Assembly: GCA_958296055.1 (NCBI GenBank)
Contig: CATQHS010000001.1
Coordinates: 2,886,277 to 2,950,276 of the forward strand
DNA length: 64,000 bases
Source of the DNA: an uncultured Acidimicrobiales bacterium
Lineage (GTDB): Bacteria; Actinomycetota; Acidimicrobiia; Acidimicrobiales; Aldehydirespiratoraceae
Reading direction: 5' to 3'
In this document: one piece after another, positions 1 through 64,000 of the stretch
Layout of the letters: every line of letters begins with the position of its first letter
How positions within the stretch are numbered: the stretch's first letter is position 1
The notes under the pieces: generated by a model
What the model was told of the DNA's origin: nothing
The model's input: the letters and a program-made list of their open reading frames with translations, nothing else
The model's database searches: none
Translations under genes and position numbers: made by a program

Positions 1-326
1 ACCGCGGCCATGAGCTCCTCGCTGCGGGCCCAGGCCTCGTCCCAGGAGGCCGGGACCAGCTCTCCGGCGGAGTTGCGGACCAGCGGTGCCCGCAGCCGGT
101 CGGGGTCGTGGTGCAGGTGCCCCAGGGTGGTTCCCTTGGGGCAGATGTAGCCCTTGGACCAGACATCGCTGCGGTTGGGCCGGATCAATTTCACCTCGTC
201 TCCGGTGAAGTGCACCTCCAAGCCGCACATGGCCTCGCACAGCGGGCAGGTGCGGACGTGGACGCGGCGGTCGCCGGTCAGTGAGCCGCCTTCTGACCCG
301 CGCCCCGGCCGACGGCCGCCGGTCAT
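1..326 (-). CDS. molybdopterin-dependent oxidoreductase, N-terminal part (runs off the window)
   Basis: This is the first ~108 codons of a minus-strand protein that continues beyond base 1. After ~20 residues it shows CPLCEAMCG followed by GYICPKG, the C-x2-C-x3-C-x(n)-C cluster motif that binds a 4Fe-4S centre in formate dehydrogenase/nitrate reductase-type molybdopterin enzymes. The bis-MGD domain would follow outside the window, so the substrate cannot be stated. The ATG at 326 overlaps the stop codon of the PAC2 gene (ATGA), indicating co-transcription and translational coupling. There is no Tat signal before the cluster, so a cytoplasmic enzyme is likely. Confidence 0.85.
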   Translation of the reverse strand, partial: MTGGRRPGRGSEGGSLTGDRRVHVRTCPLCEAMCGLEVHFTGDEVKLIRPNRSDVWSKGYICPKGTTLGHLHHDPDRLRAPLVRNSAGELVPASWDEAWARSEELMAA

Positions 327-1207
327 GGGTTCTGGCGCAGGAACTGCTCCACCTCGGCTACCAGGGTCCCGGGGTCGCCGTCGAGGCCGGGGCTGCGGTC
401 GGCGTCCCAAGCCCGCTCCAGGCCGGCCACGTACTCGGCCGTGTCGTCGTCCTCGGCCACCAGCTTGGCGATCCGGGTCTCGTAGGCCGCCGCGGCCCGC
501 TCCAGCTCGGCCGCGTCCACGCCGATGCCGGTCACCCGCCGAACCCGGTCGATCAGGGCCAGCGACGCCTTGGGGGAGGGGGCCGCGGGCATGTACGACG
601 GCACCGCCGACCAGAACGACATGGTGGAGAACCCGGCGTCGCGGCAGGCCGCGGCCAGCACCCCCACGATGCCGGTGGGGCCCTCGTAGGTGGAGGGGGA
701 CAGGCCCAGCTCCTCCATCAGGTCCTCGTCCTCGGTGGTGCCGTACACCTCCACCGGCCGGCTGTGGGGAACCTCGGCCAGCAGCGCGCCCAGGGTGATC
801 ACCCGGTCGGCGCCCAGGGCCCGGGCCGCGGCCATGATCTGCTCGCAGAAGGTCCGCCAGCGGAGCTGGGGCTCGGTGCCCACCAGCACCACTGCGTCCC
901 GGTCGGTGCCGGGCGCCTCGGCGGCCCGGAACAGGTTGGCGGGCCAGGTCAGCGACCGGTTCAGGTCGCCGTCGAGGCTCACCCGGGGCCGGGTGGCGAT
1001 GAAGTCGTAGAACGGCTCGGGGTCGATGTCGGCGGCGGGCTCGGCCCCGAGCCGGTCGGCGATGAACCGGGCCGCGGTGCTGGCCGCGTCGCCCGCGTCG
1101 TTCCAGCCCTCGAAGGCCGCGATCAGAACGGGCCGGCGGAGGGAGGGGACCGGCCCGGTCCAGCGCACGTGCTCGGGCTCGGGGAGGCCGGAAGGCGGGC
1201 CGGGCAT
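323..1207 (-). CDS. PAC2 (proteasome assembly chaperone 2-like) family protein
   Basis: About 294 residues, typical of the actinobacterial PAC2 family. Family features seen are the early strand RRPVLIAAFEGWNDAGDAA and a middle GALLAEVPHSRP / TGIVGVL segment. The biochemical role in bacteria is not established; eukaryotic relatives assist proteasome assembly. A GTG at 1216 would give three more residues, but a TAGCGT hexamer lies 7 nt before the ATG at 1207, the same geometry as other probable leaderless genes here, so I prefer 1207. The stop overlaps the ATG of the molybdoenzyme. An acidic, probably helical C-terminal tail follows the core domain. Confidence 0.85.
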   Translation of the reverse strand: MPGPPSGLPEPEHVRWTGPVPSLRRPVLIAAFEGWNDAGDAASTAARFIADRLGAEPAADIDPEPFYDFIATRPRVSLDGDLNRSLTWPANLFRAAEAPGTDRDAVVLVGTEPQLRWRTFCEQIMAAARALGADRVITLGALLAEVPHSRPVEVYGTTEDEDLMEELGLSPSTYEGPTGIVGVLAAACRDAGFSTMSFWSAVPSYMPAAPSPKASLALIDRVRRVTGIGVDAAELERAAAAYETRIAKLVAEDDDTAEYVAGLERAWDADRSPGLDGDPGTLVAEVEQFLRQNP

Positions 1208-1216
1208 CGCCCTCAC

Positions 1217-1222
1217 GCTACC
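1217..1222 (-). promoter_or_regulatory. -10 hexamer TAGCGT before the PAC2 gene
   Basis: TAGCGT followed by 7 nt and the ATG at 1207. It fits a leaderless transcript covering the PAC2 and molybdoenzyme genes. The rest of the 1217-1315 gap shows nothing else recognisable. Confidence 0.45.
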
Positions 1223-1315
1223 GGCCGCGGGGCGCTCGCCGGGCTCCGCTGGAGTTCGTCGGGCTGAGCTGTCCCCGCGGGCCGGTCGATCAGGCGGGCG
1301 GCCTGCGACGGGGCG

Positions 1316-3271
1316 CTACCGGCTCAGGTCGGGGTGGTCCCGGAAGTGATCGAGGGCCTCGGGGTTGGCCAGGGCCTCGGTGTTGGCCACCGGGCGCCCG
1401 GCCACCGCGTCCCGCACGGCCAGCTCGGTCATCTTGCCCGAGCGGGTCCTCGGGATGTCGGGCACCGCCGCGATCACCGCCGGCACGTGGTGGGGGCTCA
1501 CCCCGGCCCGTATTCGCTTCGAGATCTCGGCCCGGAGCCGGTCGTCGAGCCGGTGCCGATCGGCCATCACCACGAACAGCACCACCCTGGTGTCGCCGCC
1601 ATGGGGCTGGCCGACGGCGATGCTCTCGGCGATCTCGGGCATGGCGTCGACCCGCCGGTAGATCTCGGCGGTGCCGATGCGGACCCCGCCCGGGTTCAGG
1701 GTGGCGTCGGAGCGGCCCGAGATCACGAACCCGCCGGCGGGGGTGCGGGCCGCGAAGTCGCCGTGGTGCCATACCCCGTCGATGCGCTCGAAGTAGGCGG
1801 CCCGGTAGCGGGCGTCGCCGGGGTCGTCCCAGAACCGCAGGGGCATGGACGGGAACGGGTTGCGGCACACCAGCTCGCCCTCGGCCCCCACCGGCCGCGG
1901 CCGCCCGGCGTCGTCGGCCACGTCGATGTCCAGGCCCAGGCCGGGCCGCTGGATCTCGCCCCGGCGCACCGGGGCGGTGGGGTCGCCGGCCACCAGGCAG
2001 CCGCACAGGTCGGTGCCGCCCGAGATCGAGGCCAGATGCACGTCGGCCTTGACGTTTTCGTACACCCAGTCGAAGCCCTCGGGTGCCAGCGTCGACCCGG
2101 TGGAGGTGATGGTGCGCACCGTCGACAGGTCGTGGGTGTCGGCCGGGCGGATGCCGGCCTTGCCGCAGGCGTCGATGAACTTGGCCGAGGTGCCGAACAA
2201 AGTGACGCCGGCGTCGTCGGCCAAGTCGAACAGCCGGTTGTGGTCGGGGTGGGCGGGCGAGCCGTCGTAGAGCACCGCGGCGGCCCCGCCGGCCAGCGCC
2301 GACACCAGCCAGTTCCACATCATCCACCCGGTGGTGGTGTAGTAGAAGACCCGGTCGCCGGGGCGCACGTCGCAGTGGAGCCGGTGCTCCACCAGGTGCT
2401 TGAGCAGCACGCCCCCGGCCCGGTGCACGATGCACTTGGGCCGCCCGGTGGTGCCCGACGAGTACAGCACGTACCAGGGGTGGTCGAAACCCAGGGGCCG
2501 GAACTGCACTGGCCCGGCGTCGTAGCCGTCGAGCCAGCCCGGCTCCACCAGCACGGTGCGCCGTACGGCCAGGCCGGCGGAGATGGGGCCGAGGCGGTCC
2601 CGGCAGTCGCGGCGGCGGCCCCCGTAGTTGTAGTGCCCGGCGGCGAAGAGGACGGCGGGCTCGATCTGGCCGAACCGGTCGAGCACGCCGTCGATGCCGA
2701 AATCGGGGGAGGTGGAGCTGAACACCGCCCCTAGCCCGGCCGCGGCCAGCATGACCGCGCAGGTCTCGGGCCGGTTCGGCATCCAGGCCGCCACCCGGTC
2801 GCCGGAGCCCACCCCGGTCTCGGTCAGCAGCTTCTGGATGCGGGCGGTCATGTCGTGCAGCTCGGCTCGGGTTACGTCGATGGCGGTTCCGTCTTCGTCT
2901 CGGAACAGCAGGGCGGGCTCGTCGGTGGGGTCGCCGAGCAGGTTCTCGGCCGCGTTCAGGACGGCGTCGGGCAGGAACCGGGTGTGGCGCAGCTCGAGCT
3001 GGCCGCCGCCGGTGATCAGGCGCTCACCCCGCTCGCCCCGGATGCCGCAGAAGTCCCAGACCGCGGCCCAGAACCTCTCGGGGTGCTCCACCGACCACCG
3101 GTGCAGGTCCTCGAAGCCGTCGGTGTGGAGGCCGCAGCGGTCGCGCAGCCAGTCCCGGAATCGGGCGAGGTTGGCCCCGGCCGCCCGCTCCGGCGCCGGC
3201 CGCCACAGCTCGCCGGGCTCCGGCGCCGGCCGCCACAGCTCGCCGGGCTCCGGCGGCGGTTCGGCGTTCAC
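1316..3271 (-). CDS. aacS: acetoacetyl-CoA synthetase (acetoacetate-CoA ligase)
   Basis: 651 residues, the normal length. ANL-superfamily ligase that activates acetoacetate with ATP and CoA for ketone-body or polyhydroxyalkanoate metabolism. Visible features: N-terminal ACS cap (FRDWLRDRCGLHTDGFEDLHRWSVEHPERFW, given here only in part as residues ~30-62), AMP-binding loop YSSGTTGRPKC near residue 270, GTDLCG near 395, and the C-terminal lysine loop RTRSGK near 613. The start is a GTG at 3271. Residues 8-27 contain an exact decapeptide duplication (EPGELWRPAP twice), from a 30-bp tandem repeat. Two mini-ORFs link this start to the GNAT stop (see the junction repeat). Confidence 0.93.
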   Translation of the reverse strand: MNAEPPPEPGELWRPAPEPGELWRPAPERAAGANLARFRDWLRDRCGLHTDGFEDLHRWSVEHPERFWAAVWDFCGIRGERGERLITGGGQLELRHTRFLPDAVLNAAENLLGDPTDEPALLFRDEDGTAIDVTRAELHDMTARIQKLLTETGVGSGDRVAAWMPNRPETCAVMLAAAGLGAVFSSTSPDFGIDGVLDRFGQIEPAVLFAAGHYNYGGRRRDCRDRLGPISAGLAVRRTVLVEPGWLDGYDAGPVQFRPLGFDHPWYVLYSSGTTGRPKCIVHRAGGVLLKHLVEHRLHCDVRPGDRVFYYTTTGWMMWNWLVSALAGGAAAVLYDGSPAHPDHNRLFDLADDAGVTLFGTSAKFIDACGKAGIRPADTHDLSTVRTITSTGSTLAPEGFDWVYENVKADVHLASISGGTDLCGCLVAGDPTAPVRRGEIQRPGLGLDIDVADDAGRPRPVGAEGELVCRNPFPSMPLRFWDDPGDARYRAAYFERIDGVWHHGDFAARTPAGGFVISGRSDATLNPGGVRIGTAEIYRRVDAMPEIAESIAVGQPHGGDTRVVLFVVMADRHRLDDRLRAEISKRIRAGVSPHHVPAVIAAVPDIPRTRSGKMTELAVRDAVAGRPVANTEALANPEALDHFRDHPDLSR

Positions 3272-3341
3272 AGCTCGCCGGGTTCCGGTGGCGGTTCGGC
3301 GTTCACAGCGCCGGGCCGGGGTCCGTCGGCTGGGGAGTCAC
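3188..3341 (-). repeat. GNAT-aacS junction: nested tandem repeats and two 12-codon mini-ORFs
   Basis: A 30-bp unit is repeated exactly at 3188-3217 and 3218-3247, in frame inside aacS. Upstream, a 35-nt unit repeats. The GNAT stop overlaps a GTG at 3341 (GTGA) that opens MTPQPTDPGPAL*. Its stop overlaps a GTG at 3306 that opens MNAEPPPEPGEL*. That stop overlaps the real aacS GTG at 3271, whose protein starts MNAEPPPEPGELW. Start-to-start spacings are 35 and 35 nt. The repeats are read directly; translation of the mini-ORFs is inferred. Confidence 0.85.
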
Positions 3342-3805
3342 GGCGCCGGGCCGGGTTCCGGCGCCGGTTCGGGGGTCGCGAATCGGTAGCGGTAGACGTT
3401 GGAGTCCCGCCGCTCGAACCCCATCTTCTGGTAGAGGCGGTTGGCCGCGGCCCGCGACGGCCGCGAGGTCAGGTCGGTGCCGGTCGCGCCCATGGCCCCG
3501 GCCATCTCCAGCGCGGCCCGGTTGAGTTCCAGGCCCACTCCCTTGCCTCGGGCGCTTTCGTCTACCACCACGTCCTCGATGCGGGTCCGCAGGCCGGTGG
3601 GGATGCGGAAGCTCACCAGGGTGAGCGATCCGACGATCCCGGTCTCGTCTCGGGCCACCAGCAGCGCGGTGGCCGGTGAAGCCACGATCTGTTCGAGCTG
3701 GTCCCGGGTGGGAGGAGGGCTGGAGTCAGAGAGCTGGCCGACGAGCCGGGCCATGGCCTCGACCAGTTCGTCGGTTACCTCGGTGCATTCGGCAACGGCG
3801 ACCAT
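3338..3805 (-). CDS. GNAT family N-acetyltransferase
   Basis: 155 residues, one GNAT fold. The acetyl-CoA pyrophosphate loop is seen as ESARGKGVGLELN (R/Q-x-x-G-x-G/A type) near residues 84-96, preceded by the beta-4 strand IEDVVVDES and followed by AANRLYQKMGFERR, the usual C-terminal signature. The substrate is unknown. The ATG at 3805 has GGGGAG 4 nt upstream. A Pro/Glu-rich tail (PEPAPEPGPAP) ends in a stop overlapping the first mini-ORF of the aacS junction, so both genes probably form one operon. Confidence 0.88.
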   Translation of the reverse strand: MVAVAECTEVTDELVEAMARLVGQLSDSSPPPTRDQLEQIVASPATALLVARDETGIVGSLTLVSFRIPTGLRTRIEDVVVDESARGKGVGLELNRAALEMAGAMGATGTDLTSRPSRAAANRLYQKMGFERRDSNVYRYRFATPEPAPEPGPAP

Positions 3806-3848
3806 GGCTCCCCGGGCCGGCGGACAGTTACGGGCGGCGCCGGCCCCA

Positions 3849-3854
3849 ACGCTA
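3849..3854 (-). promoter_or_regulatory. putative -10 TAGCGT for the GNAT-aacS operon
   Basis: TAGCGT about 43 nt before the GNAT ATG. With a start point ~7 nt downstream it leaves a short leader carrying the GGGGAG ribosome site. No clear -35. Confidence 0.35.
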
Positions 3855-3950
3855 GCGGCGCCAGCCGTCGTGAAGTCCGGTCAGACCCCGAGCGGCCGCT
3901 TCAGCCGGGCCGTCGCCAGATTCCGGTCTTTCGGCCTTTCGGGCGTTTCG

Positions 3951-5396
3951 TCAGCCGGGTCGGATCCGGGCCACCGGGCCGTTCAGCGACAGGGCGTACA
4001 GCTCGCCGTCGCCGTCTTGGCCGAAGGAGACCAGATCGCCGCCGGGAACGTCCACCCCCAGGTCCCGGAACGAGACGGCGCCCCCGGCGACGGACACCGC
4101 CCACAGGCGCGAGGCGCACAGGTCGCCGAACACGTAGGCGCCGGCGAGGTCGGGGATGTCGGACCCCCGGTACACGTGCCCGCCGGTCACGCTGCACCCT
4201 CGGTTCCGCCCGTACTCCCACACCGGGTCGACGTTGCCGGCCGGCCGGTCGCCGCTGAACCGGTGCAGCCCCTCGCGCAATCGCCAGCCCAGGTTGGCCC
4301 CCGCCCCGCCGCGGTTGGCGGCCAGCAGCAGGGTGACCTCCTCGTAGTCGTTTTGGCCCACGTCGGCCACCCACAGATCGCCGGTGGCGGCGTCGAAGGA
4401 GAACCGCCACGGGTTGCGGACGCCGGTTATGAACACCTCGGGCCGGCCCCCGGTCCCGTTGGCGAAGGGGTTGGCGTCGGGCACGGCGTAAGGCTCGGCC
4501 GCCTCGGGGGTGGGGTCGATGCGCAGGATGGCCCCCAGCCACGAGAACGGATCTTGGCCCGCATCCAGGGGGTCGCCCCGCGATCCGCCGTCGCCGAAGC
4601 CGATGTAGAGATAGCCGTCGGGGCCGATCCGCACCGCGCCGCCGTTGTGGTTGGAATAAGGCTGCTCCTGTAACAGGATCAGCCGCCGCCGGCCGCTCAG
4701 GCCCGAACCGGCCCGCTCGAAGGCCTCGATCCGGCTGTGGCCGTCGAGGTCGGTGTAGTCGACATAGAGCCAGTCCTCGGTTATGGCCAGCCCGAGCAGT
4801 CCTCGCTCGCCGTCGAGGGTGGTCTCGGCGCTGAGGTCGAGGACCGTCTCGACCACGGCACCCTGGTCCAGGTCGACCCGCAGCACCCGTCCGCCCCGCT
4901 CGGCCACCCAGGCCATTTCGTCGCCGGGGGCCGCGGCCATGTCGATGGGCGCGTCCAGGGTCATCACCACCTCGACGCCGACCTTCGCCTCGTCGAGGTC
5001 ACCGAAGACGGCGGCGGGTGACCCGCTCGGCTCGCCTTCGGGCGTCGCCTGGCCGTCTTTGGCCGAGTCCTCTGCCCCGGTCGGGTCGGGGTCGCCGCCG
5101 CCGTCCTCGGTGCCTGCCGTCTCCGGCCCGTCGCCGCGTCCGGAGCCGCCGCCGTCCGGGGCCGCCTCGTCGCCGGCCGCTGGCTCGCCTTCGGGCACCG
5201 TCACCGTCGGCACAGTGGGGATCGGGTCGGTCAAGGCGTCGTCGCGCCCGCAGGCTGCGGTTGCCGCCACCGCCGCCAGCCACACCGCCAGCGCCGCCGC
5301 TCCCAAAGCCGGGGATCGGGCCAGCCCGACGGCGGCGCCCACCGCGGCCCGCGTTCGCCTGAGCGCCGCCGCTCCCAAAGCCGGAGCTCGGGTCAA
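3951..5396 (-). CDS. PQQ-dependent sugar dehydrogenase-like lipoprotein (GSDH family)
   Basis: 481 residues. A hydrophobic leader ends in the lipobox TAAC (Cys ~49), so the protein should be exported and lipid-anchored. It continues with an acidic Gly/Pro-rich linker (~50-115) and a six-bladed beta-propeller of the glucose/sorbosone dehydrogenase family, with SNHNGGAVRIGPDGYLYIG and GVRNPWRFSFD as family marks. It probably oxidises an aldose with PQQ; the substrate is not known. I start at TTG 5396 because it overlaps the tesB stop (TTGA) and has GGAGGG 4 nt before it; the GTG at 5342 lacks a ribosome site. Residues ~6-36 carry an in-frame duplication (PALGAAAL twice). Confidence 0.85.
   Translation of the reverse strand: MTRAPALGAAALRRTRAAVGAAVGLARSPALGAAALAVWLAAVAATAACGRDDALTDPIPTVPTVTVPEGEPAAGDEAAPDGGGSGRGDGPETAGTEDGGGDPDPTGAEDSAKDGQATPEGEPSGSPAAVFGDLDEAKVGVEVVMTLDAPIDMAAAPGDEMAWVAERGGRVLRVDLDQGAVVETVLDLSAETTLDGERGLLGLAITEDWLYVDYTDLDGHSRIEAFERAGSGLSGRRRLILLQEQPYSNHNGGAVRIGPDGYLYIGFGDGGSRGDPLDAGQDPFSWLGAILRIDPTPEAAEPYAVPDANPFANGTGGRPEVFITGVRNPWRFSFDAATGDLWVADVGQNDYEEVTLLLAANRGGAGANLGWRLREGLHRFSGDRPAGNVDPVWEYGRNRGCSVTGGHVYRGSDIPDLAGAYVFGDLCASRLWAVSVAGGAVSFRDLGVDVPGGDLVSFGQDGDGELYALSLNGPVARIRPG
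5291..5384 (-). repeat. in-frame direct repeat in the GSDH signal-peptide region
   Basis: A 22-base element occurs at 5291-5312 and 5363-5384, 72 nt apart and in frame, so the leader contains PALGAAAL twice. It sits next to the tesB/GSDH stop-start overlap, the position at which other junctions here are duplicated. Confidence 0.8.
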
Positions 5397-6304
5397 CCGA
5401 CCCTCCGGATCAGGCCCTCCTGCACCACAGAGGCCACTAGCCGGCCGTCCCTGGTGAACACCCGGCCCGTGGCCAGGCCCCGGGCCCCGGTGGCCGCCGG
5501 GGTGTGCTGGTCGTACAGCAGCCATTCGTCGGCCCGGAACGGCCCGTGGAACCACATGGCGTGGTCCAGGCTGGCCATCATGATGCCGGGGTCGAGCACG
5601 CTGGTGCCGTGGGGCAGCAGCGTGGTGTCGAGCAGGGTCAGGTCGCTGGCGTAGGTGAGCAGGCAGGTGTGCAGCACCGGGTCGTCGGGGAGGGCGCCGT
5701 TGGCCCGCATCCACACCCGGTGGGTGGGGGGCAGCGGCTCGGTGCGGCCCAGGGGCCCGGCCGTCACGTAGCGGATGTCCAAGGCGGCGCCGGCGGCCCC
5801 GGCGCGGACCGGGAGGGTCTCGGGGTCGGGGGCGGCGGGCATGGGGTCGAAGTGCTGGTAGCCGTCCTCGGCCCCGTGGAATGAGGCGGCGAGCTGGAAG
5901 ATGGCCCGGCCGTGCTGGATGGCGATGACCCGCCGGGTGGTGAACGACCGCCCGTCGCGGATGCGGTCCACCTCGTAGAGGATGGGGATCTTCGGGTCGC
6001 CGGGCCGCAGGAAGTAGGCGTGCAGCGAGTGAACCGTGCCCCGCTCGACGGTACGGGCCGCGGCCACCAGGGCCTGCCCGGCCACCTGGCCACCGAATAC
6101 CCGGATGCGGTTCTCGTCAGGGGTGGCGCCCCGGAAGATGTTGACCTCGATGGCCTCTAGGTCGAGCACCCCCACCACCGCGTCGAGAGCGTCCTGGCGT
6201 CGGCGGGCTTGGCCGGGGCCCGGCCCGGCGTCGTCTCGGCGGGAGTCGCTCTGTTCGGCGGAGTCGTCCTGCATCGGGTCATCCTGCCCGGCGTCGTCCG
6301 GCAT
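5393..6304 (-). CDS. tesB: acyl-CoA thioesterase II (TesB family)
   Basis: 303 residues, double hot-dog fold. It hydrolyses acyl-CoA to free fatty acid and CoA. Visible family features: VFGGQVAGQALVAAARTV near residue 70-87, SLHAYFLRPGDPKIPI, and the C-terminal LDHAMWFHGPF ... DEWLLYDQ. I start at ATG 6304 (MPDDAG); the reading frame stays open further upstream but would run into the divergent GtrA gene. The first ~30 residues are an Asp-rich, repetitive extension (QDD repeated) not needed for the fold. The stop overlaps the TTG of the GSDH gene. Confidence 0.9.
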   Translation of the reverse strand: MPDDAGQDDPMQDDSAEQSDSRRDDAGPGPGQARRRQDALDAVVGVLDLEAIEVNIFRGATPDENRIRVFGGQVAGQALVAAARTVERGTVHSLHAYFLRPGDPKIPILYEVDRIRDGRSFTTRRVIAIQHGRAIFQLAASFHGAEDGYQHFDPMPAAPDPETLPVRAGAAGAALDIRYVTAGPLGRTEPLPPTHRVWMRANGALPDDPVLHTCLLTYASDLTLLDTTLLPHGTSVLDPGIMMASLDHAMWFHGPFRADEWLLYDQHTPAATGARGLATGRVFTRDGRLVASVVQEGLIRRVG

Positions 6305-6344
6305 CAGACCATCATGGCGGAACCGGCCCACTCGCCGGCGCCGG

Positions 6345-6350
6345 TAGCCT
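6345..6350 (+). promoter_or_regulatory. -10 hexamer TAGCCT for the GtrA gene
   Basis: TAGCCT, 9 nt before the ATG at 6360. The geometry suggests a leaderless or nearly leaderless transcript; the same hexamer lies ahead of thrS and the pimA-like gene. Confidence 0.5.
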
Positions 6351-6359
6351 CCGACAGCA

Positions 6360-6842
6360 ATGGGGGGTGCGATCAGGCCCGGGCTGGCCCGGCTGTGCCG
6401 CGGCCACGGCGGCAAGGCGCTGCGGTACTGCGGGGTCTCGGCGGTGAACGTGGCGGTGGGCGCGACGACGCTGGCGGTGTGCCACGGGGTGCTGGGCATG
6501 CGGGCGGTCGGGGCCAACTTGACCGCCTGGATGGTGGGCGCCGTCCCCGCCTACCTGCTCAGCCGGGCCTGGGTGTGGCAGCAGGACGGGGCCCATCGGG
6601 TGAGGGGCGAGATGATCCCGTTCTGGGCGATGGCCCTGGTCGGGCTGACGGTGTCGTCGGCGGCGGTGGAGCTGGTGGACCGGTTCACCGACCGCACCGT
6701 TTTGGTGCTGGCTGGCAACCTCGCCGCCTACGGGACCGTGTGGGTGGCCAAGTACTTGTTCCTGGACCGGGTGATGTGGCCCTCGCCCGCCTCCGACGAC
6801 GTCGAGCTGGCCGGCGTGGCCGAGGCCGGCACGGGGCGTTGA
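6360..6842 (+). CDS. GtrA-like membrane protein
   Basis: 160 residues with four predicted membrane segments (~22-45, 50-70, 80-100, 108-130) in the GtrA pattern: RYCGVSAVNVAVGATTLAV at the first, LLSRAWVW after the second, and AKYLFLDRVMW near the end. GtrA proteins are thought to help move or modify undecaprenyl-linked sugars for cell-envelope polysaccharides. A methyltransferase follows through a mini-ORF junction, and GT4/methyltransferase genes lie nearby on the other strand, consistent with envelope glycoconjugate work. Confidence 0.88.
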   Translation: MGGAIRPGLARLCRGHGGKALRYCGVSAVNVAVGATTLAVCHGVLGMRAVGANLTAWMVGAVPAYLLSRAWVWQQDGAHRVRGEMIPFWAMALVGLTVSSAAVELVDRFTDRTVLVLAGNLAAYGTVWVAKYLFLDRVMWPSPASDDVELAGVAEAGTGR

Positions 6843-6932
6843 TCTCCGGCCGAAGTCGAGCCGGCTGGCGCGGGCGGTGATCTTCTGGCCAAGCCGAGTC
6901 GGCTGGCGCTAGCGGTGATCTCCGGGCGGTGA
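6839..6932 (+). repeat. GtrA-methyltransferase junction repeats with three mini-ORFs
   Basis: A 38-nt unit is imperfectly repeated. The GtrA stop overlaps TTG 6839, which opens MISGRSRAGWRGR*. Its stop overlaps GTG 6877, which opens MIFWPSRVGWR* and ends at a TAG at 6910-6912. GTG 6915 opens MISGR*, whose TGA overlaps the methyltransferase GTG at 6929. Start spacings are 38, 38 and 14 nt. Confidence 0.8.
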
Positions 6933-7561
6933 TGCCCGACCGGCTCCGCCGGGCCGCCGAGGAGGCCCGGGGGTTCATGCCCCCCGACGAGGGGCTGGCC
7001 CTCTACGAGGCGGCGATGTCGCTGGCGGCGCCCGGCCCCCTGCTGGAGGTGGGCAGCTACTGCGGCAAGTCGGCCGTCTACCTGGGGGCGGCGGCCCGAA
7101 CCCTACGGCGGCTGCTGTTCGCGGTGGACCACCACCGGGGATCGGAGGAGAACCAGCCCGGCTGGGAGCACCACGACCCCGATCTGGTGGACCCCGAGCT
7201 GGAGGTGATGGACACGCTGCCCTTCTTCCGCCGCACCGTCCGAGACGCCGGGCTGGAGGGCACGGTGGTGGCGGTGGTGGGCGACTCGCCCGCAGTGGCC
7301 GCGGTGTGGGCTACGCCGCTGGCGATGGTGTTCATCGACGGCGGCCACGGCCCCGAGCCGGCCCGGGCCGACTACGACGGCTGGGCCCCCCATGTGGCCC
7401 CCGGTGGCCTGTTGGCCATCCACGACGTGTTCAGTGACCCCGCCGACGGGGGCCGCCCCCCCTACGAGATCTACCGCCGAGCCCTCGACTCGGGCCCCTT
7501 CACCGAGGTCCGCGCCGTCGGCTCCCTGCGAATCCTCCGCCGCACCGATTCTGTCTCTTGA
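6929..7561 (+). CDS. class I SAM-dependent methyltransferase (Methyltransf_24-like)
   Basis: 210 residues. Rossmann motif I is LLEVGSYCGKSAVYLG (residues ~38-53), followed by an acidic strand end LLFAVDHHRG and the motif VFIDGGHGPEPARADYDGWAPHVAPGGLLAIHDV, the hallmark of the Methyltransf_24 group that often acts on sugars or secondary metabolites. The acceptor is unknown. Starts GTG 6929 and ATG 6932 are adjacent; GTG 6929 overlaps the last mini-ORF stop. It is probably coupled to GtrA and converges on the toroid-protein gene. Confidence 0.85.
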   Translation: MMPDRLRRAAEEARGFMPPDEGLALYEAAMSLAAPGPLLEVGSYCGKSAVYLGAAARTLRRLLFAVDHHRGSEENQPGWEHHDPDLVDPELEVMDTLPFFRRTVRDAGLEGTVVAVVGDSPAVAAVWATPLAMVFIDGGHGPEPARADYDGWAPHVAPGGLLAIHDVFSDPADGGRPPYEIYRRALDSGPFTEVRAVGSLRILRRTDSVS

Positions 7562-7605
7562 CCGAGCCGAGGCCGACTACCTGGCCGAAGCGGAGGCCAC
7601 CCATG

Positions 7606-8721
7606 TCAACGACGGCGTTGGTTGACGCTGGCTTGGTCGGGGCCGGTGGGGTCGAGGTTGAGGATGGCGGGCAGGGGGCGCTTGTCGGTGAACAGCGACG
7701 AGGCCGGGCTGCGGCCCTCTAGGGCGTCGGCGGCCAGGATCACCGCGGCGGCCGAGTAGGTGGTGCGCTCGTCGGGGGGGAAGGCCACCTGGTCGGGGAA
7801 CGCCACCCCGGTGCGGTAGCGGCCGTCGGGGTCGCGCAGCTTCTGGGCCCACTCGAACAACTCCAGGGCCCGGGCTCGGTCGCCCGCGGCGGCGAAGGCC
7901 ATGGCGCACTCGCAGGTCTCGGCCGTCGTCACCCACTCCCGGTCGCTCACGCAGCGCACCCCCTCCCCGTCCCTCACGAAGGTGGAGTAGCCGCCGGCCA
8001 GGCGGGACCGGCCGGCGGTGCCGTCGATCACCCCCGACAGCACCGGGTAGTACCAGTCCATGGCCCAGCGGTCTTTGGGGGCGAAGGCCTCCCGGCCGCA
8101 GTGGCGGATGGTGTAGGCCAGCCGGGCCAGCGCCAGTTCCCAGCCCGGCCGCTCCACGCCCAGCTCGCGGCTGACGGCCAGGGCGCAGCGCAGGCTGTGG
8201 GCGATCGACGACGACCCGGTGAGCAGCGCGAACGGCCACGGGGTGCCGTCGGGGTGGCGGGCCCACAGGATCTCGCCCCGCGGGGTCTGCAGGCCCAGCA
8301 CGAAGTCGATGGCGCCGGTGACCACCGGGGCCATGGCGGCCAGGAAGCCGCGGTCGCCGTGCAGCAGGTAGTGGTGCCACACCCCGGTGGCGGCGTAGGC
8401 GATCACGTTGGCGTCGAGCTTGTGCTTCTCGGGCCCGTCGGCGACGTAGTACTGGTGCCAGGACCCGTCGGGCCGCTGGATGTCGGCCAGCCACTGGTAG
8501 GCGGCCTCGGCCTCGGCCCGCCGTCCGGCCACCGCCAGGGCCATGGCCGCCTCCACGTGGTTCCACGGGTCGGCGTGGCCGCCCGGGAACCAGGGGATCA
8601 TCCCCGACGGGAGCTGCCATTCGGCGATGGTGGCGGCGGTGAGGGCCGCCTCGGCCCGACTGAGCGCGCCGGCCACCTCGGGCGGCCCCGCCCACACCTC
8701 AGGCGCCACGACCCGCTCCAA
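7606..8721 (-). CDS. alpha/alpha-toroid protein (prenyltransferase/six-hairpin-like), function unknown
   Basis: 371 residues with repeated helix-pair features such as HVEAAMALAVAGRRAEAEAAYQWLADIQRPDGSW and later ALELFEWAQKLRDPDGRYRTG, each ending in a DG-W/Y turn as in terpene-cyclase/prenyltransferase or glycosidase toroids. No catalytic DxDD is visible, so a cyclase role is not claimed. It is the last gene of the patatin-hemE-hemG-lnt-GT4-methyltransferase operon and overlaps the methyltransferase by ~23 nt. The start is a TTG at 8721; GTG 8709 is possible. The partnership with GT4 and methyltransferase genes suggests a glycan or glycolipid step. Confidence 0.7.
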   Translation of the reverse strand: MERVVAPEVWAGPPEVAGALSRAEAALTAATIAEWQLPSGMIPWFPGGHADPWNHVEAAMALAVAGRRAEAEAAYQWLADIQRPDGSWHQYYVADGPEKHKLDANVIAYAATGVWHHYLLHGDRGFLAAMAPVVTGAIDFVLGLQTPRGEILWARHPDGTPWPFALLTGSSSIAHSLRCALAVSRELGVERPGWELALARLAYTIRHCGREAFAPKDRWAMDWYYPVLSGVIDGTAGRSRLAGGYSTFVRDGEGVRCVSDREWVTTAETCECAMAFAAAGDRARALELFEWAQKLRDPDGRYRTGVAFPDQVAFPPDERTTYSAAAVILAADALEGRSPASSLFTDKRPLPAILNLDPTGPDQASVNQRRR

Positions 8722-9664
8722 CGATGACGACCTCGCCCGCGGTGCCGGTCTCGGCCGCGGTCCCGGTTTCGGTCTCCGTCCCGGTCTTGGCCGCGGTCAC
8801 GGTCTCGGCAGCCTTTCCGCCGCTGGCTTGGGCCCGGTCGTTGACCGGGAAGCGGTCGGGCGCCGGTTTGGTGGCGTACATCACCAGGCTCTTGCCCAGC
8901 ACCGGGTTGAGCGCCCATTCCACCGCCCGGGTGAGGCGGGGCCGCTTGACGATGTCCCACTCCAGCAGCCGGTGATAGACCCGCACCGACCGGTTGTCGC
9001 CGACGGCCCGGTTGGGGCCCACCGCGCACCTCAGCCACCAGTAAGGCGAGTGGAGGGCGTGGGCGTGGTGGGAGCGGCCCGGGACCAGACCGGCCGCGGC
9101 CAGGCGGCGGCGGAGTCGGCGCTTGCGGTAGATCCGCACGTGGCCGCCCTCGGCGGCGGGGGCGTGGTAGTCGCGGGACAGCATCCAGCAGATCTTCTCG
9201 GGCCACCAGGCGGGCACGGTCACCGCCAGGCGGCCCCCCGGCTTGAGCACCCGGGCCAGCTCGGCGCAGGCGGCCGAGTCGTCGGGCACGTGCTCGAGGA
9301 CCTCGCTGGCGATCACCCGGTCGAAGGCGGCGTCGCCGAAGGGCAGCCCGGTCCCGTCGCCTTGCACGGCCGCGCCCAGGGTGCCGGCGGCTTCGACTCT
9401 GGACTCGGCGGCCCCCCCGGCCCTGGCCTCAGACTCGGTCCCGGCCTCGGCTCCGTCACCGTTCTCGGTCGCGGCCTCGGACTCTGCCACCAACGCGGCC
9501 ACGGTGTCGCGCACGGCCGTCACCTCGGCTCGGCCTAGGTCGCAGGCCACCGCGTCCGCTCCCCGCCGGAGGGACTCGAAGGTGTGCCGGCCCAGGCCGC
9601 ACCCCACATCCAGCACCCGGTGTCCGGCCCGGACGTCGAGGCGGTCGTAGTCCACGGTGAGCAT
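8699..9664 (-). CDS. class I SAM-dependent methyltransferase
   Basis: 321 residues. Motif I VLDVGCGLGRHTFE lies at ~17-30, ASEVLEHVPDD near 117 is the post-motif region, and RVLKPGGRLAVTVP follows. Two low-complexity Glu/Ala/Gly/Thr stretches interrupt it: one between strands (~60-95) and one at the C-terminus (~285-320), both built from short near-repeats. The small-molecule or sugar acceptor is unknown. The ATG shares one base with the GT4 stop (TGATG), so the two are probably made together. Confidence 0.85.
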   Translation of the reverse strand: MLTVDYDRLDVRAGHRVLDVGCGLGRHTFESLRRGADAVACDLGRAEVTAVRDTVAALVAESEAATENGDGAEAGTESEARAGGAAESRVEAAGTLGAAVQGDGTGLPFGDAAFDRVIASEVLEHVPDDSAACAELARVLKPGGRLAVTVPAWWPEKICWMLSRDYHAPAAEGGHVRIYRKRRLRRRLAAAGLVPGRSHHAHALHSPYWWLRCAVGPNRAVGDNRSVRVYHRLLEWDIVKRPRLTRAVEWALNPVLGKSLVMYATKPAPDRFPVNDRAQASGGKAAETVTAAKTGTETETGTAAETGTAGEVVIVGAGRGA

Positions 9665-11004
9665 CAGCCTGCCCCCGCCCGGCGGATGTCAACCCTGGTT
9701 TCCGGGGTGGATCGGTTGGATTGGCTCGACCGGCTGGCCCGGGCCTGCTGGATCTCGATGACGGCCCGGTAGTGCTCGACGGTGCGGGCCGCGGTGTGCC
9801 GCCACGACCAGTGGTCGATCACCCGCTGGCGCCCGGCCGCGCCCACCCGGGCCCGGGCCTCGGGGTCGTCGAGCGCGGCCCGGATCACCGAGGCCAAAGA
9901 GTCGCTGTCGCCCGGCTCGGTCAGAAAGCAGGTTCGGCCGTGGGCGCCGGCCACCTCGGGCAGGGCCCCGCCGGTGGTGGCCACCAGCGGCGTACCGCAG
10001 GCCATGGCCTCGATGGCCGGCAGCGAGAACCCCTCGTACAGCGACGGCACCACGGCCAGCTCGGCCTGGCCGTACAGCTCCACCACCCGCTCGTCGGTCA
10101 CCCCCGACACGAAGGTGACCGCGCCGTCAAGTCCCAGATCGGCCAGGGTCCGGCTGGCGGCCGAGTCGGGCTTGGGCTGGCCGATCACCACCAGCTCGAT
10201 GGGCCGCTCGGTGCGGAGCTTGGCCACGGCCTCCAGCAGATAGCGCAGCCCCTTCATGGCCACGTCGGCGCTTGCGGTGGTGATCAGCCGCCCCGGAACC
10301 CGGCTCAAGCCGGGACGGGGCGAGAACAGGTCGGGGTCCACCCCCACCGGCACCACGTGCAGGCGCTCCAGCGGCACCCGGTGGTCGCGGCTGACATCGG
10401 CCCTCGAAGACTCCGACACGGTCACCACCCGGTCCAGGCGGCGGGCCACCCGGGTCTGCATCCGGGTAAAGGCGTACCAGCGGCGCTTGCCGAACCGCTC
10501 CCCGAAGGTGCGGGCGTGCTCCAGCTCCAGGCGGCGGTCCACGGTGATGGGATGGTGGACGGTGGCCAGCACCGGCCAGCCCCCCCGGTGCAGGGCCAGC
10601 ACCCCCCAGCCCAGGCACTGGTTGTCGTGGACGACGTCGAAGTCGGCCCGGCGGGTCCGCAGATGCCGCCAGGCCCGGAGGCTGAAGGCCAGGGGCTCGC
10701 TGAAGTTGCCGGTGGCGAAGGAGGCGTGCTCCACCGCGTCGGTCCAGTCCTTCCACTCCCACAGCCGGGGCTTGCGCATGGGATGGGGCTCGGCCCATAT
10801 GTCCAGGCTGGGAAGCTCTGTCGCCTCCACCGATGGGTCGAGGACCGGGTGGGGCGGTCCGCTCATCACCGTCACCCGGTGGCCGTCGGCGGTCAGGGAC
10901 TTGGACAGGTGGTGGACGTAGACGCCCTGGCCGCCGACGTAGCGGTGGCCCCGGTAGGACAGCAGCGCCACCCGCAGCGGCGTCTCGGCGGTCATGGCGG
11001 TCAA
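9664..11004 (-). CDS. glycosyltransferase family 4 (GT-B fold)
   Basis: 446 residues. The N-terminal half has the GGQGVYVHHLSKSL acceptor loop; the C-terminal half has the nucleotide-sugar site with SLYEGFSLPAIEAMACGTPLV (E-x7-E) near residue 320. It is a retaining GT transferring a hexose from an NDP-sugar; the acceptor is unknown. A Ser/Thr/Arg tail follows. The TTG at 11004 overlaps the stop of a 32-codon mini-ORF (TTGA), and an ATG three codons later is an alternative start. Context with lnt, hem genes and methyltransferase suggests an envelope function. Confidence 0.9.
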   Translation of the reverse strand: MTAMTAETPLRVALLSYRGHRYVGGQGVYVHHLSKSLTADGHRVTVMSGPPHPVLDPSVEATELPSLDIWAEPHPMRKPRLWEWKDWTDAVEHASFATGNFSEPLAFSLRAWRHLRTRRADFDVVHDNQCLGWGVLALHRGGWPVLATVHHPITVDRRLELEHARTFGERFGKRRWYAFTRMQTRVARRLDRVVTVSESSRADVSRDHRVPLERLHVVPVGVDPDLFSPRPGLSRVPGRLITTASADVAMKGLRYLLEAVAKLRTERPIELVVIGQPKPDSAASRTLADLGLDGAVTFVSGVTDERVVELYGQAELAVVPSLYEGFSLPAIEAMACGTPLVATTGGALPEVAGAHGRTCFLTEPGDSDSLASVIRAALDDPEARARVGAAGRQRVIDHWSWRHTAARTVEHYRAVIEIQQARASRSSQSNRSTPETRVDIRRAGAG

Positions 11005-11102
11005 CCCCGGCGGCGGGGAAGCGACCGGCCCGGCGGGGGAGCGTCCGCGTCCATGGCGGTCGACCCCGGCGGCGGGGGAGCGTCCGTGGGCATGGCGGTC
11101 AA
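11001..11102 (-). repeat. lnt-GT4 junction repeat with a 32-codon mini-ORF
   Basis: The lnt stop overlaps TTG 11102 (TTGA), opening a Pro/Ala/Asp-rich 32-residue ORF beginning MTAMPTDAPPPPG. Its stop overlaps TTG 11004 of the GT4 gene, whose product begins MTAMTAE. The motif GACCGCCATG occurs three times and a GGACGCTCCCCCGCCG block twice, so the ORF looks built by tandem duplication of the junction. Start spacing 98 nt. Confidence 0.8.
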
Positions 11103-12655
11103 GGCTTCCTGTTGGCTCTCCGGGTCCGCGGCGTGGCTGCGTAGGCTACGGCCATCATCGCCGCGGCCGTCACCGCGGCGGGCCAGGCGCCCCAGCGCAC
11201 GGCCAGGGTGGTTCCCTCCCGCAGCCCCACCGTCGCCTGCAGCACCCGGGGCTCGGAGATCCCGCTGCGCTGGGCCACCGCGCCGTCGGGGGCAACGATG
11301 GCGGAGAACCCGGTGGGGGCGGCCTGCACCACCCACCGGTCGGTCTCGATGGCCCGCAGCCTGCTGGAGGCGATCTGCTGGGACTGGATGACGGCCAGCC
11401 AGTAGCTGGAGCCGTTGGTGGGGTTGAGCAGGATCAGGCCCCCGTTGCCGACCGCGTTCCGGGCCCGGTGGTCGAAGAACACCTCCCAGGAGATGCTGAT
11501 CCCCAGCCGTCCCAGCTCGGTGTCGACCACGGCGGGCCCGGTCCCGGCCCTCACGTCTCGGGTGGGGATCTCCCCGCTCACCCGCTCGGCTAGGCCCCGC
11601 AGGGGGACCAGCTCGCCGTAGGGCACCAGCTTCACCTTGTGATAGCTGTCGACCAGCTCGCCGTCGCGGTTGAACGCGGCCGAGTAGTTGAGGTTGGCCT
11701 CGCCGTCGGGGCTGCGCCCGAAGAAGCCGGCCACCACCACCGCCTCCAGATCGACGGCCAGGGCCGACAGTCGGTTCCGGGCCTCGGACTCGGTGAGCAG
11801 GGGCTCCTCGCACCGGGCCGGGGCCGCGGTGCCGTCGGGGCTGGGGTGGACCACGTCCTCGGGCCACACCACCAGATCCACCGGCTTGGATATGGCCGCC
11901 GAGGCGGCCATGTGGCGCTCGAACACCCCTCGGTTGGCGCATATGTCGGCTCGGGTGTTCTGGGGGCCGCCGCCCTGCACGGCCGCCACCCGGATCTCCC
12001 CGGCGGAGTGGGCCCCGGGGGCGAGCGAGGCCGCGGCGACGGCCGCGATAACCGCCAGAGCCGCGGCCGCGGCCGGTTTCCAGCGCCGCCGGGCCGCGGC
12101 GGCCAGGGCGACCCCGGCGGCGGCGGCCAGGGCGGTGAGCAGCAGCGACCCGAAGAGCCGCGCCGTCGGGGCCAGGGGGCCGGCGGCCTGGCCCATGGCC
12201 ACCGTGGCGATGGGCACCCCGCCGAAGGGCCAGCTCCAGCGCAGCAGCTCCACCAGCACCAGGACTCCCGGGAAGGCCAGGTAGCGCCGGTCGTCGCCGG
12301 GCACGGCCGCGCCGGCGGCCGCGAACATGGCCGAGAATCCGGCCACGGTCAGGGGCCACCCCAGCAGGGTCATGTCGGCCATCCACAACGTGGTCGGGGC
12401 GAACCAGGCCGCCGCGGCCAGCGCCGACCGGCCGGCCCGGGCTCCGGCTCGGGCCCCGCCCAGCAGATCGACCCACAGGGCTAGGCCGGCCCAGCCCAGC
12501 GGCCACCACCCCCACGGCGGCACCGAGGCGGCCACCAGCAGGCCCGCGACCACCGCCTTCGCCCAAGCCGGGGGTCCGGCCCGGCGGCCCGGGGCCCGCT
12601 TCCGGGTCTGGGTCCGGCCCGAAGTCCGGGCCCGGCGGCTCGGAGGTCCGGTCAT
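11099..12655 (-). CDS. lnt: apolipoprotein N-acyltransferase-like protein with nucleophile Cys replaced by Ser
   Basis: 518 residues: ~6 N-terminal membrane helices (34-210), then a carbon-nitrogen hydrolase domain. The family acylates the N-terminal cysteine of diacylated lipoproteins. The catalytic Glu (VVWPEDV, E266) and Lys (YHKVKLVPYGE, K340) are present, but the position of the essential Cys in the usual ICYE motif reads ISWE (S389, codon TCC at 11489-11491). The protein may therefore be inactive, use Ser, or have another role. Lipoproteins with lipoboxes are encoded nearby. The ATG overlaps a mini-ORF stop from the hemG junction. Confidence 0.88.
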   Translation of the reverse strand: MTGPPSRRARTSGRTQTRKRAPGRRAGPPAWAKAVVAGLLVAASVPPWGWWPLGWAGLALWVDLLGGARAGARAGRSALAAAAWFAPTTLWMADMTLLGWPLTVAGFSAMFAAAGAAVPGDDRRYLAFPGVLVLVELLRWSWPFGGVPIATVAMGQAAGPLAPTARLFGSLLLTALAAAAGVALAAAARRRWKPAAAAALAVIAAVAAASLAPGAHSAGEIRVAAVQGGGPQNTRADICANRGVFERHMAASAAISKPVDLVVWPEDVVHPSPDGTAAPARCEEPLLTESEARNRLSALAVDLEAVVVAGFFGRSPDGEANLNYSAAFNRDGELVDSYHKVKLVPYGELVPLRGLAERVSGEIPTRDVRAGTGPAVVDTELGRLGISISWEVFFDHRARNAVGNGGLILLNPTNGSSYWLAVIQSQQIASSRLRAIETDRWVVQAAPTGFSAIVAPDGAVAQRSGISEPRVLQATVGLREGTTLAVRWGAWPAAVTAAAMMAVAYAATPRTRRANRKP

Positions 12656-12705
12656 CGCAGGGAGGCCGCCGCGGCCGGGGGTTTGGTCATCGCAGGGAGG
12701 CCGCT
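12652..12705 (-). repeat. hemG-lnt junction duplication with a 12-codon mini-ORF
   Basis: A block of ~20 bases beginning GGTCATCGCAGGGAGGCCGC occurs at 12650 and again at 12685, offset 35. The hemG stop overlaps ATG 12690, which opens MTKPPAAAASLR*; that stop overlaps the lnt ATG at 12655. The mini-ORF C-terminus AAAASLR copies the C-terminus of HemG (AAAASLR). Confidence 0.85.
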
Positions 12706-14033
12706 GCGGCTCGGCCCTGGGCCACGCAGGCGCCCAGGCCCAAGCCCCGGTGGGCGGCGCCGGTCGCCACCAGCCCCGGAGCGGCCGCGGCCAGGTGCCG
12801 GTCCACTTCGTCCATGCGGTCGAGGTGGCCGGGCCGGTACTGGGGCAGCGACTGCGGCCATGGCGTTACCCGCACCGCGTCATATCCGTCCAGGCCGATG
12901 GTGGCGGCCAGCTCGCCGGCCAGGGCGTCCACCAGTTCGGGTTGGTCGAGTTCGAGCCAGCGACGGTCGTCGGTGCGGCCGGCCGAAACCCGCAGGATGG
13001 CTCGCCCGTCGTCGCGGTAGTGCTCCCATTTCGACGACGACCACGAGCAGGCGGTCATGAGCAGGCCCTGGTCCCGGGGCACCAGGAACCCGCTGCCGTC
13101 CAGCCGGTGGGCGATCCGCTCGGTCGGGGCGGTGAAGGTGGCCAGCACCACGTCGCTGTATTCGACCGCGCCCAAGATCTCGGCCGCCTCCGGGCAGTGG
13201 GGTTCCAGCAGCGAGGCGGTGACCGGCGCAGGGGCGGTCAGGATCACCCGGCCCGCCGCGACCGGGCCGTCGGGGGTGGCCAGCGACCATCCCGAACCGG
13301 TCCGCTCGATGGCCGTCACCGGCGCGGCGGTGCGGATCGACGGGCCCAGCACGGCGGCCAGGGCGGCCGTCACCCGGGTCGTTCCGCCCCGCACTCCCAT
13401 GAGCACCGGGCCCGCTCCGGCCGGGGGGCCCGCGGCCCGCAGCGCCTCCCCCAAGGGCCCGCCCCGGCGGAGGGCCTCGTGCAGCCGGGGCGCGCCCGCG
13501 GCCAGGCTCATTTCGTCGGCCGAGCCGCCGTTGATGCCGCCTATCAGCGGATCTACCAGCCGCTCGAACGCCTCGTCGCCGAGGCGGGGCCGCAGCGCCT
13601 CCCCGACGGTGGCGTCGCCGGCCAGCGGCGGCCCGGGCTGGTCCAGCCCGGCCCGCAGCTCCTTGACCGCGGCGGCTGGCACTAGGCCGGAACGGGCCAC
13701 CGAGTCGGCGTCGAGGGGCACGCCCATCACCGACGGCGCCGGGATGGGCCGCAGGGCCCCGCTGGCCCAGATGAAGGCCCGGCTGACGGCAGGCGCCACT
13801 AAGTCGCCGCCCAGGCCGAGCTCGCGGCACAGGCTGGCCATCTCGGGCCGGGCGGCCAGGAAGCCGTCCGGGCCCGACTCGACGAACACCCCGCCCACCG
13901 CCGATCCGGCCACCGCGCCCCCCACCCGGTCGCCGGCCTCCAGCACGATCACGTCCGCTCCGTCGAGGCGGAGCTGGTAGGCCGCGCTCAACCCGGTTAT
14001 CCCGGCCCCCGCCACCGCGACCGATTCGCTCAT
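12687..14033 (-). CDS. hemG: protoporphyrinogen/coproporphyrinogen III oxidase (HemG/HemY type)
   Basis: 448 residues, FAD amine-oxidase fold. The dinucleotide motif VAGAGITGLSAAYQL is at residues 6-20, and a C-terminal FAD contact is ATGAAHRGLGLGACVAQGRAAAASL. It oxidises the porphyrinogen ring in haem synthesis. In actinobacteria this family usually acts on coproporphyrinogen III (CgoX) in the coproporphyrin pathway; the sequence alone does not settle that. It follows hemE in the same operon. The start ATG 14033 overlaps a 21-codon mini-ORF stop. The open frame extends upstream into hemE but has no role there. Confidence 0.9.
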   Translation of the reverse strand: MSESVAVAGAGITGLSAAYQLRLDGADVIVLEAGDRVGGAVAGSAVGGVFVESGPDGFLAARPEMASLCRELGLGGDLVAPAVSRAFIWASGALRPIPAPSVMGVPLDADSVARSGLVPAAAVKELRAGLDQPGPPLAGDATVGEALRPRLGDEAFERLVDPLIGGINGGSADEMSLAAGAPRLHEALRRGGPLGEALRAAGPPAGAGPVLMGVRGGTTRVTAALAAVLGPSIRTAAPVTAIERTGSGWSLATPDGPVAAGRVILTAPAPVTASLLEPHCPEAAEILGAVEYSDVVLATFTAPTERIAHRLDGSGFLVPRDQGLLMTACSWSSSKWEHYRDDGRAILRVSAGRTDDRRWLELDQPELVDALAGELAATIGLDGYDAVRVTPWPQSLPQYRPGHLDRMDEVDRHLAAAAPGLVATGAAHRGLGLGACVAQGRAAAASLR

Positions 14034-14095
14034 CGCCGGTTCCCCGGACCCGCCAGCCCTCGAGGCCTCTCCGCCACCGCGACCGGTTCGCTCAC
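14030..14095 (-). repeat. hemE-hemG junction duplication with a 21-codon mini-ORF
   Basis: The segment GAACCGG..TGAGCGAA.CGGTCGCGGTGGCGG is present twice, 62 nt apart. The hemE stop overlaps GTG 14095 (GTGA), which opens an ORF starting MSEPVAVAERPRG and ending ..GPGNRR*. Its stop overlaps the hemG ATG (ATGA), whose product begins MSESVAVAGAG. Confidence 0.85.
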
Positions 14096-15141
14096 CCGGT
14101 TCCCACGGCGCCTTCGGCGTGGACGATCTCCACCACCCGGGCCAGCACGTCGGGGTCGGCGGCGGGCGGGACCCCGTGGCCGAGGTTGAAGACGTGGCCG
14201 GGATGGCCCGAGTTGGCGGCCAGCACGTCCCTGGCCCCGGTCGCGGCCGCCTCGGGGCCGGCCAGGACCAGGGCCGGGTCGAGGTTGCCCTGGAGGGCCC
14301 GGCCCGGCCCCACCCGAGCCCGGGCCGCGTCCAGCCGGACCCGGAAATCGACCCCCACCACCTCGGCCCCGGCCGCGCCGATCTGGTCGAGCATCTCGCC
14401 CGCACCCACGCCGAAGTGGATGCGGGGAACGCCGGCCGCGCCCACCGCGTCCAGCACCCGGGCCGAGTGGGGGGCGACATAGCGCCGGTACTGGTCCGGG
14501 CTCAGCGCCCCGGCCCAACTGTCGAAGAGCTGCACGGCCGAGGCGCCCGCCTCCACCTGGGATGCCAGCGAGGCGATGGCCATGTCGGTCAGCCGGCCCA
14601 TCAGGTCGTGCCACAGGCCTTCGTCGCGCAACATGAGCGTCTTGGTCAGGTGGTGGTTGCGGGTCGGCCCGCCCTCGATCAGATAGGACGCCACCGTGAA
14701 CGGCGCGCCGGCGAAACCGATGAGGGGGACGTCCAGTTCGGCGGTCAGCCGGCGCACCGTCTCGATCACATACGGGGTGTCCCGATCGGGCTCCAGCGGG
14801 CGGAGCCGCTCGAGGTCGGCCCGGGCGGCGAAGGGCCGCTCCACCACCGGGCCCACCCCCGGGACGATCTGGACGCCGAAGCCGACGGCATGGACGGGCA
14901 CCACTATGTCGCTGAACAAGATGGCGGCGTCCACTCCGTAGCGCCGCACCGGCTGGAGGGTGATCTCGACAGCCCGGTCCGGGTCGGCGATGGCGTCGAG
15001 GATGGTGCCGGGGCCCCGCACCCGCCGGTATTCGGGCAGCGAGCGGCCGGCCTGGCGCATGAACCACACCGGGACTCTCTGATGGGGCCGGCCCCGGCAC
15101 GCCCTGATGAAGTCGTGGTCGTCGAAGCGCCCGCCGCTCAC
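14092..15141 (-). CDS. hemE: uroporphyrinogen decarboxylase
   Basis: 349 residues, the normal size. It decarboxylates four acetate side chains of uroporphyrinogen III to give coproporphyrinogen III, in the cytoplasm. Visible: VWFMRQAGRSLPEYR near residues 25-39, FSDIVVPVHAVGFGV, GFAGAPFTVASYLIEGG, and the C-terminal GHPGHVFNLGHGV. The GTG at 15141 overlaps a mini-ORF stop. It is the second gene of the patatin-led operon and is followed directly by hemG, so the two haem steps are co-expressed. Confidence 0.95.
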   Translation of the reverse strand: MSGGRFDDHDFIRACRGRPHQRVPVWFMRQAGRSLPEYRRVRGPGTILDAIADPDRAVEITLQPVRRYGVDAAILFSDIVVPVHAVGFGVQIVPGVGPVVERPFAARADLERLRPLEPDRDTPYVIETVRRLTAELDVPLIGFAGAPFTVASYLIEGGPTRNHHLTKTLMLRDEGLWHDLMGRLTDMAIASLASQVEAGASAVQLFDSWAGALSPDQYRRYVAPHSARVLDAVGAAGVPRIHFGVGAGEMLDQIGAAGAEVVGVDFRVRLDAARARVGPGRALQGNLDPALVLAGPEAAATGARDVLAANSGHPGHVFNLGHGVPPAADPDVLARVVEIVHAEGAVGTG

Positions 15142-15212
15142 CCGCTCACGCTACTTCTGGTTCACGCTGCTTCTTCTGGTTCACGCTGCTTCTGGCTCAC
15201 GCTGCTTCTGGG
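15138..15212 (-). repeat. patatin-hemE junction: triplicated element and two mini-ORFs
   Basis: The element TTCTGG(T/C)TCACGCTGC recurs three times. On the minus strand the patatin stop overlaps GTG 15184, opening MNQKKQREPEVA*. Its stop overlaps GTG 15149, opening MSG*, whose stop overlaps the hemE GTG at 15141. The 12-residue peptide copies the C-terminus of the patatin-like protein (QKQREPEAA). Spacings 35 and 8 nt. Confidence 0.85.
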
Positions 15213-16248
15213 CTGCCGCCTGCTCCAGCAGGGAAGCGAATCCGGGGCCGTCTTGGTGGCGCAGGCGCCGGCGGGCGGCCTCGTAGGCGGCCCGGGCGAT
15301 CCGACCCTCGAATCCCTCGCCGGGGCCGGCGTCGATGGCCTCGACCGTCTCGGCGTCGGGCTCCAAGACCAGCACCGCCGAGCCCCGTCGGCGGACGGCG
15401 GCGACCTCCCGGCTCAGCCGCCGCCGCATCAGGTCCCGGCGCAGGACTCGAAAGCCGCGGCCCGGTCCGTCTTGCCGCCGGTCCCGCCCGCCGCCGCCCG
15501 GCCCGCGCCGGGGGCCGGTCATGGCCGAGGAGACCACCACCAGATCGAAGGCGGGCGGGCCGGCCAGGTCGGCGTTGGTCGAGGACTCCACCCCCCCGTC
15601 GACGCAGCGGTGGCCGCCGACCATCACCGGCCGGTACCGGCCCGGCACCGCGCAGCTCGCCCGCACCGCCCGGGCCGCGGTGACCGCGGCGTCGTCGCGT
15701 CCGAACACCACCCGCCGCCCGTCGGCCAGCCTCACCGCGGTCACCCAGAACCGTTCGGCTGGCCACCGCTCCGGGTGGAGTTCGGCGAGCCGGCGCTCCA
15801 AGGCCTCGGTGGTGGCCCGGCCGGCCGGGACCAGCCCCACCCCGGCGTGGACGGGCCGGGCCCGCCAGGGAGGCCACAGCGCGGCCAACGCCAGCCTCGG
15901 CGACTGCGGCCGCAGTCGCCGGTCGGCGGCGCCCTCCCGGTAGGGGGTGACCACCCGGTCCAGGACGGCCCGGCCCTCTGGGCTCACCGGCCTCCCCAGA
16001 AGCTGCGCCAGCCGGTCGGCGGGCGCCACTCCGACCCGGTACCCCAGCCCGGTGATGGAACCCACCGACGTGCCCACGATCAGATCGGCCCGGCGGGCGT
16101 CCCAGCCCGTCTCGTCGCCCAGGGCGGCGACCGCGCCGACATGCCAGGGGTCGCCGTACGAACCCCCCGCGCTCAGCACCAGGCCCACCGAGATCACAAC
16201 CCGATGCTGCCACAGCCGCCTCTGGAGGGCAGCATCGCGGGAAGTCAC
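15181..16248 (-). CDS. patatin-like phospholipase
   Basis: 355 residues. The glycine-rich oxyanion region GLVLSAGGSYGDPWHVGAV (~22-40), the nucleophile elbow GTSVGS (Ser ~61) and the DGG of the catalytic dyad (CVDGGVESSTNADL, ~215) are all present, so an active Ser-Asp acyl hydrolase is expected. The lipid substrate is unknown. The GTG at 16248 overlaps a mini-ORF stop; the conserved domain starts ~20 residues later, so GTG codons further in are possible. It leads the operon running down to the toroid gene and diverges from helD. Confidence 0.85.
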   Translation of the reverse strand: MTSRDAALQRRLWQHRVVISVGLVLSAGGSYGDPWHVGAVAALGDETGWDARRADLIVGTSVGSITGLGYRVGVAPADRLAQLLGRPVSPEGRAVLDRVVTPYREGAADRRLRPQSPRLALAALWPPWRARPVHAGVGLVPAGRATTEALERRLAELHPERWPAERFWVTAVRLADGRRVVFGRDDAAVTAARAVRASCAVPGRYRPVMVGGHRCVDGGVESSTNADLAGPPAFDLVVVSSAMTGPRRGPGGGGRDRRQDGPGRGFRVLRRDLMRRRLSREVAAVRRRGSAVLVLEPDAETVEAIDAGPGEGFEGRIARAAYEAARRRLRHQDGPGFASLLEQAAAQKQREPEAA

Positions 16249-16318
16249 AACCGCCTCTGGAGGGCAGTATCGCGGGAAGCCACAGCCGCCTCTGGCGGGC
16301 AGTATCGCGGGAAGCCAG
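16214..16318 (-). repeat. 35-bp tandem repeat (about 3 copies) at the 5' end of the patatin gene
   Basis: Units at 16214-16248, 16249-16283 and a diverged one at ~16284-16318. The middle unit forms the mini-ORF MASRDTALQRRL* (GTG 16283), whose stop overlaps the patatin GTG at 16248; the patatin product starts MTSRDAALQRRLW. There is no same-strand gene upstream, so here the mini-ORF lies in the 5' leader. Confidence 0.88.
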
Positions 16319-16364
16319 GTGGCGCTGAGGGCGGGGCCGGGGCTGGCGACCGCGGTCTAAGCTC

Positions 16365-16378
16365 ACAGGTTCCCCTGT
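16365..16378. promoter_or_regulatory. inverted repeat in the patatin/helD divergent promoter region
   Basis: ACAGG N4 CCTGT, a perfect 5-bp dyad centred between the divergent genes. It may be an operator for either direction; no regulator can be named. Confidence 0.3.
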
Positions 16379-16387
16379 CCGCTGCCG

Positions 16388-16393
16388 TACCTT
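16388..16393 (+). promoter_or_regulatory. putative -10 TACCTT and ribosome site for helD
   Basis: TACCTT 18 nt before the GTG at 16412, with GGGGAGGG between them as a strong ribosome binding site. This gene therefore has a short leader, unlike the leaderless genes. Confidence 0.4.
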
Positions 16394-16411
16394 CGGGGAG
16401 GGTCGTCCACC

Positions 16412-18535
16412 GTGACCGGTCGCCATCCGGACCTTGACTCCGAGCAGGACTACGTCGACGACGCTTACCGGTGCCTGGAGGCGGCTCGCCGCCGGGCCGC
16501 CGGCCTCACCACCGCCATTGAGGCCGGCCCCGGCGGCGCCAGCCAGACTCGGGTCGAGCGCGAAGCCCTGATCGAGGGGGCGCTCAGCCGGCTGTCCCGG
16601 CTTCACATCGGCGATCGGTCGCTGGTGTTCGGGCGGCTCGACGTCGCCGGTGCCGGCGAGCGGTTCTACATCGGCCGGGTCGGCCTGTGGGACGACGAGA
16701 AGGAGCCGGTGGTGGTGGACTGGCGGGCCCCGGTGGCCGAGCCCTTCTACCGGGCCACCGCCGCTGAGCCCCTGGGCTTGGAGCGCCGCCGCCACTTCGC
16801 TTCCCGCGGACGGCGGCTGCTCGGCATAGAGGAGGAGATCTTCGGCGAGTCCGGTCCCGGGACCGGCGCCGTCGGGCTGCCGTCGGGCCGCGGCGTCCTG
16901 ATGGCGGCGCTGGGGGCGGCCCGCACCGGCCGGCTCGGCGACGCGGTCGCCACCATCCAGCGGGAGCAGGACGAGGTGATCCGCTCGGAGATGCCGGGGG
17001 TGTTGGTGGTCTCGGGGGGACCGGGAACGGGCAAGACGGTGGTGGCGCTGCACCGGGCCGCCTACCTGCTTTACGCGCACCGGTTCCCCCTGGAAGGCCA
17101 AGGCGTCCTGGTGGTTGGCCCCAACCGGCTGTTCTTGGCCTATGTCGAGCAGGTGCTGCCCGCGCTGGGCGAGGCCGGGGTGGAGCTGGCCGTACTGGCC
17201 GACCTGTTGGCCCCGGCCGTGAAGGTGGACGGTCTCGACCCCGAGCCGGTGGCCAGGGTCAAGGGCGATCCGAGGATGGCGGTCGTGGTGGCCCGAGCGG
17301 TCCGAGATCGCCAGCGGCCGCTGCGCCGGGATCTGGTGGTCGGGCTCGGGGTCCAGCGGGTGAGGGTGACGGTGGAAGAGTCGGCCCGCATCGTGGCCGA
17401 GGCCCGGCGCCGGTCCCGGCGCCATAACTCGGGCCGCAGGCTGGTGGAGGCGGCCTTCTTCGCCGCTCTGAGCGCGGGCGCCCGGCGCTGGGTCGACCCG
17501 GCCACGGTCCGGGAGCAGCTCCGGGACACCCTGGAGGTCCGGGAGGCGCTGGAGTGGATGTGGCCGGTGCTCAGCCCGGCCCACCTCCTCCACGATCTGT
17601 TCGGTTCGGTGGCCCTGCTCCGATCGGCTGCGGCCGGCCGGCTGGCCCCGGCCGAGATCGATCGGTTGCACCGGTCCCGCAGCCATCACGCCGACCAGGT
17701 GGTGTGGAGCTTCCAGGACGTGCCGCTGCTCGACGAGGCTCGGGCCCGGCTCGGGCGCCGGCCCTCCCATCGGCTCGAAGACGAGGTCCGCACCTACGGC
17801 CACATCTGCGTGGACGAGGCCCAAGATCTCTCGCCCATGGAGCTGCGCATGATCTCTAGGCGCAGCCTCAACGGGTCGCTCACCGTGGTGGGCGACGTGG
17901 CCCAGGGCACCGGGTCCTGGGCCCACGACGACTGGGACTCGGTGCTGGAGCAGCTCCCCGCCCGCCGCCCGCCCCGCCATGCCCACCTCACCATCGGCTA
18001 CCGGATACCGGCCCCGGCCATGACCCTGGCCAACCGGGTCCGGCCCCACGCCGTGCCGGGGGTCCGAACCCCTCAGACCTTCATCCGCACCGACGGCGAC
18101 GATCCCGTCGTGGTCGACGCCGGGGGCGACCTCGGCGCCGCGCTGGTCTCGGCGGTGGCGGCCGAGCGGGAGGCGGTGGGCGAGGGCAACGTGGCCGTGG
18201 TGGTCCCCGACTCTCGGTACGGCCCGGTCTGCTCCGCCTTGGCCGGGGCCGGGATGGACTTCGGGGGCCCGACCCGCTCCGGCCTGGACCGCCAGGTCAC
18301 GGTGGTGCCGGTTCGGCTGGTGAAGGGGCTCGAGGTCGACTCGGCCGTGGTGGTGGAGCCGGGCCGGATCGTGGCCGAGGAGCGCCAGGGGATCAGGTCG
18401 CTCTATGTGGCCCTCACCAGGGCCACCAAACGGGTGGCGGTGGTGCACGACGGACCCCTGCCCGAAATGCTGCGGGCCGATCCGGCTCGGCCGGCTGCAC
18501 CCGAGCCGGCCGAGCCGGCGGAGCCGGTGGCTTGA
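16412..18535 (+). CDS. helD: HelD/HelR-type RNA polymerase recycling ATPase (UvrD-like helicase fold)
   Basis: 707 residues. An N-terminal helical arm (EQDYVDDAYRCLEAARRRA) is followed by the HelD signature FYIGRVGLWDDEKEPVVVDWRAPVAEPFY (~85-112) and GLERRRHF. Walker A GGPGTGKT is at ~201-208, Walker B HICVDEAQDLSPMEL at ~463, and the C-terminal helicase motif LYVALTRATKRV near 675. HelD proteins pry stalled RNA polymerase off DNA; some actinobacterial members protect against rifamycins. The stop overlaps the TTG of lhr (TTGA), so both are likely co-expressed. Confidence 0.88.
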   Translation: MTGRHPDLDSEQDYVDDAYRCLEAARRRAAGLTTAIEAGPGGASQTRVEREALIEGALSRLSRLHIGDRSLVFGRLDVAGAGERFYIGRVGLWDDEKEPVVVDWRAPVAEPFYRATAAEPLGLERRRHFASRGRRLLGIEEEIFGESGPGTGAVGLPSGRGVLMAALGAARTGRLGDAVATIQREQDEVIRSEMPGVLVVSGGPGTGKTVVALHRAAYLLYAHRFPLEGQGVLVVGPNRLFLAYVEQVLPALGEAGVELAVLADLLAPAVKVDGLDPEPVARVKGDPRMAVVVARAVRDRQRPLRRDLVVGLGVQRVRVTVEESARIVAEARRRSRRHNSGRRLVEAAFFAALSAGARRWVDPATVREQLRDTLEVREALEWMWPVLSPAHLLHDLFGSVALLRSAAAGRLAPAEIDRLHRSRSHHADQVVWSFQDVPLLDEARARLGRRPSHRLEDEVRTYGHICVDEAQDLSPMELRMISRRSLNGSLTVVGDVAQGTGSWAHDDWDSVLEQLPARRPPRHAHLTIGYRIPAPAMTLANRVRPHAVPGVRTPQTFIRTDGDDPVVVDAGGDLGAALVSAVAAEREAVGEGNVAVVVPDSRYGPVCSALAGAGMDFGGPTRSGLDRQVTVVPVRLVKGLEVDSAVVVEPGRIVAEERQGIRSLYVALTRATKRVAVVHDGPLPEMLRADPARPAAPEPAEPAEPVA

Positions 18536-21500
18536 CGGCCGCCGATCCGCTCGCGCCCTTCTCGGCACCGACCCGGGCCTGGTTTTCCTCCACCTTCGCG
18601 GCGCCCACCCCGCCCCAGGCCCGGGGTTGGCCGGCCATCGCCTCCGGCGACCACACCCTCATCGTGGCCCCCACCGGCACCGGCAAAACCCTGGCCGCCT
18701 TCCTGTGGGCCCTGGACCGCTTGGCCGGCGACGCCGCCGGCCAAACCCCAGGCGAGACCGGCGCCGTCGCCGGCCGCAACGCCGACGCCGCGGCCCGGGC
18801 CCTCGGAAGCCGGGTGGTCTACGTGTCGCCGCTGAGGGCGCTGGCCACCGACGTCGAGAAGAACCTGAGGGCGCCGCTGGAGGGCATCGTCCTGGCCGCC
18901 GAGCGCTTGGGCCTGACCGTGCGGGCCCCCTCGGTGGGGGTCCGCACCGGAGACACCCCGACCGACGAGCGCCGCCGACTGGTCCGCCGCCCGCCCGACA
19001 TCTTGATCACCACCCCCGAATCGCTGTTCTTGATGCTCACCAGCCGGGCCCGGGAGACGCTGGCCGGGGTAGAGCACGTGATCGTCGACGAGATCCACGC
19101 CGTGGCCGGCGCCAAGCGGGGCGCCCACCTCATGCTGTCGCTGGAGCGGCTGGAAGAGCTGTGCCCCCGGTCGCCCCAGCGCATCGCCCTGTCCGCCACC
19201 CAGCGCCCGCTGGAGGAGATCGCCCGGTTCCTGGGGGGCCGGGCCCCGGCCGGCGACGGCTCGCTCGCCTACCGGCCCGTGACCGTGATCGACGCCGGGG
19301 GGGCCAAAGAACTGGACGTGGAGGTGGTGGTGCCCGTCGAGGACATGGGCGGTCTGGGCGAGACGGCGCCGTCGCCGACGGCTGACCCGCTCACCGAGCC
19401 GGCCTCGGCCGAGCCGGAGCGCCGCAGCATCTGGCCCTCGATCCACCCCCGGCTGCTGGAGCTGGTCGACTCGCACCGCTCCACTCTGATCTTCGCCAAC
19501 GCCCGCCGTCTGGCCGAGCGGCTCGCCGCCCGGCTCAACGAGCTCCACTTCAGCCGAGACGACGACTCCGAGCCCGACAACGCACTCGGCGAGGAGGGGC
19601 CCGGCGAGGGGTTATGGCCCGAGCGAACCGAGCCGGCCGGCAACGAGGCGCTTGGCGAGCTGGTCAAGACCCATCACGGCTCGCTGTCGCGGTCCAGCCG
19701 GCTGGTGATCGAGGACGAGCTGAAGCAGGGCCGCCTGGCCGGGCTGGTGGCCACGTCGTCGCTGGAGCTGGGCATCGACATGGGGGCGGTGGACTTGGTG
19801 GTGCAGGTGGCCTCGCCCGGGTCGGTGGCCTCGGGGCTCCAGCGGATCGGCCGGGCCGGCCACCGGGTGGGGGAGCCCAGCCGGGGCAAGATCTTCCCCA
19901 AGCACCGAGCCGACCTCCTGGAGTCGGCCGCGGTGGTCGACCTGATGAAGCGGGGCCAGGTCGAGGCCACCTCCTACCCCCGCAACCCCCTCGACGTGTT
20001 GGCCCAGCAGATAGTGGCCATGTGCGCCATGGACGACTGGGCCGTGGCCGACTTGGCCGCCGTCGTCCGGCGCTGCGCCTGCTTCGCCGACCTCTCCGAC
20101 GAGGTGCTCCGAGCCACCCTGGAGATGCTGTCGGGGACATACCCGGCCGAGGAGTTCGCCGGGCTCGCCCCTCGGATCGTCTGGGACCGGGCCGCCGGGA
20201 CGGTGAGGGGCCGGGCCGGAGCCCAGAGGCTGGCCGTGACCAACGCCGGCACCATCCCCGACCGGGGCCTGTTCGGGGTGTTCCTGCCCGACGGGACCAG
20301 GGTGGGCGAGCTGGACGAGGAGATGGTCTACGAGAGCCGGGTGGGGGAGACCTTCCTGCTCGGGGCGTCGGCCTGGCGGATCACCGACATCACCTTCGAG
20401 CGGGTGGTGGTCGTCCCCGCCCCCGGCTCGCCCGGCAAGATGCCGTTCTGGCACGGCGAGGGGCCGGGCCGGACCGTCGAGCTGGGCCGGGCCGTCGGCC
20501 GCCTCGTCCGGGAGCTGCGCTCCGACCCCGACCCGATCCCCCGGCTCCGGGCCCGGCACGGGCTGGACGAGCTGGCCGCCGCCAACCTGATGGCCTACCT
20601 CTTTGAGCAGGCCGAAGCCACCGGCGCCGTCCCCGACGACCGCACCGTGGTGGTGGAGCGGTTCCCCGACGAGATCGGCGACTGGCGGGTGTGCGTGCTC
20701 ACCCCCTTCGGGGCCAGGGTCCACGCCCCCTGGGGGCTGGCCCTGCAGGCCCGGCTCAGCGAGCAGTGGGGGGTGGACGTTGACCTGATGTGGGGCGACG
20801 ACGGCATCGTCATGCGCCTGCCCGAGGCCGTCGACGAGCTGCCGACCGAAGAGGTGCTCTTCGACCCCGAGGAGATCGCCGACCTGGTGGTGGGGAGGCT
20901 GCCGAGCACGGCCGTGTTCGCGTCCCGGTTCCGGGAGTGCGCGGCCCGGGCCCTGCTGCTGCCTCGCCGCCGCCCCGGCCAGCGGACCCCGCTGTGGCAG
21001 CAGCGCCGCCGGTCGGCCGACCTGCTGGCGGTGGCGTCCAAATACCCGGCGTTCCCGATCCTGCTGGAAGCCACCCGGGAATGCGCCAACGACGTGTTCG
21101 ACCTCCCCGCGCTGGTGCAGCTCATGTCCGATCTGCGCAGCCGCCGGGTCCGGGTGGCGACGGCCGACACCCCCACCGCGTCCCCGTTCGCCCGGTCGCT
21201 GCTGTTCTCGTGGATCGCGGTGTTCATGTACGAGGGCGACGCGCCGATTGCCGAGCGCCGGGCCGCGGCGCTGACCCTGGACCGGGAGCTGCTCCGGGAC
21301 CTGCTCGGCGCCGAAGAGCTGCGCGAGCTCATAGACCCCGAGGCGCTGGCCGACTTGGAACTGGAACTGCAGCGCCTCGACGGGTCCCGGCCGGCCCGCG
21401 ACCCCGACGAGCTCCACGACCTGCTCCGGGTGCTCGGCCCCCTGTCGCTGGAGGATCTCCGGGCCCGCTCGGTGGCCGGCGCCGATGTGGCCGGATGGGC

Positions 21501-23199
21501 CCGCGGCCTGGTCGAGCAGCGGCGGGCCATCGAGGTGAGGGTGGCCGAGCGGGAGGTGGTGGCCGACAGCGCCGACGGGGCCCGGCTGCGGGACGCGGCC
21601 GGGACGGCCCTGCCGATGGGCCTGCCCGCGGCCTGCACCGAGCCCGTGGCCGACCCCCTGGGCGACCTCTGCCTGCGCTACGCCCGCACCCACGGCCCGT
21701 TCCTGGCCTCCGACGCGGCCCGCTGGCTGGGGGTGGCCGAGGCCCGGACCGCCTCGGCCCTGGCTCGGTTGGCGGCGGACGGGCGGCTGGTGCGGGGGGA
21801 GCTGCGGCCCGGCGGGTCCGAGCGGGAGTTCTGCGACGCCGAGGTGCTGCGCCGCATCCGGCGCCGCTCGGTCGCCGCGCTGCGCCGCGAGGTCGAGCCG
21901 GTCGAGCCCGAGGCCCTGGCCCGGTTCCTGCCCGCCTGGCAGGGGGTCGGCAGCCGCCGCCGGGGCCTCGATGCCGTGGCCGACGCCATAGCTCAGCTCC
22001 AGGGCGCCCCTCTGGCCGCGTCGGTGCTGGAGCGGGACGTGCTGGCCGCCCGGGTGCTCGGCTACCGGGCCTCGGACCTCGACGAGCTGTGCGCCTCGGG
22101 CGAGGTGGTCTGGGTGGGCGCGGGCGGGATCGGCGCGGCCGACGGCCGCATCCGGCTGGTGTTCCGGGACCAGGCGCCGCTGCTGGCCCCGGCGCCGTCG
22201 GGCGAGTCGGCCTGCGCCGAGCCGGTCCACGACGCGCTGCGGGACTGCCTCAACCGGCGGGGGGCGTCCTTCTGGGGAGACCTGGTGGCCGCGGTCTGCG
22301 CCGCCGGCCTGCCCTACGACGACGCCGCGGTGCTGGCCGGCCTGTGGGACCTGGTGTGGGCCGGCGAGGTGACCAACGACTCGCTGGCCCCGGTGCGGGC
22401 CCTGGCGTCCGGGCGGAGCCGGGCCCGTCCGCCCCGGCCCCGGGCCCCCCGCCGGGGGCCGGGAAGGTTTCGGGGGGGCCGGATCGGCCCGGGCCGGCCC
22501 CGGGCTGGCTCGTCGAGCCCGGCGGGTCCGCCGACCGCGGCGGGCCGGTGGTCGCTGGTGGCCCCGTTGCGGTCCGCCGCCGACCTCAGCGACACCGAGA
22601 TCGGCCTGGCCCGGGCCGCTCAGTTGCTGGACCGCTACGGCGTCTTGACCCGCGAGGCGGCCCGGGCCGAGGGGCACCCGGGCGGGTTCGCCGGGGTGTA
22701 CCCGGTGCTCAAGGCGCTGGAGGAGCGGGGCGAGGTGCGCCGGGGATACTTCGTGGCCGGGCTGGGCGCGGCCCAGTTCGCCCTCCCCGGTGCGGTGGAC
22801 CGGCTGCGGGCCGCCCGCGAGCCCGGCGACGGCGGGCCCGGCGCGGCCGGCGCCGTCGCTTTGGCCGCCACCGACCCGGCCCAGCCCTACGGGTCCATCC
22901 TGGCCTGGCCCTCATCGGAGGGCCGCCCGGTGCGGGCCGCCGGCGCCCATGTGGTGTTGATCGACGGTCGCCCGGCGGTGGAGCTGGAGAGGGGCGGCCG
23001 GTCGCTGGTCACCTTCGCCGCCGCCGAGGACGACGCGGCCTGGGTTGAGGCGCTGATCGGGCTGGCCAAGGACGGGCGGGTGCCCCGGCTGGAGATCGCC
23101 CGAGCCGACGGCCGCCCCATCAACGAGACCCCTTACGCCGATCTCCTGGCCTCGGCCGGCTTCAAGCCCGGATATAGAGGCCTCACCTGGCGAGGCTGA
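18532..23199 (+). CDS. lhr: large ATP-dependent helicase Lhr
   Basis: 1,555 residues, typical of full-length Lhr. Superfamily 2 motifs: Walker A APTGTGKTLAAF (~44-55), VDEIHAVAGAKRG (~183-195), ALSATQRPLEEI, and GRAGHR in the second RecA domain, followed by the winged-helix, beta-barrel and long C-terminal DUF regions of this family. It translocates 3'-5' on DNA and is tied to DNA repair and RNA:DNA hybrid removal. A Pro/Arg/Gly-rich linker (~1300-1340) is low-complexity and could be lineage-specific. TTG start overlapping the helD stop. Confidence 0.93.
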   Translation: MTAADPLAPFSAPTRAWFSSTFAAPTPPQARGWPAIASGDHTLIVAPTGTGKTLAAFLWALDRLAGDAAGQTPGETGAVAGRNADAAARALGSRVVYVSPLRALATDVEKNLRAPLEGIVLAAERLGLTVRAPSVGVRTGDTPTDERRRLVRRPPDILITTPESLFLMLTSRARETLAGVEHVIVDEIHAVAGAKRGAHLMLSLERLEELCPRSPQRIALSATQRPLEEIARFLGGRAPAGDGSLAYRPVTVIDAGGAKELDVEVVVPVEDMGGLGETAPSPTADPLTEPASAEPERRSIWPSIHPRLLELVDSHRSTLIFANARRLAERLAARLNELHFSRDDDSEPDNALGEEGPGEGLWPERTEPAGNEALGELVKTHHGSLSRSSRLVIEDELKQGRLAGLVATSSLELGIDMGAVDLVVQVASPGSVASGLQRIGRAGHRVGEPSRGKIFPKHRADLLESAAVVDLMKRGQVEATSYPRNPLDVLAQQIVAMCAMDDWAVADLAAVVRRCACFADLSDEVLRATLEMLSGTYPAEEFAGLAPRIVWDRAAGTVRGRAGAQRLAVTNAGTIPDRGLFGVFLPDGTRVGELDEEMVYESRVGETFLLGASAWRITDITFERVVVVPAPGSPGKMPFWHGEGPGRTVELGRAVGRLVRELRSDPDPIPRLRARHGLDELAAANLMAYLFEQAEATGAVPDDRTVVVERFPDEIGDWRVCVLTPFGARVHAPWGLALQARLSEQWGVDVDLMWGDDGIVMRLPEAVDELPTEEVLFDPEEIADLVVGRLPSTAVFASRFRECAARALLLPRRRPGQRTPLWQQRRRSADLLAVASKYPAFPILLEATRECANDVFDLPALVQLMSDLRSRRVRVATADTPTASPFARSLLFSWIAVFMYEGDAPIAERRAAALTLDRELLRDLLGAEELRELIDPEALADLELELQRLDGSRPARDPDELHDLLRVLGPLSLEDLRARSVAGADVAGWARGLVEQRRAIEVRVAEREVVADSADGARLRDAAGTALPMGLPAACTEPVADPLGDLCLRYARTHGPFLASDAARWLGVAEARTASALARLAADGRLVRGELRPGGSEREFCDAEVLRRIRRRSVAALRREVEPVEPEALARFLPAWQGVGSRRRGLDAVADAIAQLQGAPLAASVLERDVLAARVLGYRASDLDELCASGEVVWVGAGGIGAADGRIRLVFRDQAPLLAPAPSGESACAEPVHDALRDCLNRRGASFWGDLVAAVCAAGLPYDDAAVLAGLWDLVWAGEVTNDSLAPVRALASGRSRARPPRPRAPRRGPGRFRGGRIGPGRPRAGSSSPAGPPTAAGRWSLVAPLRSAADLSDTEIGLARAAQLLDRYGVLTREAARAEGHPGGFAGVYPVLKALEERGEVRRGYFVAGLGAAQFALPGAVDRLRAAREPGDGGPGAAGAVALAATDPAQPYGSILAWPSSEGRPVRAAGAHVVLIDGRPAVELERGGRSLVTFAAAEDDAAWVEALIGLAKDGRVPRLEIARADGRPINETPYADLLASAGFKPGYRGLTWRG

Positions 23200-23245
23200 C
23201 CCGGCGGGCCCGGCCCGGCGGCGAAGGCCGGCGTCTGAGCTGGCG

Positions 23246-25828
23246 CTACTCGTAGGCGATGGCGTCGAGCACTTTCATGCGGCCGGCCCGGCGGGCCGGT
23301 CCGATGGCGGCGATCAGGCCGGCGAGGGCCGAGACGGCCACGTAGACGGCCAGGGTGGTCCAGGGGATCCGGACGTCGTTCACGAAGGCGTCGGGCAGGG
23401 CCAGGGTGGCGGCCACCCCGAACACCACTCCCACCGCCACCCCGAGCAGGGCCCCGAAGACGGCCACGATGGCCGCCTCCCAGCGGATGGACCGCCGGAG
23501 TTGGCGGCGGGTCATGCCCACCGCCCGCAGCAGCCCGATCTCCCGGGTGCGCTCGAACACCGACAGGGCCAGCGTGTTGGTGATGCCCACCAGGGCGATC
23601 ACCAGCGCCAGCCCCAAGAACAGGGTGATCACGATGAGGAACGAGTTGAGCTGGGCCTGCTGGCTCTGGCGGAACTCCACCCGGTTCTCGGCCTTCACCG
23701 TCGGGTAGTCGGCCAGCGCCTCGTCGATGGCGGCCCGGCTGCGGTCCAACAGCACCGCCTGCTCGGCCTCGTCGAGGTCGTCGGAGAACCCGGCGATGGT
23801 GGCGCTGGCGAAAGCCAGGTCGCTGCGGTTGAAGTGCTCGTCCCACAGCGCCAGGTCGATCAGCCAGTTGCCGTAGATGGTGGCGTCGGCGTAGACGGCG
23901 GCCACGGTGAGGGTCGCGGTCTCGTTGTCGGGGAAGGTCATCTCCACGGTGTCGCCCACCCCCACCTGAAGGTCGGCGGCCGGGTCGACGTGGAGGGCCA
24001 CGCTGGTGGGCGGGTCGGCCGAGGCCAGGTCGCCCGACACCACGTCGCCGTCGAGGTGGCTTTCCACCGCGGCCATCTCGGCCGCGGTGATGTCCCGAGG
24101 AATGCCGTTCACCTCCACCGAACCGAACGCGAACCGGTAGCGGACCACCCGGTCGAGTTCGTCCAGCGCCTCCAGGTCGTCGGCCACCTGCTCGCTGAAC
24201 CCGGCCGACGGGTTGAAGCCCTGGCGGGTAGAGCGGACGAAGTAGTCGGCGGTCACCGCGTTGTCGAGGGTGCGCACGAAGGTCGTCTCCACCGACTCGC
24301 CCACCACCGCGGTGAGGCCCACCAGGGCCAGGCCGATCATCAGCGCTCCGGCGGTGGAGGCGGTGCGGCGGGGGTTGCGGGCCGCGTTCTCCCGGGCGAT
24401 CCGGCCCGGGACGCGGAACACGGCCTGCATGGGCCGGCCCAGCAGCCGGGCGATCGGCCGGGCAAAAGCGGGGCTCACCGTGTTGATGCCGATGAAGGTG
24501 GCCAGGGCCCCGGCCCCGATCAGGGCGAGGGTGGGCGCGGTGCCGAGCCCGCCGAACATCCCCGCGATTAGGGCGGCCACCCCCGCCGCGGCCACCGCCC
24601 CGCCGGTGATCAGCCGCCGCCGCAGGCCCGCCGGTGCGATCCGGTAGCCGTGGTGCAGGGCGGCGATGGGGGAGATGCGCCGGGCCCGCAGGGCGGGGCC
24701 GACCGACGAGATCACCGTCACCCCCAAGCCCACCAGCACGGCCAAGAGCACCGTGCGGGGCCGCAGTTCCAGGGGCCCCGACGGCAGCCCGAACCCCCCG
24801 GCTCTCAGCAAGACCCTCAGCACGACGCTCAGCCCCATCCCGCAGCCGATGCCGACCGCGGTGGCGAGCGCCCCCACCACGGCCGACTCGCCGATCACCG
24901 ACCACCCCACCTGGCGGGGAGTGGCCCCGACGGCCCGCCACAGCCCGATCTCGCGCACCCGCTGGTCCAAGACCATCTGGAAGGTGTTGTTGATGATGAA
25001 GGCGGACACGAACACGGCGATGAAGGCGAACACCAGCAGGATCCAGTTGAAGATGTTGATGAAGTCGCCGAAGTCGGCCTCCTGCTCTTGGGCGACGATC
25101 TGTTGGGTTATCACCTCGTAGGAGTCGCCCAGCGCCGCTTCCAGGTCGGCCTTCACCGCCGCGGGGTCGGCGCCGGGCGAGACTCTCACGCCGATAGTGA
25201 GGACTTCGCCTTCGAAGCCCAGGAACCGCTGGGCGGTGGGCAGGTCGAAGGCGGCCATGGTCTGGCCGACGCTGGTGTTGGTGTCGGGAGAGCCGAAGTT
25301 GAACACGCCCACCAGCTCGAAGTCCTCGGCTCGGATGGGGCCGTTGATGGCGTAAGTCCCACCGACTCGCAGGTTGTTGCGGGCCGCGGTGTCAGCGTCG
25401 GCCGCGAACTCGCCTCCGCCGACGGGGGCCCGTCCCTCCACCAGGAAGAACAGGCTGTCCCGGAAGTTGAAACCCAGCGCGGGCGGACCCGGCGGCACGA
25501 TGGCCTCGCCGTCGCCGTCCACTATCACCACGTTGACGGCGGCCACCGCGGGCAGCACCTGGCCCACTCCGTCTACCCGGGCCACCGGGTCCACTAGGTC
25601 CTCGGGCAGGGGAGGACGGTCGAAGTCGCCGCCCACCTCCTGGGCAGTCCGCACGATGAGGTCGGTGCCGGAGGCGATGTCGGAGGCCAGTTCGGAGAAG
25701 GTGGCCCGCAGGCTGTCGGTGAGCACGAAGGCGCCCACCACGAACATCACGCCCATGACGACGGTAAGAGTGGTGAGGGCGAACCGGATCTTCTTCTCGA
25801 CCAGGTTGCGCAGAATCAGCCGGAGCAC
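23246..25828 (-). CDS. ABC transporter permease, MacB/FtsX family (first)
   Basis: 860 residues. N-terminal membrane helix (~17-38), an extracytoplasmic MacB-PCD-like domain (~45-240), a cluster of helices (~255-375, FtsX core), a second periplasmic segment (~480-690) and a C-terminal FtsX core including SVFERTREIGLLRAVGMTRRQLRRSIRWEA. This double-core form works with a LolD/MacB-type ATPase, here encoded at 28537-29280, and probably exports lipoprotein, peptide or antibiotic. The GTG at 25828 has GGAGG ~9 nt upstream. It resembles the permease at 25917-28466 closely, pointing to an old gene duplication. Confidence 0.9.
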   Translation of the reverse strand: MLRLILRNLVEKKIRFALTTLTVVMGVMFVVGAFVLTDSLRATFSELASDIASGTDLIVRTAQEVGGDFDRPPLPEDLVDPVARVDGVGQVLPAVAAVNVVIVDGDGEAIVPPGPPALGFNFRDSLFFLVEGRAPVGGGEFAADADTAARNNLRVGGTYAINGPIRAEDFELVGVFNFGSPDTNTSVGQTMAAFDLPTAQRFLGFEGEVLTIGVRVSPGADPAAVKADLEAALGDSYEVITQQIVAQEQEADFGDFINIFNWILLVFAFIAVFVSAFIINNTFQMVLDQRVREIGLWRAVGATPRQVGWSVIGESAVVGALATAVGIGCGMGLSVVLRVLLRAGGFGLPSGPLELRPRTVLLAVLVGLGVTVISSVGPALRARRISPIAALHHGYRIAPAGLRRRLITGGAVAAAGVAALIAGMFGGLGTAPTLALIGAGALATFIGINTVSPAFARPIARLLGRPMQAVFRVPGRIARENAARNPRRTASTAGALMIGLALVGLTAVVGESVETTFVRTLDNAVTADYFVRSTRQGFNPSAGFSEQVADDLEALDELDRVVRYRFAFGSVEVNGIPRDITAAEMAAVESHLDGDVVSGDLASADPPTSVALHVDPAADLQVGVGDTVEMTFPDNETATLTVAAVYADATIYGNWLIDLALWDEHFNRSDLAFASATIAGFSDDLDEAEQAVLLDRSRAAIDEALADYPTVKAENRVEFRQSQQAQLNSFLIVITLFLGLALVIALVGITNTLALSVFERTREIGLLRAVGMTRRQLRRSIRWEAAIVAVFGALLGVAVGVVFGVAATLALPDAFVNDVRIPWTTLAVYVAVSALAGLIAAIGPARRAGRMKVLDAIAYE

Positions 25829-25833
25829 CGCTT

Positions 25834-25909
25834 CTCAGCCTCCGGCCGTCAACTCGGACACCGCCGTTCGGGCCCGGACCGCGAGCTCTAACACCCGCTG
25901 CATCCGCAT
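25834..25909 (-). CDS. possible 24-residue small protein between the two FtsX permeases
   Basis: ATG 25909 (or ATG 25903, with GAGGG 6 nt before it) opens MRMQRVLELAVRARTAV.. ending at TGA 25834-25836. It lies in the gap between the two permease genes, 7 nt after one stop and 5 nt before the next start. The region would otherwise be an unusually long gap for this operon. No homology is recognisable and it may be chance. Confidence 0.25.
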
Positions 25910-25916
25910 CCCTCGG

Positions 25917-28466
25917 TCAGTCTTCGGTGGAGATGGCTTCCAGCACGTTCATCCGGCCCGCCCTGAAAGCCGGGAACAGAGCGGCCAGCAGGCCGAACAC
26001 CAGCGACAGCACCAGGTACAGCAAGAGTTGGTTGGTCGGCACCGTGATCACGTCGATGATGTCGGCGGGGATGGCCGCGGCGATGGCCGCGCCGAAGCCC
26101 AGACCCAGGGCGATCCCGATCAGGGCTCCGTACAGGGTCACCACTGCGGCCTCCCAGCGGATCATGCGCCGGGCCTGGCGGCGGGTCATGCCCACCGCCC
26201 GCAGCAGGCCGATCTCCCGGGTGCGCTCGAACACCGACAGCGTCAGGGTGTTGACGATGCCCACCAGGGCGATCAGCAGGGCGAAGCCCAGGAACACGTT
26301 CACCAGCACCAGCAGGGTGTTGAGGTTGGACTCAGCCGAGGCCTGGTACTCCGAGCGATCCTCCAGGTTGGCCTGGGGGTACTGCTCCAGCGCCCGCTCC
26401 AGCGAGGCGCGCACGCCCTCGGCGTCGGCGGCGCCGGCGTCAACAGCCACCACGGTGTCGCCGGCGGTCGGGCTCATCTCGGTGACCAGCCCCCGGTCGA
26501 CCAGCCAGTTGCCCCAGAACGTGGCCGTCTGGCTGTAGACCGCGGCCACCCGCAGCCGCCGGGTCTCGCCGTTGGGGAAGGTGAGGTCCAGATCGTCGCC
26601 CGGCCCGACCCCGTAGTCGCCGGCCGGGTCCTGATGCAGCAGCAGGTCGCCGGCCGGGTCCAAGCCGTCCAGCGAGCCCTCCACGACGCCCAGGTTGGCG
26701 ACGGTGGTGATGCCGTCCAGATCGGCCCCGGTGATGGTGTGGGCCTCGCCGCCGACCTGGGCTTGGACGCTGTTGAAGGCGACAACCCGGCCGGCGTCGG
26801 CGGAGCGCAGGTCCTCGGCCAGCGCGGCGGGCAGGCTCTCCTGGCCCTGGCTGACGATGAAGTCGGCGGCCACCGTGTTCTGCAGGCTCTGGCTGAACGA
26901 GCTCTTGAGCGACTGGCCCAGGATGGCGACGGTGGTCACCAGGGCCAGGCCGATGGTGAGGGCCACCGCGGTGGCCGCGGTGCGGCGGGGGCTGCGGGCC
27001 GCGTTGGCCCGGGCCAGCCGCCCCGAGGTCCCGAAGATCCGCCCCAACGGCAGCGCCAGCGCCGAGACCACGCTGCGGGCCATGAGCGGGCTGAGCACGG
27101 CCACCGCCATGAAGACCAGGCCCGCGCCCACCCCCAGCGACACGAGCTGGGCGGTGGTGCTGTTGAAAGAGGCGAACAGGCCCCGCAGGGTCAGCAGCAG
27201 CCCGAGCCCGGCCAGCAGCCCCCCGGCTATCGGCCGCCAGCGCTGGCGGGCGGCGGCCTCGCCGCCCGCGCCCTCGGCCAACCCGGCGATGGGCGGGGTG
27301 CGGGAGGCCTTGATGGCCGGCAGCAGCGACGACGCCACGGTGAGCCCGATGCCGACCGCCGCGGCCCAGATCAGGGTGCGCAGCCGCAGCGGCAGCGGGC
27401 CGTCGGGCAGCTCCGCCCCCAGCGCGCTGAACAGCCCCCGCATTCCCAGGGCGCCGAGCATGCCCAGGCCGATCCCGAGGGCGGCCGCGGCCACGCCGAT
27501 CAGAGACGACTCGGTGAGCACCGAGCGCCGGACCTGGCCCGGGGTGGCCCCGATGGCCCGCAGCAGCGACAGCTCGCGGATGCGCTGGCCCAGCACGATG
27601 CTGAAGGTGTTGGAGATGATGAAGGTGCTCACGAACAACACGATGAAGGCGAACACCAGCAGGGCGTTCTGGAAAATCCCGATGAAGCCCTCGAAGGCGT
27701 CGCTGAACTCCTCGGAGATGGTCTCGGCCGCCACCACCTCCGCCCCGTCGGGCAGCACCGCGGCGATGGCGGCCTGCATCTCGGCCGCATCGCGGCCGGG
27801 CTCGGTCCGCAACCCGATCGTCTGGACCATGCCCTCCAGCCCGAACAGCTCCTGGGCGGTGGCGGTGTCGAAGATCGAGAACACCGCCCCCAGCCCGGCA
27901 TCTTCGGGGAAGCCGAACTGCATCACGCCCGTCAGCTCGAAGGTGCGGGGGCCGGTGGGGGTGATCACCTGGTAGTCGCGGCCCAGCTCGAAGTCGTAGG
28001 AGCCAAAGGTGCTGATGTCGATGGCGAACTGGCCCGCCCCCCGGGGCTGCTCGCCCTCCATCAGGTACCACTGGGAGATGGCCGCGTCGTCGGTCCAGTT
28101 GGCCCCGGCCACCGGGGCGTTGCCTGACGTGACCACCTCGCCGGCACCGTCCACCGGGGTGACGCCCGTGATGAAGAACGTCCCGGCCGCCGACTCCACT
28201 CCGTCGACTGCCGCCACCTGATCCACCAGCTCCTCGGGCAGCAGCGGCGCCTCGGTCTCGGTCAGGTCGCCGAAGGTGAGCTGGCCCCGCACGGTGAAGT
28301 CGGTGCCCGAGACGATGTCTTCGGACAGCTTGTCGAAGCTGGCCCGCAGCGAGTCGGCCACCACGAAGGAGGCCACCACGAAGCCAACGCCGATCACCAC
28401 CGTGGAGGTGGTGAGGGCGAACCGGATCTTGTTGGCGAGTAGGGACTTGAGGGCCAGGCGCAACAT
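25917..28466 (-). CDS. ABC transporter permease, MacB/FtsX family (second)
   Basis: 849 residues with the same architecture as its downstream neighbour: N-terminal helix (~17-38), extracytoplasmic domain, FtsX core with RIRELSLLRAIGATPGQVRRSVLTES, second extracytoplasmic domain and C-terminal SVFERTREIGLLRAVGMTRRQARRMIRWEA. It probably forms a heterodimer with the 23246-25828 product, energised by the ATPase at 28537-29280. The ATG at 28466 has AGAAGG ~7 nt upstream. The 70-nt gap to the ATPase shows nothing else. Confidence 0.9.
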   Translation of the reverse strand: MLRLALKSLLANKIRFALTTSTVVIGVGFVVASFVVADSLRASFDKLSEDIVSGTDFTVRGQLTFGDLTETEAPLLPEELVDQVAAVDGVESAAGTFFITGVTPVDGAGEVVTSGNAPVAGANWTDDAAISQWYLMEGEQPRGAGQFAIDISTFGSYDFELGRDYQVITPTGPRTFELTGVMQFGFPEDAGLGAVFSIFDTATAQELFGLEGMVQTIGLRTEPGRDAAEMQAAIAAVLPDGAEVVAAETISEEFSDAFEGFIGIFQNALLVFAFIVLFVSTFIISNTFSIVLGQRIRELSLLRAIGATPGQVRRSVLTESSLIGVAAAALGIGLGMLGALGMRGLFSALGAELPDGPLPLRLRTLIWAAAVGIGLTVASSLLPAIKASRTPPIAGLAEGAGGEAAARQRWRPIAGGLLAGLGLLLTLRGLFASFNSTTAQLVSLGVGAGLVFMAVAVLSPLMARSVVSALALPLGRIFGTSGRLARANAARSPRRTAATAVALTIGLALVTTVAILGQSLKSSFSQSLQNTVAADFIVSQGQESLPAALAEDLRSADAGRVVAFNSVQAQVGGEAHTITGADLDGITTVANLGVVEGSLDGLDPAGDLLLHQDPAGDYGVGPGDDLDLTFPNGETRRLRVAAVYSQTATFWGNWLVDRGLVTEMSPTAGDTVVAVDAGAADAEGVRASLERALEQYPQANLEDRSEYQASAESNLNTLLVLVNVFLGFALLIALVGIVNTLTLSVFERTREIGLLRAVGMTRRQARRMIRWEAAVVTLYGALIGIALGLGFGAAIAAAIPADIIDVITVPTNQLLLYLVLSLVFGLLAALFPAFRAGRMNVLEAISTED

Positions 28467-28536
28467 GGCGAAACCTTCTTAGAGAGACAGGGTGTCGGGG
28501 CGGGCGTTTAGGGGGCCGGGCGCCTAAGAGGCGGGC

Positions 28537-29280
28537 TCAGGTGCCGAGCCGGTTCATGCGGTCCCGGATGCCCTCGGGGGTGGGGTCGGCCAACTCGTCC
28601 ACGATCTTGCCGTCCACCAGGAACACCACCCGGTCGGCCCGGGCGGCCACCGCCGCGTCGTGGGTGACCATGACGATGGTCTGGCCCATCTCGGTGACGG
28701 CTCGGCCCATGAAGTCGAGGATCTCGGCACCGGTGTTGGAGTCGACGTTGCCGGTCGGCTCGTCGGCGAAGATGATCTGGGGCTTGCCGGCCAGGGCCCG
28801 GGCCACCGCCACCCGCTGCTGCTGGCCCCCCGACAGCTCGTTGGGCCGGTGCTTCACCCGGTCGCCGAGCCCGGTGGTGTCGACCACCTCGTCGATCCAG
28901 GCCGGGTCGCCGTCGGCGCCGGCCAGGTCCATGGGCAGGGTGATGTTCTCGATGGCGTTGAGGGTGGGCACCAGGTTGAAGGCCTGGAAGACGAACCCCA
29001 CATGGTCGCGGCGCAGCAGCGTCAGGTCGCGCTCGGACAGCGTTGACAGGTCGGTGTCGCCGATGAACACCTGGCCTCCGGTCACGGTGTCGAGGCCGGC
29101 CATGCAGTGCATCAGCGTCGACTTGCCCGACCCGGACGGGCCCATGATGGCGGTGAAGCGGCCCTGCTCGAAGGAAACGTCGATGGCGTCGAGGGCCCGG
29201 ACCTCGGTGTCGCCGGCGCCGTAGATCTTGGTCGCCCCGACGGCTCGGGCGGCCACGGCGAGGGTGGTGGTGTCGGTCAC
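28537..29280 (-). CDS. ABC transporter ATP-binding protein (LolD/MacB type)
   Basis: 247 residues. Walker A GPSGSGKST, Q-loop VFQAFNLVPTLNAIENI, signature LSGGQQQRVAVARAL, Walker B IIFADEPTGNVDS and H-loop VTHD are intact, in the order and wording of the LolD/MacB subgroup. It powers the two FtsX-type permeases encoded downstream. The GTG at 29280 has AGGAG 6 nt upstream; longer frames upstream are antisense shadows. Divergent from the 29422 gene with a 141-nt shared promoter region. Confidence 0.92.
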   Translation of the reverse strand: MTDTTTLAVAARAVGATKIYGAGDTEVRALDAIDVSFEQGRFTAIMGPSGSGKSTLMHCMAGLDTVTGGQVFIGDTDLSTLSERDLTLLRRDHVGFVFQAFNLVPTLNAIENITLPMDLAGADGDPAWIDEVVDTTGLGDRVKHRPNELSGGQQQRVAVARALAGKPQIIFADEPTGNVDSNTGAEILDFMGRAVTEMGQTIVMVTHDAAVAARADRVVFLVDGKIVDELADPTPEGIRDRMNRLGT

Positions 29281-29409
29281 CTGGTCTCCTAGCGAATTCG
29301 CGAACGGGCGGCAACTCTTACGCCCGCTCACCCGGTTTCCAACCTGGGCGAGCCGTCTCTTTGATCCGATCGACGGCCTAACACCCGTTCGCCCGGTTAG
29401 AGCCGCTGG

Positions 29410-29415
29410 TAGGGT
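29410..29415 (+). promoter_or_regulatory. -10 hexamer TAGGGT, leaderless promoter for the ABC-2 operon
   Basis: TAGGGT, then exactly 6 nt, then the GTG at 29422. No ribosome site precedes the start, so translation is probably leaderless. The remainder of 29281-29409 must also hold the minus-strand promoter; TTGGAA..TAAGAG in that direction is a weak candidate. Confidence 0.55.
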
Positions 29416-29421
29416 CCCCCT

Positions 29422-30360
29422 GTGCCAGTTGTCGAGACGGCCGCGCTGACCCAGCGCTTCGGCGCCACGGTCGCTCTCGACCGCCTCGATGTGGCCGTTC
29501 CCGGCGGGGTCACCGGGCTGGTCGGGGCCAACGGCGCGGGCAAGACCACTCTCCTGTACGCCGTGCTCGGCCTGAGGCGGCCCACCTCCGGGTCGGTCCG
29601 GGTGCTCGGCCTCGATCCCGTCGCCGACGGCTCCGAGTTGCGGTCCCTGGTGGGGTTCGCGCCTGAGCGGAACGTTCTGCCCGACGAGATGCGGGCCATC
29701 GACTTCGTCCGCCACCTGGCCGAGGTCCGGGGCCTGCCCCGCAAGGAGGCCCGCACCCGGGCCTCCGACGCCCTGTGGCTGGCCGGCTTGGGCGAGGAGC
29801 GGCTGCGGGCCCTCGGGACCATGTCCACCGGTCAGCGCCAGCGGGTGAAGCTGGCCCAGGCCATCGCCTCGGACCCCCGCCTGGTGCTGCTCGACGAGCC
29901 CACCGACGGGCTCGACCCGGTCCAGCGCAACGAGATGCTGGCCCTCATCCGCCAGGTCAGCTCCGAGTTCGGCGTTGACGTCATCGTCTCCTCCCACGTC
30001 CTCGACGAGGTGGAGCAGGTCTGCGATCACGTGGTGGCCATCGATGCCGGTCGGCTGGTGGCCAGCGGGGCGCTGTCGGATCTGGTGGGCGACCGGAGCG
30101 GCCTGGCCCTGGAGCTGGTCGAGCCGGCCGATTCGCCGGGGGCGGCGGCGGCGGTGGAGGCGGCGCTGGCCGCGTCGGGGCTGAAGGTTCGCCGGGACGG
30201 GCTCAGGCTGGTGGTGGAGGGGGCCGACCACGGCGAGTTGTGCGACCGGGTCCGGGACGCGGTGAGCGAGGCCTCCGCCGGCCTGCGCCGGCTCGACTCC
30301 CGCCGCCACAACCTCGAGGACCTGTTCGAGGACCGCGCCGTCGAGGAGATGCGGGCGTGA
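29422..30360 (+). CDS. ABC-2 transporter ATP-binding protein (first pair)
   Basis: 312 residues. Walker A GANGAGKTT, signature MSTGQRQRVKLAQAI, Walker B LVLLDEPTDGLDP and the DE-associated SSHVLDEVEQVCDHV are all seen. A C-terminal ~90-residue regulatory extension is usual in this group. It pairs with the permease whose GTG overlaps its stop (GTGA). Two ATPase/permease pairs run head to tail to 32985, probably one exporter complex or two related ones; the cargo is unknown. Confidence 0.9.
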   Translation: MPVVETAALTQRFGATVALDRLDVAVPGGVTGLVGANGAGKTTLLYAVLGLRRPTSGSVRVLGLDPVADGSELRSLVGFAPERNVLPDEMRAIDFVRHLAEVRGLPRKEARTRASDALWLAGLGEERLRALGTMSTGQRQRVKLAQAIASDPRLVLLDEPTDGLDPVQRNEMLALIRQVSSEFGVDVIVSSHVLDEVEQVCDHVVAIDAGRLVASGALSDLVGDRSGLALELVEPADSPGAAAAVEAALAASGLKVRRDGLRLVVEGADHGELCDRVRDAVSEASAGLRRLDSRRHNLEDLFEDRAVEEMRA

Positions 30361-30407
30361 GCGAAGCCGATGCCGCCGTCATAGGGGCGGGCGGCGTGAG
30401 CGAAGCC
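30357..30407 (+). repeat. in-frame 39-bp start-region duplication
   Basis: GTGAGCGAAGCC occurs at 30357 and 30396. Because the offset is a multiple of three, the extra copy extends the permease N-terminus instead of making a mini-ORF. Confidence 0.75.
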
Positions 30408-31277
30408 ACTGACGGCGGCGCCCGGATCTTCGGCCAGGGCTACCGGCGCTACGAGGGGGATCGGGCCGGCATCGCCGGCGCGGTCTGGTCGGTGGCCCGG
30501 CACTCGTTCCGGGCCGCCCTGGGACTGGGGCGGCCGGCCCGGCACAAGATCCTGCCGGTGGTCACCGCCGCCTTCTCGTTCGTTCCCGCGGTGGTGATGG
30601 CCGGCCTAGTCGCCTTCCTGGGCTCAATTGTCGAGGGGGAGGAGGACTTCCTGCCCTCCTACCACGAGTACTACGGCTTCATCGGCATGTCGGTGGTCGT
30701 GTACTGCGGGCTGGTGGCGCCCGACATCTTGGTCTCCGACCGCCGCAACGGCATGTTCAGCCTGTACATGTCCACCCCCCTGCAGCGCTGGAGCTACCTG
30801 GCGGCCAAGGCTCAGGCGGTGATAATGGCCCTGGCCATCGTGACCGTCGGCCCCGTGCTGGTGCTGCTGCTGGCCTACACGCTCAACGGCGCCGGGCCCG
30901 ACGGCCTCGGCGAGTGGATGCTGGCCCTGGGCCGCATCCTGGGAGCCGGTCTGGCCTACGCCGCCCTGTATGCGGCCGTGAGCCTGGCCGTGGCCAGCCT
31001 GACCGACCGCCGGGCCATCGCCTCGGTCACCGTTATCGTCCTGATCGTCGGCACTTCGATAGCGGCGTCGGCACTGGTGGGAGAGGCCGAGATGAGCGCC
31101 CAGCTCCATCTTCTGAACCTGCTCCTCGTGCCTTACACGATGGTGGGGGTGATCTTCGGGGAGCCGGTGTCGACCGGGGGGCTGTCGGCCCAGGGGGTGG
31201 TGCTGGCCTGCGCGGGCTGGGCCGCGGCCGGCTGCGCTTTGATCTGGTGGCGCTACCGGCGACTGGAGGTGGGCTGA
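30357..31277 (+). CDS. ABC-2 type permease (first pair)
   Basis: 306 residues with about six membrane segments after a ~70-residue soluble N-terminus; FLPSYHEYYGFIGMSVVVYCGLVAPDILVSDRRNGMFSLYMSTPLQRWSY contains the usual D-R-R-G loop of ABC-2 permeases. GTG 30357 overlaps the ATPase stop. A second GTG 39 nt later restarts the same words (GTGAGCGAAGCC), so the protein begins MSEAD..VSEAT through an in-frame duplication. Either GTG could be used. Its stop shares one base with the next ATG. Confidence 0.85.
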   Translation: MSEADAAVIGAGGVSEATDGGARIFGQGYRRYEGDRAGIAGAVWSVARHSFRAALGLGRPARHKILPVVTAAFSFVPAVVMAGLVAFLGSIVEGEEDFLPSYHEYYGFIGMSVVVYCGLVAPDILVSDRRNGMFSLYMSTPLQRWSYLAAKAQAVIMALAIVTVGPVLVLLLAYTLNGAGPDGLGEWMLALGRILGAGLAYAALYAAVSLAVASLTDRRAIASVTVIVLIVGTSIAASALVGEAEMSAQLHLLNLLLVPYTMVGVIFGEPVSTGGLSAQGVVLACAGWAAAGCALIWWRYRRLEVG

Positions 31278-32251
31278 TGGGCGACCCGCTCGAGTCGGCC
31301 TCGCCCGCCGAGCCGAGTTCTGCCGGAGCGGCGCCGGGTGCTTTGATCGAAGTGGCCGGGGTCTCCAAGACCTTCGGCGACATCGTGGCCGTCTCCGATG
31401 TCACGTTCTCGGTGGGCCCCGGCGTCACCGCCCTGCTCGGCCCCAACGGTGCCGGCAAGTCGACCCTGTTCCGGATGCTGTGCGGCCTCACCGCCCCCAC
31501 GGCCGGCACGGTGAGGGTCCTCGGGGCCGACGCCCGCCACGACCGCGAGGTGAGGGGCCGGATCGGCCTCGTGCCCCAGCAGGACGCCCTGTTCGACCGG
31601 ATCGGGGCCCTGGAGTTCGTCGCCATCGCCGCCGTCACCGAGGGAATGGCCGACGGTCCCGGCGCGGCCCGCCGGGCCTTGGAGCTGGTCCAGCTCGACC
31701 CCGACGACCAGCGAACCCTGTCCAGCTACTCCAAGGGCATGCGCCAGCGGGTGAAGGTGGCCGCCGCGGTGGTTCACGACCCCGAGGTGTTGATCCTCGA
31801 CGAGCCGCTGGCCGGCCTCGATCCCGTCCAACGCCGCCGGATGATCGAGCTGCTGCACGGCCTCGGAGAAGAGGGCCGCTGCGTGATGGTGTCAAGCCAC
31901 GTTCTCGAGGAGGTGTCCCGGATCGGGTCCCGGATTCTGGTGATCGCCCAGGGCCGGCTGGTGGCTGCCGGCGACTACCGCGATCTGCGGGAGCTGATGG
32001 ACGACCGGCCCCACCGGTTTCAGGTGAAGGTGAACCGGCCCCGCTCCTTTGCGGCCGCCTTGGTGGAGTCGGGGGCGGCGGTGGGGGTGAGCGTGGGCCC
32101 GGACTCGGTGATGATCGACACCCGCGACGTGGGCCGCCTGAGCTGTGAACTGGCCCCCCTGGCCCGGCGGCTGGAGGCCCGCCTCAACCGGATCGCCCCC
32201 CTCGACGACGACTTGGAGTCGGTGTTCCGCTACCTGGTGGAGAGACGATGA
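31277..32251 (+). CDS. ABC-2 transporter ATP-binding protein (second pair)
   Basis: 324 residues. Walker A GPNGAGKST, Q-loop LVPQQDALFDRI, signature YSKGMRQRVKVAAAV, Walker B VLILDEPLAGLDP and SSHVLEEVSRI are intact. A ~25-residue N-terminal extension precedes the domain. The ATG shares a base with the upstream permease stop (TGATG), and its own stop overlaps the next permease ATG (ATGA), so four genes form one tight operon. Confidence 0.9.
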   Translation: MGDPLESASPAEPSSAGAAPGALIEVAGVSKTFGDIVAVSDVTFSVGPGVTALLGPNGAGKSTLFRMLCGLTAPTAGTVRVLGADARHDREVRGRIGLVPQQDALFDRIGALEFVAIAAVTEGMADGPGAARRALELVQLDPDDQRTLSSYSKGMRQRVKVAAAVVHDPEVLILDEPLAGLDPVQRRRMIELLHGLGEEGRCVMVSSHVLEEVSRIGSRILVIAQGRLVAAGDYRDLRELMDDRPHRFQVKVNRPRSFAAALVESGAAVGVSVGPDSVMIDTRDVGRLSCELAPLARRLEARLNRIAPLDDDLESVFRYLVERR

Positions 32252-32985
32252 CCGCGTCGGTGGGTTGGCTCCGGGCCTTCGCCGTGTCTTACCGGGTGCT
32301 GATCCGCCAGATCCTGACGCCGGGGCGGCTGATCGGGCTGGGCCTGCTGGGAGCGGTGTTCATCCTCATCGGCTGGGCCGTCCGGGCCGATACCGCCGCG
32401 GCCCGGGCCGCCGACGCCGCCGATTTGGCGTCCAACACGGGCTTGGCCTTCATCCTGCCGGTGTTCATCCTGGTCTTCGCCACGGTGGTGTTGGGCCAGC
32501 CCAACGAGGACGGCACGCTGGTCTACCTGTGGCTGCGGCCCATGGACCGGGCCCCCATCGTGCTGGGCGGCTTGGCTGCGGCCCTCACCCTGGCCGTGCC
32601 GCTGGTGCTGGTTCCGGTGGTGGGGGCGGCGGCGGCCGCAGGAGCGGACACCGGCGTGGTTGCGGCCGCGGCGGCGGCGGTGCTGCTGGGAGCGGCGGCC
32701 TACGGGACCGTCTTCTTGGCCTTCAGCCTGGTGGTCAAGCGGTCCATCCTGTGGGGCTTGGCCTACGTCTTGATATGGGAGAGCATCGCCCCCAACCTGG
32801 GCGACTTCGCTGGCCGTCTGTCGCTGCGGGGCTACACCCAGTCGGTGCTGGCCAACGTGGGCGGGGTCGATCTCGAAGGATTGAACCCGGTTGCCACCCC
32901 GGTGGCGATCGGTGTGCTGGCCGCGGTGGCCGTCGGGGCGATGGCGCTGGCCTCGGCCCGCCTGGCCCGCCTCGACGTGGCCTAA
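32248..32985 (+). CDS. ABC-2 type permease (second pair)
   Basis: 245 residues, about six membrane helices (e.g. LIGLGLLGAVFILIGWAV, TGLAFILPVFILVFATVVLG), with the cytoplasmic loop QPNEDGTLVYLWLRPMDRAPIVLGG where ABC-2 permeases contact the ATPase. It is the last gene of the operon. Cargo unknown. Confidence 0.85.
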   Translation: MTASVGWLRAFAVSYRVLIRQILTPGRLIGLGLLGAVFILIGWAVRADTAAARAADAADLASNTGLAFILPVFILVFATVVLGQPNEDGTLVYLWLRPMDRAPIVLGGLAAALTLAVPLVLVPVVGAAAAAGADTGVVAAAAAAVLLGAAAYGTVFLAFSLVVKRSILWGLAYVLIWESIAPNLGDFAGRLSLRGYTQSVLANVGGVDLEGLNPVATPVAIGVLAAVAVGAMALASARLARLDVA

Positions 32986-33100
32986 CCGCCTGCCTGACCC
33001 GACGTCGCCTGATCCCCGGCCTCCTGCCCGATCCCGGTCGCCGCCTGACCCGGCCCGGGTTTCTGGCGCGTGTCCGGCCGGCGGGTCCTGTCACGGGCGC

Positions 33101-33125
33101 GGTTTTGCCGCGGGGCGGCAAAACC
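33101..33125 (+). terminator. strong 11-bp hairpin in the 32986-33339 gap
   Basis: GGTTTTGCCGC, loop GGG, GCGGCAAAACC: a perfect 11-bp stem. There is no U-tract, so it may be a Rho-assisted or non-canonical terminator of the ABC operon. The 354-nt gap also holds a 20-bp direct repeat with two mismatches (33065-33084 and 33194-33213) and an AT-rich patch. Confidence 0.5.
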
Positions 33126-33262
33126 TGGCCCCCGTGCCACCCCCCGGCCTGGCTGTTTCGGTCCGGGCCTCTTGTGTTGTCGGCTTGTCTGGTGGCGCGT
33201 GTCTGGCTGGCGGCTGGCTGAATCTGTTTCGGGGTGGGTCACCGGGCTCTGGGTGGCGGAAA

Positions 33263-33281
33263 AATTGTAACAGAATTGTAA
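33263..33281 (+). promoter_or_regulatory. AATTGTAA direct repeats upstream of the HNH gene
   Basis: AATTGTAA at 33263-33270 and 33274-33281, 11 bp apart, about one helical turn, inside a clearly AT-rich island (33258-33310) in a very GC-rich genome. It looks like a binding site for a transcription factor. Confidence 0.4.
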
Positions 33282-33326
33282 TCTGTTTTGGGGTAATAAA
33301 TCCCTTTCAGTGTCATACCCGTGTGT

Positions 33327-33332
33327 TACGGT
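33327..33332 (+). promoter_or_regulatory. -10 hexamer TACGGT for the HNH gene
   Basis: TACGGT, 7 nt, then the ATG at 33340: leaderless geometry, which decides the start over the in-frame GTG at 33310. Confidence 0.45.
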
Positions 33333-33339
33333 GGACACT

Positions 33340-34590
33340 ATGAACGAACTGGTGTTCAGCTCAAGTGCGGGGGAGCCCAATCCGGCTTTGGCCTGGCTGG
33401 ATCGGGTGTCGGTGGCGGGCTTGTCGGGGCCGGAGTTGCGGGTGCTGGCGGCCACGCTGGGGCGCATCAAGAACAAGGCCGACTCGGTGCTGTGCGAGGT
33501 GGCGGCCGCCGTCTCGGAGAGCGGTGCTGGCGCGGCGGCGGCCGAGGTGCTTCAGGACAGCGTTCGGATGTCGGGCCGTGAAGCTCGCCGGGTCGCCCGG
33601 GTGGCCGAGCAGCTCGCGGCCATGCCCAACACGGCTCAGCGTCTGGCCTCTGGCGACATCACCATGGACCATGCGACGGCTCTGGCCAATGCGGCCGAGC
33701 AGTGCGGCGCCGGCACCGTCGATGGCGACGCGGCCCTGCTGGACCGGGCCGGTCTGGCCTCCTCGGACGCGTTCGCCAGGGAGGCCCGCGGCTTTGCCGC
33801 CCGGAAGTCGCCTGATCGGGGCGAGGCGCGGCTGGAGGGCCAGCGCCGGGCCCGCACGGCTTCGACGTTTGTAGACCGCGATACCGGCATGGGCCGGCTT
33901 TGCGCCGATTTCGACTCGGTCAGCTTCAACCTGGTCGAGCAGGCCATCGACAACCGTACTGACGCTCTGTGGCGGGCCGACGGTGGGCGCGACGGCCGGC
34001 CCGATCAGATCCGCACCGGCGGGCAACGCCGGGCCGACGCCGTCTTCGAACTCATCACCGGCCGGGACGCTGGTACCCGTCAACCCGGCGGGGAGCATCT
34101 CGTCGGTGTGCAGCCAGCCGGTGGGCATTCCGCCGATGGGCAGCCCGCCGATGGGCAGTCCGCTCGCCCGGGGAACCGAGCCGGGTCGAACGGCCGGGTC
34201 AGGGTCTCCAACCAGCTCGTGGTGGTGGCCGACATCGGGGTGATCGACGGAACCGCTCCCGGCGGGCGCTGCGAGATCATCGGCACGGGCCCGGTCCCGC
34301 CCTCGGTCATCGGCCAGTTGTCGCCCGACACCGCCGTGGCCGGGATGATCTTCGACGGCCACGGCCAGCCGCTGTGGTTGGGCCGCAGCCGTCGGCTGGC
34401 CAGCGTCGCCCAGCACCTGGCCGTGGCGGTTCGGGACCGGGGCTGCGTCACCTGCGGCGCCCCGATGCACCGATGCGAGATCCACCACGTCCGGGAATGG
34501 GAGAACGGCGGCCCCACCGACATCGACAACCTGGCCGCGCTGTGCGGCCCGCATCACCGCCGGCACCACCGGACCCGGGACGGTCCCTAA
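33340..34590 (+). CDS. DUF222 / HNH endonuclease domain protein (13E12 repeat-like)
   Basis: 416 residues. An N-terminal helical DUF222 region (~1-240), a Gly/Pro/Asp-rich linker with a short near-repeat (ADGQPADGQSA), then a C-terminal HNH fold: CVTCGAPMHRCEIHHVREWENGGPTDIDNLAALCGPHHRRHH, with two zinc-binding Cys and the His-Asn-His metal finger. Such proteins are abundant, multi-copy and poorly understood in actinobacteria, and are linked to mobile DNA. No flanking attachment site is seen. Alternative start GTG 33310. Confidence 0.85.
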   Translation: MNELVFSSSAGEPNPALAWLDRVSVAGLSGPELRVLAATLGRIKNKADSVLCEVAAAVSESGAGAAAAEVLQDSVRMSGREARRVARVAEQLAAMPNTAQRLASGDITMDHATALANAAEQCGAGTVDGDAALLDRAGLASSDAFAREARGFAARKSPDRGEARLEGQRRARTASTFVDRDTGMGRLCADFDSVSFNLVEQAIDNRTDALWRADGGRDGRPDQIRTGGQRRADAVFELITGRDAGTRQPGGEHLVGVQPAGGHSADGQPADGQSARPGNRAGSNGRVRVSNQLVVVADIGVIDGTAPGGRCEIIGTGPVPPSVIGQLSPDTAVAGMIFDGHGQPLWLGRSRRLASVAQHLAVAVRDRGCVTCGAPMHRCEIHHVREWENGGPTDIDNLAALCGPHHRRHHRTRDGP

Positions 34591-34618
34591 GCGGATGTTC
34601 GGGGGGCGGGCCCGGGGG

Positions 34619-34662
34619 TTGACACCTGGTTACCCAGGGACTAGATATAATATCAAATCTAG
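34619..34662 (+). promoter_or_regulatory. promoter and putative operator of the importer/catabolic operon
   Basis: TTGACA (34619-34624), 17 nt, TAGATA running into TATAAT (34646-34651). CTAGAT (34641-34646) and ATCTAG (34657-34662) form a perfect inverted repeat over the -10, with GATAT-A-ATATC nested inside. TATCAAAT at 34651-34658 recurs in the promoter of the ThDP gene (43730-43737), so the nearby GntR regulator may bind both. GGAGGGG precedes the GTG at 34688. Confidence 0.6.
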
Positions 34663-34687
34663 ACTCTATTCCTTGGAGGGGATAATC

Positions 34688-35869
34688 GTGCGAAGACTGT
34701 TCAGCGGGCAACGTCTCTGGTTGGCGCCACTGCTGGTTCTGGCCCTGGTAGCCGCAGCCTGCGGCGGCAACGACGACGACAGCGGCTCACCTACGACCTC
34801 ACCGCCGGCGACCACTGAAGCTGCCGCCGCGCCGGCCGCCGAGGCTCCCGAGCCCGAGCCCGAGGCGCCGGCCACCACCGAAGCCATGGCTGAGGAGCAG
34901 GCTCCGGCCCCGGAGCCGACCGAGCCGCCCGCGCCGGTGGAGCCGACGACGATCCGCTTGGTCCCGTGGGGCGGGAAGTTCATCGACTTCATCGACCTCT
35001 ACGTCGGCGAGGAGAACGGCTACTTCGCCGAGGCGAACGTCATCGTCGAGCAGCTCCCGGGTCAGGGCGCCGGTGACGCCGTGCGCCAGTTGGTGGCGGG
35101 CAACGCCGACATCGCCATGGCCGACGCCTACTCCGGTTTCTTCGCCGTGCAGGCCGGCGCCGAGATCGAGGGCTTCTACTGCCCCTACACCCAGAACTGG
35201 CTGACGCTGCTGGTCAACACGGCCACCGGCGTAAACGAGCCCGCCGACCTCCGGGGCAAGACCATCGCGGTCACGTCCCAGGCTTCGACCAGCAAGTGGT
35301 ACGCGGCGCTCCTGCTGGCCGCCAACGGCATCACCGAAGACGAGGTGACCTTCGCGGCCACCGGCATCGACTTCGGCAGCGCCCTGCTCAGCGGCGAGGC
35401 CCAGGCCGCGTCCACCTGGGGCAGCATCAACTGGGCCCTGATCGACAACGGGGGCATCCCGGACGACCAGGTCGGCGCCTACGAGATCTGGCAGTACGAG
35501 CAGGTCCCCGGCCCCAACGACGTGTACTTCGCCCACTCGAGCTGGCTCGAGGAGAACTCCGCCGCCGTCGCCGGCTTCATCGGCGCCCTCCAGAAGGCCA
35601 AGGCCTGGATCGAGGAGAACCCCGACGCGGCCGCTGAGATCGGGTCCCGTTACGCGGTCGGCGCCGACAACATGGCCCGCAACCTGGCGGTGATCGACTA
35701 CCGCATCGACATGCAGAACAACGGGCCCGGCGTCGCCGAGAACGGCAAGGGATGGTGCGACGTGCCCACCATTCAGGACTTGGCCGACAAGGGCCTCGAG
35801 CTGGGGATCCTGGAAGAGCAGATCGACGCGGCGTCGGTCATCTCCAACAACTACGTCGACCGCTCCTAG
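34688..35869 (+). CDS. ABC transporter substrate-binding lipoprotein (SsuA/TauA/NMT1 type)
   Basis: 393 residues. Signal peptide with lipobox VAAAC (Cys 25), then a Pro/Glu/Ala linker (~30-90) and a two-lobed binding protein of the nitrate/sulfonate/taurine/HMP family: LVPWGGKFIDFIDLYVGEENGYFAEANVIVE, LVAGNADIAMADAYSG and LRGKTIAVTSQASTSKWY. It should deliver a small organic anion or heterocycle to the permease and ATPase encoded next. The GTG at 34688 has GGAGGGG upstream, excluding longer frames. The ligand is unknown; downstream enzymes suggest an N-heterocycle or amide. Confidence 0.88.
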   Translation: MRRLFSGQRLWLAPLLVLALVAAACGGNDDDSGSPTTSPPATTEAAAAPAAEAPEPEPEAPATTEAMAEEQAPAPEPTEPPAPVEPTTIRLVPWGGKFIDFIDLYVGEENGYFAEANVIVEQLPGQGAGDAVRQLVAGNADIAMADAYSGFFAVQAGAEIEGFYCPYTQNWLTLLVNTATGVNEPADLRGKTIAVTSQASTSKWYAALLLAANGITEDEVTFAATGIDFGSALLSGEAQAASTWGSINWALIDNGGIPDDQVGAYEIWQYEQVPGPNDVYFAHSSWLEENSAAVAGFIGALQKAKAWIEENPDAAAEIGSRYAVGADNMARNLAVIDYRIDMQNNGPGVAENGKGWCDVPTIQDLADKGLELGILEEQIDAASVISNNYVDRS

Positions 35870-35918
35870 GCGGCGCCACCACCAGGCTCTCCACCAGGCC
35901 CTCGGAGATTCTCGTCCC

Positions 35919-36689
35919 GTGGACTCACAGCCCGCGGGGAGCGGTCACATCGAGGTCGATCGGGTCACCAAGACCTACGCGTCCGACGCCGGCGACATCC
36001 AGGCGCTGGACGCCATCGACCTCGACATCGCTCCCCGCGAGCTCGTCACCATCGTCGGGCCGAGCGGGTGCGGCAAGAGCACCCTGCTGCGCTGCATCGG
36101 CGGCCTGATCCCCCCGTCGGAGGGCCGAGTCCTCATCGACGGCGAGGTGGTGACCGAGCCGGACCCCCGGATCGGCTATGTCTTCCAGAGGGCGGTGCTC
36201 CTTCCCTGGCGCACCGTCGAGAAGAACGTGCTGCTGCCGTTCGAGATCGGCGGCCGGCCGACATCGAAGGACCGCAAGAGCGTGCACGAGGCGCTGGAGA
36301 TGGTCGAGCTCAGCGAGTACGCCAAGCTCCGCCCGGCCGAGCTGTCGGGAGGCATGCAGCAGCGGGTGGCCGTGGCTCGGGCCCTGGTCACCGAGCCGTC
36401 GATCCTGCTGATGGACGAGCCGTTCGGTGCCCTCGACGCCCAGACCCGCGACTCCATGAACGTGGAGCTGCTCCGCATCTGGCAGGAGGCCAAGCCGACC
36501 ATCGTCTTCGTCACCCACGACATCGGCGAGGCCCTGTTCCTCTCCGATCGGGTGGTGGTGATGACGGCGCGGCCCGGACGGGTTCACGAGGTGGTCGAGG
36601 TGGACATCCCCCGGCCCCGGACCTTCGAGCTGGTCGAAGGCGACAAGCGCTTCTGGGCCCTGCGGCACCGGATTAGAGCCGCGCTGTAG
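35919..36689 (+). CDS. ABC transporter ATP-binding protein (SsuB/TauB type)
   Basis: 256 residues. Walker A GPSGCGKST, Q-loop VFQRAVLLPWRTVEKNV, signature LSGGMQQRVAVARAL, Walker B LLMDEPFGALDAQTR and H-loop VTHDIGEALFLSDRV are typical of nitrate/sulfonate/taurine importers. GTG start at 35919 with GGAG ~12 nt upstream. It belongs to the importer with the genes on either side. Confidence 0.92.
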   Translation: MDSQPAGSGHIEVDRVTKTYASDAGDIQALDAIDLDIAPRELVTIVGPSGCGKSTLLRCIGGLIPPSEGRVLIDGEVVTEPDPRIGYVFQRAVLLPWRTVEKNVLLPFEIGGRPTSKDRKSVHEALEMVELSEYAKLRPAELSGGMQQRVAVARALVTEPSILLMDEPFGALDAQTRDSMNVELLRIWQEAKPTIVFVTHDIGEALFLSDRVVVMTARPGRVHEVVEVDIPRPRTFELVEGDKRFWALRHRIRAAL

Positions 36690-36719
36690 TAGCGGGAGAC
36701 AGCGGGAGGCAGGTAGCCG

Positions 36720-36796
36720 ATGACTGAACAGGGGGCGACTCAACAGCAGATGACCGAACAGGGGGTGACTAGACAGCGATGACCGAACAACCGACG
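36720..36796 (+). repeat. ATPase-permease junction repeats with a 20-codon mini-ORF
   Basis: ATGAC(T/C)GAACA recurs at 36720, 36750 and 36779. ATG 36720, which has the only good ribosome site here (GGGAGG), opens MTEQGATQQQMTEQGVTRQR*. Its TGA overlaps the permease ATG at 36779 (ATGA), and the permease begins MTEQPTTEQ. Start spacing 59 nt. Confidence 0.85.
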
Positions 36797-37627
36797 ACCG
36801 AACAGAAGCCGCGGCTGCTGCGACGGCTGCGCAACGAGAAGCCGCTGGGGCGGATCCTGGTGGTGGTCAGCGCCGCCCTGCTCTTGGTGGTCTGGGAGGC
36901 GTGGGCCCGCACCAACTCCCCGCTCATCCTCCCCACCCCGATCGCGGTCTTCGACCGGCTGGTGAGCTACGTCTCGGCCGGCCGGGCCTGGCCCCACATC
37001 ACCATCACCGTGCAGGAGATCGTGGCCGGATTCGCCCTGGGCAGCTTCATGGGCATCGGGCTCGGCACCCTGGCCGCCGAGTTCAACATCGCCCGGCGGG
37101 TGATCATGCCCTACGTGATCATCACCCAGGCCCTCCCCAAGTTCGCCCTGGCCCCCATCCTGGTCATCTGGTTCGGCTTCGGGACCACCCCCAAGATCAT
37201 CATCGCCGCGCTGATCGCCTTCTTCCCGCTGCTGGAGAACACCTACCTGGGCCTGACCACCACCCCCGCCCTGGACTTGGAGCTGTTCCGGGCACTGCGA
37301 GCCCCCCGGCGGGTGACGCTGCTGAAGCTGCGGGTGCCCCACGCCGTCCCGGCCGTGTTCAGCGGGCTCAGGGTGGCGCTGCTGCTCAGCCTGGTCGGCG
37401 CGGTGGTGGCCGAGTACGTCGGCGCCAACAAGGGCCTGGGGGCGCTGATCATCGTCTCCCAGGGGATGCTCGACACCGAACTGATGTTCGTGGCCTTCGT
37501 GTTGTTGACGCTGCTGGGCCTGACCCTGGACAAGCTGCACGGGCTGAGCTACCGGCTGGTTCTGCGCCGCCTCTACGGCAAGACCGCCTCGAGCGCCGGG
37601 AGGGCGGCCAGCCGTGTGTCGGTCTAG
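36779..37627 (+). CDS. ABC transporter permease (SsuC/TauC type)
   Basis: 282 residues, six membrane helices, with the BPD-transport EAA-like loop EAA-type segment ALRAPRRVTLLKLRVPHAVPAVFSGLRVALLLSLVGAVVAEY. It forms the channel of the importer. No ribosome site lies directly before its ATG; the GGGAGG belongs to the preceding mini-ORF, so expression probably depends on termination-reinitiation at the ATGA overlap. Its stop region is repeated downstream. Confidence 0.9.
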   Translation: MTEQPTTEQKPRLLRRLRNEKPLGRILVVVSAALLLVVWEAWARTNSPLILPTPIAVFDRLVSYVSAGRAWPHITITVQEIVAGFALGSFMGIGLGTLAAEFNIARRVIMPYVIITQALPKFALAPILVIWFGFGTTPKIIIAALIAFFPLLENTYLGLTTTPALDLELFRALRAPRRVTLLKLRVPHAVPAVFSGLRVALLLSLVGAVVAEYVGANKGLGALIIVSQGMLDTELMFVAFVLLTLLGLTLDKLHGLSYRLVLRRLYGKTASSAGRAASRVSV

Positions 37628-37717
37628 GGAACGGCCGCGTGCCGGCGCGGCGCCGGCCGTGTGTCGGTTTAGGGAACGGCCGCGTGCCGGCGCGGCGCCG
37701 GTCGTTTGTCGGTCTAG
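37611..37717 (+). repeat. 45-bp tandem repeat of the permease stop region
   Basis: Copies start at 37611, 37656 and 37701 (last one truncated); each carries an in-frame TAG after GTCGGT. Each unit includes the dyad GCCGGCGC-G-GCGCCGGC, so the array also offers repeated hairpins between the importer and the enzyme genes. Confidence 0.85.
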
Positions 37718-37732
37718 ACGCAGGTTCTGGGT

Positions 37733-38722
37733 GTGGTGATGGACTTCGGCTGGCGGGTTCCGTCCTACGCCGGGCCCGGCATATCGGCCGCGGACTCGCG
37801 GGCCCTGGTCCCGTATTTCGCGGCGGTCGAAGAGCGGGGCTTCGAGGCCCTGTGGGTCATCGACCACCTCCTCATCGCCCCCAACGTGTACTCGGTCGCC
37901 TGGCAGGACCCGCTGATGACCCTGGCCGCCGCCGCCGGGGTCACCGATCAGATCAGGCTGGGGACGGCGGTGATCTGCGCCCCGCTGCGCAACCCGGTCA
38001 TCATGGCCAAGCAGGTGGCCGGCCTCGACCACCTAGCCGGGAGCGGCCGGGTGATCCTGGGGGTGGGCACGGGCCACGACGAGCGGGAGTTCGCCGCCGT
38101 CGGCGTGCCCAAGACCGAGCGGGGCCGGCGCACCGACGAGGCGCTCGAGCTCGTCCGCCTGCTGCTGTCCGCCGACGACGTGTCCTTCCAGGGCCGCTAC
38201 TACTCCGTCGACGGCGTCACCATCCACCCCCGGCCCTCGGCGCCGGTGCCCATCTGGATCGGCGGAGGCTCCCAGGTGCATGTGGTCGACAACGTCGACA
38301 CGCCCAACATGGCCCCGGCGGTGCTGCGCCGCATCGGCCGCTATGAGGGCTGGATATGCCGGTCCAGCGGCACCAGCCCCGAGATCATCGCCTCCGACAT
38401 CGCGGCGGTGACCGGCTACCTGGCCCCCCGGCGCTCTATGGACGGCTTCACCGTCTCCCACGCCCAGTGGCTGCACATAGTGGACTCCGCCGATCGGGAG
38501 GCGGTGATCTCCGAGCAGTTGCGGGCCTACCGGACGGTGATGGACGTGAAGCGATCGGATCAGGATCTCCAGCTTGCGTACCTCTTCGGGACCATCGACG
38601 AGATGACCGAGCGCATCCGGGCCATCAAAGCGTCCGGCGTGCAGCATCTGATCATCAACCCGGTCACCGCCGACAAGGCCCAGATCGACCTGTTCGCCTC
38701 CCAGATCATGCCCAACGTTTGA
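37733..38722 (+). CDS. LLM-class flavin-dependent oxidoreductase (luciferase-like monooxygenase)
   Basis: 329 residues, TIM-barrel of the bacterial-luciferase family: ALWVIDHLLIAPNVY, IRLGTAVICAPLRNPVIMAKQVAGLDHLAGSGRVILGVGTGHDEREFAAVGV and IHPRPSAPVPIWIGGGS. The cofactor is FMNH2 or F420; wording does not settle which. It probably hydroxylates or opens the imported compound. GTG 37733, GTG 37736 and ATG 37739 are all possible starts. It precedes the enamidase-like gene through a short mini-ORF junction. Confidence 0.88.
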   Translation: MVMDFGWRVPSYAGPGISAADSRALVPYFAAVEERGFEALWVIDHLLIAPNVYSVAWQDPLMTLAAAAGVTDQIRLGTAVICAPLRNPVIMAKQVAGLDHLAGSGRVILGVGTGHDEREFAAVGVPKTERGRRTDEALELVRLLLSADDVSFQGRYYSVDGVTIHPRPSAPVPIWIGGGSQVHVVDNVDTPNMAPAVLRRIGRYEGWICRSSGTSPEIIASDIAAVTGYLAPRRSMDGFTVSHAQWLHIVDSADREAVISEQLRAYRTVMDVKRSDQDLQLAYLFGTIDEMTERIRAIKASGVQHLIINPVTADKAQIDLFASQIMPNV

Positions 38723-38761
38723 TCCATGTTGTTTTATCCCGTGTTTGATCCCTGCGAGTGA
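38717..38761 (+). repeat. LLM-amidohydrolase junction with an 11-codon mini-ORF
   Basis: GTTTGATCC is repeated at 38717-38725 and 38743-38751. ATG 38726 opens MLFYPVFDPCE*, whose TGA overlaps the amidohydrolase GTG at 38758 (GTGA). The duplication is short, so chance is a more serious alternative here than elsewhere. Confidence 0.55.
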
Positions 38762-39933
38762 CCATGCAACTGCTTCTCCACAACATCGATCGAGTCCTCA
38801 CCGGGAGGTTCGAGGCGCCCGCCCTCGATGCCGACGCCATCGTCGTCGAAGACGGCCGCATCGCCTCCTTCGACGCCGCCGCGGCCACTGACCCCGGCAC
38901 CGTCATCGACTGCAAGCAGATGACGGTGGCCCCCGGCCTGGTCGACACCCACGTCCATCCCACTCTCGGCGACTACGCGCCCAAGCAGCAGTCGGTCGGC
39001 TGGCTGGAGCGGATGGTGCACGGGGGGGTGACCCGGGTCTTCTCCGCGGGGGAGGTGCACGTAACCGGCCGCTCCGGCGCCGAGTCGGCCCTGGCCATAG
39101 CCCTGGCCGCCCACTACTCATACCGAAAGCCCCAGCCCTCGGGCATGAAGGTCCACGGGGGGGCGATGCTGCTGGAGTCCGACACCGAGCCCGGCCACAT
39201 CGACCGGGCCCGGGCCGCCGGGATGGGGATCATCGGGGAGGTGGGGATCGGGTCGCTGAAGGACCCGGCCCGCTCCGGCGAGCTGTCCGCCCACGCCCGG
39301 GCCCTGGGCATGGTCGTGCACATGCACTGCGGCTGTACCTCGGACCGGGGCCCCGGAGGCGACGAGCACCCCCACTTCTCGGCCGAGGACGTCATGGTGG
39401 TCCAGCCCACCATCGCATCGCACGCCAACACCTTCGCCTCGCTGTCCGACTCCGACATCGACCGGCTGTGCGCCGACGACGGCCCTCCCCACGTGGAGGT
39501 GGTGCAGGCCGGCGGCACCCGCTCCATGCTGAGGGTGGTCGAGGGCTTGGCTGAGCGGGGCTCGCTGGACCGCCTCCTCATTGGAACCGACACCCCCACC
39601 GGGTACGGGGTCGCCTCTTTGGGGGTGCTCAAGACCATCGGCGACGTCTGCTCCATGGCCGATGTGGCCCCGGAACTGGGCTGGGCCATCGCATCGGGGC
39701 AGGGGGCCCGGGCCTTCGGCGTGGCCGGGAACGTGATCGAAGTCGGGGCCCCCGCCGACTTGGTGGTCATGGACGCGTCGCTGGGCTCGGTCTGCGATTC
39801 GGCGGTCGATGCCATCGCCGCCGGCGAGTTCCCCGGCATAGCCGCGGTGATCACCGACGGCCGGGTGCGGGTCGAGGGCTCTTTGTGCACGCTGCGGTCC
39901 CGGCGGGTGGCCGGCATCGAGACCGCTCGGTGA
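38758..39933 (+). CDS. enamidase-like amidohydrolase
   Basis: 391 residues, metal-dependent amidohydrolase. PGLVDTHVHPTLGDYAPKQ carries the first metal ligands (H65, H67), followed by MVHGGVTRVFSAGEVHVTGR, GMKVHGGAMLL, GEVGIGSLKDP, MHCGC, SHAN and LLIGTDTPTGYG. From memory, this order and wording match the enamidase of nicotinate fermentation, which opens 6-oxo-1,4,5,6-tetrahydronicotinate. A cyclic amide or enamide is therefore a reasonable substrate class; the exact compound is not known. Start GTG 38758, overlapped by a mini-ORF stop; ATG 38764 is an alternative. Confidence 0.8.
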   Translation: MTMQLLLHNIDRVLTGRFEAPALDADAIVVEDGRIASFDAAAATDPGTVIDCKQMTVAPGLVDTHVHPTLGDYAPKQQSVGWLERMVHGGVTRVFSAGEVHVTGRSGAESALAIALAAHYSYRKPQPSGMKVHGGAMLLESDTEPGHIDRARAAGMGIIGEVGIGSLKDPARSGELSAHARALGMVVHMHCGCTSDRGPGGDEHPHFSAEDVMVVQPTIASHANTFASLSDSDIDRLCADDGPPHVEVVQAGGTRSMLRVVEGLAERGSLDRLLIGTDTPTGYGVASLGVLKTIGDVCSMADVAPELGWAIASGQGARAFGVAGNVIEVGAPADLVVMDASLGSVCDSAVDAIAAGEFPGIAAVITDGRVRVEGSLCTLRSRRVAGIETAR

Positions 39934-40019
39934 GGCCGGCCCGCCTGGTGAGCCCGGCCCGCCCGGTGAGCCCGGACCGCCCCGACGACGCCGGGTTCCC
40001 CGGCCTGCCCGCCGCCTGA
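39930..40019 (+). repeat. amidohydrolase-CaiB junction: 18-bp triplication and 29-codon mini-ORF
   Basis: An 18-nt unit (GGTGAGCCCGGCCCGCCC-like) is repeated three times. The amidohydrolase stop overlaps GTG 39930 (GTGA), which opens a 29-residue Pro/Arg-rich ORF beginning MRPARLVSPARPVSPDRPDD. Its TGA shares one base with the CaiB ATG at 40019 (TGATG). Confidence 0.82.
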
Positions 40020-41263
40020 TGTCCGAACTGTCCGAACCGCCCGGAGATTCCGCCGCCGGCCCGCTGGCCGGGCTGGTGGTGGCCGACTTCTCCCGCATCC
40101 TGGCCGGGCCGCTGGCCACCATGATGCTCGGCGACCTCGGCGCCGAAGTGATCAAGGTCGAGCGGCCCGGCGCCGGCGACGACACCCGGTCCTGGGGCCC
40201 GCCCTTCACCGAGGACGGCTCGAGCGCCTACTACCTGTCCGTCAACCGCAACAAGCGCAGCATCGCCCTTGACCTCGAAGACGAGGGCCAGCGGGCCCGG
40301 GCCCGGGCCCTGATCCTGGCCGCGGACGTGGTGATCGAGAACTTCCGGGCCGGGACCATGGAGCGATTCGGGTTGGGCTACGAGTCGTCGAAGGCGGACA
40401 ACCCCCGTCTCATCTACTGCCGCATCAGCGGCTTCGGGGACGGTCCCGGCAGCGACCTCCCGGGCTACGACTTCCTGGTCCAGGCCCTGAGCGGCCTCAT
40501 GAGCATCACCGGCGACCCGGACGGCCCCCCCATGAAGACCGGGGTGGCCATCGTCGACGTGCTCACCGGGCTCCACGCCGCCGTCGGCGTGCTGGCCGCG
40601 GTGGCCGAGCGGGAGCGCAGCGGCTTGGGCCAGCGCTTGGAGGTGAACCTCTTCTCATCGGCCCTGGCCTCCCTGGTGAACCAGGCTTCCAGCTTCCTCA
40701 CCACCGGGACCGTGCCCACCCGGATGAGCAATGGGCACCCGAGCGTCGCCCCCTATGAAACGCTGGCCACGGCCACCGGCTCCATCGTGGTCACCGCGGG
40801 CAACGACGGCCAGTTCCGCAACCTGTGCGCCGCCCTCGGCCGCCCCGAGCTGGCCGACGACCCCCGCTGGGCGTCCAATGCCGGCCGGGTCCGGCACCGG
40901 GCCGAGATGGTTAGAGAGCTCGAGGAAATCCTGCGCCTGCGCCCGTGCCGCGCCTGGGTGGAGGTGTTGCGCCAACACGATGTCCCGTGCGGAGCGGTCC
41001 AGGACATCTCCCAGGCGTTCGAGCTGGCCGACCGGCTGGGCCTGGACGCGGTCCGGCACCTGGTTCGAGACGACGGCTCCGGGGCGTCGAGCGTGGCCAA
41101 CCCGATCACGCTGTCACGTACCGCGGTCTCCTACCGGCTGGCCCCGCCGGCGCTGGGCGCCGACACCGACCGGGTGTTTGAATGGCTCGACCGCCGGGTG
41201 GATCGAAACCCTGACGTCTGCCCGGTGCCTGCCGAGTCGAGCAATGAGCATGTTGAGCAATGA
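40019..41263 (+). CDS. CaiB/BaiF family CoA-transferase (class III)
   Basis: 414 residues. Family marks: LVVADFSRILAGPLATMMLGDLGAEVIKVERPG, NRNKRSIALDL, VVIENFRAGTMERFGLGYE, the active-site Asp in GYDFLVQALSGLMSITG (~151) and GVAIVDVLTGLHAAVGVLAAV. It moves CoA between carboxylic acids, here probably onto the acid released by the enamidase-like step. Its C-terminal NEHVEQ coding end is part of a repeated GAGCAATGAG element. Confidence 0.9.
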   Translation: MSELSEPPGDSAAGPLAGLVVADFSRILAGPLATMMLGDLGAEVIKVERPGAGDDTRSWGPPFTEDGSSAYYLSVNRNKRSIALDLEDEGQRARARALILAADVVIENFRAGTMERFGLGYESSKADNPRLIYCRISGFGDGPGSDLPGYDFLVQALSGLMSITGDPDGPPMKTGVAIVDVLTGLHAAVGVLAAVAERERSGLGQRLEVNLFSSALASLVNQASSFLTTGTVPTRMSNGHPSVAPYETLATATGSIVVTAGNDGQFRNLCAALGRPELADDPRWASNAGRVRHRAEMVRELEEILRLRPCRAWVEVLRQHDVPCGAVQDISQAFELADRLGLDAVRHLVRDDGSGASSVANPITLSRTAVSYRLAPPALGADTDRVFEWLDRRVDRNPDVCPVPAESSNEHVEQ

Positions 41264-41293
41264 GGTTGACCAATGAGTAGGTGGTGCCCGTGA
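41239..41293 (+). repeat. CaiB-GntR junction: GA(G/C)CAATGAG triplication with mini-ORFs
   Basis: GAGCAATGAG at 41239 and 41255, GACCAATGAG at 41268. The CaiB stop overlaps ATG 41260 (MRLTNE*, ends TAG 41278-41280). ATG 41273 opens MSRWCP*, whose TGA overlaps GTG 41290, the preferred GntR start. Confidence 0.65.
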
Positions 41294-41961
41294 GAGGGTT
41301 CGAGCGGCCCAAGACCGCGCAGGAGGCGGTGCTGCTGGAAATCCGCCAGCGCCTGCTCGACGGCCGGCTCCGGCCCAGCTCCGCCATCCGGCCCGACGCC
41401 CTGGGCAGCGAGCTGGGGGTTTCGGCCGTCCCGGTCCGCGAGGCGTTGAGAATCCTCGAGGGTGAGGGGCAGGTGAGCTACCGCCCCCACCGGGGCTACC
41501 TGGTCGCCGAGCTCGACATCGGGGATCTCCGGGAGATCTACCGGATCCGGGATCTGCTGGAGGCCGAAGCGGTGCGGTCCGCGGTGGCCGAGCTTCAGCC
41601 CGAGGACATCGAGCGCATGCGCGACGCCATGCTGGAGATGGAGAGCGTCGAGGAGGACATCGTCGGGCTCACTGCCGCCAACCGGCGGTTCCACTTCACG
41701 CTGCTCGAAGCGGCCCAGATGCCCCATCTCAACCGCTTGATCCGCGGGCTGTGGGATTCGTCGGACCCGTACCGGTCCCTCTATTTCATGCGGCCCGAGA
41801 ACCGCAAGCGGGTGTACGAGGAGCACCGGCGCATCCTCGACGCGGCGGAGTCCCGCGACGCCGACCTCATCATCGAGGAGCTGGCCGTGCACCGCAAGAA
41901 CGCGGTGGCCGAGTTCGAGAGCGGGCTGATGCCGGTCTCAGAGGGCCCCAGGGCCGGCTGA
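41290..41961 (+). CDS. GntR-family (FCD) transcriptional regulator
   Basis: 223 residues from GTG 41290. N-terminal winged helix: AQEAVLLEIRQRLLDGRL, then LGSELGVSAVPVREALRILEGEGQVSYRPHRGYLVAE; C-terminal FCD helical effector domain with EIYRIRDLLEAEAVRSAV and NRRFHFTLLEAAQMPHL, whose His residues usually bind a metal or carboxylate ligand. It probably controls the catabolic operon and the convergent ThDP gene; both promoters share TATCAAAT. GTG 41281 gives three more residues, but 41290 overlaps the mini-ORF stop and has AGGTGG upstream. Confidence 0.88.
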   Translation: MRGFERPKTAQEAVLLEIRQRLLDGRLRPSSAIRPDALGSELGVSAVPVREALRILEGEGQVSYRPHRGYLVAELDIGDLREIYRIRDLLEAEAVRSAVAELQPEDIERMRDAMLEMESVEEDIVGLTAANRRFHFTLLEAAQMPHLNRLIRGLWDSSDPYRSLYFMRPENRKRVYEEHRRILDAAESRDADLIIEELAVHRKNAVAEFESGLMPVSEGPRAG

Positions 41962-41990
41962 GCCTGCGCTTCCTCTCAGGCCCAACCCAA

Positions 41991-43673
41991 TCAGGCCTGG
42001 CCCAAGAGGTCCCTTCGGCGCTGCTCGATCTTGGTCCGCAGGGGCGGGAACACCTCCTCGGGATCGATCGCCACCGACAGCAGCACCGGCCCCGGCGCGT
42101 CCATGGCCCAGGCGAAGGCGTCGTCGAGGCCGGCGGCGTCTCGGACGGAGCGGCCCTCGACGCCGCAGGCTTCGGCGTAGGCGGCGAAGTCGATTGGGGC
42201 CAGGCGGACGCAATGGTCTTCGCCGTACATGGCCTCGGCCTGGTGGCGCAGGATGCCCAGTGCCCCGTCCACGAACACCACCGCCACCAGCCGCAGCCCC
42301 AGCTCGGCGGCCACCGCCAGCTCGCCCATGGTGTGCACGAAGCCCCCGTCGCCGGCGATGGCCACCGCCTTGGCGTCGGGGAGGGCCACCGAGGCCCCGA
42401 TGGCCGCGGGCAGGCTGAAGCCCATGGCGTCGAACTCGCAGGACTGCAAAAGCCGGTCGGGCCGACGGACGTCGAGCTGGTCGCAGACCCACAGGCGATG
42501 GTTGCCGATGTCGGCCGAGACCACGGCGTCGTCGGGGGCGCGGGCGTTCAGCGCCTGGATCACCGAGGCCGCGCTCAGGCCCCGGTCCGGGTCGTTGCCG
42601 GGCGGGGCCGGTGCCGGCCGCCGCCCGAACCACGGACGGCGGGGCTCAGCCCCCGGTCCGGCTAGGGCCGCGAGGAGGGCGTCGATGGCCCCGCCGACGT
42701 CGGCGGCCACGCCCTGGTCGAGCCGATAGACCCGATTGAGCTGGGACGGGTCCGCGTCCACTTGGACGAGCCTGGCTTCGGGGTCGAAGAGGTCCGAGCG
42801 CCACCCGAAGGTGGTCTGCTCGCCTAGGGCGCATCCCAGCACCAGCACCAAGTCGGCTTGGCGGACCGCGTCCCGGGCGGCGGCGGTGCCGTAGAAGCCG
42901 AGCATCCCGACGCTGAGGCCGTGTCCGGTGCCGATGGTGCCGATGCCCGACCGGCTGGTGGCGACCGGCGCTCCCAGCCGCTCGGCCAAAGAGGCCAGGC
43001 CGGGGGCGGCCCGGCTGCGCAAAACGCCGTGGCCGGCCAGAACGGCGGGGCGCCGGCACTGGTCGATCCGCTCCGCCAGCTCGTCCACCTCGGCCGCTCC
43101 CGGTCGGCCCTCCGCCGGAGCGCAGACCCGAACCGGCCCCCGGTCTTGGGCTGGCTCGGCCTGGAGGTTCTGGGGTATGGCGACATGTACCGGACCGGGC
43201 CGTCCCGACGCGGCGAGCTGCAGGCTGGTCGCCAGCAGGTTCGGGATCTCCTCGACCGAGGCGGCCTGCACGGACCGCTTGCAGAAAGGCTCGAAGAGGG
43301 CGACGTTGTCGCAGTACTGCAGGATGTTGCGGTTGGTGTAGCGCCGGTCGACCTGAGCGGTGAGTACCACCAGGGGTATGGAGTCGGCCCCGGCGTTGGC
43401 GACGGCGGTGACCAGGTTGGTCGCCCCCGGGCCCGGCGCGCCGGAGAACACCACGCCCGGCCGGCCGGTTACCAGGGCGTAGCCGGAGGCCATGTAGCCC
43501 GCGCCCTGCTCGTGGCGAGCGGCGACGATCCGGGGGCCGTCGAGCCGGCCCATCTCGTGATAGGCGGGCAGGAAATGGCCGCCGGCCACCGTGAACACGG
43601 CGTCGATCCCCGCGTGGTGGAGCGCCAGGGCGATGGCCCGGCGCCCGGTCAGCTCTTCGGCCGGCTCCGGCAC
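41991..43673 (-). CDS. thiamine diphosphate-dependent enzyme (acetolactate synthase/oxalyl-CoA decarboxylase-like)
   Basis: 560 residues in the three-domain ThDP layout. Catalytic Glu in ARHEQGAGYMASGYA (E55), central Rossmann-like domain, and the ThDP/Mg motif GDGGFVHTMGELAVAAEL.. with V-D at the usual N-N position. The Asp can still serve as metal ligand. A decarboxylase or C-C lyase on a 2-oxo or 2-hydroxyacyl(-CoA) compound is possible, and pairing with CaiB recalls formyl-CoA transferase/oxalyl-CoA decarboxylase; true acetolactate synthase is less likely because no small subunit follows. GTG 43673 has AAGGA upstream. Confidence 0.82.
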   Translation of the reverse strand: MPEPAEELTGRRAIALALHHAGIDAVFTVAGGHFLPAYHEMGRLDGPRIVAARHEQGAGYMASGYALVTGRPGVVFSGAPGPGATNLVTAVANAGADSIPLVVLTAQVDRRYTNRNILQYCDNVALFEPFCKRSVQAASVEEIPNLLATSLQLAASGRPGPVHVAIPQNLQAEPAQDRGPVRVCAPAEGRPGAAEVDELAERIDQCRRPAVLAGHGVLRSRAAPGLASLAERLGAPVATSRSGIGTIGTGHGLSVGMLGFYGTAAARDAVRQADLVLVLGCALGEQTTFGWRSDLFDPEARLVQVDADPSQLNRVYRLDQGVAADVGGAIDALLAALAGPGAEPRRPWFGRRPAPAPPGNDPDRGLSAASVIQALNARAPDDAVVSADIGNHRLWVCDQLDVRRPDRLLQSCEFDAMGFSLPAAIGASVALPDAKAVAIAGDGGFVHTMGELAVAAELGLRLVAVVFVDGALGILRHQAEAMYGEDHCVRLAPIDFAAYAEACGVEGRSVRDAAGLDDAFAWAMDAPGPVLLSVAIDPEEVFPPLRTKIEQRRRDLLGQA

Positions 43674-43723
43674 TGGTTTTCCTTCAAGATGCGGTTCCAG
43701 GGGCTGGGAATGGGCTGGGAAAT

Positions 43724-43749
43724 ATTGTCTATCAAATATATCTTTGGAT
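43724..43749 (-). promoter_or_regulatory. AT-rich promoter/operator of the ThDP gene
   Basis: An AT-rich block 50-75 nt upstream of the GTG contains TATCAAAT (43730-43737, plus-strand reading), the same octamer that overlaps the importer promoter at 34651. Such blocks are rare in this genome. No exact -35/-10 pair can be assigned. Confidence 0.45.
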
Positions 43750-43791
43750 TCGGTTTACATTCGGGTCCGGGGTTGCACATTTCGGCCCGGA

Positions 43792-43797
43792 TATGAT
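43792..43797 (+). promoter_or_regulatory. -10 hexamer TATGAT for the M23 peptidase gene
   Basis: TATGAT, 9 nt, then the ATG at 43807; near-leaderless arrangement with no ribosome site. Confidence 0.5.
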
Positions 43798-43806
43798 GAC
43801 TAGGGC

Positions 43807-45141
43807 ATGTTCCGACGACGGCACCGGCCCGGGCAGGCTCGTCCGCTTCGGCCCCGGCACTTCATCCTCGCTTTGAGCGCGACCGCGGTTCTGGCCACCG
43901 CCGCCGCGGCCCCGGCCAGCAACCACGAGGGCAGGATCGAGGATCTGCGCAGCGAGCAGGAGGGCAAGCGCAAAGAGCGGGAGGAGCTGGCCCGGGAAGC
44001 GGCCGAGGTGGCCGAAGGCATCGACGCTCTGGCCGTCGACGACGAGAACCTGGTTGAAGCCCTGAGCGCCCTCGACCGTTTCGTGGCCTATCAGGAGTCG
44101 CAGATCGCCGGAACCGAGCTGTTGATCGTCCAGCACGAGGCGGAGGCGGCCGCGGCCCGGATCGAGGCCGAGCGGCTGGCGGCCGAGATCGAAGCGGTCC
44201 GCGAGCAGCTCCGCCGACGCGCCATCGACGCCTTCGTGCAGCCCCCCGCCCATGTCGTCGATCCGCTGGCCAGCGAGGACTTCACCGAGACCGCGAGGCG
44301 CCAGTACCTGCTCAATCAGGTCATCGGCGACGAGCTTGAGATCGTGGACCGGCTCCGCTCGGCCGAGTCGGCGTTGGAGGAGGCCCGCCGCGACGCCTTC
44401 CAGCAGGCGGCCGCGGCCACCGCCGAGCGCGAGTCCCTCAGTCAGGGCTTGGCCGATCTGGAGCAGTCGAGGGCCACCGCCGAGAGGTTGCGGGAAGAGG
44501 TCCAGATCCGGATCGCCGGCCTTGAGCAGGCGTCGGTCGAAATCGACACCGCCGACACGGCCATGGTTCGAGAGATCCAGAACATCGACGTGAGGATCGA
44601 GCAGATTGAGGAGGCGGAACGCCGGCTGCAGGCCGAGCTGGAGCGCCAGCGCCTGGCCGAGCTGGAGCGGCAGCGGCGGGCCGCCGAGGAAGCCCGGCGC
44701 AAAGCGGAGGAGGAGGAGCGTCGGCGCCGGGCCGGACAGGGCAGCTCGGGCGAGTTCATTCTCGTGGCCTGGCCCGCGGCCGGCGACGTGGTATCGGGCT
44801 TCGGGCCCCGGACCCATCCGATCTTCGGCGTGAGGCGCAACCACAACGGCATTGACATCGACGGCGACACCGGCGACCCGGTCCGGGCCGCCCTGGTGGG
44901 GGAGGTGATCATCGCCGGATGGCGCAACGGCTTCGGCAACACCGTGGTGTTGAACCACTACGACGGCTACACCACCCTCTACGCCCACTTGAGCAAAATC
45001 TTGGTGTCTAAGGGCACCGAGGTCGATCACGGCGACCTCATAGGCGAAGTCGGGTCGACCGGATGGTCCACCGGCCCCCACCTTCACTTCGAGGTCCGGC
45101 TCAACGGCAAGGCGCTGAATCCCAGGCCTTTCCTGCCTTGA
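43807..45141 (+). CDS. M23 family metallopeptidase with coiled-coil (murein hydrolase/activator type)
   Basis: 444 residues. Signal peptide or anchor (~18-38), two long coiled-coil arms rich in Glu/Arg/Ala (~40-235 and ~265-310), then a LytM/M23 domain with HNGIDID (first His and Asp zinc ligands) and GPHLHFEV (HxH motif), both intact. This EnvC/NlpD-like architecture acts on, or activates hydrolases of, peptidoglycan during division. The stop overlaps the TTG of the thiamine pyrophosphokinase gene. Confidence 0.9.
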   Translation: MFRRRHRPGQARPLRPRHFILALSATAVLATAAAAPASNHEGRIEDLRSEQEGKRKEREELAREAAEVAEGIDALAVDDENLVEALSALDRFVAYQESQIAGTELLIVQHEAEAAAARIEAERLAAEIEAVREQLRRRAIDAFVQPPAHVVDPLASEDFTETARRQYLLNQVIGDELEIVDRLRSAESALEEARRDAFQQAAAATAERESLSQGLADLEQSRATAERLREEVQIRIAGLEQASVEIDTADTAMVREIQNIDVRIEQIEEAERRLQAELERQRLAELERQRRAAEEARRKAEEEERRRRAGQGSSGEFILVAWPAAGDVVSGFGPRTHPIFGVRRNHNGIDIDGDTGDPVRAALVGEVIIAGWRNGFGNTVVLNHYDGYTTLYAHLSKILVSKGTEVDHGDLIGEVGSTGWSTGPHLHFEVRLNGKALNPRPFLP

Positions 45142-45854
45142 GTTCCCCCCGGCGCCGGCGGGCCCTGGTGATAGCCGCCTGCGATCCGGCCGCTGGCGGG
45201 CCCGGTCAGGCCGGGCTGAACGAGGCTGGGCTGAACGAGACCGGCGCCGACGAGGCTGGCGCCGGAGGGTTCGACTTGGTGATCGCCGCTGACGGCGGTG
45301 TCGACATCGCCCGGCGCCTGGGCCGGGCCGTGGATCTAGTGGTCGGCGACCTCGACTCGGCCAGCGCCGCCGGCCTGGACTGGGCCCGGTCGGCCGGGGC
45401 CCGGATCGAGCGCCACCCGGCGGCCAAGAACGAGACCGACCTGGAGCTGGCCTTGGCCCGGGCCTGCGCCGAGGCCGCGGCCGTTCACGTGATCGGCTCT
45501 CTGCGGGGCCGGGTCGATCACTCTTGGACCGGCCTAGCCGTGTTGGCCTCGGACCGCTGGGCCCAAAGCGTGATATCGGCCTCCATCGACGGGGCCCGCG
45601 TCGACGTGGTCAGGGGACGGCGCGCCCTGGGGGGCGGCGTCGGCGAGCTGCTGTCGCTGATGGCGGTGGGCGGGGTGGCCCGGGTGACCGCCACCGGGCT
45701 GGAGTATCGGATCGACGGCGGCCTTCTCGACCCGGCCGAGGCCAGGGGCGTCTCCAATGTGATCGTCGACCCGCCCCCGATCGTGGAGGTGTCGGCCGGG
45801 GTGGTGCTGGCGGTCAGACCGCTCGCCGCGCCGTCCGGCCGCGGCGACGCCTAG
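45138..45854 (+). CDS. thiamine pyrophosphokinase
   Basis: 238 residues. VIAADGGVDIARRLGRAVDLVVGDLDSA holds the conserved GD-x-DS metal motif, NETDLELALARA the second, and IGSLRGRVDHSW the third, all typical of TPK, which makes thiamine diphosphate from thiamine and ATP. The product is the cofactor of the ThDP enzyme encoded upstream, though the link may be chance. The TTG at 45138 overlaps the M23 stop (TTGA). An extra loop (~20-45) contains GLNEAGLNETGADEAG near-repeats. Confidence 0.85.
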   Translation: MSSPRRRRALVIAACDPAAGGPGQAGLNEAGLNETGADEAGAGGFDLVIAADGGVDIARRLGRAVDLVVGDLDSASAAGLDWARSAGARIERHPAAKNETDLELALARACAEAAAVHVIGSLRGRVDHSWTGLAVLASDRWAQSVISASIDGARVDVVRGRRALGGGVGELLSLMAVGGVARVTATGLEYRIDGGLLDPAEARGVSNVIVDPPPIVEVSAGVVLAVRPLAAPSGRGDA

Positions 45855-45924
45855 GCCGCTCGAGCCGTCTTGGCTCCCCGACCGGGGGAGGCCCCCGCTA
45901 TGAAGCTGGCGGTCAGACCGCTCG
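45806..45924. repeat. 20-bp duplication at convergent gene ends
   Basis: GCTGGCGGTCAGACCGCTCG is exact at 45806-45825 (inside the kinase 3' end) and 45905-45924 (inside the 3' end of the opposite ABC gene), 99 nt apart; similarity continues weakly beyond. A partial copy lies at ~45857. Confidence 0.8.
45874..45890. terminator. hairpin between convergent genes
   Basis: CTCCCC, 5-nt loop, GGGGAG between the kinase and the ABC ATPase ends; may act in both directions. No U-tract. Confidence 0.45.
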
Positions 45925-46770
45925 GGCCGTCCAGCGGCCGCGGTGGCGCTCCAGGCTGAGCGGCGCGCCGAAGCACTCCGAGAGCGCGGCGCCGGTGAGC
46001 ACGGCGCCGATCCGGCCTTGGACCAGGGCCCTCCCGTCCCGCAGCAGCAGACCGTGGGTGAACCCGTCGGGGATCTCCTCCACGTGGTGGGTTATCAGCA
46101 CGATCGGGGGAGTGGCGGGATCGGCGGCCAGGCTGGCCAGGGCGGCGATCAACTCCTCCCGGCCCCCCAGATCGAGCCCGGCCATGGGCTCGTCGAGGAT
46201 GACCGCCCCCGGGTCGATGGCCAGGGCCCGGGCCAGCAGCACCCGCTGGCGCTCCCCCGACGACAGGGTCCCGAACCGGCGCCCGGCCAGGCCCCCGGCG
46301 CCGGCCCGCCCCAGGGCGGCCCGGGCCCGGGCCCGGTCGGTGTCGTCGTAGTGGTGCCACCACGGCTCCAGGGCGGCGTTGGCCGCGGTCATCACCGCGT
46401 CGAGGGCGGTGAGGTCGGGTCTGAGCATGTCGGCCACCGCCCCGCTGGTCAGGCCGATCCGGGCCCGCAGCCTGCGCACGTCGGTCCGGCCCCGGCGCCG
46501 GCCCAGGACTTCGACCTCGCCCTGTGACGGGGGCAGCCACAGCGAGGCGATCCGGATCAGGGTGGTCTTCCCCGAGCCGTTGGGCCCCAGGACGACCCAG
46601 CGCTGGCCGGGGCGGACCTCCCAGTCGATGGGGCCCAGCACCCTGGTCCCGTCCATGACCCGCTCCACTCCCCGCAGGGCCAGCACGGGCCGGGGCCCGG
46701 CCGCGCCGGCGGGGCCGTCGGAAAGGCCGCGGCCGGCCGGGGACCTGTCCGGGAACATATCCGAGGACAT
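45913..46770 (-). CDS. ABC transporter ATP-binding protein (stand-alone, ModF/iron-chelate-like)
   Basis: 285 residues. Walker A GPNGSGKTT, a Q-loop region TSGAVADMLRPDLTALDAV, signature LSSGERQRVLLARAL, Walker B VILDEPMAGLD and H-loop ITHHVEEIPDGF. The ITHHVEEIP wording fits the ModF/YlmA-type group with no permease next door; the role is unknown. The ATG at 46770 sits 6 nt after TAGGTT, suggesting a leaderless transcript. The last ~13 codons lie in a segment duplicated from the end of the opposite gene. Confidence 0.88.
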   Translation of the reverse strand: MSSDMFPDRSPAGRGLSDGPAGAAGPRPVLALRGVERVMDGTRVLGPIDWEVRPGQRWVVLGPNGSGKTTLIRIASLWLPPSQGEVEVLGRRRGRTDVRRLRARIGLTSGAVADMLRPDLTALDAVMTAANAALEPWWHHYDDTDRARARAALGRAGAGGLAGRRFGTLSSGERQRVLLARALAIDPGAVILDEPMAGLDLGGREELIAALASLAADPATPPIVLITHHVEEIPDGFTHGLLLRDGRALVQGRIGAVLTGAALSECFGAPLSLERHRGRWTARAV

Positions 46771-46776
46771 ACGGTC

Positions 46777-46782
46777 AACCTA
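46777..46782 (-). promoter_or_regulatory. -10 hexamer TAGGTT, leaderless promoter of the ABC ATPase
   Basis: TAGGTT, exactly 6 nt, ATG 46770. Confidence 0.55.
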
Positions 46783-46804
46783 GGCCCGGCCCGCCTCTAA
46801 CCGG

Positions 46805-46810
46805 TATCTT
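46805..46810 (+). promoter_or_regulatory. putative -10 TATCTT for the CNNM/CorC genes
   Basis: TATCTT with a start point near 46817 would leave a ~30-nt leader containing GGGAGGA (46837-46843), followed by an ATC rather than a standard start codon. Confidence 0.4.
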
Positions 46811-46846
46811 CACCGTTGGCCGTCCGCAACCAACACGGGAGGACCG

Positions 46847-48136
46847 ATCGACATCGCCCTGCGGCTCCTGGCCGCCTTCGGGCTGGTGGTCGCCAACGCC
46901 GGTTTCGTGGCCGCCGAGTTCGCCTTGGTGGCGGTGGACCGCACCCGGGTGGAAGAGCGGGCCGCCTCCGGCGACCGGCGGGCCCGGCGGGTCAAGCGCC
47001 TCCTGGCCCGCCTGTCCTACCACCTGTCCGGGGCCCAGCTCGGCATCACCGTCACGTCGCTGCTGCTCGGCTACCTGGCCGAGCCGGCCATCGCCGTCGC
47101 CCTGGAGCCCGCCGTCTCCGCCGTCTTCGGCGAGGCCACGCCGGCCGGTGTCTCCGTTGGCATCGCCCTGGCCGCAGCCACCGTCGTGCAGATGGTGCTG
47201 GGCGAGCTGGTGCCCAAGACGGTGGCCACCACCAAGCCGTTCGGGTCGGCGGTGGCGCTGGCCCGCCCCGTCGCCGTCTACGGCCTGTTGGCCCGGCCCG
47301 CCGTCGCCTTCCTCGACGGCCTGGCCAACCGGACGGTGTTGCGCCTCGGCATAGAGCCCCGCCAGGACATCGAGTCCACCCCCGACCGCGACGAGCTCAC
47401 CCAGCTCATCTTGTCGTCGGGGCAAGAAGGCGTCCTCGACGTGGGCGAGGTGCAGCTCCTGACCCGCTCCATCCGGCTGGCCGACAAGCAGGCCGACGAC
47501 GCCATGGTGCCCAGGGTGGAGATCGTGGCCATCGGCGCCGGCGCGTCGGTGGACGACTTGGCCGAGCTGGCCAACCGCACCGGCCATTCGAGGTTCCCGG
47601 TGACCGGCGAAGGCCTCGACGACATCGTCGGGGTGGTTCACGTGAAGTCGATTTATCGCCGCCCGGTCGCCGCCCGGGGATCGGCGCCGGTGGCCGAGCT
47701 GATGGCGCCGGTGCCGGCCGTGCCGGAGTCGCGGGACCTGGGCGAGCTTCTGGTCGACCTGCGCAGCGGCGCCGGCCAGCTCGCGGTGGTGATCGACGAG
47801 CACGGCGGCACGGCCGGGATCATCACCCTCGAGGACGTGCTCGAGGAGATTGTGGGCGAGATCGACGACGAGCACGACTCGATCACCCCGGCCCGCACCC
47901 GGGTGGAGTCCCGGGGTTCGACGGTTCTGCCCGCCTCGCTGCATCCCGACGAGGTCCGCGACGCCACCGGGTTCGACATGCCCTCCGGGGAGTTCGAGAC
48001 GCTGGCCGGGCTGGTGCTGGACCGGCTCGGTCACATACCGGTCCCCGGCGAGATGGTCACCGTTGCCGGCTGGAGGATCGAGGTGGTGGCCATGGACCGC
48101 CTCCGCATAGCCACCGTCCGGGTGGTGGCGCCGTGA
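46847..48136 (+). CDS. CNNM/CorC (HlyC/CorC) family transporter with CBS pair and CorC domain
   Basis: About 429 residues. CNNM (DUF21) membrane domain with VANAGFVAAEFALVAVDRTRV (~15-35) and LVPKTVATTKP, a CBS pair with MVPRVEIVAI, HSRFPV and GIITLEDVLEEIVGEI, and a C-terminal CorC domain. These proteins are proposed Mg2+/cation exporters or regulators. The first standard start, GTG 46886, would cut the first helix. By comparison with the next gene, whose helix begins 13 residues before VAN, I place the start at an ATC (46847; 46853 possible) behind GGGAGGA. That start is inferred. Confidence 0.82.
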   Translation: MDIALRLLAAFGLVVANAGFVAAEFALVAVDRTRVEERAASGDRRARRVKRLLARLSYHLSGAQLGITVTSLLLGYLAEPAIAVALEPAVSAVFGEATPAGVSVGIALAAATVVQMVLGELVPKTVATTKPFGSAVALARPVAVYGLLARPAVAFLDGLANRTVLRLGIEPRQDIESTPDRDELTQLILSSGQEGVLDVGEVQLLTRSIRLADKQADDAMVPRVEIVAIGAGASVDDLAELANRTGHSRFPVTGEGLDDIVGVVHVKSIYRRPVAARGSAPVAELMAPVPAVPESRDLGELLVDLRSGAGQLAVVIDEHGGTAGIITLEDVLEEIVGEIDDEHDSITPARTRVESRGSTVLPASLHPDEVRDATGFDMPSGEFETLAGLVLDRLGHIPVPGEMVTVAGWRIEVVAMDRLRIATVRVVAP

Positions 48137-48184
48137 CGTTCTGGTTCCCGGCGGCGGCGGAGACGGCGCCGTGACGTTCTGGTT
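48133..48184 (+). repeat. junction duplication between the two CNNM genes with a 13-codon mini-ORF
   Basis: GCGCCGTGACGTTCTGGTTCC occurs twice, 38 nt apart. The first gene stop overlaps GTG 48133 (GTGA), which opens MTFWFPAAAETAP*. Its stop overlaps GTG 48171 (GTGA) of the next gene, whose product begins MTFWFLAAAAVL. Confidence 0.88.
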
Positions 48185-49223
48185 CCTGGCCGCGGCGGCG
48201 GTGCTGCTGGTGGCCAACGCCTTCTTCGTGGCGGCCGAGTTCGCCCTGGTCGCCTCCCGGGCGCCGCGCCTGGAGGCCGGGGCCGACGCCGACGACCGGG
48301 CCAGTCGGCTGGCCCTGGCCGCGGTGCGCGACTTGCAGCGCCAGCTCGCCGGGTGCCAGCTCGGCATAACCATGGCTTCGCTGGGCTTGGGCTTCACGGC
48401 CGAGCCGGCCCTGGCCCGGCTGGTGGAGTCGGCGGTCGAGCGGGTGGGGGGCCTGCCCTCCGGCGTGGTCGACACCGTCTCGTTCTTCGGGGCCCTGGCC
48501 ATCGTGGTGACCCTGCACATGGTGCTGGGGGAGATGGTGCCCAAGAACATCGCCATCGCCGGACCCGAGGCCACGGCGAAGGTGCTGGCCCCGGTCCTGC
48601 GGGCTTACGTGACGGTGCTGAGGCCGGTGATCTGGGCCCTCAACGCCGTCTCGGTCCGGCTGGTGAGGATGACCGGCCTGAAGCCGGTGGACGAGATCCA
48701 CACCGTCCTCACCGTCAACGAGCTCCACACGCTGCTGGCCGGCGCCCGGGCCGATGGGGTCATCGAGCAGACCGAGCACGAACTGCTGTCGGGGGCCCTC
48801 CGGTTCCGGGCCCGGTCGGCGGGGTCGCTCATGGTGCCCCGGGCCCGGCTGGTGTCGGTGCCCCGGTCGACGTCGGTGGCCGAGATCGAGTCCGTCGTGG
48901 CCGCCAGCGGCCACACCCGGATGCCGATATGGGCATCGGACCCCGACGATGTGGTGGGGTTCGTCCACGCCAAGGATCTGCTGCGGATGCCGGTTGAGGG
49001 GCGGGACGACCCGGTGCCGCTGGAGCTGATCCGGCGGATGCTGGTGGTCGGGCCGGATCACCCCGGTCGCGAGCTGATGGTGTGGATGCGCCGCTCCCGC
49101 ATCCACATCGCCTTGGTGCGCGACGACCGGAGCCGGGTGCTGGGGATCGTCACCCTCGAGGACCTGCTGGAGTCACTGGTGGGCGACATCTACGACGAGA
49201 CCGACCGCGCCGTCGTTTCCTGA
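48171..49223 (+). CDS. CNNM family protein with CBS pair, lacking the CorC domain
   Basis: 350 residues. TFWFLAAAAVLLVANAFFVAAEFALVASR begins the CNNM membrane domain; MVPKNIAIAGPEAT, a CBS pair (MVPRARLVSV, HTRMPIW, GIVTLEDLLESLVGDIYDE) follow. It ends just after the CBS pair, without the C-terminal CorC domain present in its upstream paralogue. The two may form a heterodimer, as adjacent pairs of this family are common. The stop region is duplicated 37 nt downstream. Confidence 0.88.
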   Translation: MTFWFLAAAAVLLVANAFFVAAEFALVASRAPRLEAGADADDRASRLALAAVRDLQRQLAGCQLGITMASLGLGFTAEPALARLVESAVERVGGLPSGVVDTVSFFGALAIVVTLHMVLGEMVPKNIAIAGPEATAKVLAPVLRAYVTVLRPVIWALNAVSVRLVRMTGLKPVDEIHTVLTVNELHTLLAGARADGVIEQTEHELLSGALRFRARSAGSLMVPRARLVSVPRSTSVAEIESVVAASGHTRMPIWASDPDDVVGFVHAKDLLRMPVEGRDDPVPLELIRRMLVVGPDHPGRELMVWMRRSRIHIALVRDDRSRVLGIVTLEDLLESLVGDIYDETDRAVVS

Positions 49224-49263
49224 CCGCGGGTTCCCGGTCTAGACCGCCGTCGTTTCCTGACCG
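49212..49263 (+). repeat. duplicated stop region after the second CNNM gene
   Basis: GTCGTTTCCTGACCG occurs at 49212-49226 and, with its TGA at 49258-49260, again 37 nt later. No same-strand gene follows. Confidence 0.75.
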
Positions 49264-49280
49264 GCGGGGCTCTCGGACGG

Positions 49281-50060
49281 TCAGGCCCCCACGGCGTGGT
49301 ATCCGCCGTCGACGTGGACCACCGAGCCGGTGGTGGCCGGGAACCAGTCGCTGAGCAGGGCCACGGCCGCCCGGGCCACGGGGCTGGAGTCGTTCACGTC
49401 CCAGCCCAGCGGGGCCCGCTCGGCCCACACGTCCTCGAAGGTCGAGAACCCGGGGATGGAGCGGGCGGCCATGGTCCGCACCGGCCCGGCCGCCACCAGG
49501 TTCACCCGTATGGACCGGGGCCCGAGGTAGCGGGCCAGGTACCGGCAGGTGGCCTCCAGCCCGGCCTTGGCCACCCCCATCCAGTCGTAGGCGGGCCAGG
49601 CCCGGGTGGCGTCGAAGTCGAGGCCGACGATCGAGCCGCCCGACGGCATCAGGGGGGCGACCGCGTCGGCCAGGAGCTTCAGCGAGTAGGTGGAGATCTC
49701 CAGCGCCACCTTCACGTCGTCCCAGGCCGCCTCCATGAACGAGCCCCCCAGGCACGATTCGGGGGCGAAGCCGATGGCGTGGAGGGCCCCGTCCACCCGG
49801 CCCCAGCGGTGCCGCAGGCTCTCGGTGAGGGCGGCGGCGTGGCCGGGGTCGGTCACGTCGAACTCGAGTACCTCGACCCCGCCGCCGGATCCGGCTTCGA
49901 GCTTGCGGGCGGTGCGCTCGGTGAGGCGCAGGCCCCGGCCCGCGCCGGTGAGCACGATCTCGGCCCCTTCGGCCAGGGCCAGCTCGGCCACGCCGAAGGC
50001 GAGCGAGGCGTCGGTGAGCACGCCGGTAATCACCATGCGCCGGCCGTCGAGAAGACCCAC
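49281..50060 (-). CDS. fabI: enoyl-[acyl-carrier-protein] reductase (NADH), InhA-like
   Basis: 259 residues, SDR fold. It reduces trans-2-enoyl-ACP in the last step of fatty-acid elongation. GLLDGRRMVITGVLTDASLAFGVA (~2-25), LHAIGFAP, SIVGLDFDATRAWPAYDWMGVAKAGLE with the catalytic Tyr and Lys (Y..x6..K), NLVAAGPVRTMAA and PLGWDVNDSSPVARAAVALLSDWFPATTG closely follow the InhA pattern. The target of isoniazid and triclosan in relatives. GTG 50060 lies 7 nt after TAACGT (leaderless). The open frame extends upstream only as a shadow. Confidence 0.93.
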   Translation of the reverse strand: MGLLDGRRMVITGVLTDASLAFGVAELALAEGAEIVLTGAGRGLRLTERTARKLEAGSGGGVEVLEFDVTDPGHAAALTESLRHRWGRVDGALHAIGFAPESCLGGSFMEAAWDDVKVALEISTYSLKLLADAVAPLMPSGGSIVGLDFDATRAWPAYDWMGVAKAGLEATCRYLARYLGPRSIRVNLVAAGPVRTMAARSIPGFSTFEDVWAERAPLGWDVNDSSPVARAAVALLSDWFPATTGSVVHVDGGYHAVGA

Positions 50061-50067
50061 GAGCCTG

Positions 50068-50073
50068 ACGTTA
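50068..50073 (-). promoter_or_regulatory. -10 hexamer TAACGT, leaderless promoter of fabI
   Basis: TAACGT, 7 nt, GTG 50060. It is back to back with the thrS promoter within a 55-nt intergenic region. Confidence 0.6.
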
Positions 50074-50103
50074 CCCGAGCCCGGCGGGCTCACCGCGGGC
50101 CGG

Positions 50104-50109
50104 TAGCCT
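50104..50109 (+). promoter_or_regulatory. -10 hexamer TAGCCT, leaderless promoter of thrS
   Basis: TAGCCT, exactly 6 nt, GTG 50116. No room for a T-box or other leader, so thrS is not T-box controlled. Confidence 0.6.
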
Positions 50110-50115
50110 CCGGGC

Positions 50116-52125
50116 GTGGTCCTCAACGTCTTGATGTCCGGCGGTTCCCGGCGCGAGCTGCCCGAAGGGTCGACCGGGGCCGATCTGGCCGTGGCCATCG
50201 GTGGAGGCCGGGCCGCCGACGCGGTGATCGCGGTGGTGGACGGGGAGGAGCGCGACCTCGACCGGCCCCTGCCCGACGGCGCCCGGGTGGAGATCGTCGC
50301 CGCTGGCTCGCCGGCGGGGCTGTACACCATCCGCCACTCGACCGCCCACGTCTTGGCCCAGGCCGTGCTCGACTTATACCCCGGGGCCACCTACGCCATC
50401 GGCCCCCCCATAGAGAACGGCTTCTACTACGACTTCGAGCTGCCGGGCCGGGCCGGCTTCGACGAGGGCGACCTCGAGCGCATCGAGGCCCGTATGCGCG
50501 AGATCATCGCCGCCGACCAGCCCTTCGTTAGAGCCGAGATCGGCGCGGCCGAGGCCCTCGAGCTGTTCGAGGGCCATCGCTACAAGCAGGAGATCATCGC
50601 CGCCGTGGCCCTCGGCGGTACCGGCGGCTCCGGCGGCTCCGGCGGCGACGGCGGGGCCGAGGCCGACCCGGGCGAGCTGGCCTCCGAGGCCGACGGCGAC
50701 GGCGCCGTCAGCTACTACCGCAACGGCGACGGCTTCATCGACTTGTGCCGCGGCCCCCACGTCCCCTCGACCGGGCGACTGGGCCACTTCGCCCTGCAGC
50801 GGGCCAGCGGCGCCTACTGGCGGGGCTCGGAGAAGAACCCGATGCTCCAGCGCGTCTACGGCACGGCCTGGGCCACCGCCTCAGACCTCAGAGGGCACCT
50901 CCAGCGGCTCGCCGAGGCGGCCAAGCGCGACCACCGGCGCCTGGCCGCCGAGCTCGACTTGGTGTCGTGGCCGCCCGAGCTCGGCTCCGGGCTGGCGGTC
51001 TGGCACCCCAAGGGGGCGCTGGTCCGCAAGATCATGGAGGACTACTCCCGCCAGCGCCACGAGCAGGGCGGCTACCAGTTCGTGTTCTCGCCCCACATCG
51101 CCAAGTCGGTGCTGTGGGAGACCTCCGGCCACCTCGACTTCTACGCCGACAGCATGTACCCGCCCATGGAGCTGGACGGGGCCGACTACTACCCGAAGCC
51201 GATGAACTGCCCGTTCCACGTGATGGTCTACCGCTCGGGCCAGCGCAGCTACCGGGACCTGCCCATCCGGCTGTTCGAGCTGGGGGCGGTATACCGGTAC
51301 GAGCGCTCCGGGGTGGTGCACGGCCTGCTGCGCAGCCGGGGCTTCACCCAGGACGACAGCCATATCTTCTGCGCCCGGGAGCAGGTAGCCGGCGAGCTGG
51401 CGTCGCTGCTCGACTTCGTGCTCAGCGTGCTGCGAGCTTTCGGCTTCGAGGACTTCGAGGCCAAGCTGTCCACCCGGCCCGCCGACAAGTGGGTGGGGTC
51501 CGAGGACTTGTGGGACGAGGCCACCGACGGGCTGCGGGCCGCCTTGGACGAAACCGGCCTCGACTACGGCGTTGATGTCGGCGGCGGCGCCTTCTACGGC
51601 CCCAAGATCGACGTCGACGTCCGCGACGCCATCGGGCGGTCCTGGCAGCTCTCCACCATCCAGCTCGACTTCAACCTCCCCGAGCGGTTCGGCCTCACCT
51701 ACGCGGCCGCCGACGGGTCCCGGCCCCGGCCGGTGATGATCCACCGGGCCCTGTTCGGCTCGGTGGAGCGGTTCTTCGGGGTGCTGCTCGAGCACTACGC
51801 GGGCGCCTTCCCGGCTTGGCTGGCGCCGGTGCAGGCCGCGGTCCTGCCGGTGGCCGAAACCCACCGTCCCTACGCGGCCTCGGTGGCCGAGAAGCTGCGG
51901 GCCGAGGGCTTCAGGGTCGAGGTCTCGCCCGCAGTCGAGCCGCTGGGCAAGCGGGTGCGCGCGGCCAAGGTGGCCAAGGTGCCCTACGTGCTGGTGGCCG
52001 GCGACGACGACGCGGCCGCGGGCACGGTGGGGGTCAACTCCCGGGGCGGCGGCCCGCCCGAGCGGGGAGTGGCGGTGGAGGAATTCGCGGCCCGCCTGGC
52101 CGCCGAGGCCCGGGCGCGGTCCTGA
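50116..52125 (+). CDS. thrS: threonine-tRNA ligase
   Basis: 669 residues. TGS domain (~1-60), editing-domain region with HSTAHVLAQAV (~76-86) and YYRNGDGFIDLCRGPHVPSTG, class II core with GHLDFYADSMYPPM, KPMNCPFHVMVYRSGQRSYRDLPIRLFELGAVYRYE (motif 2), FTQDDSHIFC, MIHRALFGSVERFFGVLLEHYAG (motif 3), and the anticodon-binding domain. A Gly/Ser/Asp-rich insert (~172-198) interrupts the editing domain and is not usual. It heads the conserved thrS-HIT-pgsA-pimA block. Confidence 0.97.
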   Translation: MVLNVLMSGGSRRELPEGSTGADLAVAIGGGRAADAVIAVVDGEERDLDRPLPDGARVEIVAAGSPAGLYTIRHSTAHVLAQAVLDLYPGATYAIGPPIENGFYYDFELPGRAGFDEGDLERIEARMREIIAADQPFVRAEIGAAEALELFEGHRYKQEIIAAVALGGTGGSGGSGGDGGAEADPGELASEADGDGAVSYYRNGDGFIDLCRGPHVPSTGRLGHFALQRASGAYWRGSEKNPMLQRVYGTAWATASDLRGHLQRLAEAAKRDHRRLAAELDLVSWPPELGSGLAVWHPKGALVRKIMEDYSRQRHEQGGYQFVFSPHIAKSVLWETSGHLDFYADSMYPPMELDGADYYPKPMNCPFHVMVYRSGQRSYRDLPIRLFELGAVYRYERSGVVHGLLRSRGFTQDDSHIFCAREQVAGELASLLDFVLSVLRAFGFEDFEAKLSTRPADKWVGSEDLWDEATDGLRAALDETGLDYGVDVGGGAFYGPKIDVDVRDAIGRSWQLSTIQLDFNLPERFGLTYAAADGSRPRPVMIHRALFGSVERFFGVLLEHYAGAFPAWLAPVQAAVLPVAETHRPYAASVAEKLRAEGFRVEVSPAVEPLGKRVRAAKVAKVPYVLVAGDDDAAAGTVGVNSRGGGPPERGVAVEEFAARLAAEARARS

Positions 52126-52126
52126 A

Positions 52127-52645
52127 GTGGTGGAGCGACTCTGGGCCGGTTGGCGGGTGCCGGACATGGCCGCGGCTGGCGCCGCCGGCGAATGGCCGCG
52201 GGACCCGCAGCCGCCGGGCCGGACCCTGTTCGAGAAAATCCTGGCGTCGGGCCGGCCCGACTCGGAGACCCATCTGGTGTGGCGGGGTGAGAAGGTGTTC
52301 GCCATGCTCAACCGGTTCCCCTACTCCACCGGCCATGTCCTGGTGGTGCCGTACCGGCCCGTGGCCGACTTGGAGGACCTGAACTCCGCCGAGCGGCGCG
52401 AGCTGTGGGACGCCGTGGCCGACGCGGTGTCGGCCATCAAGGCCGCCTTCGAACCCGACGGCATGAACGTCGGGCTGAACCTCGGCGCCGGGGCCGGGCC
52501 CAGCGTGCCCGACCACCTGCACGTCCACGTGCTGCCCCGCTGGCGCAGCGACACCAACTTCATGACCGCGGTGGCCGATGTGCGGGTGCTGCCCCTGACC
52601 CTCCAGGACGCCTGGGAGCGGCTGCGGGCGACATGGCCGCCATGA
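52127..52645 (+). CDS. HIT family hydrolase (AP4A hydrolase-like)
   Basis: 172 residues. Histidine triad DHLHVHVLPRW (~132-142) with the N-terminal FAMLNRFPYSTGHVLVVPYR typical of actinobacterial HIT proteins that follow thrS. It hydrolyses nucleoside phosphate linkages such as AP4A; the in vivo role is not known. GTG 52127 is one base after the thrS stop, and the stop overlaps the next ATG (ATGA). Confidence 0.92.
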   Translation: MVERLWAGWRVPDMAAAGAAGEWPRDPQPPGRTLFEKILASGRPDSETHLVWRGEKVFAMLNRFPYSTGHVLVVPYRPVADLEDLNSAERRELWDAVADAVSAIKAAFEPDGMNVGLNLGAGAGPSVPDHLHVHVLPRWRSDTNFMTAVADVRVLPLTLQDAWERLRATWPP

Positions 52646-53325
52646 CCTCCGAACCAGATTCTCCTTCCCAATCCGAGAGCCCCGGGTCCGGCGGCTCGGA
52701 GTCCGAGAGCCCCAACTCCGGCGGCTCGGAAGCCGATCCGGGGAACGGGGCCGAGGGCCTGCCCTCCGAACTGGACCCGTCGAGTCTCGACGCCGACTAT
52801 CGGTTCCCCGACAACAGCCGCCGCCGCGTCGCCGGCGGGTTGTACGTGGCCTTGGGGGCGGCAGCCCTCGGGGCCGCCGTCGTCCTCGACGGCTCCGTTC
52901 TGTTCAACTCCGGGTTCGTCGTCGGCGCGGTGGCGCTGATCCTGGTGGGGCTCTACTACATACAGGCCGGGTGGCCTCTGTCGGTGGACGAGAGCGGGGC
53001 CCTGGTGGCGGCCGCTCAAGCCGTCGGCTTCCCGGTGGGCCACGCGTCGGCCCGGCTCGGGTGGCGGGGCCTCAGGAGCCGCCCGACGTGGCGGGTCCTG
53101 CTCTACTCCAACGACTACCCGCCCGCCCGGCGGGGGATCGTGCTGGTGGACGGCGTCGACGGCGGGATCGTCGCCCACTTCACCGAGGACAACCCCGAGG
53201 ACTGGAGCGAATCCGTCGCAGCCGACGCGGTCGAGGGCGAAGCCGCTGGGGACGACGGGGCAGAAGACGACGACGGCCCGTCCGGCCGCGACCCCCAGGA
53301 CCCTCAGGACCCCGAGGGCCGCTGA
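52642..53325 (+). CDS. small membrane protein of unknown function
   Basis: 227 residues. Ser/Glu/Gly/Pro-rich N-terminus with a perfect-length decapeptide repeat (SESPGSGGSE / SESPNSGGSE), two membrane helices (~63-83 and ~90-107), a soluble C-terminal segment with RPTWRVLLYSNDYPPARRGIVLVDG, and an Asp/Glu tail. ATG 52642 overlaps the HIT stop. Position between HIT and PIP synthase suggests an envelope-related role, but I recognise no family. Confidence 0.75.
   Translation: MTSEPDSPSQSESPGSGGSESESPNSGGSEADPGNGAEGLPSELDPSSLDADYRFPDNSRRRVAGGLYVALGAAALGAAVVLDGSVLFNSGFVVGAVALILVGLYYIQAGWPLSVDESGALVAAAQAVGFPVGHASARLGWRGLRSRPTWRVLLYSNDYPPARRGIVLVDGVDGGIVAHFTEDNPEDWSESVAADAVEGEAAGDDGAEDDDGPSGRDPQDPQDPEGR
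52672..52731 (+). repeat. 30-bp in-frame tandem repeat
   Basis: Two copies of TCCGAGAGCCCC..TCCGGCGGCTCGGA at 52672 and 52702. The in-frame 30-bp spacing is the same as in the aacS N-terminus. Confidence 0.8.
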
Positions 53326-53331
53326 TACGCT
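53326..53331 (+). promoter_or_regulatory. putative -10 TACGCT before pgsA
   Basis: TACGCTGA, about 45 nt before the ATG at 53376; the same octamer precedes the small ORF at 56277. GGGGG lies ~7 nt before the ATG. Confidence 0.35.
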
Positions 53332-53375
53332 GACCCGGCGGGCAGCCGCGGGCGCAAGAGATCGGGGGCTCGCCC

Positions 53376-54059
53376 ATGTTCGACGGTAACTGGCGCACCG
53401 CGGTGGACCGAAGCCTGCGGCCTATCGGCGCCTCCCTGCGCCGGGCCGGAATCTCGGCCAACGCCGTGACCGCCACCGGCATCGTCATGGCCGCCACGGC
53501 CGCCGTCCTGATCGGCGCGGGCTACACCCGGGCCGGCTTTCTGTTCCTAGTCCTCACCGGCGTCCCCGACGCCCTCGACGGCGCCGTGGCCAGCGCCTCA
53601 GGCACCTCGTCCAAGCGGGGCGCCTTCTTCGACTCCGTCTCCGACCGCCTCACCGACACACTGCTGTTCGGAGGCGTGGCCTGGTATTTGGCGGGCGCCT
53701 CCGATGGCCGGATCATGATGCTGCCGGTGGCGGTGATGAGCCTGGCCATGCTGGTCTCGTACCAGCGGGCCAAGGCCGAGTCGCTCGGCTTCGACGCCAA
53801 GGGCGGGCTCATGGAGCGAGCCGAGCGGTTCATCGTGCTCGCCTTCGGCCTGCTGTTCCCCGAGCTGCTGATCGCCACCCTGTGGGTCATGCTGGCGCTG
53901 ACCGCGATAACCGCGGTCCAGCGGTTCGTGAAGGTGTGGCGGCAGGCTTCCGAGGACCGGCCCGCTCGGCCCCGGCTCCGCCGCCGCCCCCGCCGGGCCC
54001 GCACCGAGCCGGTGTGGCGGACCCGGATGCGCAGCCGCGGCGGTCCCCGGGCCTCCTGA
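53376..54059 (+). CDS. pgsA: CDP-alcohol phosphatidyltransferase (phosphatidylinositol phosphate synthase-like)
   Basis: 227 residues, six membrane helices. The catalytic motif reads DALDGAVASASGTSSKRGAFFDSVSDRLTD (D-x2-D-G-x2-A ... G-x3-D-x3-D), residues ~64-93. By position before a PIM acyltransferase and a PimA-like enzyme it should make phosphatidylinositol phosphate from CDP-diacylglycerol, as in mycobacteria. A basic tail (~195-227) follows. Confidence 0.88.
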   Translation: MFDGNWRTAVDRSLRPIGASLRRAGISANAVTATGIVMAATAAVLIGAGYTRAGFLFLVLTGVPDALDGAVASASGTSSKRGAFFDSVSDRLTDTLLFGGVAWYLAGASDGRIMMLPVAVMSLAMLVSYQRAKAESLGFDAKGGLMERAERFIVLAFGLLFPELLIATLWVMLALTAITAVQRFVKVWRQASEDRPARPRLRRRPRRARTEPVWRTRMRSRGGPRAS

Positions 54060-54122
54060 CCGGCCTACATGGTTGCGGCCCCGGCCCCCGGCCCCGGCCC
54101 CGAGATCCGGTCCTGATCGCCC

Positions 54123-55073
54123 ATGGCGACGGTCTCGGCCTACCGGGCCGGATCCCGGCTGGCCCGCTCGCTGCCCCGGAGCCTGAACCCGGCCGCGGCC
54201 GCCGCGGTCGGGCTGGCGGCCGCGGCGGCCAACCCCGGCAAGCGCAGGCTGGTACGCCGAAACCTCGAGCGGGTCCTCGGGCGGCCGATGGGGCGGGCCG
54301 AAGCTCGCCGCCGGGTGGGCGCCGCCTTCGGCTGGTACGCCCGCTACTACATCGAGAGCTTCCAGCTAACCGGCCTCGACGCCGCCGCCATCGACGCCGG
54401 GCTGACCTTGGAGGGATACGAGCCGGTGGAGCGGGCGGCGCGGTCCGGGCTCGGGCCGATCCTGGTCATGCCCCATCTCGGTTCCTGGGAGTGGGGGGCC
54501 TGGTGGCTGGCCCTGGTGCCTCAGATGAAGGTGACGGCCGTAGTGGAACCGCTCGACCCGCCCGAGGTCTTCGAATGGTTTATGTCGTTCCGGGAGCGGC
54601 TGGGGATGAACGTCGTCCCCCTGGGGCCCGACGCAGGCCGCCGGGTGATGGCCGCCGTCCGCCGGGGCGACGTGGTCTGCCTGATGGCGGACCGCGACAT
54701 CGGCGGGAGAGGGGTGCCGGTGGATTTCTTCGGCGAGCGGACCCGGCTGCCGACCGGCCCGGCCCTGATGGCCCTGCGGACCGGGGCGCCGCTGCTGCCC
54801 GCCGCGGTCTACTGGAGGGACCGCGGCCGCCACGGCGTGGTCGCCTCCGCCGTGGACACCCGCCGCCGGGGGTCGATCCGGGACGATGTGGCCCGGGTGA
54901 CGCAGGACTACGCCCGGGCACTGGAGGGTCTGATCCGGGCCGCGCCCGAGCAGTGGCACCTGATGTCGCCCAACTGGCCCAGCGACTACCGGGCCCTCGG
55001 ACTGCCAGTGCCCGAGCGGCTTCGGGATCTGGGGGTCCGAGGCGCCGGGCCGCGGGCGGCGGGGTCCGCCTAA
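54123..55073 (+). CDS. phosphatidylinositol mannoside acyltransferase (LPLAT/HtrB-like)
   Basis: 316 residues. An N-terminal amphipathic region, then the catalytic MPHLGSWEWGAWWLA (H-x4-E; His ~118) and LMADRDIGGRGVPVDFFGERTRLPTGPALMALRTGAPLLPA, typical of lysophospholipid/lipid-A acyltransferases. Between pgsA and a PimA-like gene this is the equivalent of mycobacterial PatA, which acylates the mannose of PIM1/PIM2. Alternative substrates cannot be excluded. The 63-nt gap before it contains only a GGCCCC-rich stretch. Confidence 0.88.
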   Translation: MATVSAYRAGSRLARSLPRSLNPAAAAAVGLAAAAANPGKRRLVRRNLERVLGRPMGRAEARRRVGAAFGWYARYYIESFQLTGLDAAAIDAGLTLEGYEPVERAARSGLGPILVMPHLGSWEWGAWWLALVPQMKVTAVVEPLDPPEVFEWFMSFRERLGMNVVPLGPDAGRRVMAAVRRGDVVCLMADRDIGGRGVPVDFFGERTRLPTGPALMALRTGAPLLPAAVYWRDRGRHGVVASAVDTRRRGSIRDDVARVTQDYARALEGLIRAAPEQWHLMSPNWPSDYRALGLPVPERLRDLGVRGAGPRAAGSA

Positions 55074-55091
55074 CAGGGGGGCTCGGCGTCC

Positions 55092-55097
55092 TAGCCT
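55092..55097 (+). promoter_or_regulatory. -10 hexamer TAGCCT, leaderless promoter of the pimA-like gene
   Basis: TAGCCT, 7 nt, GTG 55105; provides an internal promoter inside the PIM block. Confidence 0.55.
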
Positions 55098-55104
55098 CGT
55101 ACGG

Positions 55105-56184
55105 GTGCGGATCGGCATCGTTTGCCCGTACAGCCTGACCGTGCCCGGCGGGGTTCAGACGCAGGTGCTGGCCCTGGCTCGGGCCCTGCGGCACAAGGGC
55201 TACGACACCCGAGTGCTGGGGCCGTGCGACGGACCCCCTCCCGATCCGGGCGTCACCGCTCTGGGGGCCAGCATCCCCGCCATATCCAACGGCTCCATCG
55301 CCCCGATCGCCCCGGACCCGTCCTGCCAGCTCCGACTGATCCGAGCCCTGCGAGACGAGGACTTCGACGTGATCCACCTCCACGAGCCGCTGGCGCCCGG
55401 CCCCACCATGACCGCCCTGTTCACCAAACCCGCCCCCCTCATCGGCACCTTCCACGCCGCCGGCCGCTCCCTGGCCTACGACTGGCTGCCCGCGGCCACC
55501 CGGTTTCTGGCCGGCCGGCTCGACGATCGGGTGGCGGTCTCGCCCGCGGCCCGCGACATGGCCCGCGGCGCCCTCGGGGGCGACTACACCCTGGCCTTCA
55601 ACGGCATCGAGCTGCGCCGGTACCGCGAGGCCGTCGGGGTCCCGACCGCCGACCCGACCATCATGTTCATCGGGCGCCACGAGCCCCGCAAGGGCTTGGG
55701 GGTGCTGCTGGAGGCCCTCAACGGGCTGCCGGGCTCGGTTCGGCTCTGGATAGTCGGCGAGGGGCCTGAGACGGCCCGGCTCCAGGCTCGCTCCGCCGGC
55801 GATCCCCGGGTCGAGTGGCTCGGCGTCATCACCGACACCGAGAAGATCGCCCGGATCGCCGGCGCCGACCTGTTCTGCGCTCCGTCCCTGCACGGCGAGT
55901 CCTTCGGCGTCGTGCTGCTTGAGGCCATGGCCGCCGGCACTTCGGTGGTGGCCAGCGACCTGCCCGGCTACCGCAACGTGGTCAGGCCCGGACGCGACGC
56001 CCTGCTGGTTCCCCCGGGCGACCCCGGGGCTCTGGCCGGCGCCATCCGGCTGGCTCTCGACGACGCGGATGGCACCGCGGCCCGGGTGGCCGCCGGCCAC
56101 GACCGGGCCGACGAGTTCTCGATGGCCCGGCTGGCCGATTTGTATCTGGACCGCTACCGGCGGATAGCCCGGACCCTCCACTAG
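55105..56184 (+). CDS. pimA: GT4 mannosyltransferase, PimA-like
   Basis: 359 residues. IGIVCPYSLTVPGGVQTQVLALARALRHKGYDTRVLGP (N-terminal acceptor lobe), VIHLHEPLAPG, GTFHAAG, NGIELRRY, FIGRHEPRKGLGVLLEAL and SLHGESFGVVLLEAMAAGTSVVASDLPGYRNV (E-x7-E) are the PimA pattern. It transfers mannose from GDP-Man to phosphatidylinositol at the inner face of the membrane. It completes the pgsA-acyltransferase-pimA set. Confidence 0.9.
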   Translation: MRIGIVCPYSLTVPGGVQTQVLALARALRHKGYDTRVLGPCDGPPPDPGVTALGASIPAISNGSIAPIAPDPSCQLRLIRALRDEDFDVIHLHEPLAPGPTMTALFTKPAPLIGTFHAAGRSLAYDWLPAATRFLAGRLDDRVAVSPAARDMARGALGGDYTLAFNGIELRRYREAVGVPTADPTIMFIGRHEPRKGLGVLLEALNGLPGSVRLWIVGEGPETARLQARSAGDPRVEWLGVITDTEKIARIAGADLFCAPSLHGESFGVVLLEAMAAGTSVVASDLPGYRNVVRPGRDALLVPPGDPGALAGAIRLALDDADGTAARVAAGHDRADEFSMARLADLYLDRYRRIARTLH

Positions 56185-56202
56185 GGCCGAGCACCCGACG
56201 GG

Positions 56203-56208
56203 TACGCT
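56203..56208 (+). promoter_or_regulatory. putative -10 TACGCT for the 56277 ORF/M48-like gene
   Basis: TACGCTGA ahead of a ~70-nt leader; same octamer as before pgsA. Confidence 0.35.
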
Positions 56209-56276
56209 GATGCAGCCGGTCGCGATACGGCGCGATCCACTCCGGCTTGGCCCACCGCCGGGAACTAAGGGAGTGC

Positions 56277-56378
56277 ATGTTGGCCACTGCAGCTTTGATG
56301 ACCGCACCTATGTCCGCATCAAGCTCTAAGCGCGGCTTTGACCGCCTCATCGGACGATTCCCGATAGAGGTGCGCTGA
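56277..56378 (+). CDS. possible 33-residue small protein or leader peptide
   Basis: ATG 56277, preceded by GGGAG, opens MLATAALMTAPMSASSSKRG.. ending IEVR* at 56376-56378, three bases before the ATG of the M48-like gene. It has a hydrophobic start and a basic second half. Codon use (TTG, ACT, GCA, GCT, TCA, TCT) is much less GC-biased than neighbouring genes, so it may be a regulatory leader or a structured RNA and not a conserved protein. Confidence 0.4.
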   Translation: MLATAALMTAPMSASSSKRGFDRLIGRFPIEVR

Positions 56379-56381
56379 GCT

Positions 56382-57116
56382 ATGTCCAGGGTCGTCTCGT
56401 TCGTGGTCGTGGCCGTGCCCGGGGCGGTCGTGGGGTTGGCGGCGGCCGGCGCCGCCGCCGTGGTCGGGGCCCCGCCCGCCGTGGTCGCGGCTGCGGCTCT
56501 GGCCGCGGCGGCCGCGGTGGCGGGCTGGCTGTGGTACCGGTCCCCGAGGGCGGCCCTGAAGACGCTGGGCGCCTCGCCGGGCGGCGCGGGCTCCTCCCCC
56601 CGCCTGGCCAACGTGGTGGAGAATCTGTGCGCCGTGCACGGCTTGGCCGAACCCGAGCTCCACGTGACCGATCCGGGTGCCCCCAACGCGGCCGTGGTCG
56701 GGCGCCTGCGGTCGGGCTCGCATTTGGTGGTGACCCGGGGTCTGCTCGAGTCTCTCGACCGGTTGGAGTTGGAGGCGGTGGTGGCCCGGGAGCTGTGCCA
56801 GATCAGGAGGGGTGTGAGGGGGGCCACCGTGCTGGCCGGCGTGGCCGGGCTGCTGGGCTCGGGATCGGCGGCCGGGTGGCTCGTGGGCCGCATGTTCGAC
56901 GCCCGGCACGTGATCGACGACGACATTGAGGCCATCAAGCTGACCCGCTACCCGCCGGCTCTGTCCTCGGCCCTGACCAAGATCGCCGAGGGCGGCCGGA
57001 ACGGGTCGACGCCGGCCGGGCGCCATCTCTGGCTGGTGGAACCGCCGTCCCGGCCCGGGACGGCTCCGGTCCAACCTTCGGTGCGGCTCCGCACGGCCGC
57101 GCTCGAGGAGATTTAA
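56382..57116 (+). CDS. degenerate M48-like membrane protein (HExxH replaced by RELCQ)
   Basis: 244 residues. Two N-terminal membrane segments (~5-30, 32-52), then an HtpX-like region: NAAVVGRLRSGSHLVVTRGLLESLDRLELEAVV leads into ARELCQI at 135-141, where active M48 proteases have HELAH. Both zinc histidines are replaced (R136, Q140). LTRYPPALSSALTKI matches the later M48 helix. It is probably a non-catalytic relative, perhaps binding substrates or partners. ATG 56382 lies 3 nt after the small ORF. Confidence 0.8.
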   Translation: MSRVVSFVVVAVPGAVVGLAAAGAAAVVGAPPAVVAAAALAAAAAVAGWLWYRSPRAALKTLGASPGGAGSSPRLANVVENLCAVHGLAEPELHVTDPGAPNAAVVGRLRSGSHLVVTRGLLESLDRLELEAVVARELCQIRRGVRGATVLAGVAGLLGSGSAAGWLVGRMFDARHVIDDDIEAIKLTRYPPALSSALTKIAEGGRNGSTPAGRHLWLVEPPSRPGTAPVQPSVRLRTAALEEI

Positions 57117-57129
57117 GGGAGGTGCTCCG

Positions 57130-58437
57130 GTGAGGCTCTCGAAGAGATACGACAGAAGCGCTCCGCCGAAGCGGTCGGTGCGGACCCTGGCCGCGGTGGT
57201 CGCCGGTCTGAGCCTGGGGGCCGCGGCCTGTTCGGACGACCCGGCGGTCGAGCCCGAGCCCGCACCCGCGCCGACATCGGCGCCGGTCGAGGAACCGGCG
57301 CCGGACCCCTCGACCCCCTCGGCCTCGGACCCCGAGGCGCCCGCCACCACGACGGCGCTCGGCGAAGGCGAGGGCGAGGGTGAGGGCGACAACGAGGGCG
57401 ACAAAGATGCGGAGGAGCTTCCGGCGCCCGATCAGATCGTCGCTCCCCTCACCAGCGAGCCCGTCGAAGACGAAGCCCAGATCCAGCGGCGGGCCCTGGC
57501 CGTGAAGGTGGGCAACAACGAGCAGCGGTCCCGGCCCCAGACCGGCCTGGCCGAGGCCGACATCGTCTACGAGGAGCTGGTCGAGAACTTCAAAACCCGG
57601 TTCTTGGCCGTGTACCACACCGACGTTCCCGACCGGATCGGCCCGGTGCGGTCGGGCCGGACCGGAGACATCGACCTGCTCGCCGATCTGGGCACTCCCT
57701 ACGTCGTCTACTCCGGGGCCAATCCGACGGTCGAGCAGGCGCTCTCCCGGTCCGAGAGAGCTGGCGACGCCGTCCGGGTCGGGGCCTCCATCATGGCCGC
57801 GCCCTTCCATCGGGACCCCGGCCGGGAGGCGCCGTTCAACCTTTACTTCACTTTCGACGACCTCGAGGCCCAGGTCGGCGCCAGCGCTCCGGTCCCGGCC
57901 GTGGAGGAGCTGTTCGACTACGGCGTCACGCCGTCCCGCGGCATGGAGGGCGTGGCCGGCGTCACCGTCACGTACCCCCGCAGCTACGGCCGGTCCTCCA
58001 CCCACGTCTGGGACGGCGAGGTCGGAGGGTGGGTCAGGATCCAGGACGGCACCCTGCACACGACGGTGACCGACGGGGTCGAAGTGGAAATCGCCCCGAC
58101 CAACGTGGTGGTGGTCCGGGTCGACTACGTCCGCTCCGAGGCTGACGCCGCGTCGCCCCACGTCATCCCCTACGGCCGGGGGCGGGCCTGGGTGCTCACC
58201 CGGGGCGCCGTCCACGAGACCAACTGGGAGCGACTGGAAGGCATAGCCGGGTTCCGGTTCTACGACGACGCCGGCGCCGCCGTGCCCCTCGCCCCCGGCC
58301 CGACCTGGGTTCTGCTGGCCAACCGCAGCGGCCCCTTCGCCGTATCCGAGATCGAGCTTCTGACCGCCCCCGACGCCCGGCGCCTGCTGAACCAGGCCAG
58401 AGCCCTCCACCAGGCCCAGGCCGCGGCCGGCGGATGA
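57130..58437 (+). CDS. DUF3048 (YerB-like) lipoprotein
   Basis: 435 residues. Signal peptide with lipobox GAAAC (Cys 34), a Pro/Glu/Gly-rich linker with a GEGEGEGEG run (~75-90), and the DUF3048 domain: ALAVKVGNNEQRSRPQTGLAEADIVYEELVENFKTRFLAVYHTDVPDRIGPVRSGR and later YGRGRAWVLTRGAVHETNW. Found on the cell surface of Gram-positive bacteria; function unknown. GTG 57130 has GGGAGG 8 nt upstream. It is 13 nt downstream of the M48-like gene, likely one operon. Confidence 0.88.
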   Translation: MRLSKRYDRSAPPKRSVRTLAAVVAGLSLGAAACSDDPAVEPEPAPAPTSAPVEEPAPDPSTPSASDPEAPATTTALGEGEGEGEGDNEGDKDAEELPAPDQIVAPLTSEPVEDEAQIQRRALAVKVGNNEQRSRPQTGLAEADIVYEELVENFKTRFLAVYHTDVPDRIGPVRSGRTGDIDLLADLGTPYVVYSGANPTVEQALSRSERAGDAVRVGASIMAAPFHRDPGREAPFNLYFTFDDLEAQVGASAPVPAVEELFDYGVTPSRGMEGVAGVTVTYPRSYGRSSTHVWDGEVGGWVRIQDGTLHTTVTDGVEVEIAPTNVVVVRVDYVRSEADAASPHVIPYGRGRAWVLTRGAVHETNWERLEGIAGFRFYDDAGAAVPLAPGPTWVLLANRSGPFAVSEIELLTAPDARRLLNQARALHQAQAAAGG

Positions 58438-58471
58438 GCGAGGGCGGGTGAGAGAAAGCGACGGCCGGTTC

Positions 58472-58477
58472 TAGGAT
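58472..58477 (+). promoter_or_regulatory. -10 hexamer TAGGAT, leaderless promoter of pdxS
   Basis: TAGGAT, exactly 6 nt, GTG 58484. Confidence 0.6.
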
Positions 58478-58483
58478 GTCGCC

Positions 58484-59391
<908 letters not shown>

Positions 59392-59398
<7 letters not shown>

Positions 59399-59967
59399 CT
59401 CCCACCGTCGGCGTGCTCGCCCTCCAGGGGGCGTTCGCGGCCCACGCGGCCATCTTCGAGCGCCTCGGTGCCCGGGCCGTCGAGGTCCGCACCCCCGGCG
59501 AGCTGGCCGCAGCCGACGCCCTGGTCATCCCCGGAGGGGAGTCGACCACCATCTCGATGCTGCTGGAGCGGTCCGGGCTGCTGGAACCGGTGCGGGACCG
59601 GCTCCGGGGCGGCCTTCCCGTGCTGGGGACGTGCGCGGGGATGATCCTGCTGGCCTCGGAGGTCCTCGACGGCCGCCCCGACCAGCACTGCTTCGGCGTC
59701 GTCGACATCGGGGTGCGGCGCAACGCCTACGGGACCCAGGTCGACAGCTTCGAGGCTTCCATCGCCGTCGAGGGCCTCGGCGCGCCGTTCCCGGCCGTCT
59801 TCATCCGGGCCCCGGCGGTGGAACAGGTCGGCCCGGGCGTCGAGGTGCTGGCCGTCGCCGACGCCGGGCCGGTGCTGTGCCGGTCGGGTGCGGCCACCGC
59901 GGCCGCCTTCCATCCGGAGCTGTCCGGCGACGACCGTCTCCACGCCCGGTTCCTGTCGGAGCTGTAA
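59392..59967 (+). CDS. pdxT: pyridoxal 5'-phosphate synthase glutaminase subunit PdxT
   Basis: 191 residues, class I glutaminase. [50 protein letters not shown] (nucleophile Cys) and [15 protein letters not shown] (His-x-Glu) are present. I use TTG 59392, overlapping pdxS by 7 nt, since the conserved sequence begins six residues later; GTG 59413 would truncate it. Its TAA stop is part of the -10 box for yebC. Confidence 0.95.
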
Positions 59968-59970
59968 AAT
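59965..59970 (+). promoter_or_regulatory. -10 hexamer TAAAAT, leaderless promoter of yebC
   Basis: TAAAAT begins in the pdxT stop codon; 6 nt later the GTG at 59977 starts yebC. Confidence 0.6.
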
Positions 59971-59976
59971 GCGGCG

Positions 59977-60726
59977 GTGAGCGGTCACAGCAAGTGGGCC
60001 ACCATCAAGCACCGCAAGGGCGCGGCCGACGCCAAGCGGGGCAAGCTCTTCGCCAAGCTGATCAAGCAGGTCGAGGTGGCGGCCCGCCAGGGCGGGGGCG
60101 ACTTGGAGGCCAACCCGACCCTGCGCACCATGTACCAGAAGGCCCGGGACAACTCCGTGCCCCTCGATACCATCGACCGGGCCGTCAAGCGGGGCACCGG
60201 CGAGCTGGAGGGGGTCAGCTACGAGCCGGTCACCTACGAGGGCTACGCCCCCGGCGGGGTGGCGCTGTACATCGAGTGCCTCACCGCTAACCGCAACCGC
60301 ACCGGCAGCGAGGTGCGCAGCACCCTCACCCGCAACGGTGGGTCGCTGGCCGAGCCGGGGTCGGTGGCCTGGCAGTTCGAGCGCAGGGGGGTGGTGTTGG
60401 TTCCGTCGTCGGCCGACGAGGACGAGCTGATGACGGCCGCCCTCGACGCCGGGGCCGGCGACATCGTCGACGCTGGCGGGATGTGGCAGGTGATCACCGA
60501 GCCCGGCGCCCTCGGCGCCGTCCGGGATGCTCTGGCCGCGGCCGGTCTCACCGTGGCCGGAGCCGACCTGACCATGCTGCCCACCACCACCGTGCCGGTC
60601 ACCGAGCCGGCCGCGGCCCGACAGGTCCTCAAGATCATGGACCTCATGGACGACCTCGACGACGTGCAAGACGTCCACGCCAACTTCGACATCAGCGACG
60701 AGCTGATGGAGTCGGCCGCGGGCTGA
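59977..60726 (+). CDS. yebC: YebC/PmpR family protein (translation factor/regulator)
   Basis: 249 residues. SGHSKWATIKHRKGAADAKRGKLFAKLIKQVEVAARQGG at the N-terminus and YEGYAPGGVALYIECLTANRNRTGSEVR in the middle are diagnostic. Formerly seen as a transcription regulator; recent work links the family to relief of ribosome stalling on proline runs. It precedes ruvC as in many bacteria. Confidence 0.95.
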   Translation: MSGHSKWATIKHRKGAADAKRGKLFAKLIKQVEVAARQGGGDLEANPTLRTMYQKARDNSVPLDTIDRAVKRGTGELEGVSYEPVTYEGYAPGGVALYIECLTANRNRTGSEVRSTLTRNGGSLAEPGSVAWQFERRGVVLVPSSADEDELMTAALDAGAGDIVDAGGMWQVITEPGALGAVRDALAAAGLTVAGADLTMLPTTTVPVTEPAAARQVLKIMDLMDDLDDVQDVHANFDISDELMESAAG

Positions 60727-60785
60727 GCGGCGTCCGCCCCCAAGCGTCGGGGGGGGGGGTCCGCGTCGGCGGTGCCCCGACCGGG

Positions 60786-60791
60786 TATCAT
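60786..60791 (+). promoter_or_regulatory. -10 hexamer TATCAT before ruvC
   Basis: TATCAT, 9 nt, GTG 60801. An 11-G run lies 26 nt upstream (60749-60759). Confidence 0.5.
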
Positions 60792-60800
60792 CGTGTACAC

Positions 60801-61340
60801 GTGTTCGTGTTGGGGATTGATCCCGGCCTGTCCCGATGCGGCTACGGCTGCGTGGAACAGGGGGTGCGGCCCCGAGCCGTCGCGGCCGGAGTCATCACCA
60901 CCGACCCCGGCCTCGAGCGGCCGGTCCGGCTGGCCGAGCTCCAGTCCGAGGTGCGCGGCCTCATCGCCGAGTTGCGGCCCGGCGTGGTGGCGGTGGAGCG
61001 AGTGCTGTTCCAGCGGAATGCCTCGACGGCCATGGCCGTGGGCCAGGCCAGCGGCGTGATCATGGCCGAGGCGGCCGCGGCCGGGTGCGAGGTGGCCGAG
61101 TACTCGCCCAACGAGGTCAAGGAGTCGGTGGCCGGCGCGGGCGGCGCGGGCAAAGACGAGGTGGGAACCATGGTGCAGGCGCTGCTGGGCCTGCCCCGGC
61201 GGCTCCACCCCGCCGACGCGGCCGACGCAGTGGCGGTGGCCCTGTGCCATCTGGCCCGCCGCCCCCTGGCCGCCCGGATCGCGGCCGCCGGTGACCCGGC
61301 CCGCCCGCCGCGGCCGAGCAGGCTGGAGTCGGCCCGGTGA
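60801..61340 (+). CDS. ruvC: crossover junction endodeoxyribonuclease RuvC
   Basis: 179 residues. Cuts Holliday junctions. Acidic residues: D7 in VLGIDPGLSRCGYG, Glu in VVAVERVLFQRN, and Asp pair in HPADAADAVAVALCH. An SAR-type basic tail ends the protein. GTG 60801 is chosen because of the promoter; GTG 60807 is close. Stop overlaps the ruvA GTG (GTGA). Confidence 0.95.
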   Translation: MFVLGIDPGLSRCGYGCVEQGVRPRAVAAGVITTDPGLERPVRLAELQSEVRGLIAELRPGVVAVERVLFQRNASTAMAVGQASGVIMAEAAAAGCEVAEYSPNEVKESVAGAGGAGKDEVGTMVQALLGLPRRLHPADAADAVAVALCHLARRPLAARIAAAGDPARPPRPSRLESAR

Positions 61341-61960
61341 TCGGATCGCTGCGGGGCAGGCTGCTGGACCGGGACTTGGACGCCGAGCTGTTGATTGAGG
61401 TGGCCGGGGTGGGCTACCGGGTCCGGACCACCCCGGCCGCGGCGTCGGCTCTGGGCCCGATCGGCGCCGAGGTGTTCCTGCACGTTCACCACGCGGTGCG
61501 AGCCGAGGACGAGACCCTGTACGGGTTTGCCGCCATAGCCGAGCGGCGGCTGTTCGAGACCCTGACCCGGACCCAGGGCGTCGGTCCGGCCCTGGCCCTG
61601 GCCATCATGTCGGTACACGACCTCGCCGCCCTGCGCGACGCGGTGGCCGCCGACGACGTGGCCGCCCTGTGCTTGGTGCCCGGCATCGGCAAGAAGACGG
61701 CGGTGCGGCTGCTGGTGGAGCTGAAGTCGAAGCTCGACCTGCCCGGCGCCGACGGGCCGCCGGGTGCCGACGGGGCCACCGGGGGGGCGGGGCCGGGGCC
61801 CGACGTCCGGGCCGATCTCCGCTCGGCTCTGGAGGGTTTGGGCTACGGCGCTGAGGAGATCAGGGCGGTGTTGGCCGGGCTGCCCGCCCTCAGCGACCGG
61901 GGCGAGCTGCTGCGGGCGGCCCTGCGCCGGCTGGCCGGCGAGGATCAGATCGAGGGTTGA
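61337..61960 (+). CDS. ruvA: Holliday junction branch migration protein RuvA
   Basis: 207 residues. OB-fold N-terminus (MIGSLRGRLLDRD..VGYRV), two HhH motifs (TRTQGVGPALALAIMS and CLVPGIGKKTAVRLLVELKSKL), a Gly/Pro/Asp-rich flexible linker (~136-157) and the C-terminal RuvB-binding helices. Binds four-way junctions and loads RuvB. Followed by three mini-ORFs before ruvB. Confidence 0.95.
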   Translation: MIGSLRGRLLDRDLDAELLIEVAGVGYRVRTTPAAASALGPIGAEVFLHVHHAVRAEDETLYGFAAIAERRLFETLTRTQGVGPALALAIMSVHDLAALRDAVAADDVAALCLVPGIGKKTAVRLLVELKSKLDLPGADGPPGADGATGGAGPGPDVRADLRSALEGLGYGAEEIRAVLAGLPALSDRGELLRAALRRLAGEDQIEG

Positions 61961-62014
61961 GGGTGAGTCGATGGTTCGCTTGAGGGTTAGCCGGTGAGGG
62001 CGGTCCGGGGCTGA
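61957..62014 (+). repeat. ruvA-ruvB junction: 23-nt near-repeat and a chain of three mini-ORFs
   Basis: TTGAGGGT(G/T)AG(T/C)CG repeats at 61957 and 61980. The ruvA stop overlaps TTG 61957, opening MRVSRWFA*. Its stop overlaps TTG 61980, opening MRVSR*. Its stop overlaps GTG 61994, opening MRAVRG*, which ends one base before the ruvB ATG at 62016. Start spacings 23, 14 and 22 nt. Confidence 0.75.
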
Positions 62015-62015
62015 C

Positions 62016-63131
62016 ATGGCCAGAAACGAGCTGCTGGCCGAAGACCCGGACGACCGCCCCGTCGAAGATGGCGGACTCGGCGACTCCGAGGCCGATGCTG
62101 AGGCCGATGGGCTGCTGTCGCCGGTGGTGCAGATCCGGGACCGGGCCACCGAAGCCGGCCTGCGGCCCCGCACTCTGACCGATTTCGTGGGCCAGGCCGA
62201 GCTGAAGGGCCACTTGGAGGTGCTGCTGGGCGCGGCCCGGAACCGCCGGGAGCCCGCCGACCATTTGCTGTTCGCCGGCCCGCCCGGTCTGGGCAAGACC
62301 ACCCTGGCCCACATCGTGGCCAACGAGGTGGACACCAACCTGCAGGTGACCTCGGGCCCGGCTTTGGAGCGGGCCGGGGACCTCGCCTCCATGCTGGCCC
62401 GGATCGAGACCGGCGACGTCTTGTTCATCGACGAGATCCACCGACTGCCCCGGCCGGTGGAGGAGGTGCTCTACCCGGCCATGGAGGACTTCCGGATCGA
62501 CGTGGTCATCGGCAAGGGCCCGGCCGCCAACTCCATAAGGCTCGACCTGGCCCCCTTCACCCTGGTGGGGGCCACCACCCGCACCGGCCTCATCACCGGG
62601 CCGCTGCGGGACCGCTTCGGGCTAGTGGCCCGGCTGGACTATTACACCGCCGACGACCTGATCGCCATCGTGACCCGGACCGCCCGCATCCTCGGGGTGG
62701 AAATCGACTCGGCCGGGGCGGCTGAGATCGGCCGGCGGGCCCGGGGCACCCCCAGAATCGCCAACCGCTTGCTGCGCCAGGTCCGCGACTTCTCCGAGGT
62801 TCACCGGGACGGCCGGATCGACCGGGAAGTGGCCGGCCAGGGCCTGGCCTTCTTCGGCGTGGACGAGATCGGCCTCGACAAGGCGTCCCGGGCCGTTCTG
62901 GAGGCGCTGTGCGGCCGATTCGGGGGCGGCCCGGTGGGCTTGTCCACCCTGGCCATCGCGGTGAGCGAGCCGACCGAGACCGTCGAGGACGTGTACGAGC
63001 CCTTCCTCATCCAGCAGGGCCTGCTCATGCGGACCCCCCGGGGCCGGGTGGCCACGGCCGCGGCCTGGACCCATCTCGGGCTGACCGCGCCCCGGCCCGA
63101 CCCCGACGTCCAGTCGGGGTTCTTCGACTGA
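62016..63131 (+). CDS. ruvB: Holliday junction branch migration ATPase RuvB
   Basis: 371 residues. LRPRTLTDFVGQAELKGHLEVLLGAA, Walker A GPPGLGKTTLAHIVANE, Walker B VLFIDEIHRLPRPVEEVLYPAMEDF, sensor GATTRTGLITGPLRDRFGLV and the C-terminal winged helix with EPFLIQQGLLMRTPRGRVAT are all intact. An Asp/Glu-rich N-terminal extension of ~40 residues precedes the core. Motor for branch migration with RuvA. Confidence 0.96.
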   Translation: MARNELLAEDPDDRPVEDGGLGDSEADAEADGLLSPVVQIRDRATEAGLRPRTLTDFVGQAELKGHLEVLLGAARNRREPADHLLFAGPPGLGKTTLAHIVANEVDTNLQVTSGPALERAGDLASMLARIETGDVLFIDEIHRLPRPVEEVLYPAMEDFRIDVVIGKGPAANSIRLDLAPFTLVGATTRTGLITGPLRDRFGLVARLDYYTADDLIAIVTRTARILGVEIDSAGAAEIGRRARGTPRIANRLLRQVRDFSEVHRDGRIDREVAGQGLAFFGVDEIGLDKASRAVLEALCGRFGGGPVGLSTLAIAVSEPTETVEDVYEPFLIQQGLLMRTPRGRVATAAAWTHLGLTAPRPDPDVQSGFFD

Positions 63132-63159
63132 CGGCCCTGGGCAGGTGATCGGGAACGGG

Positions 63160-64000
63160 TGCCAAGACCCGGAGGCGTCCTCGGCCGCGGCCGGCGCGGC
63201 CCCGCCCCGGACCCCTGACGATCTCGACTACGAGCTGCCAGCCGCGGCCATCGCCCAGACTCCCCTGGCCGAGCGGGACCAGGCTCGGCTGCTGGTGGAC
63301 CGCGGCGACCGGGTTGACCACCGGCGGGTTGCCGATCTCGACTCGCTGCTCGAACCCGGCGACGTGATGGTGGTCAACGACACCCGGGTGTTCCCGGCCC
63401 GGCTCCGGCTGCGCCGGGCCACCGGCGGCGCGGTGGAGGTGCTCCTGCTGGAAGGGCCGGGAGACGGGCCCTCCGACCCCGCCCGGCACCCAGGCCCGGG
63501 TCCGGGCGGCGACTCGGCTGTCGGCTCGCCGGACGACTCGGGCGGTGACTGGCGGGAGGCGCTGGTTCGGCCGTCGCGGCGGCTCCGGGTGGGCGAGGTG
63601 GTCGATTCGGACGGCCTCGGAGTGGAGATCGGCGTCGACTTGGGCCAGGGCCGGCGGCTGGTGCGCCCCTTCGACGCCGGCTGGGACCGGCTCGACCGGC
63701 TCGAAGCGGTGGGCGAGGTGGCCCTGCCGCCCTACATCCGCGAGCCCGTCGCCGATCCCGAGCGCTACCAGACAGTTTTCGCCCGCCGGCCCGGGTCGGT
63801 GGCCGCCCCCACTGCCGGCCTGCACCTGACCGAGCCCCTGCTGGAGCGGATCAGGGCCCGGGGCGTGACGGTGGCCCCGCTGGATCTGGCCATAGGGCTC
63901 GACACCTTCCGCCCGGTGACGGCGGACCGGCTCGACGACCACGTCATGGCCAGCGAGCGCTACCGAATACCGGCCGCCACGGCCGAGGCGGTGGCCGCGG
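63160..64000 (+). CDS. queA: S-adenosylmethionine:tRNA ribosyltransferase-isomerase QueA (cut by window end)
   Basis: 280 codons seen, 3' end outside. Builds epoxyqueuosine in tRNA by moving the ribosyl part of SAM. DDLDYELPAAAIAQTPLAERDQARLLV, VADLDSLLEPGDVMVVNDTRVFPARL, VALPPYIREPVADPERYQTVFARRPGSVAAPTAGLHLTEPLLERI, and GLDTFRPV are family marks. GTG 63160 has a weak GGGAA upstream. A Gly/Pro/Asp-rich insert (~100-125) is present. Confidence 0.93.

Follow-up and report, generated by a model that had tools for sequence, protein, structure and literature searches.

A repeat-derived minicistron ahead of an ABC importer permease as a candidate ribosome relay in an uncultured Acidimicrobiales bacterium

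Between the ATPase and permease genes of an ABC importer in an uncultured Acidimicrobiales bacterium lies a 20-codon open reading frame whose stop codon overlaps the permease start codon. Does this mini-ORF deliver ribosomes to the permease, and does it link permease output to that of the ATPase? The locus, which encodes an upstream NMT1/THI5-like binding protein, the ABC ATPase and the BPD-type permease, was analyzed in a window of 64,000 nt, that is, the whole stretch of DNA under study, and all positions refer to this window. The features are collected in Table 1.

Table 1. Features of the importer locus and of the ATPase–permease junction (positions in the window).
Feature	Position	Strand	Remarks
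ABC importer ATPase gene	35919..36689	+	GTG start, TAG stop; Pfam PF00005, 1.2e-34
10-nt tandem repeat AGCGGGAGAC/AGCGGGAGGC	36691..36712	+	Found with TRF; bears the SD-like GGGAGG
GGGAGG, SD-like site of the mini-ORF	36704..36709	+	10 nt spacing to the mini-ORF ATG
20-codon minicistron (mini-ORF)	36720..36782	+	First four array units; TGA on the permease ATG (ATGA)
Array of six 15-nt units (fourth, 14 nt)	36720..36808	+	Borders by eye; repeat families computed
GGGGGTGA within the minicistron	36761..36768	+	Complementary to the 16S 3' tail; 13 nt (G-run) to the permease ATG
ABC importer permease gene	36779..37627	+	PF00528, 1.9e-29; orthologues found

The mini-ORF encodes MTEQGATQQQMTEQGVTRQR and then ends in TGA. 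The first-pass annotation had described it as a 20-codon frame with GGGAGG ahead, and both its extent and the position of the motif were confirmed. The permease ATG is the first start codon past a TAG in its own frame (36770–36772), and it shares four nucleotides (ATGA, 36779–36782) with the end of the mini-ORF; the pair therefore has the 4- or 1-nt stop/start overlap of termination-reinitiation (TeRe). The upstream side differs. The ATPase gene ends in two adjacent TAG codons (36687–36692), and no ATG, GTG or TTG overlaps its stop. Because the double TAG leaves no overlapping start, the chain is broken at the ATPase stop, and an unbroken overlap from there to the permease start is not found in this locus; a 30-nt gap separates 36689 from the mini-ORF start. 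With this gap, no overlap and a strong SD of its own, the mini-ORF can be entered by ribosomes independently of the ATPase. A relay fed in this way need not make permease output track ATPase output, and the earlier proposal that the relay sets the one relative to the other is not borne out.

A repeat search, with unit borders drawn by eye, revealed that the mini-ORF is built of tandem copies of the start region of the permease itself. The six units (36720–36734, 36735–36749, 36750–36764, 36765–36778, 36779–36793 and 36794–36808) form two units per 30-nt period, and the last two are codons 1–10 of the permease. Since the odd units begin with ATGA and the fourth is 1 nt short, the frame opened at 36720 stops exactly at the permease start. 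The array is specific to this locus: the 14-base core of the unit has an exact match nowhere else in the genome, and the pattern TGACYGAACAGGGG was found only at the importer array in a whole-genome search, that is, there is no dispersed family of the kind formed by MIRUs. Comparison of the array DNA with 51 genomes of the family gave, beyond the own locus, one 41-nt match of 88% (G028), which on inspection was taken for chance. A separate tandem repeat of 45 nt (2.5 copies) spans the permease stop codon at 37607–37717.

The strength of the two putative ribosome sites was estimated by pairing with the 16S 3' end of the own genome, which carries GGATCACCTCCTTTCT. GGGAGG pairs with this tail at -12.5 kcal/mol, a value surpassed by 38 of 1202 called starts. 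The GGGGGTGA motif inside the mini-ORF pairs with the anti-SD at -15.1 kcal/mol; stronger sites belong to 6 of the 1202 starts of the larger sample and to 0 of the 351 of the first. The earlier statement that the permease lacks its own ribosome site was thus overstated, though the motif is 13 nt away. The related statement that the permease is reached only through the ATGA overlap was confirmed as to the overlap but not as to 'only', given the strength of GGGGGTGA. The permease has a ribosome site, but a badly spaced one, with its G-run ending 13 nt before the ATG, because GGAGG at a spacing of 13–16 nt is near the background (11 cases among 1196 sampled starts, versus 112 at 4–10 nt; 0 and 25, respectively, in the first 347 starts).

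These values bear on a simpler explanation, namely that ribosomes start the permease at 36779 straight from GGGGGTGA and that the mini-ORF is a by-product of start slippage with little effect. The pairing energy speaks for it, and even when the motif is restricted to a nearer window the value is still -10.4, which equals or beats 90% of unbridged starts. We nevertheless regard direct initiation as unlikely, since the motif sits at a spacing that sampled starts hardly use, and since this explanation accounts neither for the predominance of relay-phase start copies in the genome (31 of 40) nor for the phase-correct minicistrons of the relatives, both described below.

The chance of such a mini-ORF was evaluated with 3000 dinucleotide shuffles of the ATPase–permease gap. 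An ATG-initiated mini-ORF ending in that ATGA arose with at least 10 codons in 12% of the shuffles and with at least 20 codons in 5.1%; at least 20 codons together with an SD of -12 or lower were obtained in 0.2%. Folding of 36660–36840 disclosed no RNA structure at the permease start in excess of shuffled sequences (z = +1.22, with 182 of 200 shuffles folding at least equally well), nor, by the same measure, did this segment contain an mRNA structure that leader translation would open, as for a leader peptide or attenuator. Programmed frameshifting into the permease frame was also considered and was judged unlikely from the sequence, that frame containing the TAG at 36770–36772.

One property of the array counts against a relay: its nominal period of 15/30 is a multiple of three, and the single short unit alone gives the relay phase. 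The short fourth unit could then reflect a mistake of the assembly or a recent deletion, in which case the normal protein would begin at 36720 and carry a repeat extension of 20 residues in frame. Periods divisible by three occur in 37 of 84 co-directional junction arrays, and the short unit adjoins a run of five G, a kind of site that can give rise to indel errors. By eye, in an alignment that is not unique, the missing base lies outside this run, in CAGCG as compared with CAGCAG of the second unit. Furthermore, among proteins of the relatives only 3 of 194 (62,109 aligned residues) were frame-split in the own genome, against 1 of 216 in a reverse test; indel errors are therefore rare, which makes one at the short unit unlikely. 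An in-frame extension is further disfavored in that upstream copies of a start in phase 0 are rarer than in the relay phase (6 versus 31), with the reservation that the gene caller tends to hide phase-0 copies. On these grounds we hold an error or recent deletion to be very improbable.

We then asked whether the own genome contains similar arrangements, using a sample of 1.644 Mb, about half of contig 1, which comprised discovery stretches and 400 kb of replicate stretches. Genes were called with a simple purpose-made caller, so that starts are approximate; this caller tends to absorb phase-0 copies but has no evident way to favor relay phase 2 over phase 1. A junction was taken as bridged when two co-directional genes, 5–250 nt apart, were connected by minicistrons, each step of the chain having an overlap of 4 or 1 nt. 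By this definition, 113 of 548 gapped co-directional junctions were fully bridged from the stop of gene 1 to the start of gene 2. Removal or addition of one nucleotide in silico lowered the count to means of 48.8 and 45.0, and substitution left it at 109.8 (20 rounds each). With called starts only, 82 junctions were bridged, compared with 25.8 (deletion), 18.6 (insertion) and 80.0 (substitution). About 45–49 of the 113 chains are accordingly expected without any phase preference. The importer locus is not one of the 113, its link from ATPase to mini-ORF being the 30-nt gap.

The phase preference was also seen in two further counts. For gaps with DTGA at both ends, gap length mod 3 was distributed as 27/65/22 (classes 0/1/2), the relay phase being 1. 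Where the start of gene 2 had a copy upstream (12 or more of 15 nt identical), the copies fell into phases 0/1/2 as 6/3/31, with the importer locus within the 31; the counts were 6/2/22 for the discovery and 0/1/9 for the replicate stretches. The bridging minicistrons (157, median length 14 codons) resemble their neighbors. The head of a minicistron had a likeness of 0.486 to the head of its own gene 2 (permuted, 0.339, sd 0.011), and its tail one of 0.448 to the tail of gene 1 (permuted, 0.336, sd 0.011). The same was true for the 88 of 113 junctions without a TRF array (head, 0.464 versus 0.336; tail, 0.399 versus 0.326 permuted), and in relay arrays the likeness is directly visible in the peptides, for example at the aroA-cmk-, sbcD-sbcC- and rimP-nusA-like junctions (named by eye from protein ends). 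Since they resemble both the gene-2 head and the gene-1 tail, the bridging minicistrons were probably made by duplication of stop/start junctions. As for ribosome sites, the median SD strength of bridged genes was -6.1 and that of genes with a -4 overlap -6.4. Full chains open with a minicistron that starts on the stop of gene 1, and its SD is hardly stronger than random (medians -3.6 and -2.9), unlike that of the importer mini-ORF, which starts 30 nt beyond the ATPase stop and has a strong SD.

Tandem arrays at junctions were also considered. In several of them the unit length is 3n-1 and an ATGA or GTGA is present, and as a result every unit forms a minicistron that overlaps its successor. 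We tested array periods (period at least 14, score at least 60, L at most 200). Co-directional arrays in the 1.644 Mb had L mod 3 of 37/12/35 (class 2 versus class 1, p = 0.0011), and 22 relay loci were found. Arrays at convergent and divergent junctions showed the same lean (19/11/16), and the difference from co-directional arrays was not significant (Fisher, p = 0.20); for this reason the period test alone is not strong. We give greater weight to the bridging counts and to the phase of the start copies, both obtained without a repeat finder. Arrays that keep DTGA in consecutive units were distributed as 10/7/21 at co-directional junctions versus 7/6/2 at convergent and divergent ones (class 2 versus the rest, p = 0.006). 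In the discovery stretches, relay arrays were read in the sense direction in 17 of 65 cases and antisense in 2; where genes converge or diverge, they made up 3 of 58 readings. The phase prediction was set down before the 400 kb of replicate stretches were fetched. There, L mod 3 of co-directional arrays was 12/1/8 (21 arrays, two with L above 200), and of 19 arrays 5 were relay arrays in sense and 1 in antisense, with 0 of 34 readings elsewhere.

Like the importer array, nearly all relay units are local. In a blastn search of the 1.64 Mb, the importer array and 19 of the 20 relay units with hits matched their own stretch only; the twentieth had two 18-nt matches elsewhere, and the remaining 2 of the 22 units, 14 nt long, gave no hit at all. 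Array density per Mb was about 180–190 in the own genome, 175 in the small sample of G029, 57 in G007 and 88 in G050, all of the same family.

Could the importer array be neutral slippage debris, with repeats piling up at gene ends and an ATGA overlap that is coincidental because odd units happen to begin with ATGA? Arrays do accumulate over stop codons, about threefold (20 versus 6.15, sd 2.17, in rotated controls; 464 kb), and are not enriched over starts in the same 464 kb (6 versus 6.01). A unit of 14 nt makes the overlap automatic, and of 176 gaps measuring 20 nt or more, 17 contain a mini-ORF that has an SD and stops close to the following start. Neutral debris predicts equal phases, however, which disagrees with the 6/3/31 of the start copies, and it does not predict that taking out or putting in one base cuts bridging by more than half. 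This explanation therefore seems to us hardly probable.

The importer junction was next compared among relatives. We collected 19 orthologous permease loci, 18 of which have the ATPase directly upstream, and set the ATPase frames by homology. Ten of the 18 ATPase–permease junctions are bridged by one minicistron that differs in sequence from that of the own locus and belongs to a chain starting on the ATPase stop. These minicistrons have 7, 12, 15, 16 or 30 codons, and the gap mod 3 is 1, the relay phase, in all ten; the loci (L005–L008, L010–L013, L015 and L019) come from one neighboring genus, g5. In another 6 of 18 an inferred start shares nucleotides with the ATPase stop, 4 nt in five loci and 1 nt in one; five of the direct loci (L003, L004, L017, L018 and L020) have additional in-frame starts deeper in the gene, and a TTG start is required in L004, L017 and L020. 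The last 2 are neither bridged nor overlapping, the closest start lying 25 nt beyond the ATPase stop in one and 2 nt in the other. An unbroken overlap from ATPase to permease is thus possible in 16 of 18 loci, 6 directly and 10 via a minicistron. From these bridged and overlapping junctions, ATPase–permease coupling seems to be widely preserved, through sequences that differ. One MAG, labelled as gammaproteobacterial, has the sequence that precedes the permease in duplicate, at an offset of 164 nt (L002:3811-4001); the 400 nt upstream contain no ATPase.

Bridging is unevenly distributed in the family. The aroA-cmk junction had a match in 49 genomes, from which 30 loci were taken and 28 parsed; the longest open frame served as the upstream one, a choice that appears mistaken for at least L182 and L183. 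It is bridged in 6 of the 28, namely in the own genome and five genomes of genus g2, and is not bridged in the other 22. The g2 bridges (L198–L202) have 12, 17, 17, 5 and 5+8 codons; a sixth g2 genome, G017, had no locus in this set. A sample of G050 (genus g5) had an excess of bridged junctions (12 of 110 versus 3.3/3.5 in phase-shifted controls). No excess was found in the sample of G007 (4 of 118 versus 5.5/5.2) or in the small one of G029 (5 of 38 versus 6.5/4.5); in G029, relay arrays made up 3 of 8 strand readings where genes converge or diverge, versus 2 of 10 co-directional arrays. A stretch of 1.9 kb (L099:7275-9187) without a called gene and with 47% G+C lies inside a genome of 70% G+C, and is possibly foreign DNA illegible to the gene caller.

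Given the phase bias in the sampled half of the genome, the start copies in the relay phase and the minicistrons of the relatives, a termination-reinitiation relay is the best reading of the importer mini-ORF. Ribosomes would load at GGGAGG, translate some 20 meaningless codons, terminate at the TGA on the permease ATG and reinitiate there, helped or held by GGGGGTGA inside the mini-ORF. Judging from the sequence, we infer translation of the mini-ORF, reinitiation at its end and a limit on permease output. Of the relay put forward in the first-pass annotation, the step from mini-ORF to permease agrees with the reinitiation phase, with the phase bias of the sampled genome and with the bridges in 10 of 18 orthologous junctions; the link to the ATPase finds no support. 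At this locus the upstream link is missing, and the relay would be fed by its own SD. More broadly, the stop/start junctions of co-directional genes would tend to be tandemly duplicated in this lineage, and copies with a step of 3n-1 nt would survive because each is then a minicistron with a stop that shares 4 or 1 nt with the following start, so that coupling persists despite the new gap. That the mini-ORF is a ribosome-delivery minicistron born of tandem duplication, and one case of this lineage habit, is in our estimation somewhat more probable than the opposite.

Such an arrangement has several partial precedents. ATGA and -1 overlaps are described as a signal of termination-reinitiation coupling in gene pairs (in the passages cited of PMC6728339 and PMC10666635), and overlaps or very short gaps are said to be needed, gaps of about 20 nt nearly abolishing coupling (in the passage cited of PMC10666635). 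The upstream partner here differs from that of such pairs: it is a minicistron without evident function, and it spans gaps of about 20 nt or more. MIRUs (Supply et al., 1997) are short, apparently mobile repeats with an ORF coupled at -4 to the next gene, according to the excerpt cited of PMC12548453. The importer array is likewise a junction repeat with an ORF coupled at -4 to the downstream gene, but its unit is locus-specific and resembles the flanking gene ends, so that it looks like a local duplication rather than an insertion. In mycobacteria, RTGA-coupled small ORFs are over-represented, and the linkage is under greater selection than the peptide, as stated in the part cited of Shell et al. 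(2015; PMC4633059). The importer mini-ORF has the same RTGA tetramer, its TGA overlapping a downstream RTG start. The mycobacterial ORFs are backed by ribosome profiling, whereas the minicistrons of the own genome are read from the sequence; unlike the former, many of them also overlap the upstream stop and thus form full chains, with marks of junction duplication. Finally, a synthetic 'nonsense' short ORF placed upstream boosts translation, according to the lines cited of PMC13255528. There, too, the gene that follows is fed by an ORF that has no meaning of its own but contains an RBS; that ORF was engineered, and those of the own genome are natural, repeat-derived and recurrent. Among the matches listed, the open-licence literature yielded no minicistron chains arising from duplication of stop/start junctions.

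A bolder extension, to which we give limited credence, is that in this actinobacterial lineage the stop/start junction is a self-propagating repeat whose 3n-1 nt duplications yield gap-bridging chains of minicistrons, with the repeat number acting as a heritable dial for protein ratios. If the junction did propagate itself in this way, repeat number could vary without loss of coupling. If the dial existed, every added step would lose some ribosomes and shift the ratio of the neighboring proteins.

As regards the biology of this bacterium, tiny genes that end where the next gene begins probably let ribosomes cross gaps that would otherwise break coordinated production. The own genome appears to satisfy the need for coupling over larger gaps by turning its gene junctions into minicistrons, of which those with the correct phase are retained. 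If this is true, overlaps can lengthen into gaps without loss of coupling, many natural test constructs for reinitiation are at hand, and there would be an explanation for a class of small ORFs in which the peptide is unimportant.
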